The notes beneath the pieces were generated by a model. It was not told the origin of the DNA and did not search any database. It saw only the letters and a list, made by a program, of their open reading frames with translations. Shown one piece after another: positions 1 to 64,000 of a stretch of 64,000 nt of DNA. The translations under genes were made by a program, and so were the position numbers. Each line of letters opens with the position of its first letter. The first letter of the stretch is position 1. Source of the DNA: Vulcanimicrobiota bacterium (GTDB taxonomy: Bacteria; Vulcanimicrobiota; Vulcanimicrobiia; Vulcanimicrobiales; Vulcanimicrobiaceae); the NCBI GenBank assembly GCA_003161435.1, contig PMOS01000030.1, positions 37,949 to 101,948 of the forward strand. Reading direction: 5' to 3'.

Positions 1-1
1 C

Positions 2-1432
2 GGAAGCACCATTTGGGACGGATCCTCGACGCGCCGGATAAGTCATGCGCTGCTCGGCGCTCCGGCTGCGTTTTTTCTGGCCTGCGCGTTTCTCATCATT
101 CGACGCCGATCTCAGACGTATGCGGGTCGCGCGCTCGCATCATTCTTGATCTGCCTGACGATCGCTGAAATGACGAACCCCGCCGGCGCCTCCGTTCCCG
201 ACGGCAACTTCTACCTGTTGTTGGCCTTCGGCTCCAATGTTTTTTCACTCGCCGCAGCATTCATCGTCATCCGGCTTTCGTCGCAGTTCGGCGTGCGCAG
301 CGGGTGGAGATCCTCGGTCGAGCTCGTCGCCTACGCGACAAATGCGGTCAGCTTTCTGGGCGGTGGGGCGGCATGCGTCGGCCTTTGGACGATGTGGTTC
401 GATCCGATTCCCTTCGTCATGGGCTCGTCTTGGGGAATCCTTCGCATCGCATCAGCCGTCGCGGTCGCGATTACCGTCGTCGTAGCCGTCGCATGTTCGG
501 AGCGCTCGACCCAGCCGCGCGCCGGATGGCTGCTGTTACCGCTGGCGCCCATGTTCATCGCTGTCTCGATGCTCGGCAACACCGTCGGCGCGCAATCTTG
601 GCGTCTGCTGTGGGCGATCATTTTCGGTTCCAGCATACTGTCACTGGCGGGCGCAGCGCTGATCACCTTCGCGTTGCTCAAGCGGCGCGTTCTGGACGTG
701 GGCTTCGTCCTGAGCCGATCGATCGTGGTGGCCGTTCTCTCGCTCGTCGTCGTTGCGGCCTTCATTTTGCTCGAATGGATCCTAGGCTCTGTCGTCGCGA
801 ACGTGAGCCATGCGACGGGAGTGGCGGCCAATGCCGCCTTGGCGCTCGTGCTCGGCCTGTCGATCCGCATGATGCACCAACGCGTCGACGACCTCGTCGA
901 TTCCGTGATGTTCCGCAAACGCCACGAAGATACACGGGCGTTGCGCGAGTTCGCCAAGGAGGCGGCGTTCGTTTCCGGCCGCGATGCTCTCGTCGACATC
1001 GCGATCGAAAAACTCCGCCGGCATACGGACGCCCGGAGTGCCGGTCTGTTCCTCCGAAACAATGGAACGTATCGTGCCATTCGCCACTTCAGCGAAGGGG
1101 TGGCGGTCGTCGGTGAAAACGATGCTGCCGTCCTTGCGCTCAAAACCTGGCACAAGCCTTTGGATCCCCACGCGTACGAGACCGCATTGAAAGGTGATCT
1201 CGCGCTGCCGATGGTTGCGCGCGGAGAAGTGCTCGGATTCGTGGTCTGCGGCGAACGTGCCGGCGGCGAAGCCTATGCTCCCGACGAGATCGACGCGCTC
1301 GCACAGTTCGCGCAGGGTCTCGGCACGGCATTCGATGGCTTGAGCGATGCTCGCGAAGGTGAGACGCTCGCTCGATCGATACGAGATCTGCGCGAGAGCA
1401 TCGATCGGCATTTCGCAAAAGCGCGATCGTGA
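2..1432 (+). CDS. Partial membrane sensor protein with N-terminal TM helices and C-terminal GAF-like domain (5' end outside window)
   Basis: Frame is open from the window edge (ALLGAPAAFFLACAFLIIRRR... precedes the tracked start at 146); multiple hydrophobic segments, then a GAF-like region (VDIAIEKLRRHTDARSAGLFLRNNG...LPMVARGEVLGFVVCG). Confidence 0.6.
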   Translation, partial: GSTIWDGSSTRRISHALLGAPAAFFLACAFLIIRRRSQTYAGRALASFLICLTIAEMTNPAGASVPDGNFYLLLAFGSNVFSLAAAFIVIRLSSQFGVRSGWRSSVELVAYATNAVSFLGGGAACVGLWTMWFDPIPFVMGSSWGILRIASAVAVAITVVVAVACSERSTQPRAGWLLLPLAPMFIAVSMLGNTVGAQSWRLLWAIIFGSSILSLAGAALITFALLKRRVLDVGFVLSRSIVVAVLSLVVVAAFILLEWILGSVVANVSHATGVAANAALALVLGLSIRMMHQRVDDLVDSVMFRKRHEDTRALREFAKEAAFVSGRDALVDIAIEKLRRHTDARSAGLFLRNNGTYRAIRHFSEGVAVVGENDAAVLALKTWHKPLDPHAYETALKGDLALPMVARGEVLGFVVCGERAGGEAYAPDEIDALAQFAQGLGTAFDGLSDAREGETLARSIRDLRESIDRHFAKARS

Positions 1433-2013
1433 AATCGACCCTAGCACAGCGCGAGGGCCGAATGTCAAGCGGGCAAGTCGCTTTCTTCTTGCACGACGGC
1501 AAGACCGCGGCGCTGGTCGACCCCGCCGGTTACCCGAGGACGCTCCTCAACGCGGTGAACGAAGGACCGTACACGCTGCACTATATCCTCATCACGCACA
1601 AGCACGCCGACCACTGCGACGCGACGGCCGACGTGTCGCGCGCGTTTCCCGACGCGCAGATCGTGATGCACCGCGCCGACGTGAGCGCGATCGGCAGCCT
1701 CGCCTCGCGGGCAATCCCGATCACCGACGGCGACGAGCTGGCCTTCGGCGACGACGCGTCGATCCGCATGCTGCACACGCCCGGCCACACCGACGGTTCG
1801 TCGTGCTTCCTGTTCCGGTCCACCGTGTTCAGCGGCGACACGCTGTTCGCCGGCTCGGTCGGCGGTATCTTCGCCGACGTCTCGACGTACGATGACCTCC
1901 TCGCCAGCGTGAAGTTCAAGCTGTTCGCGCTCGACGACGACACCGTCGTGATGCCCGGCCACGGCCCGCCGACGACGATCGGCGAAGAGACAGCGCACAA
2001 CCCCTTCTTTTAG
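1429..2013 (+). CDS. MBL-fold metallohydrolase (glyoxalase II-like)
   Basis: THKHADHCDA motif, HTPGHTDGSSCF, FSGDTLF, VMPGHGPPT. Confidence 0.9.
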   Translation: MKSTLAQREGRMSSGQVAFFLHDGKTAALVDPAGYPRTLLNAVNEGPYTLHYILITHKHADHCDATADVSRAFPDAQIVMHRADVSAIGSLASRAIPITDGDELAFGDDASIRMLHTPGHTDGSSCFLFRSTVFSGDTLFAGSVGGIFADVSTYDDLLASVKFKLFALDDDTVVMPGHGPPTTIGEETAHNPFF

Positions 2014-2035
2014 GGTCGTGGCTGACCCACAGCCG

Positions 2036-3454
2036 TTAGCGCCCCAATGCCTCGACCTTTGCCGTCAAGCGTCGAAGCTCGGCCTGCATCGAACCCTGCG
2101 CGGTCGTCACCGACGCAAGTCGGGAACGCAGCCGCGCGTTCTCGACGTCGAGAATCGCGACGTGAGCGTGAAGCGCTCCGTTCTCCGCGTGCACCGCCTT
2201 GATTGCGGCGAGCGCGACGCCGTCCTCGTCGATCGAGGTGATGTGTTTGTCGTCCTCGCCGACCTTGAACGCGGCATAGAAGTCTTGCGCCATCGGGCCG
2301 ACGTGGCGGACGCCGTGCTCGGACTTGTAGCTCCAGCGGCTGATCGGCAACGTATCGACCTTTGCCAGCACCGCGTCGTCGTCGAGCGGCGCGATGTTCG
2401 TCTTCACGTTGCGATCGCTCAGCGACGCCCACGTTCCCGACCCGGCAGCGAGCTGCGCACCGACGGTAGCGGCCGCGTTCGTGTACAGCGTGAACCCACC
2501 CGACGCGCGGGCCAAGAACTCGTACGCATTGGACGATGTCAGCGCGGTGTTGCCGTTCGAACCGTCGCTCCACACGAACGTGCCGGCCTGCGCGGCGGTC
2601 GCGTACGAGCCCGCTGCGAAGCTGTACGTCCCGGCCGCGGAGTCCTTGTAGCCTCCGGGGATCGTCGCGAACGTCCCAGCCGCCGTGCTGTTGAAGCCGC
2701 CGTCGACGATCGCGCCTTCGCCGGATGCGGTGTTGTAGCCGCCGCCGCCGATGTACGCACCTTCGCCGATCGCCTGATTGTACTCGCCGCCTGCGATCGC
2801 GGCGTACATGTTCGACACGGTGTTGTGCGAGCCGCCGCCGCCGAACCCGTAGTCGCCCGATACGGTATTGTTCTGGCCGCCGCCGAGCATCGATATGAAC
2901 CCGGAGGCGGTATTGGTTTCGCCGCCGAGAACCGACGCACCGGCCGACGAGGCGGTGTTGAATGCACCTCCAACCACTGTCGAGGAGTTGCCGTTGGTCG
3001 GATCCACGACGTTCTGATATCCGCCGGCGATGACCGAATACGCGGCCGTCGCGTAGATCTGGTTTTGGTAACCGCCGCCGATGAAGGAGTCAGATGCGCC
3101 GCCGCTCGTGCCGGCGATCACGTTGCCGTTACCGCCGGTGATTGCCGAGTGGTCGTCGCACCCCTTGTTGCCGCTGCCACCGCCGACCACCGAGTCGGTG
3201 CCGCCGGAGACGTTCGCGTTTCCGGGAACTCCGTTGAACGAACCGGTGCCTGCGCTGCTGCACGTTCCCGCGCTCATGGTCCGGCGGACTGCCCCACCGA
3301 AAGGCACGGCGCCCGCCGCGGCCGGCGCCGCTGGAACGACCGACGCCGGACGTACTGCGACGGCCTCGCCGCCGCCCGCACACGCGGCGAGCATCGCGGC
3401 GCAGAGCGCCGGGGGGACGAACCGGGACAGCCTCAACGACATATGAACCTCCAC
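2036..3454 (-). CDS. Lipoprotein-like surface protein with YadA/Hep_Hag-type head repeats and C-terminal S74-type intramolecular chaperone domain
   Basis: Signal/lipobox-like N-terminus (ALCAAMLAACAGGG), repeated GGG.xN.ASG units, C-terminal SDRNVKTNIAPLDDDAVLAKVDTLPISRWSYK...GPMAQDFYAAF typical of the S74 chaperone domain. Confidence 0.8.
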   Translation of the reverse strand: MEVHMSLRLSRFVPPALCAAMLAACAGGGEAVAVRPASVVPAAPAAAGAVPFGGAVRRTMSAGTCSSAGTGSFNGVPGNANVSGGTDSVVGGGSGNKGCDDHSAITGGNGNVIAGTSGGASDSFIGGGYQNQIYATAAYSVIAGGYQNVVDPTNGNSSTVVGGAFNTASSAGASVLGGETNTASGFISMLGGGQNNTVSGDYGFGGGGSHNTVSNMYAAIAGGEYNQAIGEGAYIGGGGYNTASGEGAIVDGGFNSTAAGTFATIPGGYKDSAAGTYSFAAGSYATAAQAGTFVWSDGSNGNTALTSSNAYEFLARASGGFTLYTNAAATVGAQLAAGSGTWASLSDRNVKTNIAPLDDDAVLAKVDTLPISRWSYKSEHGVRHVGPMAQDFYAAFKVGEDDKHITSIDEDGVALAAIKAVHAENGALHAHVAILDVENARLRSRLASVTTAQGSMQAELRRLTAKVEALGR

Positions 3455-3787
3455 GATAGTCTCATTGCAGGGACCTCAGCGCGCGCAAACCGCTCCGAAA
3501 GGTGCCGCCCCTCATAACAGAAGGCCGTCCGTGCGAGACATTGGTCTCCTCGCGGACGTCCTGATCTGGCGCTCGCTTCGGCATTGAACGGCCGCCGCCT
3601 ACTTCGCTCCTCAGGTCGCGGAGAGCGAGCGCAATCGGTCCCGGCGAGCTCATCGATTCAGCGGGTCGCGCCGACCGTCCAGGAGGCCGGGTCGGCGGCC
3701 CTGGCTGGCCACGCGCAACCGTCAGCGAAAAGCTTTTTCTGGCTCTTTGGCATGGTAGTGTCCGCTCGACGCGAACGGCCGCCGGTT

Positions 3788-4160
3788 CTACGGCGTCATG
3801 TGATAATCGGCGGGATCTTGCGGCGGCGTCTTGACCGTGTAGAGACGGAACGGGCCGCCGGTGAATCCGCCGTGCGCCGTGTTCGGCGGGATGACGACGA
3901 ACATTCCCGGCGAGATCGGAACCTGTTTGTCACCGAGCCACTCGGTGCCGGTTCCCGCGAGGATGAGCTGCACCTCGGTCCTGTTCGCGTGCGTGTGCTT
4001 GGGTCGGCGGCGAAAGATCGGCCGGCGTGAGAGCGTTGAGGTCGACGGTCATTGGAACGACCGGAGCCGGCGCCGCGTGTGCCGCTTGCGGGAGATGTGA
4101 GACGAACGCACCCGCCGCGAACGCGAGCGCAACCATGAGGACCATGCGAACGTGCTTCAT
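3788..4160 (-). pseudogene. Cupin-domain secreted protein, apparently split by a frameshift
   Basis: Signal peptide half (MKHVRMVLMVALAFAAGAFVSHLPQAAHAA...NALTPADLSPP) in one frame; cupin half (PKHTHANRTEVQLILAGTGTEWLGDKQVPISPGMFVVIPPNTAHGG) in another; frames switch around 3995-4015. Confidence 0.6.
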
Positions 4161-4165
4161 GCGTC

Positions 4166-4396
4166 GTGGTTATCGTGCGTGAAAGAGGGGTATCCTTCTG
4201 GCATGGCTGCGAAGCTGAACCCGCTCGCCCGCAAGCCGTCGAGCTGTTCCTCGAGCGGGTCGACCGCAAGGACTGGCGCCGAGCCCGTCGTCTCGCGCTC
4301 GCGCTCGAGTTGCACCGTTCGTCGCCGCCGGTGATCGGGGAGACCGCGGCCGAGTATCTCGCGCGCCTCGCGCATCAGCTCACGAAGGCTGCGTGA
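4166..4396 (+). CDS. Small hypothetical protein
   Basis: ORF with protein-like C-terminus (AVELFLERVDRKDWRRARRLALALELHRSSPPVIGETAAEYLARLAHQL); start uncertain. Confidence 0.35.
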   Translation: MVIVRERGVSFWHGCEAEPARPQAVELFLERVDRKDWRRARRLALALELHRSSPPVIGETAAEYLARLAHQLTKAA

Positions 4397-4397
4397 C

Positions 4398-4970
4398 CTA
4401 GGAGCGATCGGGCGGTGGCGTGAGCGCGTCGCGCTCGATCGTCGCGTGGGCGCTGGGCGGGCTGTTCGCGTCGCGGGCGACAAGCTCCGCGAGCGCCGCG
4501 GCGCGGGCCTGCAAGGCCATCGTTCGCTCGCGCGCATCGTCGAGCAGCGTGCGAATCTCCGACTGTTCGGGGGTGAGCTCGCCGATCGCCGAGTGGGCGG
4601 CGATGCCGGCTTTCGCGGCGGCGACGCGCGCCCGGGTCATGTCGCGCTCGGCGCGCAGCGCATCGGCGCGCCGGCGCAACTCGTCGACGGCGGCCGCCAG
4701 GCCGTCCTCGCGTTGCTGCAGATCTTCGATCTCGGCCCGAAACGCGACAACGGCGTTGGACTGCGCGCCGCTGCGCTCGTACGTCGCGAGCTGCATCTCC
4801 AAGCGTTTGCGCGCGGTCAGCAGGTCGACGAGATGCCCTCGCACCTCGTCGACGACCTCGAGCTGCGTGCGGTAGGCCGCATCGACCGAGGCCGCCGGAT
4901 CGTCCCGCCTCGCGATCTGAGAACGGGCCTCGCCCGAGACCAGCCGCGCGATGCGCGTCCAGAGACTCAT
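4398..4970 (-). CDS. PspA/IM30-like coiled-coil protein
   Basis: MSLWTRIARLVSGEAR N-terminus and long coiled coil; ATGA overlap with the upstream flotillin gene. Confidence 0.7.
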   Translation of the reverse strand: MSLWTRIARLVSGEARSQIARRDDPAASVDAAYRTQLEVVDEVRGHLVDLLTARKRLEMQLATYERSGAQSNAVVAFRAEIEDLQQREDGLAAAVDELRRRADALRAERDMTRARVAAAKAGIAAHSAIGELTPEQSEIRTLLDDARERTMALQARAAALAELVARDANSPPSAHATIERDALTPPPDRS

Positions 4971-6418
4971 TTCTTGTCGACGATTGCCGGCACGATGGCG
5001 GCTTCACCGTTCGCCGCGGAGGGCGTGACGTGGTCGGTCCCCGACTTCGTGCGCGCTAGCAGGTTGCGGGCGAGCTGCAAACCGGCTGCGCCCTGGGTGA
5101 GGACCTTTCCCATGATCTCGCTGATGCCGTCGGCACCGTTCATCACGATCATCTGGTCGATGTTGCTGAACGCTTTCGACGCGGCCTCCACGATCTGCGG
5201 CCAGTTCTCGGCCAGCTGCTGCGAGATGACCGCTTCTTGGTTTTGCGCGAGCGCGTCGGCACGAGCTTTAATCGCCGCCGCCTCGGCCAAACCGCGCGCG
5301 TTGATCGCGTCGCCCTCGGCGGTTCCTTTCGCGCGGATCGCCGCGCCTTCGGCCTCACCGATCATCTTGGTGCGCTGCGATTCCGCATCGGCGGCCAGCT
5401 TCACGCGGGTCGCGTCGGCCTGCGCTTGGAGCTCGATCTGCCGGGCGCGCGCTTCGGCCGACGCGATGTCGGCGTCGCGCTGCGCGTTCGCGAGCGTCGT
5501 CTTCTCGTACGCGGCCGCGTCGGCCGGCCGGCGAACCGTGACCAGCAGCTCGGACTCTTTTTTGTGCGCGTCGAGCTCGACGATCTTGGTTTCCTCGACC
5601 ACCACCTGCTGCCGCGACATCGCGTCGGCGAGCGGACCGGCCTGCTTCGACACCGCCGCGGCCTTGTCGACTTCGGCTTGGAACCCGGCCTGCTTGATCT
5701 TGCTGTCGCGCTGCGCTTCCGCTTTGAGCGCCGCCGCCTCTTGCTCGCGCTGCGTCGCTTCTTGATCGGCCTGCGCTTGTGCGATGCGCGCGTCGCGCTG
5801 CACGGCGGCGGTGTGCGGCTTGGAGAGGTTGTCGATGTAACCGCTCGGGTCGTCGATCTCTTGGATCTGCAGCGAGTCGACGATCAGCCCGAGCTTTTCC
5901 ATCTCGGTGCCCGACGCGCCGCGCGTCGCTTCGGTGAGCTTGTCGCGCTCGCGGATCAGGTCCTCGACCGTGAGCGAGCCGCAGATGGCGCGCAAGTGGC
6001 CGGCGAAGACTTGCTGGATGCGCGCGTCCATCCGATCTTGCTGATCGAGGAACCGGCGCGCCGCGTTGGCGATCGACGCGAAGTCGTCGCCGACCTTGTA
6101 GATCACGACGCCCTTGATGTGGACGGGGATCCCCTGTTGCGTCACGCACGCGATCTGAAGCTCCGACTCGCGCAGATCGAGCGAGAGCTTGCGCACGACT
6201 TGCACGCCCGGGATCACCAGCGTACCGCGGCCGGTCACGATCTTGAAGCCGAGCGACTCCCCGGTGGCCTCGTTCGGGCGGTGGTGCAATCCCGAGATGA
6301 TGAGCGCTTCGTTCGGCTCGGCCACGCGCCACATCGCGCGAAACAGCGCGATGAGCAGGACGAAAGCGACGACGACGATACCGACGACGACGGCAGCTGA
6401 TTCACCGATGATAGTCAC
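4967..6418 (-). CDS. Flotillin-family SPFH/band-7 protein
   Basis: N-terminal TM, NEALIISGLHHRP...GRGTLVIPGVQVVRKLSLDLRESELQ, long Ala/Glu-rich coiled coil. Confidence 0.9.
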   Translation of the reverse strand: MTIIGESAAVVVGIVVVAFVLLIALFRAMWRVAEPNEALIISGLHHRPNEATGESLGFKIVTGRGTLVIPGVQVVRKLSLDLRESELQIACVTQQGIPVHIKGVVIYKVGDDFASIANAARRFLDQQDRMDARIQQVFAGHLRAICGSLTVEDLIRERDKLTEATRGASGTEMEKLGLIVDSLQIQEIDDPSGYIDNLSKPHTAAVQRDARIAQAQADQEATQREQEAAALKAEAQRDSKIKQAGFQAEVDKAAAVSKQAGPLADAMSRQQVVVEETKIVELDAHKKESELLVTVRRPADAAAYEKTTLANAQRDADIASAEARARQIELQAQADATRVKLAADAESQRTKMIGEAEGAAIRAKGTAEGDAINARGLAEAAAIKARADALAQNQEAVISQQLAENWPQIVEAASKAFSNIDQMIVMNGADGISEIMGKVLTQGAAGLQLARNLLARTKSGTDHVTPSAANGEAAIVPAIVDKK

Positions 6419-6442
6419 GTGGTTCCTCCCGCGCCCAGGCGA

Positions 6443-6790
6443 TTACGCCTCGGCGACGATCACCGTCCGCGGTGGATGGTACTCGATCACCACCACGCGC
6501 GTCCCCTTCGCGATGATCCGCGCATCGGTCGAGTAGGCGTTGAAGTGTTCGCTCCCGCCGCGCACGGCGAGCATGATCTCGCCGACACGCCCTGGACCGA
6601 CCGTCCCCGTCACCCGCCCGACCTTTCCGATGACCTCGTCCGTGTTGGCCTCCGCCTCAGACGCCCGTCCGTACCGTCCGGGCCACCCGAAGTTACGCCG
6701 GGCGACCCGCCGAACCCCCGGTCGCCTACACCAACGTGCGAAGATGGACCAGTGCGCTGCGCTCCAACTGCCCGCGCCGGATCTCGACAC
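6443..6790 (-). CDS. NfeD C-terminal OB-fold-like protein (true start probably inside the ORF)
   Basis: VIGKVGRVTGTVGPGRVGEIMLAVRGGSEHFNAYSTDARIIAKGTRVVVIEYHPPRTVIV, directly upstream of the flotillin gene. Confidence 0.6.
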   Translation of the reverse strand: MSRSGAGSWSAAHWSIFARWCRRPGVRRVARRNFGWPGRYGRASEAEANTDEVIGKVGRVTGTVGPGRVGEIMLAVRGGSEHFNAYSTDARIIAKGTRVVVIEYHPPRTVIVAEA

Positions 6791-7883
6791 GGACGCCGGA
6801 CGTCTGCGTGCGAGTGAGCCGCTCGCGCAGTGCCGGCAGATCGACGCCGACCGCAGCGGCGCCGTCGACCTCGACGACGAGATCGCCGTCTTGCAAGCCT
6901 GCTTCGGCCGCGGGGCCGCCCGCGATCACTCCGTCGATGCGCAGGTTCGCGCCGGCGCGCGAGAGCCACATCCCCGACCGATCCCACTCCAGCCGCGGCG
7001 CGTCGACCGGGTCGCTCAGCCGCAGCACGCCGCGCGGATAGTCGAACGTCGCCGTAAACCGGCTCAGCACTGCGTTACCGATGCTGCCGGCAACCTCGTC
7101 GGAGGCAAAGCCGCCCGCCTGCTGCGTGGCGAGCCGCGCGATCGGGTCGGCGACATCGTACCCGGCCAGGGCGAGACTGTGCAGGCGCGTCACGTCCGCG
7201 ACGATCGGCGCGGCCAGGCCGAAGCCGGTGACGACATCGCGCAGCGTACCGCTCCCACGGCTGCGATAATGCTCGCGCGCGAACGGGGTGAACAGGGTGA
7301 TCGCCGAGCGGTCACCGGTGTCGAGGATGAAGTCGCCCTCGGTGCCGTCGACGCCGGCGCGCACGACGAGCAGGTTCTGCCACAACCGAAACGAGATCGC
7401 GTGGCTCGCGTCTTGCGCGGAGGGTGGCGCGTCGAACGTGAGCATGCCGCGCCGCGCGTCGAACGTCACCGCGTGCGAGCGCAAGAACGTGTATCCGATG
7501 ATCCCGTCGAACCGCCGGAAGCCGATGTGCGTCACCAGCGGCGTGAAGTCGATCACCGAGACGTGCACGTCGCGCACGGTGATCGAACCGACGGCGAGCC
7601 GCGCGACGACGACGTCCCCCGCAGCGACGGACGTCGCGTTCGCGCCGCCGACGGAAGCGGCGGGCGACGGATGCAACCCAAGCTCGGCGGCGACCTGCGT
7701 CGAGATCGCGTAGTCGCCGCCGGTGTCGACCACGAAGTCGAAGCGACGGCCGTTCACGGTTACGGGGACGAACGGCCGGTTGTCGATCAGCTGCATCGGC
7801 ACGACGACGCCGGCGGCGCCGGCCGGACGCGACACCGCCGCCAGCGCGCAGAGTGCAGCGCAGACGGCGAGTACCCGCTTCAC
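6726..7883 (-). CDS. Retropepsin-like aspartyl protease with PDZ domain
   Basis: FDFVVDTGGDYAIS and DFILDTGDRSAITLF motifs; C-terminal GVIAGGPAAEAGLQDGDLVVEVDG. Confidence 0.8.
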   Translation of the reverse strand: MKRVLAVCAALCALAAVSRPAGAAGVVVPMQLIDNRPFVPVTVNGRRFDFVVDTGGDYAISTQVAAELGLHPSPAASVGGANATSVAAGDVVVARLAVGSITVRDVHVSVIDFTPLVTHIGFRRFDGIIGYTFLRSHAVTFDARRGMLTFDAPPSAQDASHAISFRLWQNLLVVRAGVDGTEGDFILDTGDRSAITLFTPFAREHYRSRGSGTLRDVVTGFGLAAPIVADVTRLHSLALAGYDVADPIARLATQQAGGFASDEVAGSIGNAVLSRFTATFDYPRGVLRLSDPVDAPRLEWDRSGMWLSRAGANLRIDGVIAGGPAAEAGLQDGDLVVEVDGAAAVGVDLPALRERLTRTQTSGVRVEIRRGQLERSALVHLRTLV

Positions 7884-7890
7884 GACCGCG

Positions 7891-9459
7891 TCAACGGGAG
7901 GCTGCGACGCGCACGCTCGCGCTCGCGCCGTCGCCGTCGACGCGCACGGTCGGCGCCGTTGCGGCGGCCGATTGCGGGATGACCTGGAACTCGATCACCT
8001 TCACACCCGACGCCGGCAGCGCGACGGTGGTGCGAAACGGCGCGCACTCGCGGTCGCTGCAGAACGACGCGACCCACCGTTTCGGCAAACCGCTGGCCGC
8101 GAGTGCGACCGACTTGCCGGGCGTGCCCGCGACCACCAGCCGGTACTTGTACGTGCTCGAAACCGAGCCGGGCAGATCCGGGCCCGTCCACGGCGCGAGC
8201 GAGAGCGCCGTCTTCCCCTGCGGCTGCGCGGTGTCGAGCGCGACGGTCGCCTCTTGCGCCTCTTCGAGATACATCGCGTAGCGCGTGTCCTTCTTCGGCA
8301 GCTTCGCCGCCCAGGCCGCGGTCTGCGCGAACGCGGCGCGCGCCCTGGACGTCGCGCCCGCCTTGATGAAGAGTCGCCCTTCGTAGAGGTACGCCCAGGC
8401 CAATTTGCGGATCGCCTTGGCGTCCGAGGGTTTCGCGATCACTGCCGCGCGCGCGCGGCCGATCGCTTGCGCGAACGCGACCGCACCGTCGTTGTAGCGC
8501 TTCGCGTCGCCGTCGGTTACGCCGAGCGAGACGAAATTATCGACGCTGGGATCGAGCAGCACGAGCTTGCCGTACGTGTCGGCGGCCCGTCCCTCATTGC
8601 CGGTCTCGTGCAGCGCCTCGGCATACCCCGCCAGCGAGTCCACGTCGTCCGGGGCTGCGTCGAGGCCGCGCGCGTATGCGGCGAGCGCGGCGGGCCATTC
8701 CTCGCGCGCCGCCGCCGCGTCGCCTTGCAGCCGGGCGACCAGCCCCCGGTCCTGCGGCGTTTCGGCCAACGGCGCGAGCGCCGCCGCGGCCGCGTCGCGC
8801 AACGTGTTCTCCTGCGCGACGATCCTCAGGTAGTCGGTATCGCCGTCGACGTTCTCCGCGTCGTCGATCGCTGCGAGCGCCTTCTTCACGGTCGCCCGCA
8901 CCGCCGTCGCATCGCCGGTGAACGCGAACTTGGCCGGATCGAGAAACGCGTCGGCCTTTTTCTGCGCGGCCGTCGCCAACACGCCGTCGCGTCCGGCACG
9001 CGCGTCGTCCACGAAGCCGGCCAAGATCTGCGGGGAGATGTTGCCGACGTAGCGAGCGCGCACGACGCCGGCACCGTCGATCACGTAGGTAGTGGGAAAC
9101 GCCCGAATGTCGTATGCTTTCTCGAACGTCTTGTCGCCGTCGATCGCCTGCGGGTACGGCAATTGCTTCGATGCGACGAACGCGCGCACGATCGGCGCCT
9201 CTTCGGTCGAGTCGATGCCGAGAAAGGCGACGTCCCCGCGTGCAACCAGCCGCTTCGCGCTCGAGATCAGATCGGGCGTCTCTTCCCGGCACGGCGGGCA
9301 CCACGTGGCCCACGTGTTGATGACCAACGTCTTGCCGCGGTAGCCGGCGAGCGAAACCGTGCGGCCCTCGAGCGTGGTGAGGTGGAAGTCGGGGGCGGGC
9401 GCACCGACTTGCGGGCCGGTCAGGGCGAGCGCCGTCGCAGCCACGATCGCGTGCAGCAT
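7891..9459 (-). CDS. TlpA-like thioredoxin with C-terminal TPR-type repeats
   Basis: GAPAPDFHLTTLEGRTVSLAGYRGKTLVINTWATWCPPCREETPDL; Ala-rich helical repeats after it. Confidence 0.85.
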   Translation of the reverse strand: MLHAIVAATALALTGPQVGAPAPDFHLTTLEGRTVSLAGYRGKTLVINTWATWCPPCREETPDLISSAKRLVARGDVAFLGIDSTEEAPIVRAFVASKQLPYPQAIDGDKTFEKAYDIRAFPTTYVIDGAGVVRARYVGNISPQILAGFVDDARAGRDGVLATAAQKKADAFLDPAKFAFTGDATAVRATVKKALAAIDDAENVDGDTDYLRIVAQENTLRDAAAAALAPLAETPQDRGLVARLQGDAAAAREEWPAALAAYARGLDAAPDDVDSLAGYAEALHETGNEGRAADTYGKLVLLDPSVDNFVSLGVTDGDAKRYNDGAVAFAQAIGRARAAVIAKPSDAKAIRKLAWAYLYEGRLFIKAGATSRARAAFAQTAAWAAKLPKKDTRYAMYLEEAQEATVALDTAQPQGKTALSLAPWTGPDLPGSVSSTYKYRLVVAGTPGKSVALAASGLPKRWVASFCSDRECAPFRTTVALPASGVKVIEFQVIPQSAAATAPTVRVDGDGASASVRVAASR

Positions 9460-9466
9460 CGTAGGT

Positions 9467-11083
9467 CTAGACGCGCACGACGGCGGCGACCGTTGCAGCC
9501 GCCTGACCGCCGTGCGTCGCGTCGATGCGAACGTGAACGGGGCCGCCGTGCGGCGTGGTCGGCACGACTTGGAACTCGACGACCTTCACGCCGTCGGCCG
9601 GCACGACGACCGAGGTGCGAAACGGCGCGCAGACCCGATCGGTGCAGAACGAACCGATCCAGTGTTGTGGCAGTCCACTAGCAGCGAGGTCGAGGTGCGC
9701 GCCGGCGACACCGGTGACGACGAGCCGGTATTTGACCGTGCTCGCGACCGAACCGGGCAGGTCGGGACCGGTCCATGGTGCGAGCGAGAGCGCTGCGCCA
9801 CGGCCACGCGCGACGTCGAGCGCGACCTCGCCCTCCTGCGCTTGTTCGAGATACCAGTCGCGGCGCGGGTCGCCGGCCGCGATCTGCGCGGCGGCGGCGG
9901 CGGCGCGCGCGAATGCGGCCCGTGCCTTGGCGCGATTTCCGGCGTCGGTCTCCATGCGCCCGTAGTACAGGTTCGTCCAGGCCAGCGAGGGCGGCGTCGC
10001 GGCCGCGATCTGCTGCGCCCGTTCGAACGCCAGCTCGGCGGCGGCGACCTCACCGTGCTTCGCTTGCGCGCGGCCGAGCGTGACGAACGCCGGTGCAGAC
10101 GGCGCGAGGGCGGCGATCTGCGCGTCGACCGCGACGACACGCGCCGTATCGCCGAGCTCGGACGCGGCGTATGCCTGACCGCCCAATGCGGCGAGATCGC
10201 CGGGCGCGTGAGCGAGCGCGTCGGCATAGGCGGCATAGGCATCGTGCCAGCGACCCAGCGCGGCATCCTCGTCGCCGCGCAAGCGCGCCAGCAGCGCAGC
10301 ATCGGCGTCGCCCGAAGCGATCGGCGCGAGCGCGGCGATCGCCGCGGCGCGCAGCCGCTCTTCTTCGGCTTGCGTCTTGATCAGATCGTGGTCGCGCGAT
10401 GAATCGTCCATCGCGTCGTCCTCGAGGTCGTCCGCGTTCGCGATCGCCGCAGCCGCCTTTGCCGCATTGGCCCGAACCGACGCGGCGTCGCCGTCGAACG
10501 GGTACTGCGCCGGCGCGAGCAACGCGTCGAGCTGCGCCTGAAACGCGGTTTCCAGGGGCGCGCTCTCGCCGTGTTGCGCGGCGACGATGTACGCGTGCAG
10601 CTGCGCACGCGGCAACAGGTTGTCGGCGTGGCGCGCTCGCAGCACGCCGTCCGGACCGATCACGAACGTCGTCGGATAGTTCCGAATATCGTAGGCCGTC
10701 GCGAACGCGCTGGTTCCGCTCGTCGCGACTTGCGGGTACGGAATCTCCTTGGCGGCGGAGAACGCGCGCACCATCGACGCCGGCTCGGTCGTATCGATTC
10801 CCAAGAACGCGACGCCGCGCCCCGCGTCGCCGTGAGCCTCGGCGACCAGATCGGGAGTTTCCAGCCGGCACGGCGGGCACCACGAGCCCCAGACGTTGAG
10901 CACCAGCGTCTTGCCGCGATAGTCGCTGAGGCGGACGGTTTTACCGTCGACCGTCGTGAGCGTGAACGCCGGTGCCGGCTGTCCGACCATCGGTCCGGGC
11001 AGCTCCTGTGCCTGCGCGGCCCGCAAGCACACCGATGCCAGCACGATCGCGGCGGCCGGCCACACGCGGGAAGAGATCGTCAT
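9467..11083 (-). CDS. TlpA-like thioredoxin with TPR-type repeats (paralogue of 7891-9459)
   Basis: GQPAPAFTLTTVDGKTVRLSDYRGKTLVLNVWGSWCPPCRLETPDL; similar to its neighbour along its length. Confidence 0.85.
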   Translation of the reverse strand: MTISSRVWPAAAIVLASVCLRAAQAQELPGPMVGQPAPAFTLTTVDGKTVRLSDYRGKTLVLNVWGSWCPPCRLETPDLVAEAHGDAGRGVAFLGIDTTEPASMVRAFSAAKEIPYPQVATSGTSAFATAYDIRNYPTTFVIGPDGVLRARHADNLLPRAQLHAYIVAAQHGESAPLETAFQAQLDALLAPAQYPFDGDAASVRANAAKAAAAIANADDLEDDAMDDSSRDHDLIKTQAEEERLRAAAIAALAPIASGDADAALLARLRGDEDAALGRWHDAYAAYADALAHAPGDLAALGGQAYAASELGDTARVVAVDAQIAALAPSAPAFVTLGRAQAKHGEVAAAELAFERAQQIAAATPPSLAWTNLYYGRMETDAGNRAKARAAFARAAAAAAQIAAGDPRRDWYLEQAQEGEVALDVARGRGAALSLAPWTGPDLPGSVASTVKYRLVVTGVAGAHLDLAASGLPQHWIGSFCTDRVCAPFRTSVVVPADGVKVVEFQVVPTTPHGGPVHVRIDATHGGQAAATVAAVVRV

Positions 11084-11087
11084 GTCG

Positions 11088-11855
11088 TCACGTCCGCAGC
11101 TTGAAACCCACGGCCGTCATTCGCAGCGCGACAACGAAGGCGGCCACGGCCAACGTCGTCACCACCCCCAGCGAAACCGCCAGCGGTACGTCGCCCGTTC
11201 GAATGTAGCTGTACCGAAAGGAATCGATCATGTAGAACATCGGGTTGACCAGCGAGATCTTCTGCAGCAGCGGCGGCAGCAGCTGCATCGAGGTGAAGAC
11301 GCCGCCGACGAACACCAGCGGCGTGATGAAGAACGTCGTGAGCACGGCGATGTGATCGAACTTCTCGGCCAGCAGCCCGAAGATGATCCCGAGCGACGAG
11401 AACAGGATCGCTACCAGCACGATCGTGAGCAGGTACAGCGCCCAGTCACTTGGCGCGGCATGAACCAGTACAGCACCCAGCGCGGTGATGAGCAGCGCGA
11501 TGAAGATCGCGCGAACGACCCCCGCCACGACGTAACCTAGCACGATCTCGATTGCCGAGAGCGGCGCGATCAGCAGCTCCTGGATCGAGTTCATGAAGCG
11601 CCCTTGGAAGACCGACGACGAGCTCTCGCTGTAGGTCTGATCGATCAGCTGGAGCATGATGAGGCCCGGGATCAGGAACTGCGCGTAGGAGACGCCCTGA
11701 ACTTCCTTGATTCTGCTGCCCAGGCCGAGCCCGAAGATGAACACGTAGAGCAGCGTCTGGATCACCGGGGGCCAGATCACTTGGTTGATGATCGAGAAGG
11801 TGCGCACCATCTCGCGTTTGACCAGCGTTTGAAAGCCGACGCTGTTGACGATCAC
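11088..11855 (-). CDS. ABC-2 type transporter permease
   Basis: Six-TM pattern with FLIPGLIMLQLI and FFITPLVFVGGVFTSMQLLPPLLQKISLVNPMFYMID. Confidence 0.9.
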   Translation of the reverse strand: MIVNSVGFQTLVKREMVRTFSIINQVIWPPVIQTLLYVFIFGLGLGSRIKEVQGVSYAQFLIPGLIMLQLIDQTYSESSSSVFQGRFMNSIQELLIAPLSAIEIVLGYVVAGVVRAIFIALLITALGAVLVHAAPSDWALYLLTIVLVAILFSSLGIIFGLLAEKFDHIAVLTTFFITPLVFVGGVFTSMQLLPPLLQKISLVNPMFYMIDSFRYSYIRTGDVPLAVSLGVVTTLAVAAFVVALRMTAVGFKLRT

Positions 11856-12577
11856 CGGCGGGTGAGCTCCAGGAAGATGTCTTGCAGCGAGCCTTCACCG
11901 ATCAGTTTCTTGGTCGTCTCGAGCGCGACCAGCTTGCCGGCGTGGATGATCCCGATGCGATCGCAGAGCTCTTCGGCTTCTTCGAGGTAGTGGGTGGTCA
12001 GGATGATCGTCGTCCCGTTCGTGTTGAGCTCGCGCAGCATCGACCACAACTCGAGCCGCAGCTCCACGTCGACACCGGCCGTCGGCTCGTCGAGGATCAC
12101 CAGCCGCGGTTGGTGGATCAACGCGCGCGCCAGCGTGAGCCGGCGTTTCATCCCGCCCGAAAGTTTGGTGTAGACCAGCTTGGCCTTGGACGTCAAATCG
12201 AAGCGCTCGAGCAGCAAGTCGGCGCGTTTGGCGACGGCGGGTCCGCGCAAGCCGTAGTAGCCGGCCTGAAAGATCAGCACGTCGCGGATGTTGAGATAGC
12301 GGTCGAAGTTGTACTCTTGCGGCGCCAGCCCGACCGTCCCGCGCGCCGCGCGCCAGTCCCGCACGACGTCGTGACCGAACAGCGCGATCGAGCCGCCGGT
12401 GATCTTGGCCAAGCCGACGATCGCGTTGATCGTCGTGGTCTTGCCGGCACCGTTGGGGCCGAGCAGGCCGAAGAACTGACCCTCGGGCACGACGAACGAG
12501 ATCCCGTCGACGGCCGTGAAGTCACCATAGCGTTTGACGAGGTTCTCGATGCGGAGTGCCGGGACGGCACCGTTCAT
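11852..12577 (-). CDS. ABC transporter ATP-binding protein
   Basis: Walker A GPNGAGKTT, signature LSGGMKRRL, Walker B LVILDEPTAGVD. Confidence 0.95.
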   Translation of the reverse strand: MNGAVPALRIENLVKRYGDFTAVDGISFVVPEGQFFGLLGPNGAGKTTTINAIVGLAKITGGSIALFGHDVVRDWRAARGTVGLAPQEYNFDRYLNIRDVLIFQAGYYGLRGPAVAKRADLLLERFDLTSKAKLVYTKLSGGMKRRLTLARALIHQPRLVILDEPTAGVDVELRLELWSMLRELNTNGTTIILTTHYLEEAEELCDRIGIIHAGKLVALETTKKLIGEGSLQDIFLELTRR

Positions 12578-13311
12578 GGGATCACCGCGCCGGGCTCACC
12601 GAGCTTGGGATAACGGTGCCGGCGCAAGCTCGCGAGACGCTTCTCGACATCCGGGATCCCGCTCTTGCGCAGCTGACGCGCAACCTTCTCGACATCGAAC
12701 GGCACGCGGCGCGACTGCACTTCCCAACCGCCAGGGCGTTGGGTGAGCAGCGCGTAGTGCGCCAGCGGATCGCCGTCCTTCGGCAACCCCGCCGACGCGA
12801 CGTTGACCAGCGTGCGCCCGCGCCACACGCGAACGTACGGCAGGTGCAGGTGGCCGAACGCGATCGTCCGCTGCGCGACATGGCCGAACATCCGCTCGAG
12901 CGTATCGTCGTAGGCGTCGGGCCAGACGTGCTCGTCGTCGGAGATCGGGTTCGCGTGACAGATCAGCAGCCCGTCCTCACCGTCGCCGAAGCTCAATGAA
13001 AACGGCAGCTCGCCGAGCTCCCGTGTCCTGTCCTCGCCGATTTGTTCGCGCACCCACGCGACGGCTTGCGCGTCTTGGGGATCGAGCTGCTCGACGTCGG
13101 CTTGCCCGACCATGCGATCGGTGTTCCCGCGCAGGCAGCGCGCGCCGGCGTCGCGCAGGCGCTCGAGCACCTGCTTGGGGCGCGGGCCGTCGACGCACAG
13201 ATCGCCGGCTGCGACGACGACGTCTGCGCCGCCGCGCGCGGCGAGATCGACAAGACAGCGCGCGAGCGCGTGCGCGTTGCCGTGGATGTCGGAGAGGATG
13301 GCGATGCGCAA
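12574..13311 (-). CDS. Metallophosphoesterase (YfcE-like)
   Basis: ILSDIHGNAHAL, AAGDLCVDGP, RGNTD, FGHLHLP. Confidence 0.9.
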   Translation of the reverse strand: MRIAILSDIHGNAHALARCLVDLAARGGADVVVAAGDLCVDGPRPKQVLERLRDAGARCLRGNTDRMVGQADVEQLDPQDAQAVAWVREQIGEDRTRELGELPFSLSFGDGEDGLLICHANPISDDEHVWPDAYDDTLERMFGHVAQRTIAFGHLHLPYVRVWRGRTLVNVASAGLPKDGDPLAHYALLTQRPGGWEVQSRRVPFDVEKVARQLRKSGIPDVEKRLASLRRHRYPKLGEPGAVIP

Positions 13312-13327
13312 CGTGGGGACGCGGCCG

Positions 13328-14203
13328 TCAGCCGCGCTTCACCGCGAGGGCGAGCGAGAACGGGCCAAAACCGGCTTTCCCGAACTCCCACAGGTCGATC
13401 GCTTCGACCGCGATCTTGGCCTTGCGCATCAGTGCGATCGACTCGCGAAAGCGCAAGTTGGCGATCACCCGGCGTTCGCCCAGTGCCAGAACGCCGGCGG
13501 CCAGCTCCTCGCCGCGCGGGACTTCGACGATGCGCAAACCGCTCGCGGCGACGAGGTCGACACGCTCGGGCGCCGCGATCGCGAGTTCCGCGCCGACGAT
13601 CGAGAACACGTCGCGCAGCCGTGGGACGTCGTTGGCGATCGCCAGCTCGACGACCCGGTAGCCGCTCTGCGAGACGATCGCCTCGAGCTGTTTACGGCCG
13701 AGCTCGTTCGATCGCCGGCGCAAGCCGGTCCCCGCCCGCGGCACGCCGATGAACACGGTTTCCGTTCCGATCGCTACGTCGGTCGCGTCGAGCAGACCCG
13801 GCGCTTCGATCCGGCCGACGATCGGGATGCCCAGCTCGGTCAGGTGACGCTCGACCGCGCCGACCTCGGACCGGCGTTCGAGCTGCGACGGCCGCGCGAT
13901 GAGCGCTCCGTGCGGAAGGACGATCGCGCAATCGGCGACGAGGGTCTCGGTCGGCGACTCGCTGACCGGCTCCATCTCGCGGACATGGACACCGCGGTCG
14001 CGCAACGTGCCCACGAAGACGTCATGCTGCTCCCGCGCACGGTCCGCGATCGGCGAGGGCTCACCCTTGATCGGCGGCAAGCGGTCGACGGCGGCCGAAG
14101 GCCGCAGAACGAGCGCGGCCGACAGGGCGCCGGCATCGGTCGACACATACGGCGAGGCGTAGGGCTTCACGGGCACAACGTGCAGCGGTTCGCCGAACGG
14201 CAC
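13328..14203 (-). CDS. DDAH/arginine deiminase-superfamily (pentein) protein, possibly non-catalytic
   Basis: VADCAIVLPHGALIARPSQLERRSEV, GLLDATDVAIGTETVFIGVPRAGTGLRRRSNELGRKQLEAIV; expected catalytic His and Cys not obvious. Confidence 0.6.
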   Translation of the reverse strand: MPFGEPLHVVPVKPYASPYVSTDAGALSAALVLRPSAAVDRLPPIKGEPSPIADRAREQHDVFVGTLRDRGVHVREMEPVSESPTETLVADCAIVLPHGALIARPSQLERRSEVGAVERHLTELGIPIVGRIEAPGLLDATDVAIGTETVFIGVPRAGTGLRRRSNELGRKQLEAIVSQSGYRVVELAIANDVPRLRDVFSIVGAELAIAAPERVDLVAASGLRIVEVPRGEELAAGVLALGERRVIANLRFRESIALMRKAKIAVEAIDLWEFGKAGFGPFSLALAVKRG

Positions 14204-14218
14204 CCGGTGTCCTGATGG

Positions 14219-14620
14219 CTAGATCCCGAGAAACACCGCGGCCGGTACGTGGAAGCGCTCACTGAGCTTGAGGGCCTGACTCTTACTGATCTCTCGCTTT
14301 CCGGAAAGCATCTCCGACGCAAGTCCCTTCGAGCCGATGATTTTAGCCAGCTCGGATTGCGAGACGCCATTTGCTTCCATCAGTTCGCGGACTACCTCGA
14401 TGGGCGAGGCCGACTTCAAGGCATAGTGCTGATCTTCGAAACGCTCGACCAACAGCGTGAGAAGATCCAACATCTCCCGTTCGGCAGACGACAAGTCATC
14501 GTTCCGCATGAGTTGGTCGATGCGGCGCAACGCACGCGCGTTGTCCTTGACGGTCCGAATGACGTGTGGACGTTCTTCCATCAAGAGCGCTGAGTAGGCG
14601 GGACCATCAACGAGCGTCAT
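14219..14620 (-). CDS. higA: HigA-type antitoxin with HTH domain
   Basis: VSQSELAKIIGSKGLASEMLSGKREISKSQALKLSERFHVPAAVFL; overlaps stop/start with the toxin gene. Confidence 0.85.
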   Translation of the reverse strand: MTLVDGPAYSALLMEERPHVIRTVKDNARALRRIDQLMRNDDLSSAEREMLDLLTLLVERFEDQHYALKSASPIEVVRELMEANGVSQSELAKIIGSKGLASEMLSGKREISKSQALKLSERFHVPAAVFLGI

Positions 14621-14910
14621 AGCTTCTTCCAGTCACCCTTGTCGTACTCGGCGTGTGACAACACGGCGCGAATATAAAGTATCTTCAGATTGTAGTGTAT
14701 ACGGGCAACGAGGCGATAGGTGTTTCCCCGTATATTGAACACGGTCAGGTCGCCAACGGTATCAGCCGAAGCGAATGTCTGTCGCACTTCGACAAGGCTC
14801 GACCATGTCGCCGACTTGGCGATTCGATACCACGCGTCCAATGCAATGCTGCTGCCAGGATGCCGCCGCGAAAACTCTGCTAAGGCTAGGCGACTGATCA
14901 CCCGCATCAC
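14617..14910 (-). CDS. higB: HigB-type mRNA interferase toxin
   Basis: FNIRGNTYRLVARIHYNLKILYIRAVLSHAEYDKGDWKKL, toxin-first order with HigA. Confidence 0.85.
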   Translation of the reverse strand: MMRVISRLALAEFSRRHPGSSIALDAWYRIAKSATWSSLVEVRQTFASADTVGDLTVFNIRGNTYRLVARIHYNLKILYIRAVLSHAEYDKGDWKKL

Positions 14911-14915
14911 GGGGA

Positions 14916-14934
14916 TGTTCTCATATCGAGAACA
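14916..14934. promoter_or_regulatory. Inverted repeat upstream of higBA, candidate autoregulatory operator
   Basis: TGTTCTC-ATATC-GAGAACA perfect 7-bp arms immediately upstream of the higB start codon. Confidence 0.5.
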
Positions 14935-14998
14935 CCCCTGTCAAGACAATGTGCCCGCACTTGCGGGAAACGAGGCAAGCGCAGGTAAAGGCCCCGCC

Positions 14999-15187
14999 AT
15001 GACAGGCCGTAGTACCGCCATCATTTGCGCGATCGTCCCCGTGCTGGCGCTGACCCTCGGGGTCGTCTTCGCGAACCACCTCGAGCCCCGCATTCTGGGC
15101 TTGCCGTTCGTGTTGGCCTGGATCGTCATCTGGGTCTTGCTCACGCCGGCTTTCATGTGGGTGGCGTACCGGAGCCAGCGCGCGTGA
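14999..15187 (+). CDS. Small membrane protein (DUF3311-like) preceding symporter
   Basis: MTGRSTAIICAIVPVLALTLGVVFANHLEPRILGLPFVLAWIVIWVLLTPAFMWVAYRSQRA; GTGA overlap with the symporter start. Confidence 0.6.
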   Translation: MTGRSTAIICAIVPVLALTLGVVFANHLEPRILGLPFVLAWIVIWVLLTPAFMWVAYRSQRA

Positions 15188-16662
15188 ACGCGCAGATCGC
15201 GCTTGGCATCGTCGCGCTGGTCGTCGTCGGGACGATCCTGCTGGGATTGAGCGGTGTGCGCGGGGTCAAGATGGACCCGCAAGAGTTCATCGTCGGCGGC
15301 CGGCGCGTCGGGGCGCTGCTGCTGTGGCTGCTGCTCGCGGGCGAGATCTACACGACCTTCACCTTTCTGGGCGCCGCGGGTTGGGCGTACGGGAAGGGCG
15401 CGCCGGCGTACTACATCCTGTGCTACGGCACGATCGCGTACGTCATCTCGTTCTTCCTCGCCCCACCCATCCACCGCATCGCGCGCGAGCGCGGTTATCT
15501 CACCGGACCCGACTTCTTCGCCGACCGTTATGGAAGCCGTTTACTCGGCGCGCTCGTGGCGCTGCTCGGTTTTTCGATGCTCGTCCCGTACGTTACGCTG
15601 CAATTGACGGGGTTGCAGATCTTGCTGCAGATCGCCGGCTATGGAACGATCGACGCGCTACGAGCCGTCGCAATCGGGTTCTTCGTCGTCGCGCTCTTCA
15701 CGTTCGCCGCCGGCCTGCGCGGCGCCGCGTTCGCCAGCGTCGCAAAGGATCTGCTGGTGCTGCTCGGCGTCATCTTCGCGGGGATCCTGCTGCCGATCCA
15801 CTTCTTCGGTTCACCGGCGGGTGCGCTCGACGCGGTGCTGCGCGATCATCCGCATTGGCTCACCATCGCGGGGCCGAACTCGCCGAACGGGATAACTTGG
15901 GTCGTTACTACCACGATCCTCACCGGCTGCGGCTTCTTCATGTGGCCGCAATCGATGGCCGCCATCTACAGCGCGCGCAACGAGGACACGCTGCGGCGCA
16001 ACGCGGTGTTTCTGCCGTTCTACCAGGTCATGCTGCTGCTGGTGTTCTTTGCCGGCTTCACCGCGCTCGAGGTGATGCCGGGCCTCAAAGGGCCGGCTGC
16101 GGATCAATCGTTCATGCTCGTCGTGCAGAAGTACTACCCGGCTTGGGTGCTCGGCTTTCTCGCCGCCGCAGGGACGCTGGCCGCGCTGATCCCCGCCGCC
16201 GGACAGCTGCTCGCCGCGGCCAGCATCGTCGGCAAGAACGTCTTCGCCGACTACGGGATCGCGCGTGACCCCGCGTCACAGACGCGCACGACGCGCATCC
16301 TCGTGCTGGTCGTCGCGGTGCTCGCTTTCGGATTCTGGGCGTACAATAGGCAGACGCTCGTGAGCTTGCTGTTGATCGGCTACAACGGGATCGCGCAGCT
16401 CGTCCCGGGCGTCGTGCTCGGCGTCGCGACGCGCCGTCCGCCCGCGCTCGCAGTCGGCGCCGGAATCCTCGCCGGTCTTGCGACGCTGATCCTGTTCGTC
16501 GTACCGAAAACCGCAGAGATCATCGAAATCAACACCCGGATAACCGCGCACGGTATCAATACCGGGCTCGTCGCCCTTGCGATCAACATCGTCGTCACCG
16601 CGGTCCTTTGGGCCGTCATCCCGAAGCGCGCTTCAGCGGCCGTCGAGGCCGCACAAGGGTGA
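15184..16662 (+). CDS. Sodium:solute symporter family protein
   Basis: Multi-TM; EFIVGGRRVGALLLWLLLAGEIYTTFTFLGAAGWAY...GPDFFADRYGSR. Confidence 0.85.
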   Translation: MNAQIALGIVALVVVGTILLGLSGVRGVKMDPQEFIVGGRRVGALLLWLLLAGEIYTTFTFLGAAGWAYGKGAPAYYILCYGTIAYVISFFLAPPIHRIARERGYLTGPDFFADRYGSRLLGALVALLGFSMLVPYVTLQLTGLQILLQIAGYGTIDALRAVAIGFFVVALFTFAAGLRGAAFASVAKDLLVLLGVIFAGILLPIHFFGSPAGALDAVLRDHPHWLTIAGPNSPNGITWVVTTTILTGCGFFMWPQSMAAIYSARNEDTLRRNAVFLPFYQVMLLLVFFAGFTALEVMPGLKGPAADQSFMLVVQKYYPAWVLGFLAAAGTLAALIPAAGQLLAAASIVGKNVFADYGIARDPASQTRTTRILVLVVAVLAFGFWAYNRQTLVSLLLIGYNGIAQLVPGVVLGVATRRPPALAVGAGILAGLATLILFVVPKTAEIIEINTRITAHGINTGLVALAINIVVTAVLWAVIPKRASAAVEAAQG

Positions 16663-16668
16663 CAGGAT

Positions 16669-17085
16669 TCAGAAGCGTTTCATGATGGCGATGCGGCCGG
16701 GGCCGGCGATCGCGAGGGTCAGGCCGATGCCGGCGAGCAGGATGAAGAACTCGACGCCTTCGCCCGACTGCTTGCCGCTGAAGTTCATGAAGAAGCCGTT
16801 CCGCGCATGCACCAGCACCGCGGCCGTCACCATGTCGATCGCGATGCCGATCGCGGCAAGCCGCGTGAGAATCCCCAGCACCAACGCGATGGGAGCCAAG
16901 AACTCGACCGCGATGACCAAATAGACGAGCGGCAACGGGATTCCCATGTTGCCGTGCAGGCCGGCAATGACTCCCGTGAGCCCGGGACCGCCGAACCAGG
17001 CGAGCGCCTTTTGGGCGCCGTGCGGCCAGATCACGACCGCCATCGTGAGGCGCAGGATCAGCAGGGCAACGTCGTTCGCGCGCAT
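16669..17085 (-). CDS. DoxX family membrane protein
   Basis: LLILRLTMAVVIWPHGAQKALAWFGGPGLTG...PLVYLVIAVEFLAPIALVLGILTRLAA. Confidence 0.85.
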   Translation of the reverse strand: MRANDVALLILRLTMAVVIWPHGAQKALAWFGGPGLTGVIAGLHGNMGIPLPLVYLVIAVEFLAPIALVLGILTRLAAIGIAIDMVTAAVLVHARNGFFMNFSGKQSGEGVEFFILLAGIGLTLAIAGPGRIAIMKRF

Positions 17086-17129
17086 GTCGCATCCTTACCC
17101 GCGAAGTCTGCGAATTCGATGGGTCGCCG

Positions 17130-19739
17130 TCAGCGCGCGCTCGCTCGCGGACCTTGCGCGCTCGCAGACTGCGCCGGCACGGGAAGCGCCACGAACGGCG
17201 CGGCGTCGCCGCCGGTCGGCGTGAAGAAGTCGGACATGTCGGTCGCCAGCAGATCGCCGATCGACAGGTTGCCCAAATGAAAAATCTGTTCGGTCGTCTT
17301 GAGCACGCTGACGGTCGAGAGATGCCGCAGCCCGATGTAGTGGCGCTTCACGTACGGTCCGACGACGACGGCATACGTGCGATACTCGTCGACGTGATCG
17401 CGTGAATCGGGCGCGTCGGCCGACATGACGAAGAGCACGGTGTGCCGCCACGACGGAAGGAGCGAGAGATACTGAGTGATCGCGCCGAGCGCGCGGTCCC
17501 CGTCGGCAACCTCTTCAGCCGGCGGTGGTATCCCGACTCCGGAGCCTCCGTGGTCGCCGGGCAACCAAATCGACACGTATTGAGGCTGTTGCCGGCGCGC
17601 TACGAGCGCGCCGTAGTCGCGGATGAACTCATGCGCCCGGCGCTCGTCGCGAATGCGTGGATTCCAACCCGGATAGTTCAGATCGACGTGCCGATCGAGA
17701 ACCGCCGGCGCGGGAACGTCGAGCGCGTAGCGCCCGCCCAAACCCTGGGTGATCGCATCCCGCTCGTCGATGCCGGTAAACGGAGGGTCGTCGACCCGCG
17801 GATCGACGGCGCTTCCCTGGTCGTAACCGCTGAGCTGCACCAAGTCACCGTAGTCGCGAAAACCGATGCGACGCCGGGCGAGCGCGTTGAAGATGTAGCC
17901 GCTGCGCGGATAATCCTCGGGATCTTCGTTCTGGTTGACGAGCTGCCCGCGGCCGGCCTTGGCGAACAACGTCCGTTCCGAGTACAGCGTCGCGATCCCG
18001 CCGGCGAGGAACTGGTGCGCGGCGTCGGACTCCTCGGCGTCGGCGAACAGATTCACCGCCACGCCGTAGCGCTTGGCCAGCGCGTGCAGATTCGGCGTGA
18101 TGCCTTCGGGAAACTGCGAGAACGCTACATCTCCACCGTTCGCTATGCCGATATCACCGAGCATCGCATCGAAGGTTCGGCCCTCCTCGAGGACCACCAC
18201 CACGTGCGTGAGCTCGCGCGGATAGCCCGGCGCCTTCGGCAGCACGCGACGCGTATTCGCCAGCGTCATCATCGTCGTCGATTTGAGCTGCACCGTACCG
18301 AGATCGATCTTCTGCAACGTCGACCAGACCGCAGTGGCGTCGCCGCCGATCGCCGGATCGCCGGTGTAATTGGGATCGTGACCGTAGCCTTTCGTGTTCA
18401 CGACGTACAGCGTACGATCGTCGGTCGCCAGCGCGAGCGCCGTCGGATACCAGCCGGTCGCGATCAGCCCGAGCCGGTGCAGGTGAACGGGATCGTGCGC
18501 GTCGATCACCGCAACCGCGTTCAACCCGGCGAGCGCGACGTACAACCGCGAGCCGTCTTTCGAGAGCGCGAGCGCGGCGGGCTGCGTCCCGTATGGACCC
18601 TTGTCGAACAGGCGCAGCTCGGTGCCGCCCACGACGCGCGGCGTCCCGTTGAGCGCAACCGTCGCGATGCGGTCGACGTTGGTCATCGCAACGAACGCGT
18701 AGGCGCCGTCGCGCGTAACGGCCAGCGCGGTCGGATGCGCTCCGCCGACGGTCCGCACGCCGTCGGGCGTTGCGTCCATGGGTAACGGTGCGTTGCCGAA
18801 CGGCGGCGCGTCCTGCGGCAGCGCGGAAAGATCGCCGCCCGCCGCGAGCTTCACGAACGAAAGCGACGAAGCGCGCTGCAGGTCGGCAGCCGGCGTTCGG
18901 AATTCCGGCGCCGGGGTGCTGTCGCGCAAGGATCCATAACGCATGAGGCCCTCGTTGGTGACCAGCAGTCGATCGCCGGCGATCGCGATACCGAACGGAA
19001 AGAACCCGACCTCGCGAGATGGCCCGCCGAGCGCGCGGGTGGCCGTGTCGATCGCGCTCACGCTGTCGCCGGCTTCGTCGACGACATACGCGCGGCGTCC
19101 GTCATTCGAAAGCGCGATCGATCCCGGGTAGCTATGGCCGCGATCGGCAAAGGCAGGATCGATCGGCGACGGCGTGGCGATGACGTGCTTGGCGTCCGGC
19201 CTCAGGTGCCCGTCGGCGTCGAGATCGAACGCATAAACGGCGTTCGAAGGGCCACCCGACGCGAGCACCAGCGTGCGGCCGGGCTGCACAGGATCGGCCA
19301 GCGCGGTTACCCCGACCCAGAATTTCTCGTCCGGCGAGCGATAGCGATCGACGACCTGCATCGTCGTCGTGTCGATCACCGCCAGGTTGAAACCGCCGGT
19401 CGCGCCGGACTCGACGAACGACGGGACCAACGCCTCGCGCTCGTCGTCGTCGCTGACGATCGCAAAGCGTCCGTCCGGGGTGAGCGCGACGCCGAGCGCG
19501 TTCATCCCGGTGACGACGCTCTGCCCGACCGGCGTGACGATGCGGCCGGACGGCAGAACCGCGTCGTAGACGCCGCCACGCAGGTGACCGGTGGGAATGT
19601 TGCCGGCCGGCGCCGCGTACTCGACCGTCGGCACCCGGACCGCGGCGGCGCGCGCCGGCGCGCGATGCGGTGTCGCCGCGGCGACGGCGGTGGGGGCGAG
19701 CATCGCCAGCGCGAGCGCGAGGATATGCGGTTTCATCAT
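17130..19739 (-). CDS. YVTN/YncE-type beta-propeller fused to alkaline phosphatase/phosphoesterase-like domain
   Basis: Propeller repeats (GGAHPTALAVTRDGAYAFVAMTNVDRIATV); C-terminal LTHVVVVLEEGRTFDAMLGDIG...YVSIWLPGDHGGSGVG. Confidence 0.8.
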   Translation of the reverse strand: MMKPHILALALAMLAPTAVAAATPHRAPARAAAVRVPTVEYAAPAGNIPTGHLRGGVYDAVLPSGRIVTPVGQSVVTGMNALGVALTPDGRFAIVSDDDEREALVPSFVESGATGGFNLAVIDTTTMQVVDRYRSPDEKFWVGVTALADPVQPGRTLVLASGGPSNAVYAFDLDADGHLRPDAKHVIATPSPIDPAFADRGHSYPGSIALSNDGRRAYVVDEAGDSVSAIDTATRALGGPSREVGFFPFGIAIAGDRLLVTNEGLMRYGSLRDSTPAPEFRTPAADLQRASSLSFVKLAAGGDLSALPQDAPPFGNAPLPMDATPDGVRTVGGAHPTALAVTRDGAYAFVAMTNVDRIATVALNGTPRVVGGTELRLFDKGPYGTQPAALALSKDGSRLYVALAGLNAVAVIDAHDPVHLHRLGLIATGWYPTALALATDDRTLYVVNTKGYGHDPNYTGDPAIGGDATAVWSTLQKIDLGTVQLKSTTMMTLANTRRVLPKAPGYPRELTHVVVVLEEGRTFDAMLGDIGIANGGDVAFSQFPEGITPNLHALAKRYGVAVNLFADAEESDAAHQFLAGGIATLYSERTLFAKAGRGQLVNQNEDPEDYPRSGYIFNALARRRIGFRDYGDLVQLSGYDQGSAVDPRVDDPPFTGIDERDAITQGLGGRYALDVPAPAVLDRHVDLNYPGWNPRIRDERRAHEFIRDYGALVARRQQPQYVSIWLPGDHGGSGVGIPPPAEEVADGDRALGAITQYLSLLPSWRHTVLFVMSADAPDSRDHVDEYRTYAVVVGPYVKRHYIGLRHLSTVSVLKTTEQIFHLGNLSIGDLLATDMSDFFTPTGGDAAPFVALPVPAQSASAQGPRASAR

Positions 19740-19764
19740 CTTCTTCGTTGGAACGGAACGAGGA

Positions 19765-21201
19765 TCAGCGCAGCGCGCGGCCGAGGCGTTCGACGGCGCG
19801 CACCAGCGCGTCGTCGTCGAGATCTCCGAAGGAGAGCCGGAGGGCGGGCGGGCCGCTCCTGGTCGGATAGAACGGATCGGCGGGCATCACCAAGACCCCT
19901 TCGCGAGCACACTGGTCGAATGCCGCCTGCGTCGAGAGGCGAGGCGGGAGCCGCAGCCAGACGTTGGTCCCTGCCTGCGGCGCGCGCACGTCGGCCCACG
20001 GCAACGCGTGCGCCAGCGCGTCGACGAACAAATCGCGCCGGCGCCGGTAGAGCGCGCGCGCATGCTTGAGATGGCGCGGATAGGCGGGCGAGCGCAGAAA
20101 GCGCCAGAGGGCCCGTTGCGTTAGGGTCGAGGTGAACGAATCGGTCCGCACTTTTGCCGCCTCGATCGAGTCGCGCATGGCACCCTTCACGCGCAGATAG
20201 CCGATCCGCAGAGCCGGAAAGATCGACTTGGACAGCGACTCCATCATCACGACGCGGCCGTCGGTGTCGTAGGCCGCGAGCGGCGGCGGCGCCGGAGCGT
20301 CGTAGGTGAAGGTCCAACCGGTCTGGTCTTCGAGCACGACGACGTCGTAGCGGCGCGCCAGCTCGACGATCGCTTTGCCGCGGCGCGCCGGCAGCACGAC
20401 GCCGGTCGGGTTCTCCGCGATCGGGCAAATCGAGAACAGACGCGGCCGGTATTCGGAAAAGACGCGCTCGACGTCGTCGATCCGCACGCCGTCGGCGTCG
20501 CTGCGAACCTCGACGTAGCTCGCGCCGCGCGCGTCGAACACGCCGAGCGTCCCCGGATACGTCGGCGACTCGGACGCGACGACCGCGCGGTCTGCCAGCA
20601 GCACCGAGGCGATGAGGTCGGCGGCTTGCTGTGCCCCCGACGTGACGATGATCTCGCCGGCGGTCGCCGCGCAGCCGCGCGCAATGAGTCCGTCGGCCAG
20701 CGTCGCGCACAGATCGGGATCGCCGGTGTTCGCGCGATATTGCATCGCCTCGGGCGGATCGTCGGCGAACGTGCGTTGCATCGCGCGCCCGAACTCCACC
20801 ATCGGGAACGTCTCGGGTGCCGGATGCGCGGTCGCCAACGAGATCACGCCCGGCGCGCGCGCCTGCGCGAGCCGGTCCAGCACGCCTTCCATCCGCTCGC
20901 CGCGCGAGAGCAGCGACGGTTCCCAGGTGCGGGCGAACGGAGCGTCATCGACGGCCTTCGCCGGCGCGACGAACGTACCGCGACCGACGCGCGAAACGAC
21001 GCGCCCACGCGCGGCGAGCGTCTCGTACGCCTGCGAAACCGTCACCAACGCGACGTTCAGCCCCCCGGCCAGCGAGCGAATCGGAGGCAGCCGTTCGTTC
21101 GGCGCGAGCGCACCGCGCTCCATCGCAGCGGCGAGCGCGTCGGCGATCTGAACGTACAGAGGTCGCGGATCGCGCGGGTCGAGCGCGATCGCCGGGATCA
21201 T
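19765..21201 (-). CDS. MocR/GntR-type PLP-dependent aminotransferase-like regulator
   Basis: GntR wHTH (PLYVQIADALAAAMERGALAPNERLPPIRSLAGGLNVALVTVSQAYETLAARG) plus fold-type I domain with SLSKSIFPALRIGYL. Confidence 0.9.
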   Translation of the reverse strand: MIPAIALDPRDPRPLYVQIADALAAAMERGALAPNERLPPIRSLAGGLNVALVTVSQAYETLAARGRVVSRVGRGTFVAPAKAVDDAPFARTWEPSLLSRGERMEGVLDRLAQARAPGVISLATAHPAPETFPMVEFGRAMQRTFADDPPEAMQYRANTGDPDLCATLADGLIARGCAATAGEIIVTSGAQQAADLIASVLLADRAVVASESPTYPGTLGVFDARGASYVEVRSDADGVRIDDVERVFSEYRPRLFSICPIAENPTGVVLPARRGKAIVELARRYDVVVLEDQTGWTFTYDAPAPPPLAAYDTDGRVVMMESLSKSIFPALRIGYLRVKGAMRDSIEAAKVRTDSFTSTLTQRALWRFLRSPAYPRHLKHARALYRRRRDLFVDALAHALPWADVRAPQAGTNVWLRLPPRLSTQAAFDQCAREGVLVMPADPFYPTRSGPPALRLSFGDLDDDALVRAVERLGRALR

Positions 21202-21227
21202 GCCGCGGCCGGGAGCGCGCTCACGGC

Positions 21228-21944
21228 TCAGCGCTCGTCGAGCCGATAGCCGATACCGCGCACGCTGCTGATGGTCAGCGTCGCAGCGACTTCGTTGAGC
21301 TTCTTGCGTAGCGCCGCGACATGGACGTCGACGACACGCGTCGGGACGCCGGAAACGTCGTTCCAGACGCGTTCGAGGATCTGCGCGCGGGTCAGCAATT
21401 TGCCGACGTTCTCGGCCAGATACCACAACAGGCGAAACTCGAGCGCGGTCAGCGTCACGCTCCGGCCGTTGTTCTCCAGCGTGTGGAAGTCACGCACCAA
21501 GGTAGCGCCGCCGATCGCGAGGCGGCCTTCCTGGTCGGTCTTGCGCGAACGCTCGCGGCGGCGCAGAAACGATTGCACGCGCGCCACCAGCTCGTTGCCC
21601 GAGAACGGCTTGCGGATGTAGTCGTCGGCGCCCAGCCCGAGCCCCTTGAGCACGTCGTTTTCGCTGGAGTGAGCGCTCACCATGAGGATGAATGCGTCCG
21701 ACGAGTTCGCCAGCGAGGTGCACACGTCGAGCCCCGAGATGTCGGGTAGCTCGACGTCGAGCAGCACGACCGCCGGTTTGAAGGCGGGCTCCGCCTCGAG
21801 TCCGGCCGAGCCGGTGTTCACGATCCGGACCTCGTAGCCGCTGCGCTCCAGGATCATCTTCTCGAACATCGCGACATCGGCGTCGTCTTCGATGATCAGT
21901 ATGCGATCGGACACGTCAGAGCGCTCCCACGGGCGCGCTGACAT
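21228..21944 (-). CDS. OmpR/PhoB-type response regulator
   Basis: ILIIEDDADVAMFEKMI, VVLLDVELPDISGLDVC, C-terminal wHTH LTALEFRLLWYLAENVGKLLTRAQILERVW. Confidence 0.95.
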   Translation of the reverse strand: MSARPWERSDVSDRILIIEDDADVAMFEKMILERSGYEVRIVNTGSAGLEAEPAFKPAVVLLDVELPDISGLDVCTSLANSSDAFILMVSAHSSENDVLKGLGLGADDYIRKPFSGNELVARVQSFLRRRERSRKTDQEGRLAIGGATLVRDFHTLENNGRSVTLTALEFRLLWYLAENVGKLLTRAQILERVWNDVSGVPTRVVDVHVAALRKKLNEVAATLTISSVRGIGYRLDER

Positions 21945-23364
21945 TTTCGTCGGGCATCAGCAGCTCGCGCCGCGCGACGCCGTCCTCGATCGCCGCCTGG
22001 GTCACGGCTTGCGCGACCGCATCGACGACGCGCGTGTCGAACACGCTCGGGACGATGTACTCGGCGCTGCGCTCGTCTCCGACGATGCCGGCGATCGCGC
22101 GCGCCGCCGCGAGCTTCATCCCCTCGGTGATCTTGCGCGCGCGGCAATCGAGCGCGCCGCGGAAGATGCCGGGAAACGCCAGCAGGTTGTTGATCTGGTT
22201 CGGGAAGTCGCTGCGACCGGTCCCCATCACCGCGACATACGGTGCCGCCGCGTCGGGCATCACCTCGGGGGTCGGGTTCGCCATCGCGAACACGATCGGG
22301 TCGCGCGCCATCGTCGCGATCCACTCGGGCTGCAAGATCCCCGGCGCGCTCACGCCGATGAAGACGTCGGCCCCGCGCAGGACGTCACGCAGCGAACCGC
22401 GCCGGTTCTCACGGTTGGTGTGCTCGGCCAGCCACGTCCAGTGCGAGTTCTGATAGTGCTGGTCGCGGCTGAGCGCGCCGTCGCGGTCGACCGCGATCAC
22501 GTCGCGAACGCCGGCCGCGAGCACCATCTTGATCGTCGCGGTGCCGGCGGCGCCGCTGCCGGTCAGCACGATCGTAAGGTCTTCGAGGTTCTTACCGACG
22601 ACGGCCGCCGCGTTCATCAGCGCCGCCAGGATCACCACCGCAGTGCCGTGCTGGTCGTCGTGCATCACCGGGATGTCGAGCTCCTCGACGAGCCGGCGTT
22701 CGACCTCGAAACAGCGCGGCGCGCTGATGTCCTCGAGGTTGATCCCGCCGAAGATCGGCGCGATCCGTTTGGCCGTGGCGACGATCTCGTCGACGTCCTT
22801 GGTATCGAGGCAGATCGGAAAGGCGTCGATGTCGGCGAACTGTTTGAAGAGCATGCACTTGCCCTCCATCACCGGCGCCGCCCCGTACGGGCCGATGTCG
22901 CCCAAGCCCAGCACCGCGGTGCCGTCGGTGAGGACGCACACCGTGTTGCGCTTGATCGTCAAGGCGTAGGCCTTGTTCGGATCCTTCGCGATCGCCGACG
23001 AGACGCGCGCGACGCCCGGCGTGTAGACGGTCGAGAGATCTTGCCGCGTCTTCACCGGCCGCGTGATCCCGGTGCGAATCTTGCCGCCCAGGTGGGCCAG
23101 GAAGGTCGCGTCCGATACGTTGAGGACGCGGACGCCTTCGAGCGCTTCGATCGCTTGCCGCACCTGGTCGCCGACGAGCTCGCTCGAGACGTTCACGGTC
23201 ACGTCGCGCGTGATCGTCGTCTTGCCGACGGTCCGCGTGTCGACCGCACCGACCATTCCACCGGCGTCGCCGATTGCCGAGGCGAGGATGCCGAACGAAC
23301 CGGGCGTATTCGGGGTCTCGAGCCGCATCACGAGTTGCGTGCCGATCGCAGGAGCAGAGGCCAT
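21916..23364 (-). CDS. NAD-dependent malic enzyme with N-terminal ACT-like domain
   Basis: STVYTPGVARVSSAIAKDPNKAYALTIKRNTVCVLTDGTAVLGLGDIGPYGAAPVMEGK; N-terminal VMRLETPNTPGSFGILASAIGDAGG. Confidence 0.92.
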   Translation of the reverse strand: MASAPAIGTQLVMRLETPNTPGSFGILASAIGDAGGMVGAVDTRTVGKTTITRDVTVNVSSELVGDQVRQAIEALEGVRVLNVSDATFLAHLGGKIRTGITRPVKTRQDLSTVYTPGVARVSSAIAKDPNKAYALTIKRNTVCVLTDGTAVLGLGDIGPYGAAPVMEGKCMLFKQFADIDAFPICLDTKDVDEIVATAKRIAPIFGGINLEDISAPRCFEVERRLVEELDIPVMHDDQHGTAVVILAALMNAAAVVGKNLEDLTIVLTGSGAAGTATIKMVLAAGVRDVIAVDRDGALSRDQHYQNSHWTWLAEHTNRENRRGSLRDVLRGADVFIGVSAPGILQPEWIATMARDPIVFAMANPTPEVMPDAAAPYVAVMGTGRSDFPNQINNLLAFPGIFRGALDCRARKITEGMKLAAARAIAGIVGDERSAEYIVPSVFDTRVVDAVAQAVTQAAIEDGVARRELLMPDENVSAPVGAL

Positions 23365-23446
23365 TGAGGTCCCGTACGCGTTCCCCCGCGAGGTGTCCTC
23401 GCCGCGCGGGCCGTGGAAACGGCGCCGTTGCGGGCATGATGTATCC

Positions 23447-24472
23447 ATGACGCCGGTCACAGCCGCCGCCGCCGGGGCGCTCGGAGCGTTGGCCATCATC
23501 GCCGCGGCGACGGGCCGGCCGTTGCGGCGTCGCCGCGAGGCCCTCGAAGCCGCCGGTGCGGCCGCCGTGGCAACGATCGCGCTGATCCTGGGCGGGGACG
23601 AAGGCGTGCTCGGCGGGGTCGCCGTCGTGCTGGGGGCCGCCGCCGTCACGCGGTACGTCCAGGCGATCCGGGCGGCGACCCGCGACGCGCCGGCACGCCT
23701 GTTCGCGGCGTTCGAGCGCGACAGCGAAGCGAAGGCCCGCTTCCTTCCTCGCATGCTGGTCGAACGGCTAGGGCGCAACTCCCTTGCCGACGTGGAGATC
23801 GGCGACCGGGCGACCCAGCCGATGACCGTGCTCTTCGCGGACATCCGCGATTCGACCGCGTTGACCGAGGCGCTCTCGTCCGAGGATGCGTTCGTCCTCA
23901 TCGCGGACTTCTTCGCGCGCTCGGCGCGCGTGGTGCGCGCCCATCGGGGCACCGTCGACAAGTACCTCGGCGACGGGTACATGGCGCTGTTCCCGCGCCG
24001 GGTCGAGGACGCGCTCGACGCCGCGCTCGCGCTGCGCGACGCGGTCCAAGATCTCAATCGCGAAGGACTCGGACCGGCGATCGAGGTCGGCATCGGGCTG
24101 CACACCGGACCGGTCACCTTCGGGACGGTCGGCGACGCGCTGCACATCGACACCACGGTCGTCTCGGATACCGTCAACACGACCAAACGCGTCGAGGGAC
24201 TCTCCAAGCGACTGCGCGTCCCAATCGTCGCCACCGAAGACGTGATGAACGCGGTTCGCGACGCGGCCCACTATCACGCGCGCTCGCTCGGCCGGCACAA
24301 GGTGCGCGGAAAACGCGAACCGCTCGATGTGTACGCGATCCAGGCGGTGCCCGACGTCCGCCGCATCACGACGATCCGCAGTGCCGTGAAACAACCCACC
24401 ACCACGAGGCCGCCTGCTTCCGCGAGCCACGCCGCAACCGCGGTGAAGCAACCCGTCGAACTCCCCCGCTAG
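23447..24472 (+). CDS. Class III adenylate/guanylate cyclase with N-terminal TM region
   Basis: MTVLFADIRDSTALTEALSSEDAF...AHRGTVDKYLGDGYMALF...GIGLHTGPVTFGTVG. Confidence 0.9.
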   Translation: MTPVTAAAAGALGALAIIAAATGRPLRRRREALEAAGAAAVATIALILGGDEGVLGGVAVVLGAAAVTRYVQAIRAATRDAPARLFAAFERDSEAKARFLPRMLVERLGRNSLADVEIGDRATQPMTVLFADIRDSTALTEALSSEDAFVLIADFFARSARVVRAHRGTVDKYLGDGYMALFPRRVEDALDAALALRDAVQDLNREGLGPAIEVGIGLHTGPVTFGTVGDALHIDTTVVSDTVNTTKRVEGLSKRLRVPIVATEDVMNAVRDAAHYHARSLGRHKVRGKREPLDVYAIQAVPDVRRITTIRSAVKQPTTTRPPASASHAATAVKQPVELPR

Positions 24473-24507
24473 CGCTCAGCGGCGGATCGGCCGAAGGCCG
24501 AACGCGA

Positions 24508-24532
24508 GTGTTCGCGCACTTTGCGCGAACAC
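24508..24532. terminator. Perfect 10-bp hairpin between convergent genes, candidate bidirectional terminator
   Basis: GTGTTCGCGC-ACTTT-GCGCGAACAC between the cyclase and tricorn-like gene 3' ends; no clear T-tract. Confidence 0.4.
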
Positions 24533-24533
24533 A

Positions 24534-27500
24534 TTACGGCGGCGGCAACACCGGGTGGTGGTCGGGGAACGGCGGTTGATGGAACGTCGGGACCGGATGC
24601 GCTGCCAGCAGCTGCATCGCTTTGGTCACGGCCGCTTCGAGTTGCGGATCGTGGCCTTCGCGGACCAGCTTGGGATCTTGCCAGACCTCGATGTCGGGTG
24701 CGATACCATGGCCCTCGACTTCCCATTGCCCGTGCAGTCCGCCGATGCCGGCGCGCGGTGAGGTGACGCCGCCGCCGTCCATGAGCGGCGGGTAGCCCCC
24801 GATGCCGACCAAACCGCCCCAGGTGCGCACGCCGACCAACGGGCCGAGCCCGGCTTTGCGGAAGTACCACGGCATGGCGTCGCCGCCCGAACCGGCGAAC
24901 TCGTTGATCACCATGACCTTCGGACCGTAGATCGCCAACGGCGGGTCGATCGTCGTCTTGCCTTCGCGACTCACGACGACGCCCATCGGTTTGCGGCCGA
25001 GCAGGTCGATGATATAGTCCGCGATCTGTCCACCGTGGTTGAAGCGTTCGTCGATGACGACGCCCTGCTTGCCGATCTGCGAGAAGAAATACCGGTTGAA
25101 GTTGGTGAACCCGCCGCTGCCCGTATCGGGAAGGTACACGTACGCGAGCTTGCCGCCGCTGAGCTGATCGACTTTGCGGCGGTTGCTCTCGATCCAGGCG
25201 AGGTTGCGCAGGCGGGCCTCGCTGCGCACCGGCACGACGACGACGTCGCGCGCGCCGCTGCCGTCGGCATTGGGACCGACGCGAATCGTCGTCTGCTTGC
25301 CGGCGGTCTCTTCGAAGAAGCTATAGACCTCTTGCGATGCGGTGACGTTGCGTCCGTTGACCGCCAACAGGTACTCGCCGACTTTGACGTTCGTCCCCGG
25401 CTGCGTGAGCGGCGCCTGCACGTCGGGATTCCAGTTCTCGCCGTCGTAGATCTTGCTGATCCGATAGCGGTCGTTCTCGACGCGGTAGTCGGCGCCGAGG
25501 AGGCCGACGGTGATGGTGCGCGTCTGCGGCGGCGGACCCTTGACGAACATGTGCCCGACCGAGATGTAGCTGAGCATCTCGCGCATGAGGAACGTCAGGT
25601 CGTCGCGCGACGAGAGCCCGGCCACATACGGTTCGAAGCGCTTCTCCGCGGCCGCGATGTCGAGCCCGTGGAAGTGCGGATCGTAGAAGAACTCGCGCTG
25701 GAGACGCCACGCCTCGTGGTACATCTGCGCCCACTCCTTGCGCGGCTCGACGTAGACTTCGAGCGTCTGCGTGGCGAGCGCGCCGGCGCCGGGATGCACC
25801 GGCTGGCTCGTCGGGACGATGAACCAGCGCCGCGCCATCGTGTACAGCAGATGATCGCCGTCGGCTGCGACGACGGCGCCGTTCGTGCCCGCTACGATCG
25901 GCTTCGCCTTGCGCGACTTGAGATCGAACAGCTCGACGTCGAACGTCGGTGGCCCCGGGTCGAGCTGCGCGAGCGGCGCTTTGAACAGGAACAACTCGCC
26001 GGGCTTGCCGGCACCGATCGCGGCGTAGTTCGCTTCCTCGACCGGCAGCGCCACGATGCGCTGCAGTATCCCGTCGAGATCGATCCCGAACTTCGGCTTC
26101 GCGGCAGCGGCCACCGCGGCGGGCGGCTTCGACGCGGCGGGCGACGGCGCGGGCGATTCCGGCGCAGGCGCACCGTCCGCCCGGCCTTTGGTTTCTTCGT
26201 CGGCGGTCTGCGGTGACAGCGGCGACGTCAGATCCCGCCGCAGCACCGCGGCGTACACAGAGCTGCTGGTGATCCGTCCGTCGGCCTCCATGTCCAAGCC
26301 GTTGGCGGTGAGCGCGGTGTTGGTGCTCGCGGTGAAGTACAAGTACTTCCCGTTCTTGTCGAAGACCGCGTTGCCGACGTCGCTCATCCCATCGGTCACC
26401 CGGTGCGCGCTGTGCCCGTCGAGCGAGTACACGAACGCCGCGTGTAAAAAGTTGTCGAGCTCGCTCGTGTAGGCGAGCCAGCGGCTGTCGGGCGACCAGT
26501 CGGGTGCGAATTGTGTCGGACCGAAATCACCGTACGGTTCGGTCGCGACCTTCACCGGCGTCGGATGATCGAGATCGACGTACCACAAGTTCAGCCGCTT
26601 GTCGGAGTATGCGATCTTCTTGCTGTCCGGTGACCAGACCGGCGCATAATAGTACGTTGGCGAGGATCCCAGCGAGATCACGCGAGCGGGCTCGAGACCG
26701 CGCTGATCGCGGATGTGCAGCGTGTATTCGCCCGAGGCGTCGGAGAAGTACGCGATCGACTTCCCGTCCGGTGACCAGCTTGGGCTGCGCTCTTCGACGC
26801 CGGGCGTCTTGGTGATGTTGCGAACATCGCCTTGCTCGACCGGAACGGTGAGGATGTCACCGTGCGCCTCGAACACCGCGCGGACGCCGTTGGGTGAGAT
26901 CGCGGCATTCTGGATCGAGAGACCAACGTTCTCCCAGTGGGGTCGAACCGCGGTCAGGTCGGCGGCGAGCGTCACGCGGACGGGCTCACTGCGGCCGGCG
27001 GCAATGTCGTACAGATGCAGTGCGCCGAACTGCGAGTAGACGATCGCGTCAGGTCCGGCCGACGCCTCCGTGATGTCGAAGCCGTCGTTCTTGATCAGCT
27101 TCTCGACTTTGCGGCTTCGCGTGTCGTAGGTGAACAGCGTGATCGGCCCCTCGCGGTCCGAGACGAAGTAGACCCGGTCGCCCACCCACATCGGCAGGTT
27201 GTCGTTCGAGCCGTTGCGCGGCACGGCGACGGTGCTGGAGTCGGCGAGGTTCGCGATCAGAACGTACGTCGTCTGGCCGCCGCGGTAACCTTTCCAGAAC
27301 GGCTCCCATTGGAAGTTCGGCACGTACGCGAGGTGCGTTCCGTCGGGCGAGTAGGATCCGGTTTCCGCCATGGTGAGCGGAAGTTCGGTCGGGTTCCCGC
27401 CCGCCGTCGAAATCGTGTAGAGCTGATCGGGATCCGAATAGCTCGCGCGGCTCGAACGGAACAGCACGCGCTTTCCGTCGGGCGTCCAGCCGACCGCGAC

Positions 27501-27869
27501 GTCCGCGCCCGGGTGGAAGGTGAGCCGCCGCGGTTCTCCGCCGCTCGACGAAACCACGTAGACGTCGACGTTCCCGTCGTAGGTCGCGGTGAATGCAACC
27601 TGCGAGCCGTCCGGCGAGAAGATCGGGAAGGCGGCCTGATGGTAGCCGGTGACCAAGCGATGCGCCTCACCGCCGCGGCGCGGGACCGTCCAGATGTCGC
27701 CGCCGTAGACGAAGGCGATCTCGGTGCGGCTCACCGTCGGGTCGCGCAGCAGCAACGGTGGGTCGGATGCCGCGGCAGCCCGCGCGACCCCGCTCGATAC
27801 CGCCAGCCCGGCCAAGAACGCAAAAACGAACCACCGTCTCATGGAGCCTACTTCACCAGCACAGAGCAA
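24534..27869 (-). CDS. Tricorn-like S41 peptidase with N-terminal WD40/TolB propeller
   Basis: FSPDGSQVAFTATYDGNVDVYVV-type repeats; C-terminal GFTNFNRYFFSQIGKQGVVIDERFNHGGQ...VINEFAGSGGDAMPWYFRK. Confidence 0.9.
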   Translation of the reverse strand: MLCAGEVGSMRRWFVFAFLAGLAVSSGVARAAAASDPPLLLRDPTVSRTEIAFVYGGDIWTVPRRGGEAHRLVTGYHQAAFPIFSPDGSQVAFTATYDGNVDVYVVSSSGGEPRRLTFHPGADVAVGWTPDGKRVLFRSSRASYSDPDQLYTISTAGGNPTELPLTMAETGSYSPDGTHLAYVPNFQWEPFWKGYRGGQTTYVLIANLADSSTVAVPRNGSNDNLPMWVGDRVYFVSDREGPITLFTYDTRSRKVEKLIKNDGFDITEASAGPDAIVYSQFGALHLYDIAAGRSEPVRVTLAADLTAVRPHWENVGLSIQNAAISPNGVRAVFEAHGDILTVPVEQGDVRNITKTPGVEERSPSWSPDGKSIAYFSDASGEYTLHIRDQRGLEPARVISLGSSPTYYYAPVWSPDSKKIAYSDKRLNLWYVDLDHPTPVKVATEPYGDFGPTQFAPDWSPDSRWLAYTSELDNFLHAAFVYSLDGHSAHRVTDGMSDVGNAVFDKNGKYLYFTASTNTALTANGLDMEADGRITSSSVYAAVLRRDLTSPLSPQTADEETKGRADGAPAPESPAPSPAASKPPAAVAAAAKPKFGIDLDGILQRIVALPVEEANYAAIGAGKPGELFLFKAPLAQLDPGPPTFDVELFDLKSRKAKPIVAGTNGAVVAADGDHLLYTMARRWFIVPTSQPVHPGAGALATQTLEVYVEPRKEWAQMYHEAWRLQREFFYDPHFHGLDIAAAEKRFEPYVAGLSSRDDLTFLMREMLSYISVGHMFVKGPPPQTRTITVGLLGADYRVENDRYRISKIYDGENWNPDVQAPLTQPGTNVKVGEYLLAVNGRNVTASQEVYSFFEETAGKQTTIRVGPNADGSGARDVVVVPVRSEARLRNLAWIESNRRKVDQLSGGKLAYVYLPDTGSGGFTNFNRYFFSQIGKQGVVIDERFNHGGQIADYIIDLLGRKPMGVVVSREGKTTIDPPLAIYGPKVMVINEFAGSGGDAMPWYFRKAGLGPLVGVRTWGGLVGIGGYPPLMDGGGVTSPRAGIGGLHGQWEVEGHGIAPDIEVWQDPKLVREGHDPQLEAAVTKAMQLLAAHPVPTFHQPPFPDHHPVLPPP

Positions 27870-27917
27870 CGCAGCGGCGTTCGTGCGCTTCGGGGCGCAC
27901 CCTCCTAGAGAATGCGT

Positions 27918-29369
27918 TTAACTGCGGGCCAGCAGATCCAGCATCCGATCGATCCCCATATCGACCTGGCCGTCGTCGGCCCGCCGGTCGTTGACGATGA
28001 TCGCGAAGGCCACGCGCCCGTGGCGCCGGGTCTGCACGTAGCCCGCCAGGGCGTTGACGTTGCGGATGTGCCCGCTCTTGGCGCGCGCACGGCCTAGCGC
28101 GTCGTGCACCCGGCGCCAGCGCACGGTGCCCTCGATCCCGACGCGCGGCAGGGTCGCGACGAAGGCGGCACCGCCGGGCTCGGCCGCCGCGCGCGCCAGC
28201 AGCGTCGCCAGCGTGATCGGCGCGACGCGATCGCTGGCCGCCAAACCGCTGCCGTCGACGATGCGCAAGCCGTCCTGCGGCACCCCGTCTCGGACGAGGA
28301 TCTGGCGCTCGATCCGGCCGCCGCCCGACTCCGTGCCCGAGCCGCGCGTCGCGCCGAGCGCCCGCAACAGCTGTTCCGCGAAATGGTTGTTCGATTCGAG
28401 GAACATCTCGTGCACGATCGCGAGCAGCGGCGGCGAGCGGTGGCGCCAGAGCACGAGCGGCGCCACCGGGGCGACACCGACGCGCACGCCGCCGTCGACG
28501 GCGACGCCGCGGTCACGCAACATGGCGCGCGCGACTTGAGCGGCATAGCGCGGAAGGTCGATCACCGGACGCCAGAACGATTGCTCGTCGGCGACACGGC
28601 CCGCGAACGTGAAGTCGTTGCGGCCCGGGTCACGCTGGATCGTCAGCAGCGTGGTGTACGAGCTGAGCACGCTGCCGAAGACGCGCACCGCGTCCGACGA
28701 CGGCAACACGCGAATCCGCGCCGGCGCTCCCACGGCGGTCGGCACCAGATGAAACTCGACCGTCCCTTGATCGAGCGAGAGCGCGCTGGTGCCGGCGGCG
28801 TATCCGTATTGGAGGTCGTCGGGATCCCAAGCCGAGTTCGTCTCCGGGCCCGAGAACGTGCCTGCGTCCGCGATCAGTGCGCCGCGCACGTCGCGAACGC
28901 CGGCGCGCGCGACCGATCCGGCACCGCCGCGGAGATCGTCGCGGGTGAGCGTCGGATCGCCCGTGCCGACCAGATAGAGGTCGCCGTCGATCCGGCCGTC
29001 CCGCGGATCGGCGATCGACTCGAACGTCGTCGCGAACCGAAACGCGGGCCCCAACGTGGTGAGCGCAGCCGCGCCGACGAGCACCTTGAACGTCGACGCC
29101 GGCGTCAACGGGGATCGCTCCCGGCGAACGAACAGCGGCCTGCCGTCGGAGTCGACGATCGCGACGCCGCTCGTCGCCAGCGCCGACGCGCTCAGCGCGG
29201 AACGCAACCGCGCTTGGAGCGCCCGGACTTCGGGCTCGCTCCAACCGGGAGCGTTGGGGCCGGCGACGATCGGCGTCGGCCCGCTCGCCGGCCGTTCGGG
29301 CGTTCCGTGCGAACACGCCGAGACGGCCGCGAGCGCGAGCGTCGCAGCGGCGAGACGAATGAACGCCAT
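27918..29369 (-). CDS. dacB: D-alanyl-D-alanine carboxypeptidase/endopeptidase (PBP4 family)
   Basis: LTPASTFKVLVGAAAL (SxxK), FLESNNHFAEQLLRALGA, KSGHIRNVNALAGYV (KSG); lipobox-like ALAAVSACS. Confidence 0.9.
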   Translation of the reverse strand: MAFIRLAAATLALAAVSACSHGTPERPASGPTPIVAGPNAPGWSEPEVRALQARLRSALSASALATSGVAIVDSDGRPLFVRRERSPLTPASTFKVLVGAAALTTLGPAFRFATTFESIADPRDGRIDGDLYLVGTGDPTLTRDDLRGGAGSVARAGVRDVRGALIADAGTFSGPETNSAWDPDDLQYGYAAGTSALSLDQGTVEFHLVPTAVGAPARIRVLPSSDAVRVFGSVLSSYTTLLTIQRDPGRNDFTFAGRVADEQSFWRPVIDLPRYAAQVARAMLRDRGVAVDGGVRVGVAPVAPLVLWRHRSPPLLAIVHEMFLESNNHFAEQLLRALGATRGSGTESGGGRIERQILVRDGVPQDGLRIVDGSGLAASDRVAPITLATLLARAAAEPGGAAFVATLPRVGIEGTVRWRRVHDALGRARAKSGHIRNVNALAGYVQTRRHGRVAFAIIVNDRRADDGQVDMGIDRMLDLLARS

Positions 29370-29389
29370 CACACCATGCCGCCGCCGGC

Positions 29390-31930
29390 TCAGCCCGCGC
29401 TGAGCTCGTCGACGCGGCCTGTGCTGAGCTCGTCGAAGCGCTCGCGCAGCGTTTGGGACTCGGCGCGCAACCGGTCGAGCTCTTCGCGCAGCAGCGCCAG
29501 CTCGGCCGGCTTCGTCTGCTCTTCGCGCACCCGAATCGCGGCCTCGGCCGCATCGCGCCGCAAGCGGCCGTCGTCTTCCGCGGCGGCGAGCCGGTCGAGG
29601 GTCGGCAGCAGTCGCGCGTCCCCGAGCTTCTCCGCCGCGATGAAGGCCGAGATGCGCACGAGGTAGGCCGGATCCGTCAGCGCACGTTCGACCGCTTCGA
29701 ACGCGCGCGTCCGCGCCGCGTCGACCAGCGTGCCCAGCTGCGCGATCCCAGCGACCGCGGCCCGCCGCAACGGCTCGGGCCGGTCGGCGCGCAGCGCGTC
29801 TTCCAAGACCGGCAGCGCACGCTCGTCGGCCAGCGCCCCGAGCCCGCGCGCCGCTCCGGCGCCGATCGTCGCGCCCCACGAGGGCGTCGCCAGGCCGGCG
29901 ACGAGTGCATCGAACGCGCGCGGGTCGCGCGTCTTGCCGAGCGCGTGCAGCGCGCTACCCGCGACGAAGTACGACGGATCGTCGCGCAGGTTCAGCAGCG
30001 CCGAGGCCACCTCTTCGTCGCGCCAGTTGCCCAGCGCGTCGGCGACAGCACGCCGTACTTTGGGGTGCGCGTGGCCGGCGTTGCCAAGCAGCGTCGCGCG
30101 TGCCGACGGTGCGCGCGATTTTCCCAGTGCTACCGCAACCTCGACGCCGACGCCCCAGAACGGATCGTGCGCCAGCGCGTGGGCGAGCGCTTCGCGCGCC
30201 ACCCGGTTGCCGTCCTTCGTCAGCGCTTTGGCCGCGCGAATCCTCGCCGGCGGAGACGGATCGCCGCGCAGGCTCGCGACGTGCAGGTCGGTGCCGAGCA
30301 ACGACGTCCATGACGCGAGGATCCAGCCCGACGGATCGACGCGCACCAGCGCGGGCTCGCGTTCGAGCGGGACCGCGAACGTGCGCGACTTCGCGTCGAC
30401 GGTGAGTTGCACACGCGTCTCGCCCGGCAACGCCGCGTCGCCGAAATCGGTGCGGATCGTGTCCGGGAGCTCGCCCGCGAACCCGAGCTCGAGGTCGAAC
30501 ACGTACGCCGGATTCTCGTCGTCGACCGATTGCTTTTGCTCGATGGTGACGCGCGCGATCTTGCGCTCGCGATCCCAAGCGTAGCTGACGTCGAGCTGCG
30601 GATGTCCTCCCCGCTCGACCCACTGCGCGAAGAACCGGCGCGTGTTGCGGCCCGTCTCGGCCTCGATCGCGCGTACGAGATCGATCGTCTCGACGTTGCG
30701 CTGCGCGTTCTCGCTCACGTATCGCCGCAGCGAGCGCTTGAGGCGATTCCACCCCAGCTCGCCGCGCAGCATGTGCAGTACGGCGCCGCCCTTCTCGTAC
30801 AGGTGACGATCGAACAACTCGATCGGATCGCGGAACACGTTGCACACGATCGGCCGCCGGTAGCGCTCGGTATCCTCTTCGACGTAGCGTTGCACGCCGC
30901 CGAAGACGTCGTAGAGGTACTCGTCCCAGCCTTTCTCCGCCTCGAGCCAGACCGATTCGAAGTATGTCGCGAAGCCTTCGTTGAGCCACGCTTGCGCCCA
31001 GTCACGGCAGGTAACCAGGTCCCCGAACCATTGGTGGGCGAGCTCGTGCGAGACGAGAAAGTCCGCGCTGTAGTCGAGGTGCGCGCGCTCGTCGTGCAGC
31101 ACGCGATCGGTCTGAGTGGTCGCGGACGTGTTCTCCATCCCGCCGAAAACGAAGTCGGCCACGGCGATCTGCGAGTAGCGCTCGTACGGATACGGAACGC
31201 CGATCACCCGCTCGAACACGTCGACCATGCGCGGCGTATTGGCGAAGGCCCGCTCACCGTCGGCCTCCCGGCCGGGCAGGGTGTAGTACCAGATCGGCAC
31301 GCGGTCGTGCGGCTGGGCGATCTCGCTGAACGGCCCCGCCACCAAGGTGACCAAGTACGTCGCGTGCGGGATCCGCTGCTCGTAGCGGTAGACGGTTTCA
31401 GCCGGCCCTTCGGTCCGCTCGACGAGCGCCCCGTTGGCGAGCGCGAAGTGGCCCTTCGGCACGACGATGGTGGCGGACGTCGTCTGTTTCCCCGTCGGAT
31501 AGTCGAAGCACGGGAACCAGTACCGTGCATCGGTATCCTGGCTCTGCGTCCAGACGTGCCGCGGCGCGTGGCGGATGAAATACAGCCCGCGGCGCGGGCG
31601 TTCGACGAAATACTCGACCGCGAACTCGAGCTCAGCACCGGTTCGCAGCGGCGGATCGAGCGTGATCTCCAGCGTGTGCGCGGTCGAGCGAAACGGCAGC
31701 GCGCGACCATCGCCTGCCGTGACCGAGCCGACGACCAGATCGACGGCGTCGAGCACCAGCCGGTCGACGAAATCTTCGACGCCGCGGACCATCGTCGTGC
31801 ACACGCCGTCGAGCCGTTCGCGCTCGATATCCGGCCGCAGTCGCAGATCGATGTGCACGACGTCGACCGTCTTGTCGGGTCCGTATTGCGGCCGCGCTCC
31901 GGGCAGCGCAAAGGCACGATGATCGCTCAA
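29390..31930 (-). CDS. M1 family aminopeptidase with C-terminal HEAT repeats
   Basis: GGMENTSATTQ, HELAHQWFGDLVTCRDWAQAWLNEGFATY; C-terminal HEAT-like repeats (DPSYFVAGSALHALGKTRDPRAF...). Confidence 0.92.
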   Translation of the reverse strand: MSDHRAFALPGARPQYGPDKTVDVVHIDLRLRPDIERERLDGVCTTMVRGVEDFVDRLVLDAVDLVVGSVTAGDGRALPFRSTAHTLEITLDPPLRTGAELEFAVEYFVERPRRGLYFIRHAPRHVWTQSQDTDARYWFPCFDYPTGKQTTSATIVVPKGHFALANGALVERTEGPAETVYRYEQRIPHATYLVTLVAGPFSEIAQPHDRVPIWYYTLPGREADGERAFANTPRMVDVFERVIGVPYPYERYSQIAVADFVFGGMENTSATTQTDRVLHDERAHLDYSADFLVSHELAHQWFGDLVTCRDWAQAWLNEGFATYFESVWLEAEKGWDEYLYDVFGGVQRYVEEDTERYRRPIVCNVFRDPIELFDRHLYEKGGAVLHMLRGELGWNRLKRSLRRYVSENAQRNVETIDLVRAIEAETGRNTRRFFAQWVERGGHPQLDVSYAWDRERKIARVTIEQKQSVDDENPAYVFDLELGFAGELPDTIRTDFGDAALPGETRVQLTVDAKSRTFAVPLEREPALVRVDPSGWILASWTSLLGTDLHVASLRGDPSPPARIRAAKALTKDGNRVAREALAHALAHDPFWGVGVEVAVALGKSRAPSARATLLGNAGHAHPKVRRAVADALGNWRDEEVASALLNLRDDPSYFVAGSALHALGKTRDPRAFDALVAGLATPSWGATIGAGAARGLGALADERALPVLEDALRADRPEPLRRAAVAGIAQLGTLVDAARTRAFEAVERALTDPAYLVRISAFIAAEKLGDARLLPTLDRLAAAEDDGRLRRDAAEAAIRVREEQTKPAELALLREELDRLRAESQTLRERFDELSTGRVDELSAG

Positions 31931-31960
31931 ATATCGTCTCCGTCTATATTGATGGGCACG

Positions 31961-33484
31961 CTACATCGTCGCCGGGCGGGGTACGCTCGTGTCTTCCCAG
32001 CGCAAAATCCGGATCGCGTCCGGTCGCGGATCGTCACACCAGGTGAGGAAATACGTGCGGGCCGGCACCGAGTGTCCGGTTGGATCGGTGTACGAATACT
32101 CGAGATCCGGACCCGCTTTGACTTCACCGCACGCCATGTGCAGCCGGCGATCGAAGTCGCTGCGGCCGGGATAGGTCTTCGGTTGCCCCGGGATCGGCAC
32201 CAGCGCCTCCTTGTCGACGAACAGGATCCGGCGCGGGTGCATCTCGGCGTCGTACCAGTGTCGCGCCTCCTGCCCTTGGTGCGCGTAGCCGATGACGACC
32301 GGCGGTATCCCCGCGTCGTAGTCCATCTGCGAAGAGAAGCCGTATCCGTCGGTGACGACGACGGCGTCGTTGGCATCGGCCATGCGGCGCACGTCTTGCG
32401 CCAGCGGCCAGTAGGTGAAGATCTCGAACGGACCGTCGTTGCGCAGACTGGACCCGGTCGCGCGAAACTGCTCGTAGAGCGGCCCAGGGAAGGCGGCGGC
32501 TAGGAACAGGAACGGGATCAGCACGGCGGCCGGGACGGCACCGGCCGTCGCCCACAGCACGCGCGCGCGGTGCGAGAGCGACTCGAACGCAACGCCCATC
32601 CCGACGCACAACGAGACGTACGGCCCGAAGAACCAGTGCAGCTCGATGCGCTCGTGGAAGTTGAGCAGGATCAGCAGCGCGCTCAACGGGATCGAGGTCC
32701 ACGCGATGAGCGCGCTGCGCGGACGAACGAGGACCAGAAGAGCGGCGATCCACAGTCCGGGCGAGTAGGCAAAGGCGTTGGCCGCGAGATAGAAGAGCGG
32801 CCGCAGCGCCGACGGTTGCGCTTGGTGGCGCTGCTGGAACGCGAACACGAAGGTGATCCAGTCGTGAGTCGCGTTCCACGCGACGAACGGCGCGTACAGG
32901 ATCGCCGCGACCGCAAAGGAGAGCCCGAGGCCCTCGCGCCACAAACCGCGTCGCGCTGGCGCAAGCCCCCAGGCCACGATCCCGGCCACCAGCGCGTAGG
33001 CGAACATCTTCGAGAGCAGCGTGAACGCGATCGCGACGCCGAGTAACAGGTAGTCGCGGCGGTGATGTGTCTGCGACGCGCGCACGGTGAGGTACAGACA
33101 CAAGGCCCAGCCGGCCATCAGCGGCCCGTCGGGCGTCGCGATGACGAACCCGACCGAAAGCATCGGCGTGAGCGTCATGGCCAGCGCGGTCACCATTCCC
33201 GCGCGCTCGTCGCCCGTCAACCGCTGTGCCGTCGCGGCAGCCGCCAACGTCGCGACGACCCCGCAGCCCAGAAAGCCGAGCCGGATCCAGAGCGGGTTCG
33301 CGGTCACCCAATCGAACGGAAAGATCAGATACGCGACCATCGGGGGATGGTCCGCGTAACCGAGCGCGATGTGTTTAGCCCATTCCCAATAGTAGGCCTC
33401 ATCCCCGGTGAGCGGCACCTTCCATGCCGCGAGGCCACGCGCGAGCGTGACGAACGCGACGATGATCCAGGTCGCGTACTTCAT
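31961..33484 (-). CDS. ArnT-like/GT39-type glycosyltransferase family membrane protein
   Basis: LTGDEAYYWEWAKHIALGYADHPPMVAYLI followed by multiple TM helices. Confidence 0.85.
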   Translation of the reverse strand: MKYATWIIVAFVTLARGLAAWKVPLTGDEAYYWEWAKHIALGYADHPPMVAYLIFPFDWVTANPLWIRLGFLGCGVVATLAAAATAQRLTGDERAGMVTALAMTLTPMLSVGFVIATPDGPLMAGWALCLYLTVRASQTHHRRDYLLLGVAIAFTLLSKMFAYALVAGIVAWGLAPARRGLWREGLGLSFAVAAILYAPFVAWNATHDWITFVFAFQQRHQAQPSALRPLFYLAANAFAYSPGLWIAALLVLVRPRSALIAWTSIPLSALLILLNFHERIELHWFFGPYVSLCVGMGVAFESLSHRARVLWATAGAVPAAVLIPFLFLAAAFPGPLYEQFRATGSSLRNDGPFEIFTYWPLAQDVRRMADANDAVVVTDGYGFSSQMDYDAGIPPVVIGYAHQGQEARHWYDAEMHPRRILFVDKEALVPIPGQPKTYPGRSDFDRRLHMACGEVKAGPDLEYSYTDPTGHSVPARTYFLTWCDDPRPDAIRILRWEDTSVPRPATM

Positions 33485-34269
33485 TCGTGCGGTTCCGTCA
33501 GCCCGCCGTTCACGCCGAGCACCATCCCGTTCAAGAAGCCGTTGTCTTCGGCCGTTGCAAAGAGCACGGCCGCAGCGACGTCTTCCCACGAGCCTGCGTG
33601 TCCGGTCGGATTGTTGGCTGCGCGCGACGCGGCCGCGGCGCGGTCCGACGTCTTGTCGCGAATGTCACCGGGCTCGATCACGTTGACGCTGATGCCGTTC
33701 GCGGCTTCCTCGAGCGCCAGCGCACGGGCGAACGTCACGACCCCAGCCTTCGCCGCGCCGTACAACGCCATCCCGCGCGCCGGCTGGGTGACCGACGACC
33801 CGTTCATCCCGAAGTACACGATGCGGCCGTCGCGCCGGTTGCGCATCCCGGGCAGGACGGCGAAGGCGAGCGCGACCGCGGACCCGAGGTTGCCGTCGAG
33901 CATCGCGGCGTAATCGTCGAACGTGCAGCGCTCGAAGAGCTTCACGACGATCGGGCCGACGGCATGGACGAGCACGTCGACCGGACCGCGAGCAGCCTCG
34001 ATCGCGCGGACGACCTCGGCGGCGGCCTCGGGGCGCGCCAAGTCCGCCGGTATCGCGAGCGCCTCGGGATCGTAGGGGCGCAGGGCGGCGAGCGTCACGT
34101 CGGGCGGCGTCCCGCCGGGGCGGTAGGTGAACGCGACGCGGTCGCCGCGCTGAGCGAGCCGCAGCGCGACGCCCCGCGCCAGCCCGGCCGCGGCCCCGGT
34201 CACCAGGGCGAGACGAGGAGAACGTCGCCCGTCGATCTGCGCAGCCACGGCAAGTCGGTGAGACGCCAC
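33481..34269 (-). CDS. SDR family oxidoreductase (start uncertain)
   Basis: ALVTGAAAGLARGVALRLAQRG, VDVLVHAVGP, ALYGAAKAGVVTFARALALEEAANGISVNVIEPGDI. Confidence 0.85.
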   Translation of the reverse strand: MASHRLAVAAQIDGRRSPRLALVTGAAAGLARGVALRLAQRGDRVAFTYRPGGTPPDVTLAALRPYDPEALAIPADLARPEAAAEVVRAIEAARGPVDVLVHAVGPIVVKLFERCTFDDYAAMLDGNLGSAVALAFAVLPGMRNRRDGRIVYFGMNGSSVTQPARGMALYGAAKAGVVTFARALALEEAANGISVNVIEPGDIRDKTSDRAAAASRAANNPTGHAGSWEDVAAAVLFATAEDNGFLNGMVLGVNGGLTEPHE

Positions 34270-34315
34270 ACCTTCATCGGCCTGCCGCGGCCGCGCTATC
34301 GGTCGAGAACGAGCG

Positions 34316-35443
34316 TCAGCGGATGCTGAGCCGCTCCCGGAACGGCGGGGTCGTCGCCCCGGTCCGCGGGTCATCGGCGTTGATCGCCAGGACCAACTGG
34401 CTGCCGCCCGGCGCATCGATGCTCACCTGGGTGGTGAAGTAGCCGCTGCCGTCGGCGGTCAGGCTGTAGCTTGCGCTATTCGTTCCGCCGCCGCCGAGCA
34501 AAGCGCCGACGAGCCCGCCGACCGTCCCGGGGCTGCCCGACACGCCCACCTGGACGGTGACGTGCGCGCCGGGGATCGTGCGTCCGGAGACGACGAACTG
34601 GTTACCGACCGTCGTCCCGTCGCGCGGCCGGACCTCGCCGATGGCGTCGACCATCGCCGCCGAAGTTCCCGACGTGAACGACCAGACACGGACGAACGGT
34701 TGACCGTTGTTGTCCGTCCCCGAGACGCGGACGCGATGAACGCCCGGACGCAACGGCGAGCGGGGAACGTAGGTGAACCCGCGCGGCGAGCGCGTCGAGT
34801 CGTTGGTGACCTCGAGCTGGTCGAGCGAGATGCGAATGGTGTTCGGGTCGACCTCGCCGCCCCCGAACACCGCCTCGATCAGCGGCCGGTTCGATGCGGC
34901 GGTGCTGCCGCGCGCCGGCCGTTCGTTCACGAGGGTGATCGAGCCACTATCACCGTTCGGGGCGGGCTGCGGCGTGATGACTTGATTCGGCGGCATGGCG
35001 TTTCCGCCGCCGCCGCCGTTCGTGTTGATCGCGACGATGTTGTTGGTGCCGTCGTAGTTCACCGATGCACCGAGCGCCTGCGATACGAAGCGAAGCGGGA
35101 CGTAGGTCGACGCGCCGATGATGAACGGAGCGACGTCGACGGTCTGCGGCTGCCCGTCGACGACGGCTTGCTGCGAACCGATCTTCAGCGACACGGTGTG
35201 CCCACGGCCGGTGGCGTTGATCGTGCCGTTATCGTACACGACCGTCGCACCGAGCTGTTCGAACACCCCGCGCAGCGGAACGAAGACGCGGCCCGAGCGC
35301 TCGGTCGGCGCCGGATTGAGGTTCGCCGGCTGACCGTTCACCGTGACGCTCACCGGACCCGCGCCCAGCGCGGGGAAGGCAAGCGTCGTCAAGAGAGCGA
35401 TCGCGCCGAGTGCGGAGAGGCGTCGCGAGATGGAAGAGTGCAT
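34316..35443 (-). CDS. Copper amine oxidase N-terminal-domain (stalk) secreted protein
   Basis: RVFVPLRGVFEQLGATVVYDNGTINATGRGHTVSLKIG...YVPLRFVSQALGASVNYDG. Confidence 0.8.
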   Translation of the reverse strand: MHSSISRRLSALGAIALLTTLAFPALGAGPVSVTVNGQPANLNPAPTERSGRVFVPLRGVFEQLGATVVYDNGTINATGRGHTVSLKIGSQQAVVDGQPQTVDVAPFIIGASTYVPLRFVSQALGASVNYDGTNNIVAINTNGGGGGNAMPPNQVITPQPAPNGDSGSITLVNERPARGSTAASNRPLIEAVFGGGEVDPNTIRISLDQLEVTNDSTRSPRGFTYVPRSPLRPGVHRVRVSGTDNNGQPFVRVWSFTSGTSAAMVDAIGEVRPRDGTTVGNQFVVSGRTIPGAHVTVQVGVSGSPGTVGGLVGALLGGGGTNSASYSLTADGSGYFTTQVSIDAPGGSQLVLAINADDPRTGATTPPFRERLSIR

Positions 35444-35534
35444 CGAGTATGGGAACCTCCGAGCGCGTAGTAGACGGAAGTCCCCTTACCCAATCGTACG
35501 TTTTTGCAATATCGGCGGCGAAACCAGTAAGCGG

Positions 35535-38500
35535 TCAGTCGCCGTGCGCGCCCGCCGGAATCGAAGGAACCGCGGGCTCGTTCGATCCCACCTGCCGCTC
35601 GCTGCGCCGCGCGCGCCGATCGGCGAACCAACCGGCGATGCGATTCGCCGTCACGTACATCGCCGGCACGAGGAACAGCGTCAGGAAGAGGGAGCTGAGC
35701 AGCCCCCCGATCAGCACGATCCCCATCGACTGACGAATCTCGCCGCCTTCGGTATTTCCGGTCGCCAACGGCAACATGCCGAACACCATTGCGGCGGTCG
35801 TCATGACGATCGGCCGCAAGCGCGTCCCGCCCGCCGTGAAAATCGCCTCGACGTAGGTGAGCCCGCGTTTCCGCAGCGTGTTCGCATAATCGACCAGCAG
35901 GATGCCGTTCTTCGCGACCAAGCCGAACAGCATGATCAAACCGATCGCCGAGAACAGATTGATCGTCTGCTGCGTGATCGCGAGCGCAAGTAGCGCGCCG
36001 ATGATCGCCACCGGGATCGAGAACATGATCACGAACGGCGTCACGAACGAGCCGTACAGGATCACCATGAGGCAGTAGATCAGCGCGATCGAGGTGATCA
36101 GCGCGAAACCCATCGAGCCCAGGAACTCCAGGAAGAATTTCGAGTCGCCCTCCGTGCCGAGCGTCACGCCCGAGGGCAGAAAGCCGGGAGTGTGCAGCTG
36201 GGTGTTGACGAGTCCCATCACTTCGCCCAGTGTCGTTTTCGAGCTGTCGATGTCGCCGTTGACGCGTGCGATGACCTGCTTGTCGACGTGCTCGATCTTG
36301 GTCGGCGCGCGGTCGAAGGTGAACGTCGCGATCCGGCCCAGCGGCACGAGCGAGTTGTCGTTGGCGCGCACCGGAATGCGCTCGATCTCGTCGATCGAGT
36401 TGCGGTCGCGGATCGGGTACTGCAGCAGCACGTTGACCAATCCGTTCCAGGTGCGTACCTTCGTCGCGACCACGCCGCCGACAGCCGTACGAGCGACCAG
36501 CGCGGCCGCGCCCGGCGAAACCCCGAGGACGGCGGCGCGCGACGGGTCGATGCGCACGGTGAGGTGCGGCGCCGAATCCTCCGCGTTCGTCTGCACGTTG
36601 ACCGTGCCCGGAATGGAGCGGATATACGCTGCGAGCTTATCGGCCGCCGGCTGGATCACGTCGCCGGGACCCGACAACGTGAACGAGATCGGCAGTCCGC
36701 TGCCGCCACCGCCGCGGCCGGTGATCGTGACCTCGGCGCCCTTGACGACGGGCGGAATGATCGCACGCAACTTTGCGACGACCGCATCTTGGTCGCGCCG
36801 GTGATCCTTGCGCAGCGTGATGTTGAACGTACCGACGAAGCCGCCGTCGGTCGAACCCCAGCCGTCCGGCTTCGTTCCGGCGTAGGTGCGCACGGTGTCG
36901 ACGGTCGTGAAGTTCGCCATGACGGTGTTCTCGATCTTGACCAGCGTCGCTTCGGTTGTTGCAAGCGGGGTGCCGACCGGGAAGGTGAGGTCGCCGTGGA
37001 TCTGCCCGTTTTTCGAATCGGGGACGAACGCGGTCTGCACGGTGTGGTGCGTGAGCGCGAGCAGAACCATACCCGCGCCGACCGCGAGGCAGCCGACCGC
37101 ACCGGTGACCGACGCGCCGGCGTGCGAGCCTTCCATCCAAAATCCAGGGAAACGCACGGGTGAGATCCTCGTCCGCGCGAGCGGCGTGCTCCGGATGAAT
37201 ATCGGGGTGCCCGCGAAGAGGCGGCGTCCGCGGAGCATGCGACCGACCGGGATCCACAGTAGCGTCAACACGGCGAGCGCCGCGTCGACGCCGCCGATCA
37301 CGATCATCGCCTGCACTCCGGCTACCAAGGTAATCGCGTTGACGACGAGCAGCACGCTGAACCAGAACGTCATCCAGCGATGGCGGACGGTCAGCGGCAG
37401 CGCAGAGTTCTTGTACATCAAGGTCAGCCAATCGAAACCGCTCTGGAACCACACGAGGAACCGGGGCGGCACGGGGCTGCGTCTGAGCACCGACCATTTC
37501 GCAGCCAGCACCGGCGTGAGCGTGAACGACACCAGCAGCGAGAACAGCGTCGCCACGGTGACGACGATCCCGAACTCCTTCATGTACTGACCGACAAACC
37601 CGCTCAGGAACGCCAGCGGCAGGAAGACGACGACATCGACCAGCGTGATCGCAATCGCGGCGCCGCCGATCTCGGTGCGCCCGCTGATCGCCGCGTCGCC
37701 GGGCGATTGCCCCATGTCGCGATGCCGAGTGATGTTCTCGAGCACGACGATCGAGTCGTCGACCAAAATTCCGATGATCAGCGAAAGCCCCATCAGCGAG
37801 ACATTGTCGAGCGTCAGGCCCAGCGCGTGCATGGTGATGAAGGTCGCGAGCAGCGAGCTGGGGATCGCGACCATTACGACCGCGGCGTTGCGCCAAGCGT
37901 GCAGGAACAGCATCAGCACCAGCGCGGTGAGGAAGATCCCTTCAAACAGCGACTGCAGCACGCCGTTGAGCGAAGCCGTGGTGTAGTCGGCCGGCGCGAA
38001 CAGCTCGTGGAACTCGATCTGCGGGTACTTCTTCATGATCCCGAGCATCTGCGCGCGCACGACCTTGGTCGTCCCGACCTCGTCGGAGTTGATCGTGCGG
38101 TTGACGTCGAGGATCAGACCCGGCGCCCCGTTCATGTGCGAGATCAGGCGCTGCTCCTGGTGCGTGTCGGCAACGTTCGCAACGTCGCGGATGCGCAGCG
38201 TGGTCTGCGCGCCGCTGAGCACGGTGAGCGGCAGATCCGCGATGTCTTCGGCGGAATTGACCTCAGCGTGAACGGAGACGGTCGTCTCGACCGTCGGTTT
38301 GTCGATGCGCCCGCCCGGCAGGTTGCTGTTGTTGACGTTGATCGAATTGAACACGTCGGGCAGGGTTGCGCCCGCGCCCATCAACCGCAGCGGGTCGGCA
38401 TTGACGTCGAACTCGCGCACCGCCGCTCCCTCGAGATCGACGGTTTCGACGTTGGGGATGTGGCGGATGTCCGAGATAACGCGATCGTTCAACACGTCCG

Positions 38501-38957
38501 CCAGCGCGGAGGCGGTGAGCGTCTTCGAGTCGATCGCATACGTGACGACCGGAGCCTCAGCGCCGTTCTTGATCACCTGCGGCGGGTCGAGGTCGGTCGG
38601 CATGTAGACCCGCGCCGTGTCGACACGGCGCTGCACATCGATCGCAGCGAAATCCAGATCGGTGCCGAGCTGGAACTGCACGACCACGACCGCCGATCCT
38701 TCTTGCGCCGTCGCGTTGAGCGTGTCGAGGTGCTCGATGCCGTCGACCTGGTCCTCGATCGGCTTGATGACCAGCCGCTCCATCTCGGCCGGCGACGCAC
38801 CCGGATAGCTTGCCACGACGACGACCACGGGGAAATTAACGTTCGGCTGAGAGTTCTTCCCGAGCTGCGTGTACGAGATCACCCCGAACGCCGCCAGTGC
38901 GATGAAGAACATCGCGACGATGATCGGGCGCTGAATCGAAAACCGTGTCAACCACAT
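35535..38957 (-). CDS. RND efflux transporter permease (HAE1/AcrB family)
   Basis: MWLTRFSIQRPIIVAMFFIALAAFGVISYTQLG; SLMGLSLIIGILVDDSIVVLENI; GLVAKNGILLVDYAN. Confidence 0.95.
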   Translation of the reverse strand: MWLTRFSIQRPIIVAMFFIALAAFGVISYTQLGKNSQPNVNFPVVVVVASYPGASPAEMERLVIKPIEDQVDGIEHLDTLNATAQEGSAVVVVQFQLGTDLDFAAIDVQRRVDTARVYMPTDLDPPQVIKNGAEAPVVTYAIDSKTLTASALADVLNDRVISDIRHIPNVETVDLEGAAVREFDVNADPLRLMGAGATLPDVFNSINVNNSNLPGGRIDKPTVETTVSVHAEVNSAEDIADLPLTVLSGAQTTLRIRDVANVADTHQEQRLISHMNGAPGLILDVNRTINSDEVGTTKVVRAQMLGIMKKYPQIEFHELFAPADYTTASLNGVLQSLFEGIFLTALVLMLFLHAWRNAAVVMVAIPSSLLATFITMHALGLTLDNVSLMGLSLIIGILVDDSIVVLENITRHRDMGQSPGDAAISGRTEIGGAAIAITLVDVVVFLPLAFLSGFVGQYMKEFGIVVTVATLFSLLVSFTLTPVLAAKWSVLRRSPVPPRFLVWFQSGFDWLTLMYKNSALPLTVRHRWMTFWFSVLLVVNAITLVAGVQAMIVIGGVDAALAVLTLLWIPVGRMLRGRRLFAGTPIFIRSTPLARTRISPVRFPGFWMEGSHAGASVTGAVGCLAVGAGMVLLALTHHTVQTAFVPDSKNGQIHGDLTFPVGTPLATTEATLVKIENTVMANFTTVDTVRTYAGTKPDGWGSTDGGFVGTFNITLRKDHRRDQDAVVAKLRAIIPPVVKGAEVTITGRGGGGSGLPISFTLSGPGDVIQPAADKLAAYIRSIPGTVNVQTNAEDSAPHLTVRIDPSRAAVLGVSPGAAALVARTAVGGVVATKVRTWNGLVNVLLQYPIRDRNSIDEIERIPVRANDNSLVPLGRIATFTFDRAPTKIEHVDKQVIARVNGDIDSSKTTLGEVMGLVNTQLHTPGFLPSGVTLGTEGDSKFFLEFLGSMGFALITSIALIYCLMVILYGSFVTPFVIMFSIPVAIIGALLALAITQQTINLFSAIGLIMLFGLVAKNGILLVDYANTLRKRGLTYVEAIFTAGGTRLRPIVMTTAAMVFGMLPLATGNTEGGEIRQSMGIVLIGGLLSSLFLTLFLVPAMYVTANRIAGWFADRRARRSERQVGSNEPAVPSIPAGAHGD

Positions 38958-39129
38958 ACAGCGTAGGCCGTCCTCTCGTCAGCCGCCCGAAACTACGAGC
39001 CCGGATGGCCGGATGTTTCGGCCTTACTACTAATTTTACCGTTGTCGTCTTGGGCGCGTCCCGGCGGCCCCCGACATCGAACCGCCGAGCCATCAAAGAC
39101 GGCTCGGCTCTCGAAGTAACATTGAGGGT

Positions 39130-39186
39130 TTGGTGCGCGAGACTGGGCTCGAACCAGCACGCCCTTGCGGGCGCTAGCCCCTCAAG
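39130..39186. repeat. Left attachment site: truncated 3' copy of tRNA-Leu
   Basis: Identical over 57 bp to 48186-48242 (TTGGTGCGCGAGACTGGGCTCGAACCAGCACGCCCTTGCGGGCGCTAGCCCCTCAAG). Confidence 0.92.
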
Positions 39187-39537
39187 ACAGCGAGGAGGCG
39201 CTATCCCCCGCTCAGTGTTCGACCCTCTGTAACAGCAGAAAGTCACGGCAGACGAAGGAGAATTTCATCTCATTCAGGTCACCGAAACCGTTCGTTCAGG
39301 TCCGCCTCTGACCGCTCTGCTCCGCTCGATTGGCACTCAGATTGGCTCACCAGCGGCGGTGAAAGTCCGACACCAAGCGCGTCGAATGCTCGCTTCGGCG
39401 ATGCGCCACAAAGGGCGCGATCCCGGGTCTGCGAATCCAATGGACAACGGGTGTCCGCTTTATAGACTTGGGACCGCACCAGCGGCGCGCCGTACCCGGT
39501 CCTCTGCCGGACACAAGAGGCTTCGCAAGGACCTCCA

Positions 39538-40080
39538 ATGGCGTTGCACTCGGCACTCACCCTACTAGCCACAGTGGCCACAGCATCGTCGCTGACGTAC
39601 GACGGCACGGTGCTCCAGCACGAGTATGGCTTCCTAACGGTTCGCGATACTAACTGCCATGTTCACGAAGTCGATCTCGCGGGCTTCGATAATACATCCT
39701 CGGGTAGACGTGTTCGGATTGTCTCCATATACGATCAATCGGTTGGAGTCGAAAGGCCGCGGCGTATAACATTTGACGTAGGTCGCGGTGCGCCGACAAA
39801 TTGCGAAACAGCCGGAGCCGTTCAGTCAATCACGGGAGTTATCGTCTCGTACAGCCATGGCAACGGGCTCGGACTTCTTGCCATCCAGCCTGCTGGGAAA
39901 AGGCCCGTTACGTTTACAGTGCCGATGACGCGAATAGACTATTTCGGCAATCGTGCTGTGCCAGATGACCTGGCGAGCCGCGTAACATTCGGACGTACCC
40001 GCGTACGAATCACCTTCCGCACGGTGATGGATGTCGACGGCACCAGCATCGAAGTGCTGGGCGTTAATCGCGCACCATAG
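39538..40080 (+). CDS. Hypothetical secreted protein (element cargo)
   Basis: N-terminal signal-like MALHSALTLLATVATASS; ORF starts inside the element. Confidence 0.55.
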   Translation: MALHSALTLLATVATASSLTYDGTVLQHEYGFLTVRDTNCHVHEVDLAGFDNTSSGRRVRIVSIYDQSVGVERPRRITFDVGRGAPTNCETAGAVQSITGVIVSYSHGNGLGLLAIQPAGKRPVTFTVPMTRIDYFGNRAVPDDLASRVTFGRTRVRITFRTVMDVDGTSIEVLGVNRAP

Positions 40081-40124
40081 GTCTTTCCCAATCCGATTCT
40101 GCAGGTTGTCGCCGAAAGGCACCT

Positions 40125-40559
40125 ATGAGACTACACGCACTCTGGCCAGCGTTCATCCTTGCATTATCTGTTATATCAAGCCGCGGGCCTGTCGTGGCCG
40201 CTTCCAGCGGCATGACATTACCCGACTGCGCTGGCACGCCAATCGTCAAACCGAAGAACGTGGTGCTAACGTGCGCCGATGCGGGCGTTTCAGTAGGTCA
40301 ACTCTCTTGGACCGGCTGGGGAAACGCGTTCGCGGCCGCGACGGGAATCGCATCGGTAAACGATTGCAAGCCAGACTGCGCGGACGGTCACTTCCACAAG
40401 TACAGAATCGTCTTAATCGCAAACGGCCAGGAGCGTTGCCCGAGCGGGCAAACGGCGTACGCTCGCGTTACATACGCTTGGATCGGCCGCTCTCCGTATC
40501 CGCAGGACGCGCCGGGCACGACGGACCCGGTAGTCCCGTATCCATGTGGCAAGGGGTAG
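40125..40559 (+). CDS. Hypothetical secreted Cys-containing protein (element cargo)
   Basis: Signal peptide MRLHALWPAFILALSVISSRGPVVAA; KPKNVVLTCADAGVSVGQLSWTGWGNAFAAATGIASVNDCKPDCADGHFHKY. Confidence 0.65.
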   Translation: MRLHALWPAFILALSVISSRGPVVAASSGMTLPDCAGTPIVKPKNVVLTCADAGVSVGQLSWTGWGNAFAAATGIASVNDCKPDCADGHFHKYRIVLIANGQERCPSGQTAYARVTYAWIGRSPYPQDAPGTTDPVVPYPCGKG

Positions 40560-40620
40560 ATCGCCATACGGTAGGCTCGTTTTTAGTTCGAAGCACGTTG
40601 GCAACGACGTCGCTCGCCGA

Positions 40621-41277
40621 TCAAGGACGGACCTGTCCGGCATCGACAAGGCCCGTTTGATTGTTCAAATTGGATGCCGTGTCAGTCACATGCACCTTGT
40701 CATAGTCCTTCCATTGACTCTCCTGGCTGATACCACTGTGGCAATAGAGGCTTTCGCGACCAAGATACTTCACATGGATTCCCGCACTGATTGTGTCAAG
40801 ACCCTCCACTCGACCCAACAAATCTCTTGGCTCGGAATGACCGCTTGCAACGTCCTCCGCCATCACATCTAGCGCATTGCACCAGGCAGACTTCGTTTTG
40901 TAAAAGTAGGTCCATGATTGCGAAGACGAACCGACGATGGTGGCATGATTCTCGAATACGCGACGCGATGGTGGCGTCTCGCCGAATTCGACTGAAGAGC
41001 CTTGTTGCGTCACATGCATAGACGATTCCGTTGGAGGGCTTGTCGCGACATGAAGCGCGGGGCCCGGCGTGTATCGGTCGGCAGGCTCGGGCGTGGATGA
41101 TCGCGTCGCTACATCTTGTTCGCCGCCGAATACGTTGTGAACGACCTCGTACCCGCCGAAAACAATCAGGCCGACAACGGCCACGGCGGCGACCCCACAA
41201 CCCGCGAGTACCGCCTTCGCGCCAAACAACCGCCCAAGTACAAGCAGCACGACGACGAAGCCGATCAGCCAGATCAT
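40621..41277 (-). CDS. Hypothetical membrane-anchored protein (element cargo)
   Basis: MIWLIGFVVVLLVLGRLFGAKAVLAGCGVAAVAVVGLIVFGGYEVV two-helix N-terminus, soluble C-terminus. Confidence 0.55.
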   Translation of the reverse strand: MIWLIGFVVVLLVLGRLFGAKAVLAGCGVAAVAVVGLIVFGGYEVVHNVFGGEQDVATRSSTPEPADRYTPGPALHVATSPPTESSMHVTQQGSSVEFGETPPSRRVFENHATIVGSSSQSWTYFYKTKSAWCNALDVMAEDVASGHSEPRDLLGRVEGLDTISAGIHVKYLGRESLYCHSGISQESQWKDYDKVHVTDTASNLNNQTGLVDAGQVRP

Positions 41278-41584
41278 TGGGCCACAGTTTCGGCGGTTAA
41301 GGCATCGCGACCGCCCGGCTCCGTCTGGTTCGGCGCGAAATGGGCCTTCCCCAGCCCTGGCCGCCCGGCTGGACTCCTCGGCTCAGCCCGTTTCGACCCC
41401 AGGAACAGCGTTCGGCGCGATCTGGCGGTCAGGAAAACTCAGCGTCGATCTGACGCCGCATGATGAACAAATCGTCCGGCATCCAAAGGTCAGGCGGCTT
41501 CTCAAGGTCGGCTAGTTGCTAGGCCCAGCGCCCAAAGCGACGAAGGCTCAAGGTAGAACATCGCGCGACAAGGAGAGTGGCCTC

Positions 41585-42574
41585 GTGATTCTTTACGACG
41601 CGGAAGCGATCCGGGGAAAAATCAAGTCCGTTCTCGCCACAAGGAATGGCCGACGCTACGCTCTCGTGGCCTTTGTTGGTCAAGACGCGCTGGCTTTCGT
41701 CCACGAGCCCAAGGGCCTCATTGTGTACTGCTGGCCAAATGTCGCGGCGACCAGTCCAGATGGCGTGAAGAGTCTAATTAGCAAGGGCGCAAAGGTCTAC
41801 TTCGTAGACCGCCTACACATGAAGTTGTTCTGGTCGAATGGTGGAGGCGCTGTTATCGGCTCATGCAATCTTACGCAAAACGCCCTCGGTGGTGGAGCGA
41901 CTTCACTACGCGAAATGGCGTACTTCACGCCCGATGCGTCTCAAATACGTATTGATGACGTTTTAGCAACATTAAAGGCTTCCAGATGTGAGGTAACGAC
42001 TTCTGTACTCGCGGCATACCGCAAACAATACAACGCCGCGGCAGCGCGTCGAGACGAGTGGAAGCACAGTCGCGCTAAACAAAGACCCAAGACCGTCACA
42101 TTCGCGGAATATATGCGTGAACCGCTTAAGAGGGACCAACGAATAGTGACGACATGGTGGAACGGCTACGAAGACAAGGTGCCAAAGGCAATCATAGAAG
42201 CGGTGCGCGTATTTGAGGACGAATCTGAAACACGCGACCCGGAAAAGTTCATCTTGGACTACGTCTATTGCATCGGCACACCTAAGCGTGGCGATTGGAT
42301 TCTCGCCTGCAGGCTTGGTCAAAACGGTGGATATGGTAGACTGCACTGGGTATTTACTCACGTGGTCGCTAAGCGTCGGAAGAATGGCGGCCAGTGGGCG
42401 GCAATCGAACTCAAACGGACGACGGAAGCCGCGCCCTTCGATTGCAAAGACCAACGGTTCGTCGCGGCCTTCAGACAATATGCTGAAGAAGTGGGGTTCG
42501 AGCGGAAGGAGACTTTGGTGCTTACCGAGCCAAGGCTCGCCAAAATTGCCGCGTACTGGTCAGAAGCGGATTGA
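41585..42574 (+). CDS. Phospholipase D-like single-HKD protein with unrecognised C-terminal domain (element cargo)
   Basis: HMKLFWSNGGGAVIGSCNLTQNALGGG (HxKx4Nx6GSxN); GTG start preceded by AAGGAG at 9-nt spacing; tracked ORF begins at 41516. Confidence 0.75.
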   Translation: MILYDAEAIRGKIKSVLATRNGRRYALVAFVGQDALAFVHEPKGLIVYCWPNVAATSPDGVKSLISKGAKVYFVDRLHMKLFWSNGGGAVIGSCNLTQNALGGGATSLREMAYFTPDASQIRIDDVLATLKASRCEVTTSVLAAYRKQYNAAAARRDEWKHSRAKQRPKTVTFAEYMREPLKRDQRIVTTWWNGYEDKVPKAIIEAVRVFEDESETRDPEKFILDYVYCIGTPKRGDWILACRLGQNGGYGRLHWVFTHVVAKRRKNGGQWAAIELKRTTEAAPFDCKDQRFVAAFRQYAEEVGFERKETLVLTEPRLAKIAAYWSEAD

Positions 42575-42598
42575 ACGGCTCACTCCTAGGTGCGCTAT

Positions 42599-42739
42599 GG
42601 ACGGACCTGTCCCGCCTCGACAAGTCCGGTTTGATTTGTTCAAAATCGACGCCAAGCAGAAACAGCACGATCACGAAGCCAATCAGCCAGATCATCGGGC
42701 CACGGCTTCGGCGGTTAAGGCATCGCGACGGCCCGGCTC
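42599..42739 (-). pseudogene. Internally deleted relic of the 40621-41277 gene
   Basis: 42660-42739 matches 41242-41321 at 72/80 by eye (5' end of gene); 42599-42650 resembles 40625-40675 (3' end); middle missing. Confidence 0.65.
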
Positions 42740-42770
42740 TATCTCCGAAACGCTTAGATCGCGATCACGA

Positions 42771-43325
42771 TCAGCATCGTCCCGATGGATTCGGTGGGTC
42801 TAGGTAAACGCCAGCCGGAGCGCACCGTATGAGTTCATGCGCCTCGAAGTTGATTGTGCGAACGTCGAAATCGTCTTGGGAAGGAGCGTACTTCTTCATC
42901 ACGAGGCTCGTAAGGCTTAGGAGTCGTCGGCCAATCGCCACAGCGCGATCTCGTTGACCCGCGCGGATCGCGTCCCCACCTGCGCTTTCAAGGACGGTGT
43001 ATGCCCCTTGTAAGTCGCGTGCCCGTTGTGGACCGTCCTCATTCTCGATAGCGCACTTCGCGAAGATGTCTGCGACCTGTTCGCTGGCGCGGGACCTGCG
43101 CGAGTAATTGTTGCCTGCGTTTAATTGGGCCGCCGCCGCTGGCCCATTGAACGCCTTGAGGTTGCAATCTTCCGCCGCGTTCGGCTTCGCAGTGACTTCA
43201 CGGCCACCAACGGCGAAGAGCGCGGCGACGAGTGCCGCAACGGCACCTCCTCCCAGAACGGCCTTCGCGCCGAACAGGCGACGGAGAACCGTGAGCGCGA
43301 GCGGGAACGCACCGATCCGCATCAT
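42771..43325 (-). CDS. Hypothetical membrane-anchored protein sharing TM module with 40621-41277
   Basis: RRLFGAKAVLGGGAVAALVAALFAVGGREV N-terminus followed by an unrelated soluble region. Confidence 0.5.
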   Translation of the reverse strand: MMRIGAFPLALTVLRRLFGAKAVLGGGAVAALVAALFAVGGREVTAKPNAAEDCNLKAFNGPAAAAQLNAGNNYSRRSRASEQVADIFAKCAIENEDGPQRARDLQGAYTVLESAGGDAIRAGQRDRAVAIGRRLLSLTSLVMKKYAPSQDDFDVRTINFEAHELIRCAPAGVYLDPPNPSGRC

Positions 43326-43526
43326 AAAGGCTTGTATTCTACAGCGGCCTTGGCTTTCCGGCCGAGAGCGAAAACGAAACTTGCTTATTTGCTTGAGTCG
43401 GCCTTGCGAGGAGAGCCCTTGCCGTACTGGACACATAGCAATCCCAACCCTACGCGAGGAGTATCGGCTACTGGCCTCTTCAGCCTCGGGGCGTCGGTAC
43501 GTATCATCTGCCCGTGTTTGGTCCTA

Positions 43527-43916
43527 ATGATCTACGCGGCCGCGCCTGCCCTCTGCGACAATGCTTCAGCGGAGCGCAACGTGATCGTGCAATGTCAATA
43601 TTTGGCCGACCGGTCTCCGCGCCTTACGAATCGGCAATTCTATGAGATGTTGAATTACTGCGGGCTCGCCGTTGCTGTCCATAAGACGCGGGCCGACCGC
43701 CTTCGCGGCGCTGATCGCCAGACGGAGTTGCTTAAGGAGGCAGGGAGCCTGTTCTTCGTCGCCGTCGGCGCTCATGCAATGGGAGATGATCGTTGGGCGG
43801 CGAGCGCGATAGCGCGCAGCAGGCAACTCGCAAAGTCCGTGCGCGATAACGCCGCGAATTCCGACATCAGGCGAGATGCGATAGATTTGCTCGATACAGA
43901 AAGCGGGTTACCATAG
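43527..43916 (+). CDS. Hypothetical secreted helical protein (element cargo)
   Basis: MIYAAAPALCDNASAERNVIVQCQYLADRSPRLTNRQFYEMLNYCGLAVAVHK; C-terminal part of tracked ORF 43125-43916, start uncertain. Confidence 0.45.
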   Translation: MIYAAAPALCDNASAERNVIVQCQYLADRSPRLTNRQFYEMLNYCGLAVAVHKTRADRLRGADRQTELLKEAGSLFFVAVGAHAMGDDRWAASAIARSRQLAKSVRDNAANSDIRRDAIDLLDTESGLP

Positions 43917-44045
43917 ACGCTCGCCCATGTCCCATTATCGGTGCGCGGCAATCACTGTTCCGGCGCAGATACGTTCGTTTTTGCATCGTTTCGGCGACAG
44001 CGTAGCGGCGCGGCTCATCCGGCGCGAAAACGCTATGTAGAATGC

Positions 44046-44074
44046 GCTCATATTGATACAATACCAATATGAGC
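44046..44074. promoter_or_regulatory. 29-bp near-palindrome overlapping the serine recombinase start codon
   Basis: GCTCATATTG...CAATATGAGC perfect 10-bp arms around 44060; start codon at 44069. Confidence 0.55.
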
Positions 44075-44644
44075 AACCGCTTCATTGGTTATTGTCGCGT
44101 TTCGACGGGCCTGCAATCCGTGGATGGTCAGGTCGATGCCCTGAAGGCGGCGCGGTGCAGTGTCATCTTCGGGGACGAGGGCGTTTCCGGTGCGCTGTCG
44201 TCCCGGCCGGAACTCGACCGCTGCCTCGCATCATTGAACCAAGGTGACACCCTCGTGGTCGTCGCGCTCGACAGGCTGGGCAGATCGGCGGCGCACCTTT
44301 TCACAACCGTGGAGAGCCTTGTAGCACGCGGCGTCGGCTTCCTGAGCCTGCGTGAGAACATCGACACCACCACGGCGACGGGAAGGCTCGTCCTGGGCGT
44401 TTTCAGCGCCTTGGCCGCGTTCGAGAGAGATTTGGTCCGGGAACGCACCGTCGCCGCGTTACAGGCCAAACGGCGGCGCGGTGAAACGCTCGGTCGGCCG
44501 CGTGCCATGACACCTTCGCAGGTCGCCGCCGCCGTGAAGATGCTACATGACGGCGAGGCACCATCTCATGTAGCACGTCTATTCAAGATTGACCGTTCGA
44601 CCCTGAATCGGGCCATCGCCCGACAAAATTCGAAGGTTCCATAG
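44069..44644 (+). CDS. Serine recombinase (resolvase/invertase family)
   Basis: IGYCRVSTGLQSVDGQVDAL, LVVVALDRLGRSAAHLF, VFSALAAFERDLVRERTVAALQAKRRRGETLGRP, C-terminal HTH. Confidence 0.95.
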   Translation: MSNRFIGYCRVSTGLQSVDGQVDALKAARCSVIFGDEGVSGALSSRPELDRCLASLNQGDTLVVVALDRLGRSAAHLFTTVESLVARGVGFLSLRENIDTTTATGRLVLGVFSALAAFERDLVRERTVAALQAKRRRGETLGRPRAMTPSQVAAAVKMLHDGEAPSHVARLFKIDRSTLNRAIARQNSKVP

Positions 44645-44977
44645 CACAACGGGGTGCCACATTCGCATCGGTATCCGAACCGGCGACGTTTACCCCCGGT
44701 GCCCTGGTCGGCGCGGCTCAATGCCGTGCCGAACGCATGTGAGCGTTTCGCTCTGAAACAACGATGCCCCGAGATATTGTACCATCCTGCTTCTTCGTGA
44801 GCGGCTCCATACGAAAAGGGCCTGCGCTTCGAGCCGACCCAATCGCGAACTGCCAAGATGATACCAGACGAGGTCCGAATCAGTTTCGATTACCTTCTTC
44901 TGCTAGACCAAGACCAAACATATCAATGCAGTCGATCAACATACGCACTACTTGACCTCTATGAAGGGTGAACCAAG

Positions 44978-45154
44978 ATGGCATGTGTACTTTGTGCAGG
45001 CGCTCGCAGATGTTCAAACTGCAACGGCGCAGGTCAGGTTGGGCCGAACTTCCCCTGTTCATGGTGTAATGGATCAGGAGTATGCTACTTGTGCGCCGGA
45101 ACCGGGCGGGTCGGGCCGAACTTCTCCTGTTCCTGGTGCAATGGATCAGGGTAG
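44978..45154 (+). CDS. 58-aa small protein with repeated CxxC/CNGxG zinc-finger-like units (DnaJ-like)
   Basis: Translated by hand: MACVLCAGARRCSNCNGAGQVGPNFPCSWCNGSGVCYLCAGTGRVGPNFSCSWCNGSG*; AGGGTG upstream of ATG; not in ORF track. Confidence 0.65.
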   Translation: MACVLCAGARRCSNCNGAGQVGPNFPCSWCNGSGVCYLCAGTGRVGPNFSCSWCNGSG

Positions 45155-45644
45155 CCTCTACCTTAAACGCCAAGTAGGTTACCTGATTCTCTGTTCGGGA
45201 GTCGAACCGGCTTTGTACCTACTTCTGCCATCCGGAGTAGTGGGAACACGTCCTGCTAGTAACTTACGCTGGCTCAAGAATGTGTATCCGAAGTGATAGA
45301 TTTCGCCCTGGCCGGGCAAAATCGTAACTGCATCCGATGGATGAGTTCCGCCACTAGGTGTTATTCCAAACATGCACTTTTGGATTCTGCGTGGTGGGAA
45401 GCATTTACCACGCAGGTTTACACCATCGTCTCCGGTAGCCATAGACACGCATCGACAATTAGCCGAACCTCGTCACGGGGTAGGCACCGCATGGGCACCG
45501 CATATCACCGTCGTTTGTCTTTTCTATTGGTTAGATAGGATCGGTCATCTCCCACTATGCGCAGGCTTATTTATCCACGGTACTGCTTGGACGACCACTT
45601 GCTCTTTCGAGGCCTTCCCGTGCTGTTCAGTTATGATTTAAAAT

Positions 45645-45690
45645 GAAAAACCCCAGGTAGTTCACGGCTATCCGGGGTTCTTCTCTCTCT
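45645..45690. terminator. Rho-independent-type terminator hairpin
   Basis: AACCCCAGGTAG-TTCACGG-CTATCCGGGGTT followed by CTTCTCTCT, preceded by an A-run. Confidence 0.6.
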
Positions 45691-45790
45691 GATCGCGGCC
45701 GATGCCAGCGGGAGAAATCTTGATCCGACGCCGTGAACGTTTCTGATAGTAGTAGTATATGCTACTTCCGCCGAATTGTATCATCCGATC

Positions 45791-45994
45791 CTACTCGGTG
45801 ATCCCGAAGTCGGCCAGCACTTTTGGCAACTTCTCGTTGTAGTACGACAACTTTCCTTCCATCGCGATTCTCGCGTTCGAAAAAACCTCGATGAAGAAGG
45901 CGTGCTTGACGATGATCGAGCACGCCTCTGCAAGGCACTGAGGTCTCCTTGAAGCGGCGGAATACTCATCTACGAAGTCGCTCATACAATCCAA
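45791..45994 (-). CDS. Small hypothetical protein (element cargo)
   Basis: MSDFVDEYSAASRRPQCLAEACSIIVKHAFFIEVFSNARIAMEGKLSYYNEKLPKVLADFGITE; composition looks coding. Confidence 0.4.
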   Translation of the reverse strand: MDCMSDFVDEYSAASRRPQCLAEACSIIVKHAFFIEVFSNARIAMEGKLSYYNEKLPKVLADFGITE

Positions 45995-46672
45995 TTATAC
46001 CGCTGCGAACGAGGCTCGCAAAGCGAACGGCCTGGGCTCGTCAATATATTTACCGAATAGGCCGAGGCGCGATGACGCAACGCACGTCGTTAGGTTCGGC
46101 GACGCCACGCGCTCGACCCATTCCATCGTTCAGTTTTCAAGGTTCGTGCGCCGAACGCCATGTCGTGGCGACTTCGGGAGACTTGGCCCCGCGCTCTCTG
46201 CCGACGTTGATCTCGAAGCCGCGCCGCCCGTCGCGCGCTGGCAATCTGGCTTGATGCAAGAGCGGATTCAATCCTCGGTCAACCCGAGGAGATTGTCAAG
46301 CCCCCAACATTCCCGCTCTCGTGAACTCCATCCGCGTGTTTCGCTCGCATCGTTTTACAGTGGAATGAATGGCGGGGAAAGTATGCGGATGTGACATCTT
46401 GATTCAATAACACCTTGATGCACCGAACACACGTAGTTCCTTCGACCTAAAGGTTACCATCGGTGCGCCTGCAAATGGGCTTCGTTAACCGCGTGTTTCC
46501 GCCCAATGCGCTACAGAGCCATTCGTGACTCGCCTCGTCGGTGATATGCTGAGAGCATAGTAAATTCCCTGCGCCCGAACACCGTCGAGCCGCTGGCTTT
46601 GCGAATAGAGTTTAATTCGCCTTAGTTCGCTAAATCCTACAGTATCGTTGATCAGTGCGCGATGATTCCAGC

Positions 46673-46921
46673 ATGAGCCGCAAGAATCGCCAAACTGATC
46701 GCCATAGCCCCAGCACCGTCCCATCACACACAGACCTTGAATACAGCGAGACTCGTCTGACCGTGAGCGCGAGGGAAGCGTGGTCGTTCCTCGGGTGCGG
46801 GAAGACGACGTTTTACCACATCCTAAAGCAAAATTTGCTGACCCGCATCCCGGCTGGGCGGCGCGTTCGCTATCTCCGCGCGGAACTGGAAGGGTTGGCG
46901 CGAAAAGGCTGGTTCTCGTGA
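46673..46921 (+). CDS. Excisionase-like HTH protein
   Basis: LTVSAREAWSFLGCGKTTFYHILKQNLLTRIPAGRRVRYLRAELEGLARKGW; stop overlaps the integrase ATG. Confidence 0.75.
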   Translation: MSRKNRQTDRHSPSTVPSHTDLEYSETRLTVSAREAWSFLGCGKTTFYHILKQNLLTRIPAGRRVRYLRAELEGLARKGWFS

Positions 46922-48126
46922 TGGCCAAAAAGCGCAACTATGGCTCAGGGACCATCGTCGCCGATCCGGCTGACTCAAAGGCGTTCATCGGCTATCTTCG
47001 CCGCACCATCGACGGTAAACGTCACAAGTCGCCCGTCTTCCGAGGGACAAAGAGGCGCGACGTGGATATTCAACTCAAGAACTGGGAGGCCGCTGGCGGT
47101 TTCAACAAGATGCTGTCTGAACGACAGCCGCGAGATCGCGAAAGCGTCTACACGGTTGGGCAGTACCTTGACGAGTGGTATCCGCGCGCGGCGCGCAACT
47201 GGGCTGACACGACCCTCGGTACGAACCGCTCAACGTTCAATAGGTGGTGCAAGGAGCAGACCTTCTGCGGCCTCCCATTTGCTGAAGTGAAGAAACAGGA
47301 CGTGCAAGACTTTTTCAGCCGGATGCCTGAGAAGACGAGCGAGGGGACGAGATCGCGTGTACATCGGCTTCTGCACGCCGCATTCCAGGATGCCGTAGAC
47401 GATGACCGCTTGTCCAAGAACGTCGTCAAGACCAGTACCAGTCCGACTAAGCCGAAGAGCAAGGTCGTGGAGGCGTTTCATCCGATCCATGAAGCCGCGC
47501 TGGTGCGCTCCGTGGCAGGCGACCCGTATTGGCATGCGCTGATCTTGGTCGCGCTGGACACGGGAATGCGGCAGGCCGAGATTCTTGGGCTCCAGGTGCG
47601 GGAGGTGGACTTCATGCGCGGCGAGGTTCGCGTCCGACGCACTTGTGACACCGTGGAGCGCGTTCCCGTCGTCTCTGAGGGCGCGAAGACGGACGGAAGC
47701 ATCCGGGACATCCAGATCGCTCCCGAGACGCTAGAGGCGCTGAGATCGCTGGTGGTAGGGAAGGGCGAGCGGGACCACCTCTTCACGGAGGAGGGGACGC
47801 TATGGACGCGCACCCGGTTCTACGACGCGTGGCTGGCAAAAATCGCCCGAGCGGGCCTGCCGCACTACAAATTCCATAGTCTCCGCCACACCTGCGCGAC
47901 CTCGCTCTTGCGCCAAGGATGCTACCTAACGGCAGTAAGCAAGCGACTCGGGCACTCACGGCCGAGCATCACGCTGGACATCTACTCCTCCTTCCTTCCG
48001 GCTGATCAAACGCCGCTGACGCTCGCCTTCAGCGCCCGCCTTAAAGAGCATAGTTCGCCGAAGTCCGTCGAGGCCCAGGAAATTGGCACCCAGATTGGCA
48101 CTTCGGAGGTTCCAACGGCGGCATGA
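46921..48126 (+). CDS. int: Tyrosine recombinase/phage-type integrase
   Basis: ALDTGMRQAEILGLQVREVDF, HSLRHTCATSLLRQG, LGHSRPSITLDIYSSF catalytic motifs; adjacent to tRNA. Confidence 0.95.
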   Translation: MAKKRNYGSGTIVADPADSKAFIGYLRRTIDGKRHKSPVFRGTKRRDVDIQLKNWEAAGGFNKMLSERQPRDRESVYTVGQYLDEWYPRAARNWADTTLGTNRSTFNRWCKEQTFCGLPFAEVKKQDVQDFFSRMPEKTSEGTRSRVHRLLHAAFQDAVDDDRLSKNVVKTSTSPTKPKSKVVEAFHPIHEAALVRSVAGDPYWHALILVALDTGMRQAEILGLQVREVDFMRGEVRVRRTCDTVERVPVVSEGAKTDGSIRDIQIAPETLEALRSLVVGKGERDHLFTEEGTLWTRTRFYDAWLAKIARAGLPHYKFHSLRHTCATSLLRQGCYLTAVSKRLGHSRPSITLDIYSSFLPADQTPLTLAFSARLKEHSSPKSVEAQEIGTQIGTSEVPTAA

Positions 48127-48153
48127 TCTCTCGGTTCAGTATGCCGCCAGCAA

Positions 48154-48184
48154 GAGAAAAAGCCCGTGCTTACGGGCTTTTCTC
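48154..48184. terminator. Strong hairpin terminator after the integrase
   Basis: GAGAAAAAGCCCGT-GCTT-ACGGGCTTTTCTC. Confidence 0.8.
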
Positions 48185-48186
48185 AT

Positions 48187-48273
48187 TGGTGCGCGAGACT
48201 GGGCTCGAACCAGCACGCCCTTGCGGGCGCTAGCCCCTCAAGCTAGTGCGTCTACCAATTCCGCCACTCGCGC
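48187..48273 (-). tRNA. tRNA-Leu (anticodon GAG), CCA encoded
   Basis: GCGCGAG acceptor, D-arm GCGGAATTGGTAGACGC, anticodon arm CTAGC-TTGAGGG-GCTAG, variable arm CGCCCGCAAGGGCG, T-arm GCTGGTTCGAGCCCAGT, CTCGCGCACCA. Confidence 0.95.
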
Positions 48274-48365
48274 ACAGGGCTTTGGGATTCGGCCGAGGGC
48301 CGCATCCGCAACCACGAGAGTGTAGGGCATCGGCGGGCGCCACGCAAGCGGCGCCGAGAGGGGCC

Positions 48366-48830
48366 CTAGGCGGCGGCCGCGTCGGCCTCGAGGAGTTGGC
48401 CGATTTTGTCGTGGAGACGTTCGAAGCCGCGGTCGCCGGCTTGGCGATGGACGAGCTTGTGGTCGCGGTCGTAGACGTAGTACGCGGGCACGAACTGGTT
48501 CTCGAAGCGACCGACGAGGGCGTGCTCGTTGTCGATCGCGCACGGCCAGGTGATGCCCATCGCGGTCTGTGCGTCTTCGGTCACTTTGGCGACGTCGAGC
48601 TCTTCGGGGCCGCGCGGCTGGTGGACGCCGATGACCGCGAGGCCGCGGGGGCCGTACTCCGCTTGCCAGCGAGCGACCTCGGCCGCGACGTCGTGACAGA
48701 TGTAGCAGCTGACCGACCAGAAGTGGACGAGGAGCGGCTTGCCGCTCAGCTCCTCGTCCGTCGGCGCGCCGTTGATCCAGGTCGCGGCGCCGTCGATCGA
48801 CGGCAGGTCGCTTCCAGTGCGCAGCGGCAT
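48366..48830 (-). CDS. Thioredoxin-like/TlpA-type redoxin
   Basis: GKPLLVHFWSVSCYICHDVAAEVARWQAEYGPRGLAVIGVH. Confidence 0.85.
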   Translation of the reverse strand: MPLRTGSDLPSIDGAATWINGAPTDEELSGKPLLVHFWSVSCYICHDVAAEVARWQAEYGPRGLAVIGVHQPRGPEELDVAKVTEDAQTAMGITWPCAIDNEHALVGRFENQFVPAYYVYDRDHKLVHRQAGDRGFERLHDKIGQLLEADAAAA

Positions 48831-48837
48831 GTTCGGC

Positions 48838-49401
48838 CTACGCTGCGACTTTGAGCAGGTCTTTGCCGGGCGTCCACTCGGCCGGGCAGAGCCCACCGGT
48901 TTGGAGCGCCTGCAGGACCCGCAGCGTCTCTTCGACGGAGCGGCCGACGTTGTCGTTCGTCACGACCGCGTAGCGCAACACACCTTCGGGATCGATGATG
49001 AACAGGCCGCGCTGCGCCGCACCGGTGTCTTCGTTGAGCACGCCATACGCGCGAGCGGTTTCCTTCGTGTAATCGGCAACCAGCGGATAAGCCGTGCCGG
49101 CAATACCATTCTTGTCGCGCGGCGTGTTCAGCCACGCGAAGTGCGAGTGGACGCTATCGGTCGACGCGCCGAGGACCTCAGCGTCGAGCTCGGTGAACTC
49201 GCCGAGGCGGTCCGACAGGGCCAGGATCTCCGTCGGGCAGACAAACGTGAAATCGAGCGGGTAAAAGAAAAAGATCAGCCACTTGCCCTGGTAGTCGGAC
49301 AAGCTGATTTCCCGGCCTAGATCCTTGGGGCTGGTCGCGCCCTTGGTGGACGGGAGGGTGAACGACGGGGCGGGCTGACCGACCTTGGCTAGCACAGGCA
49401 A
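48838..49401 (-). CDS. Peroxiredoxin (AhpC family)
   Basis: KWLIFFFYPLDFTFVCPTEILALSDRLGEF...LNTPRDKNGIAGTAYPLVADYTKETARAYGV. Confidence 0.95.
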   Translation of the reverse strand: MPVLAKVGQPAPSFTLPSTKGATSPKDLGREISLSDYQGKWLIFFFYPLDFTFVCPTEILALSDRLGEFTELDAEVLGASTDSVHSHFAWLNTPRDKNGIAGTAYPLVADYTKETARAYGVLNEDTGAAQRGLFIIDPEGVLRYAVVTNDNVGRSVEETLRVLQALQTGGLCPAEWTPGKDLLKVAA

Positions 49402-49578
49402 AAACCTCCGGATGCGGGTGAAAGAAACTTGTCCGATTCGCGCCTCAGAGTGAGATTAAGAACCGTTATCACTTCTCCATTACTGTACCGCACCCGCGCC
49501 CGATCCGCCTACGACCGATCACGCATGATCGGCCCTTCCGCTAGGCCCGATGTCGCTGATCCGCCGTCGAATCAGGGG

Positions 49579-51060
49579 TCAGTGGTCGGGCCAGCCGGCC
49601 AACGACGTATCGAAGCGCGGAACGGTGAACGCCGCGCTGCATTGTGAAACGTCGAGTCCTTTGACGGAGCGCGCGCGCACGAATCGCACGGTCACGCGAT
49701 CGGTGCACGGCGTCTCGGTGGCGTGGCCGGCGCCGCGCACGACGACTTGCTTGGCGTTGGGAAGATACGGGAGTGCTTCGGCGGCGGAGCGCGGCGGCGT
49801 CGTCGGGTCATCCGAGCCCGTGACGATCAGGACCGGCGCGTCGCTGCGGACGACGTCGTCGAACCGCGACGGCATCGGCGGTACGCGCCATATCGAGCAC
49901 GCGTGCTGTTGAGCGCGGACGCGCAGATCTCCGGCAAAGGAGCGCGCGGCCTCGGCCTTGACCTCGGCCTGCGAGACGAACGGCGTCCACTCGGCACAAC
50001 TGTACGAGAGGAAGGCACCCCAGTCGAGGGCCCCGGCCATCCCGAGCGACACGACGTTGACGACCTGGCCGAGCGGACCATAGTCGCCGTGGTACGCGCG
50101 TTCGATGACATACGGCACGGATGCGGCATTTTGCGGAACGTACAGCACTTGCCGCAAGCGATCGACGAACACTTCTTTCGAAAGAAAGACGGTCTCGAAA
50201 CGTTTCGTAGCTGCGTTCTTGACTCGAACTGAAATCGAACCGCGATCGAAACGCCGCACCACGGCGTCGAAGTGTCGCGCAAAGTCCGGAAAATGCGCGT
50301 TGCAAACGGCATCGCGCCGACACTTCGCGATCAAGTCGTTCAATGCGGTTTGAGCACCGATCGGAGCGCCCGGAAGCGGTTGAAAATGAGGCGCGTCAAC
50401 GCCGTCCAGGACTGCGCTTTCGACCTGCCGCGGATGGCGGCGCATGTAGATGAGGGCGAAAAACGTACCGTACGAACCCCCATCGAGGACGAGCCGCGGA
50501 TAGCCCAACGTAGCTCGAACGTCGTCGAGGTCGTCGACGGAGTTGTTCGTGTTGTACAGGCTTGCATCGCTGGTCGCCGCGCTCTTCGCTCGGCAAGCGG
50601 TGAGCAGCGCATCGGGCCACAGTTGACGGAAATAGGAACCGGGGTGGGCGAACGGAGCGAGATTGCAGCCGAAGGGATGCGAGCCGCCCATGCCGCGACT
50701 GTCTACGAACAGGATGTCGTAGTGGTCGCGCAGTGTGGACAGCTCTCTTGCGAACGTGCCGTCGGCGATGAACGGAGCGCCCAAGACCGCACTCTGCCCG
50801 GGCCCGCCGGCGATCGAGGCAATGGCACCGTGCGTGGGATGCTTTGCCGTCAGGACGATGACGCGCAGAGAGATGATTCGGCCGGACCGTGCTGCACGGT
50901 CTTCGTAAACGCCGAACGTCCCGCACTCGGCCGCGACTTTTGCACGGCCCTGTACGCAGGGGGTCAGATGCAAGCCGAGGTCGGAGCTTTCGGCGTGCGC
51001 AGCGGGCGGCAGGAACAGCGAAACGCAAAGGACCACGCCGACGCAGCGAGCCGCGCGCAT
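49579..51060 (-). CDS. Secreted alpha/beta hydrolase (S33 tripeptidyl aminopeptidase-like)
   Basis: [50 protein letters not shown]-terminal [13 protein letters not shown] and GAGHATE. Confidence 0.88.
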
Positions 51061-51214
51061 AATGATGTTCGTATTCGTCAACGACGATGTCCGCGCCATG
51101 TTCTCTGTAATGTATACCTGGCAATACTGCCCCGAGGGGGGCAATTCAAGAAGCCCCTTGCTCGCCGCGCGAGCGGCGTGCCACCGCACAGCCAGTACGA
51201 GCGGTCTTAGGGGT

Positions 51215-51616
51215 GTGAACAAGATCGAAAAGACGGAGGCCGAGTGGCGCGCTGAGCTCGCGCCGGAGCGCTACGCTGTGCTGCGCCAGAGCGCGACCGA
51301 GGCGCCGTTCAGCGGCAGCCTGTACCACAACCACGACGAGGGAACGTACAACTGCGCCGCATGCGGCAACACGCTGTTCTCGTCGGCGACCAAATACGAG
51401 AGCGGCAGCGGCTGGCCGAGCTTTTGGGCGCCGGAAGACCGCGCGAACGTCGAGTTGGTCGAAGACCGGGGGCACGGGATGGTTCGCGTCGAGGCCCGCT
51501 GCGCGCATTGCCGATCCCATCTGGGGCACGTCTTCAATGACGGCCCGGCCCCCACGGGCGAGCGCTATTGCATGAACTCGCTCGCGCTGGACTTCACGCC
51601 GAAGTCGAGCGACTGA
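51215..51616 (+). CDS. msrB: Peptide-methionine (R)-S-oxide reductase
   Basis: [61 protein letters not shown]. Confidence 0.95.
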
Positions 51617-51658
51617 ACCTCCGGCGCCCGCTCCTCGACGGATCGGTATGGAAGGGCG

Positions 51659-52207
51659 ATGAGCGACGACGACGACCGCCGGCTGCTTGAACGAATCGCA
51701 CGACGCGACCGGGTCGCGTTCGAGACGTTCTTTCGGCTGCACGGGTCGTCGGTCCACCGCTTCGTGCGCGATCTCGTGCGCGACGACGGCCTCGCCGAGG
51801 AGTTGACGAGCGACGTGATGGTCGAGGTTTGGCGGAACGCCGGGAAGTTCGGCGGCCGGTCGCGGGCACGGACATGGGTGTTCGGCATCGCGCATCATAA
51901 GGCGGTCGACGCGCTTCGCAAGCGGCGCAGTACCGTCGTCCCGCTCGACGATCTGATCGGTATGTCCAGTGACGCCGAGGGCCCTGAAGCCGCCGCCCTG
52001 CGCGCCGACGACCGGCGCGAACTGGGCGAAGCCTTGGCGTCGCTGAGCCCCGAGCACCGTGCCGTCCTCGAGCTGACCTACGTCGAAGGCTTCTCGCAAA
52101 AAGAGATCGCCGAGATCGTCGCGTGCCCCGTTCCGACGGTCAAGACGCGCGCGTTCTATGCCAAACAGCGGCTGCGCGACGCGCTCGCAACCGCGGAGCA
52201 CCCCTGA
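51659..52207 (+). CDS. ECF RNA polymerase sigma factor
   Basis: Region 2 (ELTSDVMVEVWRNAGKFGGRSRARTWVFGIAHHKAVDALRK) and region 4 (LTYVEGFSQKEIAEIVACPVPTVKTRAFYAKQRLRD). Confidence 0.93.
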   Translation: MSDDDDRRLLERIARRDRVAFETFFRLHGSSVHRFVRDLVRDDGLAEELTSDVMVEVWRNAGKFGGRSRARTWVFGIAHHKAVDALRKRRSTVVPLDDLIGMSSDAEGPEAAALRADDRRELGEALASLSPEHRAVLELTYVEGFSQKEIAEIVACPVPTVKTRAFYAKQRLRDALATAEHP

Positions 52208-53424
52208 TGAAGCACGACGTCGCCGAACTCCTTCCCTACTACGCGAACGGCACGCTCGACGCCGCCGATGTCACCCGCGTCGAAGCGGAGCTCGCATCCT
52301 GCGCGAGTTGCGCGGACGAGCTGCGCGAGCTCGAGCAGCTCGGCGCTGCGCTCAAGGCACGTGCCGGCGCTGCCGCACCCGTTTCGCCGTCCGTCTTCGA
52401 CAATGCGCTCGCACGAATTTCAACGCCGTCGAGCGCGATCGTCGCAACACGCCTGACCACGGCGTGGTGGGGCACGCCTGCGCGCTACGCGACGGCCGCA
52501 GTGCTGGTGCTCGGTTTCGGCGCGGCCGCGGTCGCCGGATACCACGCGCACCTCGCCGACGTCGCGCGAACGTCGCAAGGGACCGCCGCGACGGGCAACG
52601 AGCAGATGACGTCGATCTACCGCGTCAGCCAGGCGGCGAGCCCCGTCGTTGCCGAGCGGATGAAGGCGTTCGACGCGGCGCACCAGTCGCGCGCCGCCGG
52701 CGCGCCGGCTCCCGAAGCGCAACCCGCCGACGCCAAGAAACGGCGGCTGGCGAAGACGGGACGCATCGAGATCCTGGTTCCGGGTGTCGAGGGCGCGCTC
52801 AAACGCGTGCGCGAGGTAATGCGCGAGAACGAGGGCGTCCTCACTTCGCTCGACGATGCGAACCCGCGCACCGCCGGCGCCGTGCATGCAGCGCAATTGA
52901 CGATCGAAGTTCCGGCGGCGCGGCTCGACGGCACGCTCGACACGCTGGCGACGCTCGGTACCGTGCAGAATCGGGCGATCGATGCCGAGGACGTCGACGC
53001 GACGATCGTCGACGAGGAAGCGCGGCTGCGCAACCTGCGCAGCGAAGAGACCGACCTGCGCACGCTGATGAACAAAGGCGGCAAGGTCGACGACATTCTG
53101 ACGGTTCAGCAGAACCTCAGCGACGTCCGCGGTCAGATCGAACAGCTCGACGCGCAGCACCAGAACGATCTGCACCGCGTGGCGACCAGCCCGATCTCAA
53201 TCACCCTGACCGAAGAACGCGCCAACGGGACGCCCGCCCAGCCGGGTCCGAGCGCCCGTATCGACGGCGCTTGGCAGAGCGGCGTGAACGCCCTGGCCGA
53301 TACGGTGATCTCGCTGCTGAGCACGATCGCCTGGTGCGTCGCCTACTCGCCGATTCCGCTCGGCTTCGCGGCAGTGGTCTATGCCGCAGCGCGCCTGTTC
53401 CTGCGCCGCCCTGCGTCGGCATAG
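52207..53424 (+). CDS. Anti-sigma-like N-terminus fused to DUF4349-like domain
   Basis: ELLPYYANGTLDAADVTRVEAELASCASCADELREL N-terminus; GRIEILVPGVEGALKRVREVMRENEGVLTSLDD... then coiled coil and C-terminal TM. Confidence 0.75.
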   Translation: MKHDVAELLPYYANGTLDAADVTRVEAELASCASCADELRELEQLGAALKARAGAAAPVSPSVFDNALARISTPSSAIVATRLTTAWWGTPARYATAAVLVLGFGAAAVAGYHAHLADVARTSQGTAATGNEQMTSIYRVSQAASPVVAERMKAFDAAHQSRAAGAPAPEAQPADAKKRRLAKTGRIEILVPGVEGALKRVREVMRENEGVLTSLDDANPRTAGAVHAAQLTIEVPAARLDGTLDTLATLGTVQNRAIDAEDVDATIVDEEARLRNLRSEETDLRTLMNKGGKVDDILTVQQNLSDVRGQIEQLDAQHQNDLHRVATSPISITLTEERANGTPAQPGPSARIDGAWQSGVNALADTVISLLSTIAWCVAYSPIPLGFAAVVYAAARLFLRRPASA

Positions 53425-53453
53425 ATTGCGAGCTGGCGCGAGACGCGAAGCGT

Positions 53454-54398
53454 TTATACCATGTTCGGGTCGAGCGCGTCGCGTAGGCCGTCGCCGAGGT
53501 AGTTGATCGCCAGAACGGTGACGAGGATGCACAACCCCGGGAAGATCGCTGCCCACGGCGCGCTGGTGATGTTCGACTGCGCGTTGGCCAGCATGTTCCC
53601 CCACGACGCGGTCGGCGGCTGAATCCCGAAGCCGAGGAACGAGAGCACCGACTCGAGGATGATGACGTTGGCGACCTCGAGCGTCGCCTGCACGATGATC
53701 GGCGCGATCGCGTTGGGCAGCAGGTGCCGGAAGATGATGCGCCCGTCGCGATTGCCGATCGCCCGAGCCGCTTCGGCGAACTCGCGCTCGCGCAGCGAGA
53801 GAAACGAGGCGCGAACCAGGCGCGCGACGGACGGCCACGACAGGCCGCCGATCAGCACGACGATCACCAGGAAGCTCAGCGACGCTTTGTTCGAGGTCCC
53901 CGCGACGATGGCGGTCAGGACCAGCAGCAGCGGCAGCAGCGGGATCGAGAGCACGACGTCGGTGATGCGCATGATGACGAAGTCGACCCAGCCGCCGTAG
54001 TAGCCCGAGATCGCGCCCAGCACCGTCCCGATCGTGATCTCCATGATCACCGCGAAGAGTGCCACCGTCAGCGAGATGCGCGCACCGAAGATCAACCGAG
54101 CCAAGAGATCGCGTCCGAGCTCGTCGGTGCCCAACAAGTGGCCGAACGCGCCCGGTGCCAGCGCGTACCCCTGCCAGTTCACCTGATCGATGAAGTTCGG
54201 ATCGGGGTGCCCGATCAAGGCCGTGATCACGTTTGAGAAGATCGCGATGAGCGACATGAGCGTGATCACGACGAGCCCGATCAGCGCGACCTTGTGGCGG
54301 CGGAAGCGGCGCCAGACCGTGTTGCGCGTCGGCGCCATCTCCTCGGTGAGCGCTACGTTGAGAGGATTGCGCGGGTCGAGCCAGGCTTGCGATGCCAT
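53454..54398 (-). CDS. ABC transporter permease (OppC/DppC family)
   Basis: HLLGTDELGRDLLARLIFGARISLTVAL; SVLSFLGFGIQPPTASWGNML. Confidence 0.93.
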   Translation of the reverse strand: MASQAWLDPRNPLNVALTEEMAPTRNTVWRRFRRHKVALIGLVVITLMSLIAIFSNVITALIGHPDPNFIDQVNWQGYALAPGAFGHLLGTDELGRDLLARLIFGARISLTVALFAVIMEITIGTVLGAISGYYGGWVDFVIMRITDVVLSIPLLPLLLVLTAIVAGTSNKASLSFLVIVVLIGGLSWPSVARLVRASFLSLREREFAEAARAIGNRDGRIIFRHLLPNAIAPIIVQATLEVANVIILESVLSFLGFGIQPPTASWGNMLANAQSNITSAPWAAIFPGLCILVTVLAINYLGDGLRDALDPNMV

Positions 54399-54402
54399 GT
54401 CG

Positions 54403-55449
54403 CTACGTGTACTTCACGCGCGGGTCGAGCCACGCGTAGCAGATGTCGGCGAGCAAGTTGCAGGTGATCACCAAGCACGACACGAGCAACATGTAGCCCA
54501 TCAGCAGCGCGAAGTCGAACTGCCCGAGCGCGTTGATGAACAGGCGCCCCATCCCTGGCCACGCGAAGATCGTTTCGGTCACCACCGCGCCCGATACCAA
54601 GCCCGGCAAGCTCAGCGCGATGATCGTAACGAGTGGGATCAACGCGTTCTTGAGCCCGTGCTTGAGGATGACGGCCCGCCGCGACACACCCTTCGCCGCG
54701 GCCGTGCGCATGTAGTCGGTGCGGATGACCTCGAGCATCGAGCTGCGCATGAAGCGGCTGAACGATGCGATGAACGCCAGCGACAGGACGATCACCGGCA
54801 GAATCAGATGCTGCACGCGGTCGCCCAGATCGAAGGCGTCGGGGTTGGTCGCGATCCCTGCGGACGGCAGCGAGATATGATAGCCGAACCCGGTGATCCC
54901 GTTCACCGAGAACGCCAGTTGCAGCATCAGCGCAAACCAGAAGACCGGCATCGACTGGCCGAAGAACGCGAACGTCGTGATGAGGTAGTCGAGCCATGAA
55001 TACTGCCGAACCGCGCTGATGATTCCGAACAGCACGCCGATCGCGATCGAGAACGCGTAGGCGCAGCCCATGAGCTCCAGCGTCGCGGGCATCCGGTCGA
55101 GGATCGCCTGCGTGACCGGCTCGGAATTCGACATCGACCATCCGAAGTCGCCCTGGAGCACCTGCCACAGCCAGTGGAAGTATTGAATGTAGACCGGCTG
55201 GTCGAGCCCAAGATTGTGCTTGAGCCGTTCGATGTCGGCTTGCGTGATATGCGGGTTCTGGAGGTACGGCGTGAGTGGTCCGCCCGGCGCCTCTTGCAGG
55301 ATCGTGAAGAGCACGATCGAGACGAGCAACAGCAACGGGATGTTCTGTAGGGTCCGGCGGACGACGTACGTGAGCAGCGGTGGGACCTCCCCAGGGACGG
55401 GCCGACGCGAGTTTCGGCCGAGCCCTGACGTCCCCTGGTGGGTTCGCAC
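54403..55449 (-). CDS. ABC transporter permease (OppB/DppB family; start uncertain)
   Basis: LLTYVVRRTLQNIPLLLLVSIVLFTILQEAPGGP; RTAAAKGVSRRAVILKHGLKNALIPLVTI. Confidence 0.93.
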   Translation of the reverse strand: MRTHQGTSGLGRNSRRPVPGEVPPLLTYVVRRTLQNIPLLLLVSIVLFTILQEAPGGPLTPYLQNPHITQADIERLKHNLGLDQPVYIQYFHWLWQVLQGDFGWSMSNSEPVTQAILDRMPATLELMGCAYAFSIAIGVLFGIISAVRQYSWLDYLITTFAFFGQSMPVFWFALMLQLAFSVNGITGFGYHISLPSAGIATNPDAFDLGDRVQHLILPVIVLSLAFIASFSRFMRSSMLEVIRTDYMRTAAAKGVSRRAVILKHGLKNALIPLVTIIALSLPGLVSGAVVTETIFAWPGMGRLFINALGQFDFALLMGYMLLVSCLVITCNLLADICYAWLDPRVKYT

Positions 55450-55462
55450 AAAGTGCGAACCC
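55440..55462. repeat. Perfect 10-bp hairpin
   Basis: GGGTTCGCAC-AAA-GTGCGAACCC. Confidence 0.5.
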
Positions 55463-55491
55463 TTCGCGGTCCTCGCTTCGCTGCGGTCCGC

Positions 55492-56316
55492 CTATGCTGC
55501 CGTGGGAGTGCCTAGCCTCAGGAGTCGACGGGCTTGGTCGGGGGTTGCGACGGGGCGGCCGAGTTCCTCCGCGATTCGAACGACGCGCGCGACGAGCTCC
55601 TCGTTGCGCGCCAGCCGGCCCTTGCTGTAGTAGAGGTTGTCCTCGAGCCCGACCCGCACATGGCCGCCCATCGCGACGGCGACCGCGGCCAGGATAAGCT
55701 GCATCCGGCCGATCCCCGCCACCGACCAGCTGCACCCGGGCGGTAACCCGCGGACGCAGTCGACCAGGTTCTCGACCGAGGCGTCGAGCCCGCCGGGGAC
55801 ACCCAGGACGAAGTCGACGTGAGCCGGGAGGCGGATCGCGCCCTCCTGGGCCAGTCGCTTCGCGTTCGAGAGGTGACCCAGATCGAAGATCTCGAGCTCC
55901 GGCGCGACGCCGAACTCGTCGAGCTTCGCGGCGATCCCGCGCATGATCGGGAAGCTGTTCTCGAAGATGTCGTCGCCGAAATTCACCGTGCCGCAGGTCA
56001 GGGTCGCCATCTCGGGCCGCAGTGCGAGCGGCGCCGCGCGCTCTTCGGGCGTCATCCCGATCGCACCGCCGGTCGAGAACTGCACGATGAGGTCGCTCGC
56101 TTCGCGAATCGCGTCACGAGCTTGCCGGAACCGCTCGACGTCGTGCGTGTTCGTACCGTCGTCGTTGCGGCAGTGCACGTGCACCATGCTCGCCCCCGCC
56201 GCGCGAATCGCGGCCGCCGTCTCACCGAGCTGCGCCGGCGTAACCGGCAGATACGGCGTTTGCTCGGGCATGACTTCCGCCCCAATCGGCGCCACGGTAA
56301 TGATCAGCGGATCCAC
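55492..56316 (-). CDS. BKACE (DUF849, 3-keto-5-aminohexanoate cleavage enzyme) family protein
   Basis: LIITVAPIGAEVMPEQTPYLPVTPAQLGETAAAIRAAGASMVHVHCRND...GMTPEERAAPLALRPEMATLTCGTVNFG...HVRVGLEDNLYYSKG. Confidence 0.93.
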   Translation of the reverse strand: MDPLIITVAPIGAEVMPEQTPYLPVTPAQLGETAAAIRAAGASMVHVHCRNDDGTNTHDVERFRQARDAIREASDLIVQFSTGGAIGMTPEERAAPLALRPEMATLTCGTVNFGDDIFENSFPIMRGIAAKLDEFGVAPELEIFDLGHLSNAKRLAQEGAIRLPAHVDFVLGVPGGLDASVENLVDCVRGLPPGCSWSVAGIGRMQLILAAVAVAMGGHVRVGLEDNLYYSKGRLARNEELVARVVRIAEELGRPVATPDQARRLLRLGTPTAA

Positions 56317-56477
56317 GCCACGCCCTTCGAGAGCCGCTACGTGCGTCCCGGCGCCCGGCGTTTAGCCGCCGGCAGAACCACCGCTCAGGCGCCGCTTGCG
56401 CCGAAACCGCCCCTATCACTGGTGCGTTCAAGGATGCGTGCGCAACCTGAGGTTGGTCCGACGGAGACTCATTTGAG

Positions 56478-58088
56478 ATGATCGGTTCCGCTGAGCCGGC
56501 GTGGCCGAGTCGCGCGGTGGCCCGTTCGACGCGGGCGATGGTTGCGTCGCCGCATGCGCTCGCGACCGCGGCCGGTGTCGACGTGCTGCGCCGTGGCGGC
56601 AACGCCGTCGATGCTGCGATCGCGACGAACGCGGTGCTGGCCGTCGTGTATCCGGCGAGCTGCGGCATCGGCGGCGACGCGTTTTGGATCGTCCACGATC
56701 CGAGCGGGCGGCGCACCGTCGCGTACAACGGTAGCGGCCGCACGCCGCGCGCCGCATCGCTCGACCGCCTGCCGGACGGTGCGTTGCCGCAGCGCGGCGC
56801 GCTGGCAGTCAACGTTCCGGGCGCCGTGCGCTCGTGGGAAGACGTCGCCCGCGCGCACGGGACGCGGGGGCTCGACGAGCTGCTCGCGCCGGCCGAGCGG
56901 TTTGCGCGCGACGGCTTCGCCGTCACCGACGTCGTCGCGAACTACGCGCGGCTCAACGAGCCGATGCTGCGCGCCGATGCGGAGGCCGCCCGTATCTTCC
57001 TGCGCGACGGCCTGCCGCAAGCGGGCGACATTCTGCGCAATCCCGAGCTCGGCGACACGCTGGCCGCGATCCGTCGCGAGGGTGCCGACGCGGTCTACAC
57101 CGGGGCGATCGCACAACGCATCGTGCGCACGCTCAACCGTGGCGGCAACGTGATGACGCTCGACGATCTCGCCGCGCACCGCACGGAGCCGACGACCCCG
57201 CTGCGCATCCCCTGGCGCGGCGGCGAGCTGCTGGCGCATCCGCCGAACTCGCAGGCGGCGTTGCTGCTGCTCGGCGCCGGAATGTTGGCCGGCGACGGTA
57301 ACGCTCCCGAGTCGCTGTGGCACCATCTCGGCGTCGAGGCGATGAAGCGCGCCGTCGCGATCCGCGATGCGACGTTCCGCGATCCGGCCTTCGGACCGAC
57401 TGGGATCGAAGAGCGCCTCACGCCCGCAGCGCTCGCAGCGCTGCGAGCAACGATCGACCCGGAGCGTGCGAGCGCGCACGAGCAGCTGCCGGACCGCGGC
57501 GGCACGATCTTTCTGTGCGTCGTCGACGAGAACGGCATGGCGGTTTCGCTGATCGAGAGCCTCTACATGAACTACGGTTCCGGGATCGTCGCCGAAGGCA
57601 CCGGGATCGTCCTACAGAACCGCGGTGCGTACTTCTCGACCCAGCCCGGTCATCCCAACGTCTACGAAGGCGGGAAACGTCCGGTGCACACGCTGTCGCC
57701 GCCGATGTTCTTGCGCGACGGCGTTCCCGAGGTCGTCTTCGGCACGATGGGCGGCGACGGTCAACCGCAGATCCTGCTGCAGTTCTTGCATCAGCTCGTC
57801 GATCGCGGCCTCGACGTGCAGCGCGCGCTCGACCATCCACGTTGGGTCTACGGCCGGCACCAGCTCACCGAACGTCCCGATCTGAAGACCGGCGAGATGG
57901 TGCTCGTCGAGTCGCGCATGCCCGAGGACATCGTCGGCGGCTTGCAGCGCCGCGGCCACCAGGTCGAAGCGCTCGGTCCGTTCGAAAACGCGATGGGGCA
58001 CGCGCACGCGATCGTCGTCGACCGCGCGCGCGGCACGTTGGCCGGCGGCAGCGACCCGCGCGCCGACTCGCTCGCGCTCGGCCTTTAG
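56478..58088 (+). CDS. Gamma-glutamyltransferase family protein
   Basis: MVASPHALATAAGVDVLRRGGNAVDAAIATNAVLAVVYPASCGIGGDAFW; VVDENGMAVSLIESLYMNYGSGIV. Confidence 0.92.
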   Translation: MIGSAEPAWPSRAVARSTRAMVASPHALATAAGVDVLRRGGNAVDAAIATNAVLAVVYPASCGIGGDAFWIVHDPSGRRTVAYNGSGRTPRAASLDRLPDGALPQRGALAVNVPGAVRSWEDVARAHGTRGLDELLAPAERFARDGFAVTDVVANYARLNEPMLRADAEAARIFLRDGLPQAGDILRNPELGDTLAAIRREGADAVYTGAIAQRIVRTLNRGGNVMTLDDLAAHRTEPTTPLRIPWRGGELLAHPPNSQAALLLLGAGMLAGDGNAPESLWHHLGVEAMKRAVAIRDATFRDPAFGPTGIEERLTPAALAALRATIDPERASAHEQLPDRGGTIFLCVVDENGMAVSLIESLYMNYGSGIVAEGTGIVLQNRGAYFSTQPGHPNVYEGGKRPVHTLSPPMFLRDGVPEVVFGTMGGDGQPQILLQFLHQLVDRGLDVQRALDHPRWVYGRHQLTERPDLKTGEMVLVESRMPEDIVGGLQRRGHQVEALGPFENAMGHAHAIVVDRARGTLAGGSDPRADSLALGL

Positions 58089-59647
58089 CCTTCGTACAAC
58101 TCGCGGGCGCGCGCGACGACCGTCGCGTCGAAGCCGAGGAGGCGCGCTAAGGCCAGGGCGTCCGAAGTTGCCGCGCCGTCGCGCGCGTCCACGACGCGAT
58201 AGTCCATCGCGAGGTTGATCGCGTCGAGCGCCGCGTCGAGATCGTCGGGGCTCACCGCGCCGAGGGCGCCCTCGCGCAGTCCCGCGATGCGCACGTGCGC
58301 GACCTGCGCCGCTTCCGCGATGCCGTCGAAGTGGGTCGAGACGAGCGCGAGCGCGCCACGGGCGCGCAGCGCCTCGACGAACGCGATCAACAGCGCGCGC
58401 CCCTCGCGCGGGCCGGTCGTGCGCGCGAACTCATCGATCAGCATCAGCGTGCGCGACGACGCGTGCTCCAGCGCCTCGCGGGCCCGCACGATCTCGGCGG
58501 CGTAGGACGAGAGCAGGCGCGCGCGGTCCTGCGGCCCTTCGCCGCCGATCCAGACGATCGCGTCGAGCAGCGGCAATGCCGCTTCGCGGGCCGGCGGCGG
58601 GACGCCGAGCGCGACGCACGCGCACAGAAAGCCGGCCGTCGCGAGCGCGGCGCTCTTGCCTCCCATGTTCGCACCGGTGAGAACGGCGACGCCGGGGAGG
58701 TCGAGCGAGATCGGCGTGTAGCGGCGGCCGCGTTCGCCCAGCGCGCCGGCGAGCGGGGCGAAGACGGCCTGGTCGAACGCGATGCCGTTGGGCGCGAGCG
58801 TCGGGACGCAACCGCCCCAGCGTTGCGCGAACGCCACGCGTGCGAGCGCGCGGTCCAGCGCACCGAGCGCGCGCACCGCGTCATTTCCCGCTCCGGCCTC
58901 AGCGGCGATCCTATCGGCCAGCGCGCGCCGCGCCTCTTCCTCCGCGCGCGTCAACCGTGCGAGGGCCGCGTCGCGCGCGCTCGAGGTCACGTCGATCGCG
59001 ACGGTCCGGTACGCCGGCGCGTCGCGCACCACGCGCGCGCCGTCCGGCAGCGGGCCGGTATACACGTCGCGCAGCACGACGAACTCGTCACCGATCGGAT
59101 CGACGCCGGTCACCTCGCGCACCCGTGCGGCGATCGCTTCGCGACGCGCATCGACCTCGGCCTCGGCGCTCGCCAGCGCGGTTCGCGCAGCCGGCAGCCC
59201 CGCGCCGAATGCGTCGGCGAGATAGAAGCCGCCGTTCTCACGCGCCGGCGCGAGGATCGCTCGCATCGCGTCGAGCGTCGGCGGACGGCGTTGCGCGGCG
59301 CCGCGCGCGGCGTCCCAGGCACGAGCCAACGCGGCGAGCGCGTCGACGAAGCGTCCGAGCTCGTAGAAGTCGACGTCGGTCAGCGGATCGCCGGCCCGGG
59401 CGCGAGCCAGGATCGGGCCCGGTTCGGGAACCGCGCGCAGCGCTGCGCGAATGCGCGCGACGCCGTCGAAGTGGAGCGTTCGCGCAAGCGCGACGGCATC
59501 GGCGATCTCGGCCAACGCCTTCGCTTCGTCGCCCGGTGCGTACGGCGCGATCGTCTCGTCGTGTCGACGCCCGAAGGCGCCGACCGGCTCGAGCTCAGCC
59601 CGCAGCCAGGTCAGGCCGATGCGCTCGGCGGTCGTCGAGTCAACCAT
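58085..59647 (-). CDS. MutS-like ATPase resembling lysine 5,6-aminomutase reactivase KamC
   Basis: LPGVAVLTGANMGGKSAALATAGFLCACVALGVPPPA...TLMLIDEFARTTGPREGRALLIAFVEALRARGALALVSTHFDG; no mismatch-recognition domain seen. Confidence 0.75.
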   Translation of the reverse strand: MVDSTTAERIGLTWLRAELEPVGAFGRRHDETIAPYAPGDEAKALAEIADAVALARTLHFDGVARIRAALRAVPEPGPILARARAGDPLTDVDFYELGRFVDALAALARAWDAARGAAQRRPPTLDAMRAILAPARENGGFYLADAFGAGLPAARTALASAEAEVDARREAIAARVREVTGVDPIGDEFVVLRDVYTGPLPDGARVVRDAPAYRTVAIDVTSSARDAALARLTRAEEEARRALADRIAAEAGAGNDAVRALGALDRALARVAFAQRWGGCVPTLAPNGIAFDQAVFAPLAGALGERGRRYTPISLDLPGVAVLTGANMGGKSAALATAGFLCACVALGVPPPAREAALPLLDAIVWIGGEGPQDRARLLSSYAAEIVRAREALEHASSRTLMLIDEFARTTGPREGRALLIAFVEALRARGALALVSTHFDGIAEAAQVAHVRIAGLREGALGAVSPDDLDAALDAINLAMDYRVVDARDGAATSDALALARLLGFDATVVARARELYEG

Positions 59648-60566
59648 CGGGGACGGCTGTCAGATCGGCGACGACGTCGAACGCCGGCAACCCGGTGGCC
59701 CGCGCCACTGCTTCGACCAGCGCGCGTGCCGGGAGCGTCGCATCGCGCCCGACCGGCGACGTCGTGCAGGCGACGACCTGGAGCGGCCGCTCGCAGCGCA
59801 GGTCTACGAACGCCTGCAGCTTGGCGAACAGCGCGCCGCGAACTGCGACGCGCGTGGGATCCTCGATCACGACGGTGACGTCGCCGGTATCGCCGAGCAG
59901 CTCTTCGGCATCGCGCGCGTCGAGCGCGCCCGGCACCCGCACGATGCGCGCGCGCTCGCACGCCGGATCGCGGCCGGGGATGCGGAGTCGCGCGACCGTC
60001 TCTGCCGCCACGGCGGCGACGCGTTCGACCGTGGCACCGCTGGCCGCTCCCGTCGCGACGACGATCGCGTCGTCGCCGCCGGCGAGCGGCGCGATCCGAT
60101 CGATCGCACCGTCGACCAATACCGGCCCTTCACCGAGCGCGCGCAGCCGGTCGATCGTCGCGCGCATCGCGCGGGCGGTCGGCGGTCCGGCGATCTCGCA
60201 GGTCGTCGCCAGCATCGCGCGCGCGAACATCATCGTGCCGAGCGCGCTCTCCTCGCCGCGGTCGAGCAGCGCGAGCGCCGGGCTGCGCGGAACGAGGCCC
60301 GCGGGCAGCGCGACGAGCGTGCCGGCCGCGAGCCGCACGCGCGGCTTCGGCTCGGCGTCGAGCGCGTCGAACGGTTCGCCGTCGCGTCCGATCGACGTCA
60401 CCGCCATAACCGCGCCGCGCCGCGCCGCGACCGCTCGCAGCGCGTTGAAGACCGTCGTCTTGCCGGCGTTCTTGGCCGTCCCGACGACGACGACGCTGCG
60501 CGCCGCGGCGGTCGCCAACGCGTACAGCGCCTCAGATGCCGACGTGAAAGAACTTGATCGCGGCAA
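59640..60566 (-). CDS. P-loop protein resembling KamB-type reactivase subunit
   Basis: VVVVGTAKNAGKTTVFNALRAVAARRGAVMAVTSIGRDGEPFD; overlaps the MutS-like gene. Confidence 0.65.
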   Translation of the reverse strand: MPRSSSFTSASEALYALATAAARSVVVVGTAKNAGKTTVFNALRAVAARRGAVMAVTSIGRDGEPFDALDAEPKPRVRLAAGTLVALPAGLVPRSPALALLDRGEESALGTMMFARAMLATTCEIAGPPTARAMRATIDRLRALGEGPVLVDGAIDRIAPLAGGDDAIVVATGAASGATVERVAAVAAETVARLRIPGRDPACERARIVRVPGALDARDAEELLGDTGDVTVVIEDPTRVAVRGALFAKLQAFVDLRCERPLQVVACTTSPVGRDATLPARALVEAVARATGLPAFDVVADLTAVPDG

Positions 60567-61104
60567 ACGCTATGCCCGTGAGGACGAGCACGATGCCCGC
60601 GAACAGTGCCGAGCGCTCTTCGGCCACGACGCCCAAGCGTCTTCCGAGCGCAAGGCCGAGGGCCGTCGACAACACCGAAGCGCCGCCGATGAACGCGAGG
60701 CTGTAGACCAGCGGTACGCCGATGTAGAGGATCGAGAAGCCGATCCCCAGCGAGTCCAGACTGATCGACAGCGCGCCCAGGACGAGCCCGAAGCCGCGCG
60801 AGAGATCGAAGCCACCGCCCTCCTCGGTTCCGTGCAGCGCTTCGTAGATCATGTAGCCGCCGACGCCGACCAGCGCGGCAAAGCCGAGATACCCGGCCGC
60901 GTCCCCGAGCAGATGTCCCGCGACTTGCCCGATCAACACGCCGATCACGGTCATCGTCACCTCGGCAAGGGCGAACGCCGCACCGATGCGGATCTTGACC
61001 CACCGATCGGCGCCCTTCATCCCGACGCCGACCGACACGGCGAAGACGTCGAGCCCCAGCGAGAGCGCGACGAACAGGACCTTGAAGAACGCGGCGACGG
61101 TCAC
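60532..61104 (-). CDS. mntP: MntP-type manganese efflux pump
   Basis: LFVALSLGLDVFAVSVGVGMKG...LGALSISLDSLGIGFSILYIG duplicated motif, six TM. Confidence 0.85.
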   Translation of the reverse strand: MTVAAFFKVLFVALSLGLDVFAVSVGVGMKGADRWVKIRIGAAFALAEVTMTVIGVLIGQVAGHLLGDAAGYLGFAALVGVGGYMIYEALHGTEEGGGFDLSRGFGLVLGALSISLDSLGIGFSILYIGVPLVYSLAFIGGASVLSTALGLALGRRLGVVAEERSALFAGIVLVLTGIAFAAIKFFHVGI

Positions 61105-61129
61105 GCGCCGCCGCCGTCAGCGAGCTCTG

Positions 61130-61522
61130 CTAGGCCGAAACCGACGCGAACGGATCGCTCAGCAGCGTATGGACGATCGCCCGCAGTTGCTTGAGCGAGA
61201 ACGGTTTGTTGAGGAAGGCGTTCGCGCCCGCGGCCTTCGCGCGCGCGTCCATGGCGTAGTTGCTGTGGCCGCTGATCATCACGATCGGGATGCGTGAGGT
61301 CGCGTGGTTCTGGCGGACCTGGGCGATCAGCTCGATCCCCGAGATGCCGGGCAGCATGAAGTCGCTGATGAGGATGTTGAACGGCTTGTCCTGCTGGATG
61401 TGCACGAGCGCGCTCTCGGCGTCGTTGCACAAGGTCACCTCGTACGGTCCCTTCGAGAGGATCGTCCGGATGAGCGAGCAGATCTCCGGGTCGTCGTCGG
61501 CGACCAGGACGCGCCAAGCCAT
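61130..61522 (-). CDS. Single-domain response regulator (CheY-like)
   Basis: RVLVADDDPEICSLIRTIL, ILISDFMLPGISGIELIAQVR, ANAFLNKPFSLKQLRAIV. Confidence 0.9.
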   Translation of the reverse strand: MAWRVLVADDDPEICSLIRTILSKGPYEVTLCNDAESALVHIQQDKPFNILISDFMLPGISGIELIAQVRQNHATSRIPIVMISGHSNYAMDARAKAAGANAFLNKPFSLKQLRAIVHTLLSDPFASVSA

Positions 61523-61646
61523 ACTCTCCGTTTCCCAAAATAGCCGCCCCTTGTCTCTGATGATTGAAAAGAGCGTGAAAAGAGCGGCCCATCGACCCGA
61601 GGGTTACCCCGAGGGCCGGGCCGGATCATGCCGAAGCCGCCGGGTC

Positions 61647-62534
61647 GTGGCAGTCCTCGACCTCATCCAGACCCCGGCGTTCCAGCAGCGTTTCTTCTTT
61701 CTCGCCAAGCGATTCATCGCCGGCGAAACCGTTGCGGAGGCGGTGGACGCGGTGGCGGCGCTCAACGCCCAAGGAATGACGGCGACGCTCGACTTTCTCG
61801 GCGAGGACGTCACCTCGCCGGTCGAGGCCGAGCGTACACGCGACGCCTATCTCGAACTGCTGCGGGCGATCCGCACGCGCGACGTCGAGACGAACGTTTC
61901 GGTGAAGCTGACCGCGATGGGCCTACTCGTCGACGAGGGCTTCGCGCTGGAAAACCTGCTGGCGGTCGCTGACGCCGCCGCTCCGAACCGCGATCCGTTC
62001 GTTCGCATCGACATGGAGGGCTCGGCCGTCACCGACGCGACCCTGCGCGTTTTCGAACGAGCGCACGCTCGAACGCGACACGTAGGCCCGGTGCTGCAAG
62101 CGTACCTCAAACGGACCCCCGACGACGTCGAACGCTTGATCGGCCTGCACGCACGCGTGCGGCTGTGCAAGGGGGCATACGGCGAGCCACCGGAGATTGC
62201 GTACCAGGACATGCCGACCATTCGGCGCGCCTACATACGGTGCGCCGAAGCCCTGCTCGAACGCGGGACGTATCCGGGGATCGCGACACACGACATTCGC
62301 TTGATCGAGGCGGTCGAAGCCTTCGCGAAAGAACGCGGGATCGGCCTCGACCGCTTCGAGTTCCAGCTGCTGTACGGCGTGCGCCCGGATCTGCAGCGAC
62401 GACTGGTCGCCGACGGTTATCGCGTGCGCATCTATGTACCGTACGGAACGCACTGGGCCGGTTACTTCTACCGCCGCGTCACCGAGCGCAAAGAGAACGT
62501 GTTCTTCGCCCTCCGCTCGCTTTTCCAGCGCTAG
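61647..62534 (+). CDS. Proline dehydrogenase family protein
   Basis: TNVSVKLTAMG, VRIDMEGSAVTDATLRVFE, VRLCKGAYGEPPEIAYQ, FEFQLLYGVRPDLQRRLVADGYRVRIYVPYGTHWAGYFYRR. Confidence 0.93.
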   Translation: MAVLDLIQTPAFQQRFFFLAKRFIAGETVAEAVDAVAALNAQGMTATLDFLGEDVTSPVEAERTRDAYLELLRAIRTRDVETNVSVKLTAMGLLVDEGFALENLLAVADAAAPNRDPFVRIDMEGSAVTDATLRVFERAHARTRHVGPVLQAYLKRTPDDVERLIGLHARVRLCKGAYGEPPEIAYQDMPTIRRAYIRCAEALLERGTYPGIATHDIRLIEAVEAFAKERGIGLDRFEFQLLYGVRPDLQRRLVADGYRVRIYVPYGTHWAGYFYRRVTERKENVFFALRSLFQR

Positions 62535-62554
62535 CAATTCCTCAGCGCCAACAA

Positions 62555-64000
62555 TTAATCGTCGGCGAGGCGCACGACCTCCGTCATGCGATCGCGCTCG
62601 AGCAATCGCCCGAGCGTGGAAAAGCCGCTCTCCACCTCGCCGAATACGGTGAAGTCGCGGTTGAGGTGCAGCTGTGGTGAGATGGTGATGTAGAACTCGA
62701 CGTTGGCCGAGTCCCGCTTCGCGTGCGCGTCCTTGCCGGTGGTGTAGTCGAGTCCCATGGAGATGACGCCGGAGCGTTGCTCGAGCGGGTTCTCTTCGGC
62801 CGGAATCGTGTACTTGACGTTGGCGACGTCGTTATCGGGTTTGCCGGTGAGGTGGCCGCCGGTCTGTGCCACGAAGTCGGGGACCACCCGGTACCAGCGT
62901 ACGTTGTCGTAGTAGCCGCGGTCGACCAGGTTCAAGAAGTTGGCGACCGTCAGGGGCGCCCATTCCGGATACAACCGCACGACGATCGTCCCTTGCGTCG
63001 TGCCGATGCGCACGCGCGGGTGCGGACCCGGCATCGGGCCGTCCATCAAGGCGCTGGTCGAGGGCCGTAGTGCGAGATCGAGCCGGGCTTGAGAAGGCGT
63101 CGGGCGCCCGAGCGCCGCGGGCGCGGCGTCGGGCGGCGCCACGGCCGGCTCGACGTTGGCTGCCGCGGGCGGGGGCGTCACGACGCCGGCCGGGACGACG
63201 GTGAGGTGCTCGGTCCGTTTCCGGCCCGACAACACGCGGATGCTCTCGAGGACCTGCTCGCGAACCCGCCAGGACCGATCGCCCAACAGTGCGCGCAGCG
63301 CGCCGATCGCGGCCGGATTCTTCCGGCGCGCCACCAGGTCGGCGAACTGGATACGGACGAGCTCGTCGCGATCGGCGAGGCCAGCCCGGACGGTCGAGGC
63401 GGGGGTCACCGCCGCGTAGGCGCGGCGCAGCGTCCAAGCTTCGTGCCAGCGGACCATTGGATTCCGCTCTCGGCTGAAGGCGCGCGCGACGCGATCCGCG
63501 ATTGCCGCCCGATTGCCGGCCTTGTCCCAGCCCGAGAGCGCCGTCGCAGCGCGTTCGCGGACGATCGGGTCGGCATCTCGGTCTTCCAAAATAAGCAGCC
63601 GATCGGCGAGTAGGCCTGCGCCGGGCGAACGCCCGGCCCGCGCCCGCCACGCGGCGTCGATCGCGGCGACGCGGACCGCACCGGCCTTGTTGCTAAGGGC
63701 CAGAGCAACCGTTCCGGCATCGATGGGGTTCTTAGCTGCCAGAAGGCCGTATCCGTAGACAGCGAGAGCGCGAAGCGGAACGTCCTGAGTCGAGGTCGCG
63801 TTCTTTAGGGGCCCGGCCGCGCGAGGATCTTCGGTTCTTCCGAGTGCTAGCGCCGCCCGCCCCGCCAAGCTCGTGTCGCTCGACGCCAGCGCTGCGGTCA
63901 GCTCGTCGGAGAACGACCGGGTGCTTTCAAGATCCACCAATCGCCGGTAACCGGTTTGCTCTCCTGGAGCGGCGGCGACCGGCGCGAGGACGGCGGACGC
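62555..64000 (-). CDS. Partial cyclophilin-type PPIase with N-terminal HEAT repeats (5' end outside window)
   Basis: C-terminal VRIGTTQGTIVVRLYPEWAPLTVANFLNLVDRGYYDNVRWYRVVPDFVAQTGG; HEAT-like N-terminal repeats; frame continues to window edge (ASAVLAPVAAAPGEQTGYRRL). Confidence 0.88.
   Translation of the reverse strand, partial: ASAVLAPVAAAPGEQTGYRRLVDLESTRSFSDELTAALASSDTSLAGRAALALGRTEDPRAAGPLKNATSTQDVPLRALAVYGYGLLAAKNPIDAGTVALALSNKAGAVRVAAIDAAWRARAGRSPGAGLLADRLLILEDRDADPIVRERAATALSGWDKAGNRAAIADRVARAFSRERNPMVRWHEAWTLRRAYAAVTPASTVRAGLADRDELVRIQFADLVARRKNPAAIGALRALLGDRSWRVREQVLESIRVLSGRKRTEHLTVVPAGVVTPPPAAANVEPAVAPPDAAPAALGRPTPSQARLDLALRPSTSALMDGPMPGPHPRVRIGTTQGTIVVRLYPEWAPLTVANFLNLVDRGYYDNVRWYRVVPDFVAQTGGHLTGKPDNDVANVKYTIPAEENPLEQRSGVISMGLDYTTGKDAHAKRDSANVEFYITISPQLHLNRDFTVFGEVESGFSTLGRLLERDRMTEVVRLADD

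Follow-up and report, generated by a model that had tools for sequence, protein, structure and literature searches.

A 9-kb integrative element in the 3' half of a tRNA-Leu(GAG) gene, with candidate integrase arm sites at both ends

How did the 3' half of a tRNA gene come to lie 9 kb away from its intact counterpart, and what does the DNA between them do? We addressed this question in a window of 64,000 nt (the whole stretch of DNA analysed), for which a first-pass annotation had proposed an integrative element seated in tRNA-Leu. The exact 57-bp repeat behind that proposal was verified in both position and identity: its two copies (39130-39186 and 48186-48242) start 9,056 bp apart and run from the anticodon loop through the encoded CCA of the tRNA, that is, nt 32-87, plus one flanking base on the 3' side. 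ARAGORN, with Rfam in agreement, located a single tRNA in the 64 kb, namely tRNA-Leu(GAG) on the minus strand, which is whole at the right repeat only, the left copy being a fragment of its 3' half. In matches of tRNA-Leu(GAG) against the whole assembly, the left fragment scored 100% over nt 32-87 and the next best hit 78%, the right copy being the only intact GAG tRNA gene found; this bears out that the full tRNA is present solely at the right end. An exact 57-bp match to half of a tRNA excludes chance.

Comparison with relatives revealed the usual gene order at this site, i.e., an acrB-type RND transporter, tRNA-Leu(GAG), a tlpA-like gene, and a peroxiredoxin. The window flanks joined through one core aligned as a single piece with G006 (76%, 705 columns) and, likewise contiguously, with G005 (73%, 693 columns), both congeners with empty sites. 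The acrB and tlpA genes also flank an uninterrupted tRNA-Leu(GAG), with no comparable insert, in G002, G003, G008, and G028; in G002, ~1 kb with a putative lipoprotein ORF separates the tRNA from acrB. The tRNA and both neighbours are present in G004, where further genes of chromosomal type separate the tRNA from acrB, and no integrase was seen at the site of G002 or G004 when other occupants were sought. The insert was found in one assembly only and, apart from stretches of <90 bp, is missing from 60 relatives. Its composition is foreign, with a G+C content of 52-61% over 39-48 kb versus mostly 62-75% elsewhere in the window, and GC3 values of 0.58-0.72 in the larger insert ORFs; of five flanking genes listed, four reach 0.83-0.88. 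Neither of the outcomes that would speak against an insertion, that is, a segment conserved as syntenic core or the lack of any empty-site allele, was found. The alternative of native chromosome between the repeats, with the left one a tRNA relic of unrelated origin, gained no supporting point; it is contradicted by the empty-site alleles, the absence of the insert in relatives, its deviating composition, and the arm sites at both ends described below, which leaves it a negligible probability. Together with a related integrase at the same tRNA in another genus, these data uphold the claims of horizontally acquired cargo and of an element integrated into the tRNA 3' half by its own tyrosine integrase. 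The locus displays the hallmarks of tRNA islands (an intact tRNA plus a displaced fragment, an internal tyrosine integrase near one end, and an uninterrupted site in relatives), and we put at about 95% the probability that it is a site-specific integrative element, of the cargo-type genomic island kind, in the 3' half of tRNA-Leu(GAG).

The coordinates of all features are collected in Table 1. The xis-like ORF overlaps the integrase start (TGATG at 46919, integrase ATG at 46921), both reading frames are intact, and the integrase gene ends 60 bp from the right repeat, which corroborates an Xis/tyrosine-integrase module adjoining the intact tRNA. The catalytic motifs of the integrase are readable as TGMRQAE, HSLRHT, and LGH...IYS. 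Its best relative among 60 genomes belongs to another genus (G016; 42% over 300 residues); there, the integrase ends ~200 bp from tRNA-Leu(GAG), a strong hairpin lies beside the tRNA, and the integrase is preceded by a related HTH protein that matches the Xis-like protein of the window (50% over 52 aa). Integrase scans of GTDB contigs and IMG/VR retrieved no useful close relatives. The terminator proposed between integrase and tRNA is a hairpin that folds well on both strands; a strict terminator scan passed over it, probably owing to a short T run. Since no such hairpin was seen beside the left core, the terminator seems to have come with the element. Scans for consensus promoters and terminators performed no better than shuffles.

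Table 1. Features of the element and of its tRNA site, in window positions
Feature	Position	Strand	Basis
Left core (attachment site), a displaced 3'-half fragment of tRNA-Leu(GAG)	39130..39186	-	57/57 identical to 48186-48242; chromosome junction fits empty sites
Candidate Int site (arm type) on the far arm: ATTGGCACTCAGATTGGCTC, a pair of half-sites with period 12	39329..39348	+	142 bp from core; 2 mismatches to right-arm site
ORF A, 180 aa, probably exported	39538..40080	+	No Pfam/PHROG/NCBIfam/PADLOC match
ORF B, 144 aa, probably exported; family on chromosomes of the phylum	40125..40559	+	Matches in relatives
ORF C, 218 aa, membrane-anchored exported protein	40621..41277	-	N-terminal anchor common with ORF D
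ORF PLD, 352 aa (start perhaps 41585), PLD-like, one HKD motif	41516..42574	+	PLDc_2 E=0.0017, short of the Pfam threshold
Broken duplicate of ORF C (start joined to end, middle missing)	42522..42744	-	Repeats D1 (87%), D4 (89%)
ORF D, exported protein, ORF C-type anchor (open frame to 43436)	42771..43322	-	Anchor match
ORF E, probably exported (open frame from 43125)	43527..43916	+	No known family in Pfam/PHROG/NCBIfam/PADLOC
27-bp near-perfect palindrome CTCATATTGATACAATACCAATATGAG over recombinase start codon	44047..44073	.	Single occurrence, window and genome
Serine recombinase, invertase/resolvase type, 191 aa	44069..44644	+	Resolvase E=5.5e-41; phrog_125 DNA invertase E=1e-61
58-aa ORF, five CxxC motifs (DnaJ-type zinc-finger repeat)	44978..45154	+	DnaJ_CXXCXGXG E=4e-5 and anti-TRAP E=5e-5, neither reaching the cut-off
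Xis-like HTH_17 protein, 88 aa	46655..46921	+	HTH_17 E=5e-4, excise E=0.009
Tyrosine integrase, 401 aa	46921..48126	+	Phage_integrase E=2e-20, phrog_1 E=4e-57
Candidate arm-type Int site, int arm: ATTGGCACCCAGATTGGCAC, within int 3' end	48082..48101	+	~84 bp from core
Hairpin terminator between int and tRNA, both-strand use	48154..48184	.	-18.7/-18.4 kcal/mol, z -3.9/-3.4
Right attachment core, within intact tRNA	48186..48242	-	57-bp repeat
tRNA-Leu(GAG), intact; element supplies 3' half	48187..48273	-	ARAGORN, Rfam, whole-assembly match

Related elements were found in other genomes. The congener G010 carries a 3,484-bp integrative element in tRNA-Phe with a 47-bp core repeat (L093, G010:C285:10000-21102, 7239-10769); its integrase is related to that of the window, and a 248-aa ORF without PADLOC match lies upstream of int. 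In G027, a 9-kb element with a 44-bp core (L116, G027:C33:75000-94000, 9927-9970 and 18918-18961) occupies the 5' half of tRNA-Lys(TTT), so that the upstream region of this tRNA, presumably including its promoter, is now element-derived; Islander reports a 5' fragment in only 159 of its 3,919 islands (PMC4383910). The G016 locus resembles that of the window in its related integrase and Xis-like protein, the same tRNA, and a 12-bp tandem repeat; it differs in half-site sequence, and its contig stops before the other core. As a separate observation, tRNA-Leu(GAG) of G090 (L092, G090:C142, 8031-8116) is followed ~0.9 kb on by a 95% copy of its 3' half (9023-9078), with a 213-aa ORF and no visible integrase in between; this locus is possibly a shrunken island at the same site.

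We next turn to the arms of the core, where short tandem repeats newly described here are probably the sites bound by the integrase. The 20-mer ATTGGCACCCAGATTGGCAC has a second copy, with two mismatches, at the far end of the element, and no further match at up to four mismatches in the 64 kb. The motif ATTGGC[AT]C has five exact matches in the window, and four of these, all on the plus strand, make up the two tandem pairs. G016 exhibits its 12-bp tandem repeat at the same position and distance as the int-arm site of the window. At the G010 locus, four copies and no more of the half-site ATAGGGTCCC are present in 11 kb when up to one mismatch is allowed: a tandem pair at each end of the element, all on one strand. 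Pairs of TGGTCAC lie ~67 and ~135 bp from the cores of the G027 element. Among eight integrase loci that had not been used in forming the arm-site idea, seven have a tandem repeat of period 11 or 12 within 150 bp of the tRNA, versus 7.0% of random windows (binomial 6e-8); as a control, such a repeat was scored at two of 35 tRNA-Leu(GAG) loci, one of the two being the occupied G016 locus. Because its translation would read IGTQIGS, as in the Int tail, the left-end motif was also considered as a relic of the 3' end of another integrase; this reading was rejected in favour of arm sites, given the period of the tandem, the pairing of both ends, and the fact that other elements repeat the pattern with unrelated half-sites. 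Repeated short sites thus occur on both arms of the core, as befits a lambda-like two-domain integrase, and recombination would probably follow the usual lambda-like mechanism, with Int predicted to bind these pairs.

The first-pass annotation had further singled out the cargo as the best place in the window for a novel system. This suggestion fared less well: what can be recognised of the cargo comprises a PLD-like nuclease, a serine recombinase, and exported proteins, among them ORF B, with chromosomal relatives in the genus. ORF B has a second, chromosomal copy in its own genome and matches in seven other genomes (up to 48% identity). Relatives of ORF A were not found in 60 genomes. The N-terminal anchors of ORFs C and D are 53% identical over 44 aa, the exported domains being different, and apart from its anchor ORF C remained unmatched in 60 genomes. 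Within 40621-43436, the PLD gene is flanked by ORF C and its broken duplicate (D1 and D4, 87-89%), and recombination between these repeats could delete it. The palindrome CTCATATTGATACAATACCAATATGAG may serve the serine recombinase as operator or as crossover site; a second copy, as the mark of an invertible segment, was found neither in the window nor in the genome, and no palindrome of this type was seen at the starts of recombinase relatives. In the 58-aa ORF, the CxxC motifs belong to an internal duplication and resemble DnaJ zinc fingers and anti-TRAP.

None of the ten ORFs tested gave a match to a relaxase, type IV secretion, or coupling protein, which would mark an integrative and conjugative element, nor to virion, packaging, or replication functions, which would mark a prophage or phage satellite; PHROG matches are confined to the integrase, Xis, the serine recombinase, and unknowns. 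The lack of recognised transfer, replication, or virion genes, along with the broken ORF C duplicate and long stretches without convincing genes at 45.2-46.6 kb, would also fit what decay has left of a larger phage or conjugative element, now immobile and with eroding cargo. However, the int and xis frames are intact, the two cores agree at all 57 bp, and neither arm pair has been lost. Moreover, small size seems normal in this group, because the 3.5-kb G010 relative, with the same layout, has no recognised transfer genes either. We deem decay less likely than the preferred reading of a small integrative element.

The PLD-like gene deserves separate consideration. The H, K, S, and N residues of its single HKD motif are conserved in two plasmid-borne relatives, from Massilia (WP_259213906.1; 40% over the N-terminal 130 residues) and Azospirillum (WP_162630080.1; 24% over 91% of the length); these proteins are 26-29% identical to ORF PLD, the four residues being common to all. 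The Massilia relative sits between dnd and dpt genes, and that of Azospirillum comes after an MkoC-like gene of the Mokosh system; partner genes were not found in the window. Among 149 genomes of the phylum, a single, fragmentary relative was found; PLD scans of GTDB contigs and IMG/VR returned no useful close relatives, and those of a phage collection none. The best PADLOC match was to ZacB (E=0.0039, PLD part only); neither a strong profile match to a PLD defence system (DrmC, Zac, Mokosh) nor partner genes were identified. AlphaFold prediction from the single sequence reached a mean pLDDT of 36, and a PDB search retrieved nothing meaningful. By analogy, defence against phages or plasmids may be the likeliest role for this gene, a tentative assignment with odds well short of even that is made plausible by the presence of its relatives in two defence neighbourhoods. 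Whether the whole island could be a defence island, its main function being nuclease-based protection by this gene, is doubtful: the conserved HKD residues and the Dnd/Dpt and Mokosh contexts point that way, but the profile matches are weak, the neighbourhoods number two, partner genes are missing from the window, and the remaining cargo looks exported. More speculative still, and improbable on present comparisons, ORF PLD might be a defence gene for a nuclease that acts alone, from an undescribed family that small tRNA islands carry and whose relatives reside in Dnd/Dpt and Mokosh islands.

The sequence shows that the element, seated in the 3' half of tRNA-Leu(GAG), rebuilds the gene with the 3'-half copy that it carries. 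On the preferred reading of a site-specific integrative element, the circular attP would recombine with attB in the anticodon-loop region, the catalytic domain of the integrase gripping the core and its N-terminal domain presumably the tandem ATTGGCAC half-sites on both arms. Excision would be steered by the Xis-like protein, the terminator would arrive with the element, and the cargo would be the payload. With no transfer or replication genes recognised, the element would depend on transformation, transduction, or mobilisation to spread. The locus offers a precisely bounded tRNA island with empty sites from a little-studied lineage, and the map of core, both arm pairs, xis, and int provides a testable basis for an integration vector in this group. 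Since tandem arm pairs recur with different half-sites in related elements, one could assign DNA sites to the N-terminal domains of integrases purely by comparison.

Mycobacteriophages L5 and Giles are reported to have directly oriented pairs of arm-type sites, and Cluster K phages two pairs of 11-bp repeats (PMC3203893). The island resembles these attP regions in its repeat pairs of ~11-12 bp flanking the core on both sides, directly oriented as in L5 and Giles; unlike them, it is not a phage, its core lies downstream of int, one of its pairs falls inside the int 3' end, and the half-site sequences differ. As for the islands catalogued in Islander (3,919 candidates, of which 2,083 have a site centred on the anticodon; PMC4383910), a tyrosine integrase, a regenerated tRNA at one end, a displaced 3' fragment at the other, and an anticodon-centred core are all shared. 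There is no difference in kind from these islands, the cargo here being small and unique; the element belongs to a very common class and is no new kind of system. What sets it apart is the clarity of its empty sites, the arm-site map, and a nuclease without assigned family; its insertion machinery can be read from the sequence to an unusually full extent.

Follow-up and report, generated by a model that had tools for sequence, protein, structure and literature searches.

The window analysed here, i.e., the whole stretch of 64,000 nucleotides, contains a 9.06-kb element bounded by perfect 57-bp att repeats, and an overlooked 58-aa open reading frame (referred to below as P0001) is located inside this element. 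The features revealed in the region are the following:

39130–39186, plus strand: att repeat of 57 bp, left end of the element (repeat search; empty site in sister genomes)
44069–44644, plus strand: serine recombinase of the resolvase/invertase type (Pfam Resolvase, E=6e-41; phrog_125, E=1e-61)
44964–44970, plus strand: Shine-Dalgarno-like AAGGGTG, 7 nt upstream of the ATG of P0001 (from the sequence)
44978–45154, plus strand: P0001, gene of the 58-aa CxxC mini protein (translation, Pfam, family profile)
45038–45079, plus strand: duplicated segment, copy 1, VGPNFPCSWCNGSG, P0001 residues 21–34
45110–45151, plus strand: duplicated segment, copy 2, VGPNFSCSWCNGSG, P0001 residues 45–58, origin of the fifth motif
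46655–46921, plus strand: excisionase (Xis)-like HTH protein (HTH_17, E=5e-4; TIGR01764, E=0.009; phrog_66, E=0.001)
46780–48126, plus strand: tyrosine integrase, a listed ORF whose true start is possibly downstream (Phage_integrase, E=2e-20; phrog_1, E=4e-57)
48186–48242, plus strand: att repeat, right end of the element, identical 57 bp, within tRNA-Leu (repeat search; empty site)
48187–48273, minus strand: tRNA-Leu (GAG), integration target (tRNA/RNA family search)

The integrase beside the tRNA gene, the direct repeats and the empty site in relatives define a tRNA-targeted integrative element. In the sister genomes G092 (L025) and G088 (L031) the site is empty, and the flanks join across one copy of the repeat. 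The third-position GC content is 0.56 for P0001 and 0.59–0.71 for the other element genes, the integrase being left out of these figures, vs. 0.82–0.88 for two chromosomal genes. The sequence-only reading that drew attention to P0001 had described it as free-standing and carried by a mobile element, and both descriptions proved to be correct: the protein is composed entirely of CxxC units with no other domain matches, and its carrier is delimited by the att repeats at the tRNA-Leu gene.

Several other regions of the element should be mentioned. Between P0001 and the Xis-like gene (45155–46650), about 1.5 kb with a GC content of ~0.49–0.57 contain no convincing gene and gave no Rfam matches. 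A 93-nt direct repeat (87%) is located at 41234–41326 and 42652–42744, and two minus-strand ORFs, a longer one at 40621–41277 and a short one at 42522–42695, both start with MIWLIGFV; together these suggest a duplicated membrane-protein gene. A 352-aa protein encoded at 41516–42574 has weak PLD-like (E=0.0017) and PADLOC ZacB (E=0.004) matches and is possibly a nuclease-type cargo of the element.

The P0001 frame translates exactly as had been read, into 58 residues followed by a TAG stop. Ten of them are cysteines, forming the pairs C3/C6, C12/C15, C27/C30, C36/C39 and C51/C54, and the Shine-Dalgarno-like site and ATG start noted earlier are both in place. The protein had been described as built from repeated CxxC/CNGxG units; this holds for the five CxxC motifs but not for all of their glycines, as motif I (CVLCAGAR) is devoid of the second Gly. 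The double occurrence of VGPNF[PS]CSWCNGSG and of the matching DNA was confirmed (direct repeat D3, 59 nt, 81% identity, spacing 72 nt). Residues 1–44 constitute the core common to the family described below while residues 45–58 are a copy of residues 21–34, and motif V is the product of a 42-nt internal duplication. No export segment was found in the protein, and defence families searched with it gave no matches. Rfam families in the flanks of the gene comprised tRNA only.

Longer frames overlap P0001 on both strands (44952–45296, plus; 44880–45173, minus), and therefore the choice of frame needed testing; a Pfam search of these two frames revealed no families. It could be supposed that P0001 is a non-coding or decayed sequence, either a chance frame in which the internal repeat has produced the many cysteines or a piece of a DnaJ gene, since the ORF is short and overlapped, is followed by the ~1.5 kb without clear genes, and has no consensus promoter or terminator that we could find around it. 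However, the pattern of substitutions and especially homology point in the other direction. The two 72-nt units of P0001 have 20 differences, distributed as 5/5/10 by codon position in the claimed frame, and all nine Cys/Gly of the unit are retained (simulated chance with random placement, 4.5e-4). In the 42-nt core (residues 21–34 vs. 45–58), four out of five changes are synonymous (p of so few replacements, 0.016). These two tests overlap and involve few sites, so that by themselves they are suggestive.

Homology rules out chance more strongly. A leave-one-out profile made of 10 relatives without P0001 was scanned over 1245 six-frame segments of the window and matched the P0001 frame with 58 bits (E=5.2e-17), the runner-up segment having E=0.05; the relatives themselves came from searches with P0001, which makes the independence of this match incomplete. 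In 2000 composition-preserving shuffles of P0001 the top score was 5.8 bits vs. 58, and thus the match reflects the order of residues and not their composition. It spans all four core motifs, including the non-duplicated half of the protein, and the start codon adjoins the first Cys like in the relatives. Furthermore, the CxxC spacing is 9-15-9 in P0001 vs. 17-26-14 in the DnaJ of the host genome, which matches P0001 at only E=0.15. From these comparisons, P0001 is very probably a genuine, unannotated protein-coding gene, and we consider a non-coding or decayed origin highly improbable.

When P0001 was searched against 149 phylum genomes, relatives were revealed in seven other genomes, each outside the taxonomic family of the window. 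Their translations show the form CxxCxG..CxxCxGxG-linker-CxxCxGxGxCxxCxGxG, and stand-alone relatives of the same form were found in Atribacteria (54 aa) and on a Rhodococcus plasmid (53 aa). Many of the phylum relatives have a hydrophobic segment at the N-terminus, which makes their export probable. The stand-alone proteins are located as follows:

L004:2457-2621: compact CxxCxGxG protein of Atribacteria
L010:4001-4162: compact CxxCxGxG protein of the Rhodococcus plasmid
L100/L102/L103: compact CxxCxGxG proteins of Streptomyces plasmids
L081: compact CxxCxGxG protein in a genome of the window's taxonomic family

In an alignment of 11 sequences (P0001, the Atribacteria and Rhodococcus proteins and the phylum relatives) 15 columns are invariant, and every one of them is Cys or Gly. 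The same 15 columns are invariant in six stand-alone proteins of 41–58 aa, which start at most four residues from the first Cys. The spacing of CxxC starts is 9-(14 to 22)-9 in the relatives and 9-15-9-15 in P0001; in the L081 protein each short gap is longer by two residues. Judged by these columns and this spacing, P0001 shares the Cys/Gly framework of an unnamed compact CxxCxGxG family and in this sense belongs to it. The other compact 9-x-9 proteins (L004, L010, L100/L102/L103, L081; 41–55 aa) have the framework and the start of P0001 but contain four motifs, whereas P0001 has the duplicated fifth one added.

Profile A1 gave matches at E<=1e-4 in 16 of the 149 phylum genomes, a few of these being DnaJ or other larger proteins. 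Viral contigs searched with P0001 and profile A1 contained no relatives, and the matches among phage proteins were DnaJ or larger multi-motif proteins with E>=0.1. A match on a Halobiforma plasmid (L009:3479-4513) was rejected as a mini protein, being 344 aa long; it contains a long CxxC run, and the plasmid table lists no gene there. On the Rhodococcus and Streptomyces plasmids, the genes of the stand-alone 41–53-aa CxxCxGxG proteins (L010, L099–L103) are also absent from the record tables at their positions, the annotation being that of the PLSDB table, itself incomplete. Among phylum proteins, those at L053, L054, L055, L056, L057 and L059 combine a common N-terminal domain (..NGHPSKAQV..VPVSFPVE..) with a tail of the CxxCxGxG type and are probably secreted, and a rhomboid-like membrane protein (L060:1489-2343) carries a CxxCxGxG module at its N-terminus, as seen by eye.

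Conservation of the frame and dN/dS in homologous elements had been named in the sequence-only reading as a check. No close homologue of P0001 was found among 99 genomes of the window's taxonomic family, and in the genus the intergenic region of P0001 gave a single 35-nt DNA match and otherwise no close relatives. Because these 99 genomes contain no close homologous element, conservation of the frame was judged at the level of the protein family only, where the frame is conserved, and selection on P0001 itself was judged from the internal duplication only. The dN/dS between its two 42-nt copies is 0.05 (few sites). Among the plasmid proteins, whose sequences are short, dN/dS is 0.11 for the Rhodococcus pair and 0.08, 0.10 and 0.25 for the Streptomyces pairs, with two linker codons removed in the comparisons of the S. 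globosus copy. By these ratios, the compact-family relatives that can be compared evolve under purifying selection.

Modules of the CxxCxGxG type are familiar chiefly from DnaJ. The DnaJ Cys-rich domain has motifs like those of P0001, four of them in its core, and the DnaJ-type zinc modules proposed earlier find good support in the sequence: P0001 matches Pfam DnaJ_CXXCXGXG (PF00684) with E=4e-5 and 24.2 bits, under the 32.7 cut-off, and with profile A1 the zinc domain of DnaJ (1exk) is matched at E=2.5e-6. Membership in the DnaJ family itself was rejected. P0001 contains CxxC units only and is devoid of the J domain with its HPD and of the G/F and C-terminal domains, unlike a type I Hsp40; its score is below the PF00684 cut-off; and since its spacing (9-15-9-15) is unlike that of the host's own DnaJ, it is not a DnaJ fragment.

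For the single sequence of P0001, the top-scoring solved relative is the RtpA anti-TRAP (PF15777, NF058604; PDB 2bx9, 3lcz), which is likewise free-standing, ~53 aa long and contains CxxCxGxG motifs. P0001 residues 11–42 (motifs II–III out of five) align with the anti-TRAP zinc hairpin, and profile A1 matches 3lcz with E=0.001. The RtpA/anti-TRAP match (E=5e-5) has 23.4 bits vs. the 65-bit equivalog cut-off of NF058604, so P0001 was rejected as an anti-TRAP equivalog. Anti-TRAP has two motifs and a trimer-forming region, while P0001 has five motifs and is devoid of that tail. Zinc is essential to the oligomers and function of the 53-aa anti-TRAP (PMC2896485). The plastid chaperones BSD2/ZnJ2 (PF25436) are J-less, stand-alone proteins of the holdase type with four CxxCxGxG motifs; ZnJ2 binds zinc and holds unfolded clients, and its holding activity in vitro is independent of Cys (PMC5818400). 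These proteins are eukaryotic, however, and P0001 matches Pfam BSD2_CRD at only E=0.12. The haloarchaeal zinc-finger mu-proteins are also small (<70 aa) and have paired Cys motifs but, compared by description, these are C(P)XCG pairs and not CxxCxGxG; in some of these proteins the predicted finger is metal-free or takes another metal (PMC11241148), a caution for the zinc binding predicted here.

The idea that P0001 engages the adjoining recombinase found no support. A four-motif protein was present at none of 17 loci with a related integrase or serine recombinase in the window's taxonomic family, although several of these loci lie on short contigs and the absence is incomplete proof. Two-motif segments at L094 and L088 were rejected as family neighbours of recombinases, being outside the compact family. 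Members of the family elsewhere adjoin unrelated genes, with no conserved neighbour pointing to a partner. P0001 is best seen as a passenger of the element.

We propose that this small passenger gene on the 9.06-kb element encodes a soluble protein of ~6 kDa, whose paired CxxC(xGxG) knuckles would bind zinc; zinc binding, as predicted from the motifs, is likely. Motifs II and III would form a hairpin like the anti-TRAP zinc site, and a second site may be made by motif I together with IV, or by IV together with the duplicated V, the odd number of CxxC motifs leaving one without an obvious partner. The AlphaFold2 model obtained from a two-sequence input had a pLDDT of 54.6 and was too poor for use. 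The zinc-stabilised surface would bind another protein, and P0001 would serve as adaptor, inhibitor or holdase in a mode likened to that of anti-TRAP on TRAP or of ZnJ2/BSD2 on clients. By analogy with these systems, a zinc-stabilised protein-binding adaptor or holdase is the most likely role, and to the explanation as a whole, from passenger gene to protein-binding product, we assign a probability of roughly 0.6.

Ten cysteines in 58 residues could also make P0001 a redox protein, in which the CxxC pairs serve as a thiol-disulfide shuttle or a zinc/thiol reservoir and not as a protein-binding adaptor. Oxidoreductase activity has been credited to the DnaJ Cys-rich domain (PMC5818400), and export, probable for many phylum relatives, would fit such a function, but P0001 itself has no export segment. 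Moreover, the motif glycines are as invariant as the cysteines, which fits zinc knuckles better than a thioredoxin-type CxxC, and the Cys-independent holding by ZnJ2 also speaks against a redox function. We regard it as improbable. Another explanation is that P0001 regulates in the manner of anti-TRAP, by blocking some nucleic-acid-binding protein encoded by the host or by the element, e.g., to control excision of the element. It draws on RtpA as the best-scoring solved relative and on the position of both Rhodococcus plasmid copies directly downstream of one same long gene. This gene, however, has no Pfam matches, the RtpA match is restricted to motifs II–III (23 vs. 65 bits), and a CxxC neighbour is absent at related recombinases, which makes such a specific regulator quite unlikely. 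The broader hypothesis that a widespread, unnamed and mostly unannotated family of double-zinc mini proteins of 40–60 residues, spread among unrelated bacteria by plasmids and integrative elements, provides interaction or counter-regulatory factors against host proteins in an anti-TRAP-like mode is tentative and rather doubtful.

The zinc-stabilised protein-binding adaptor or holdase proposed here would be built from a type of module known from DnaJ, anti-TRAP and ZnJ2/BSD2, in a five-motif variant of a compact, unnamed CxxCxGxG family. Compact stand-alone proteins of this kind are encountered repeatedly, both in distantly related bacteria and on plasmids, and are under selection, and the plasmid table lists no gene at their sites; thus, a real family probably escapes annotation. 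A profile of the family would provide a route to the distribution and partners of these proteins. If these proteins, carried on elements, bind proteins of the host, they would serve as simple models of mini regulators stabilised by zinc.
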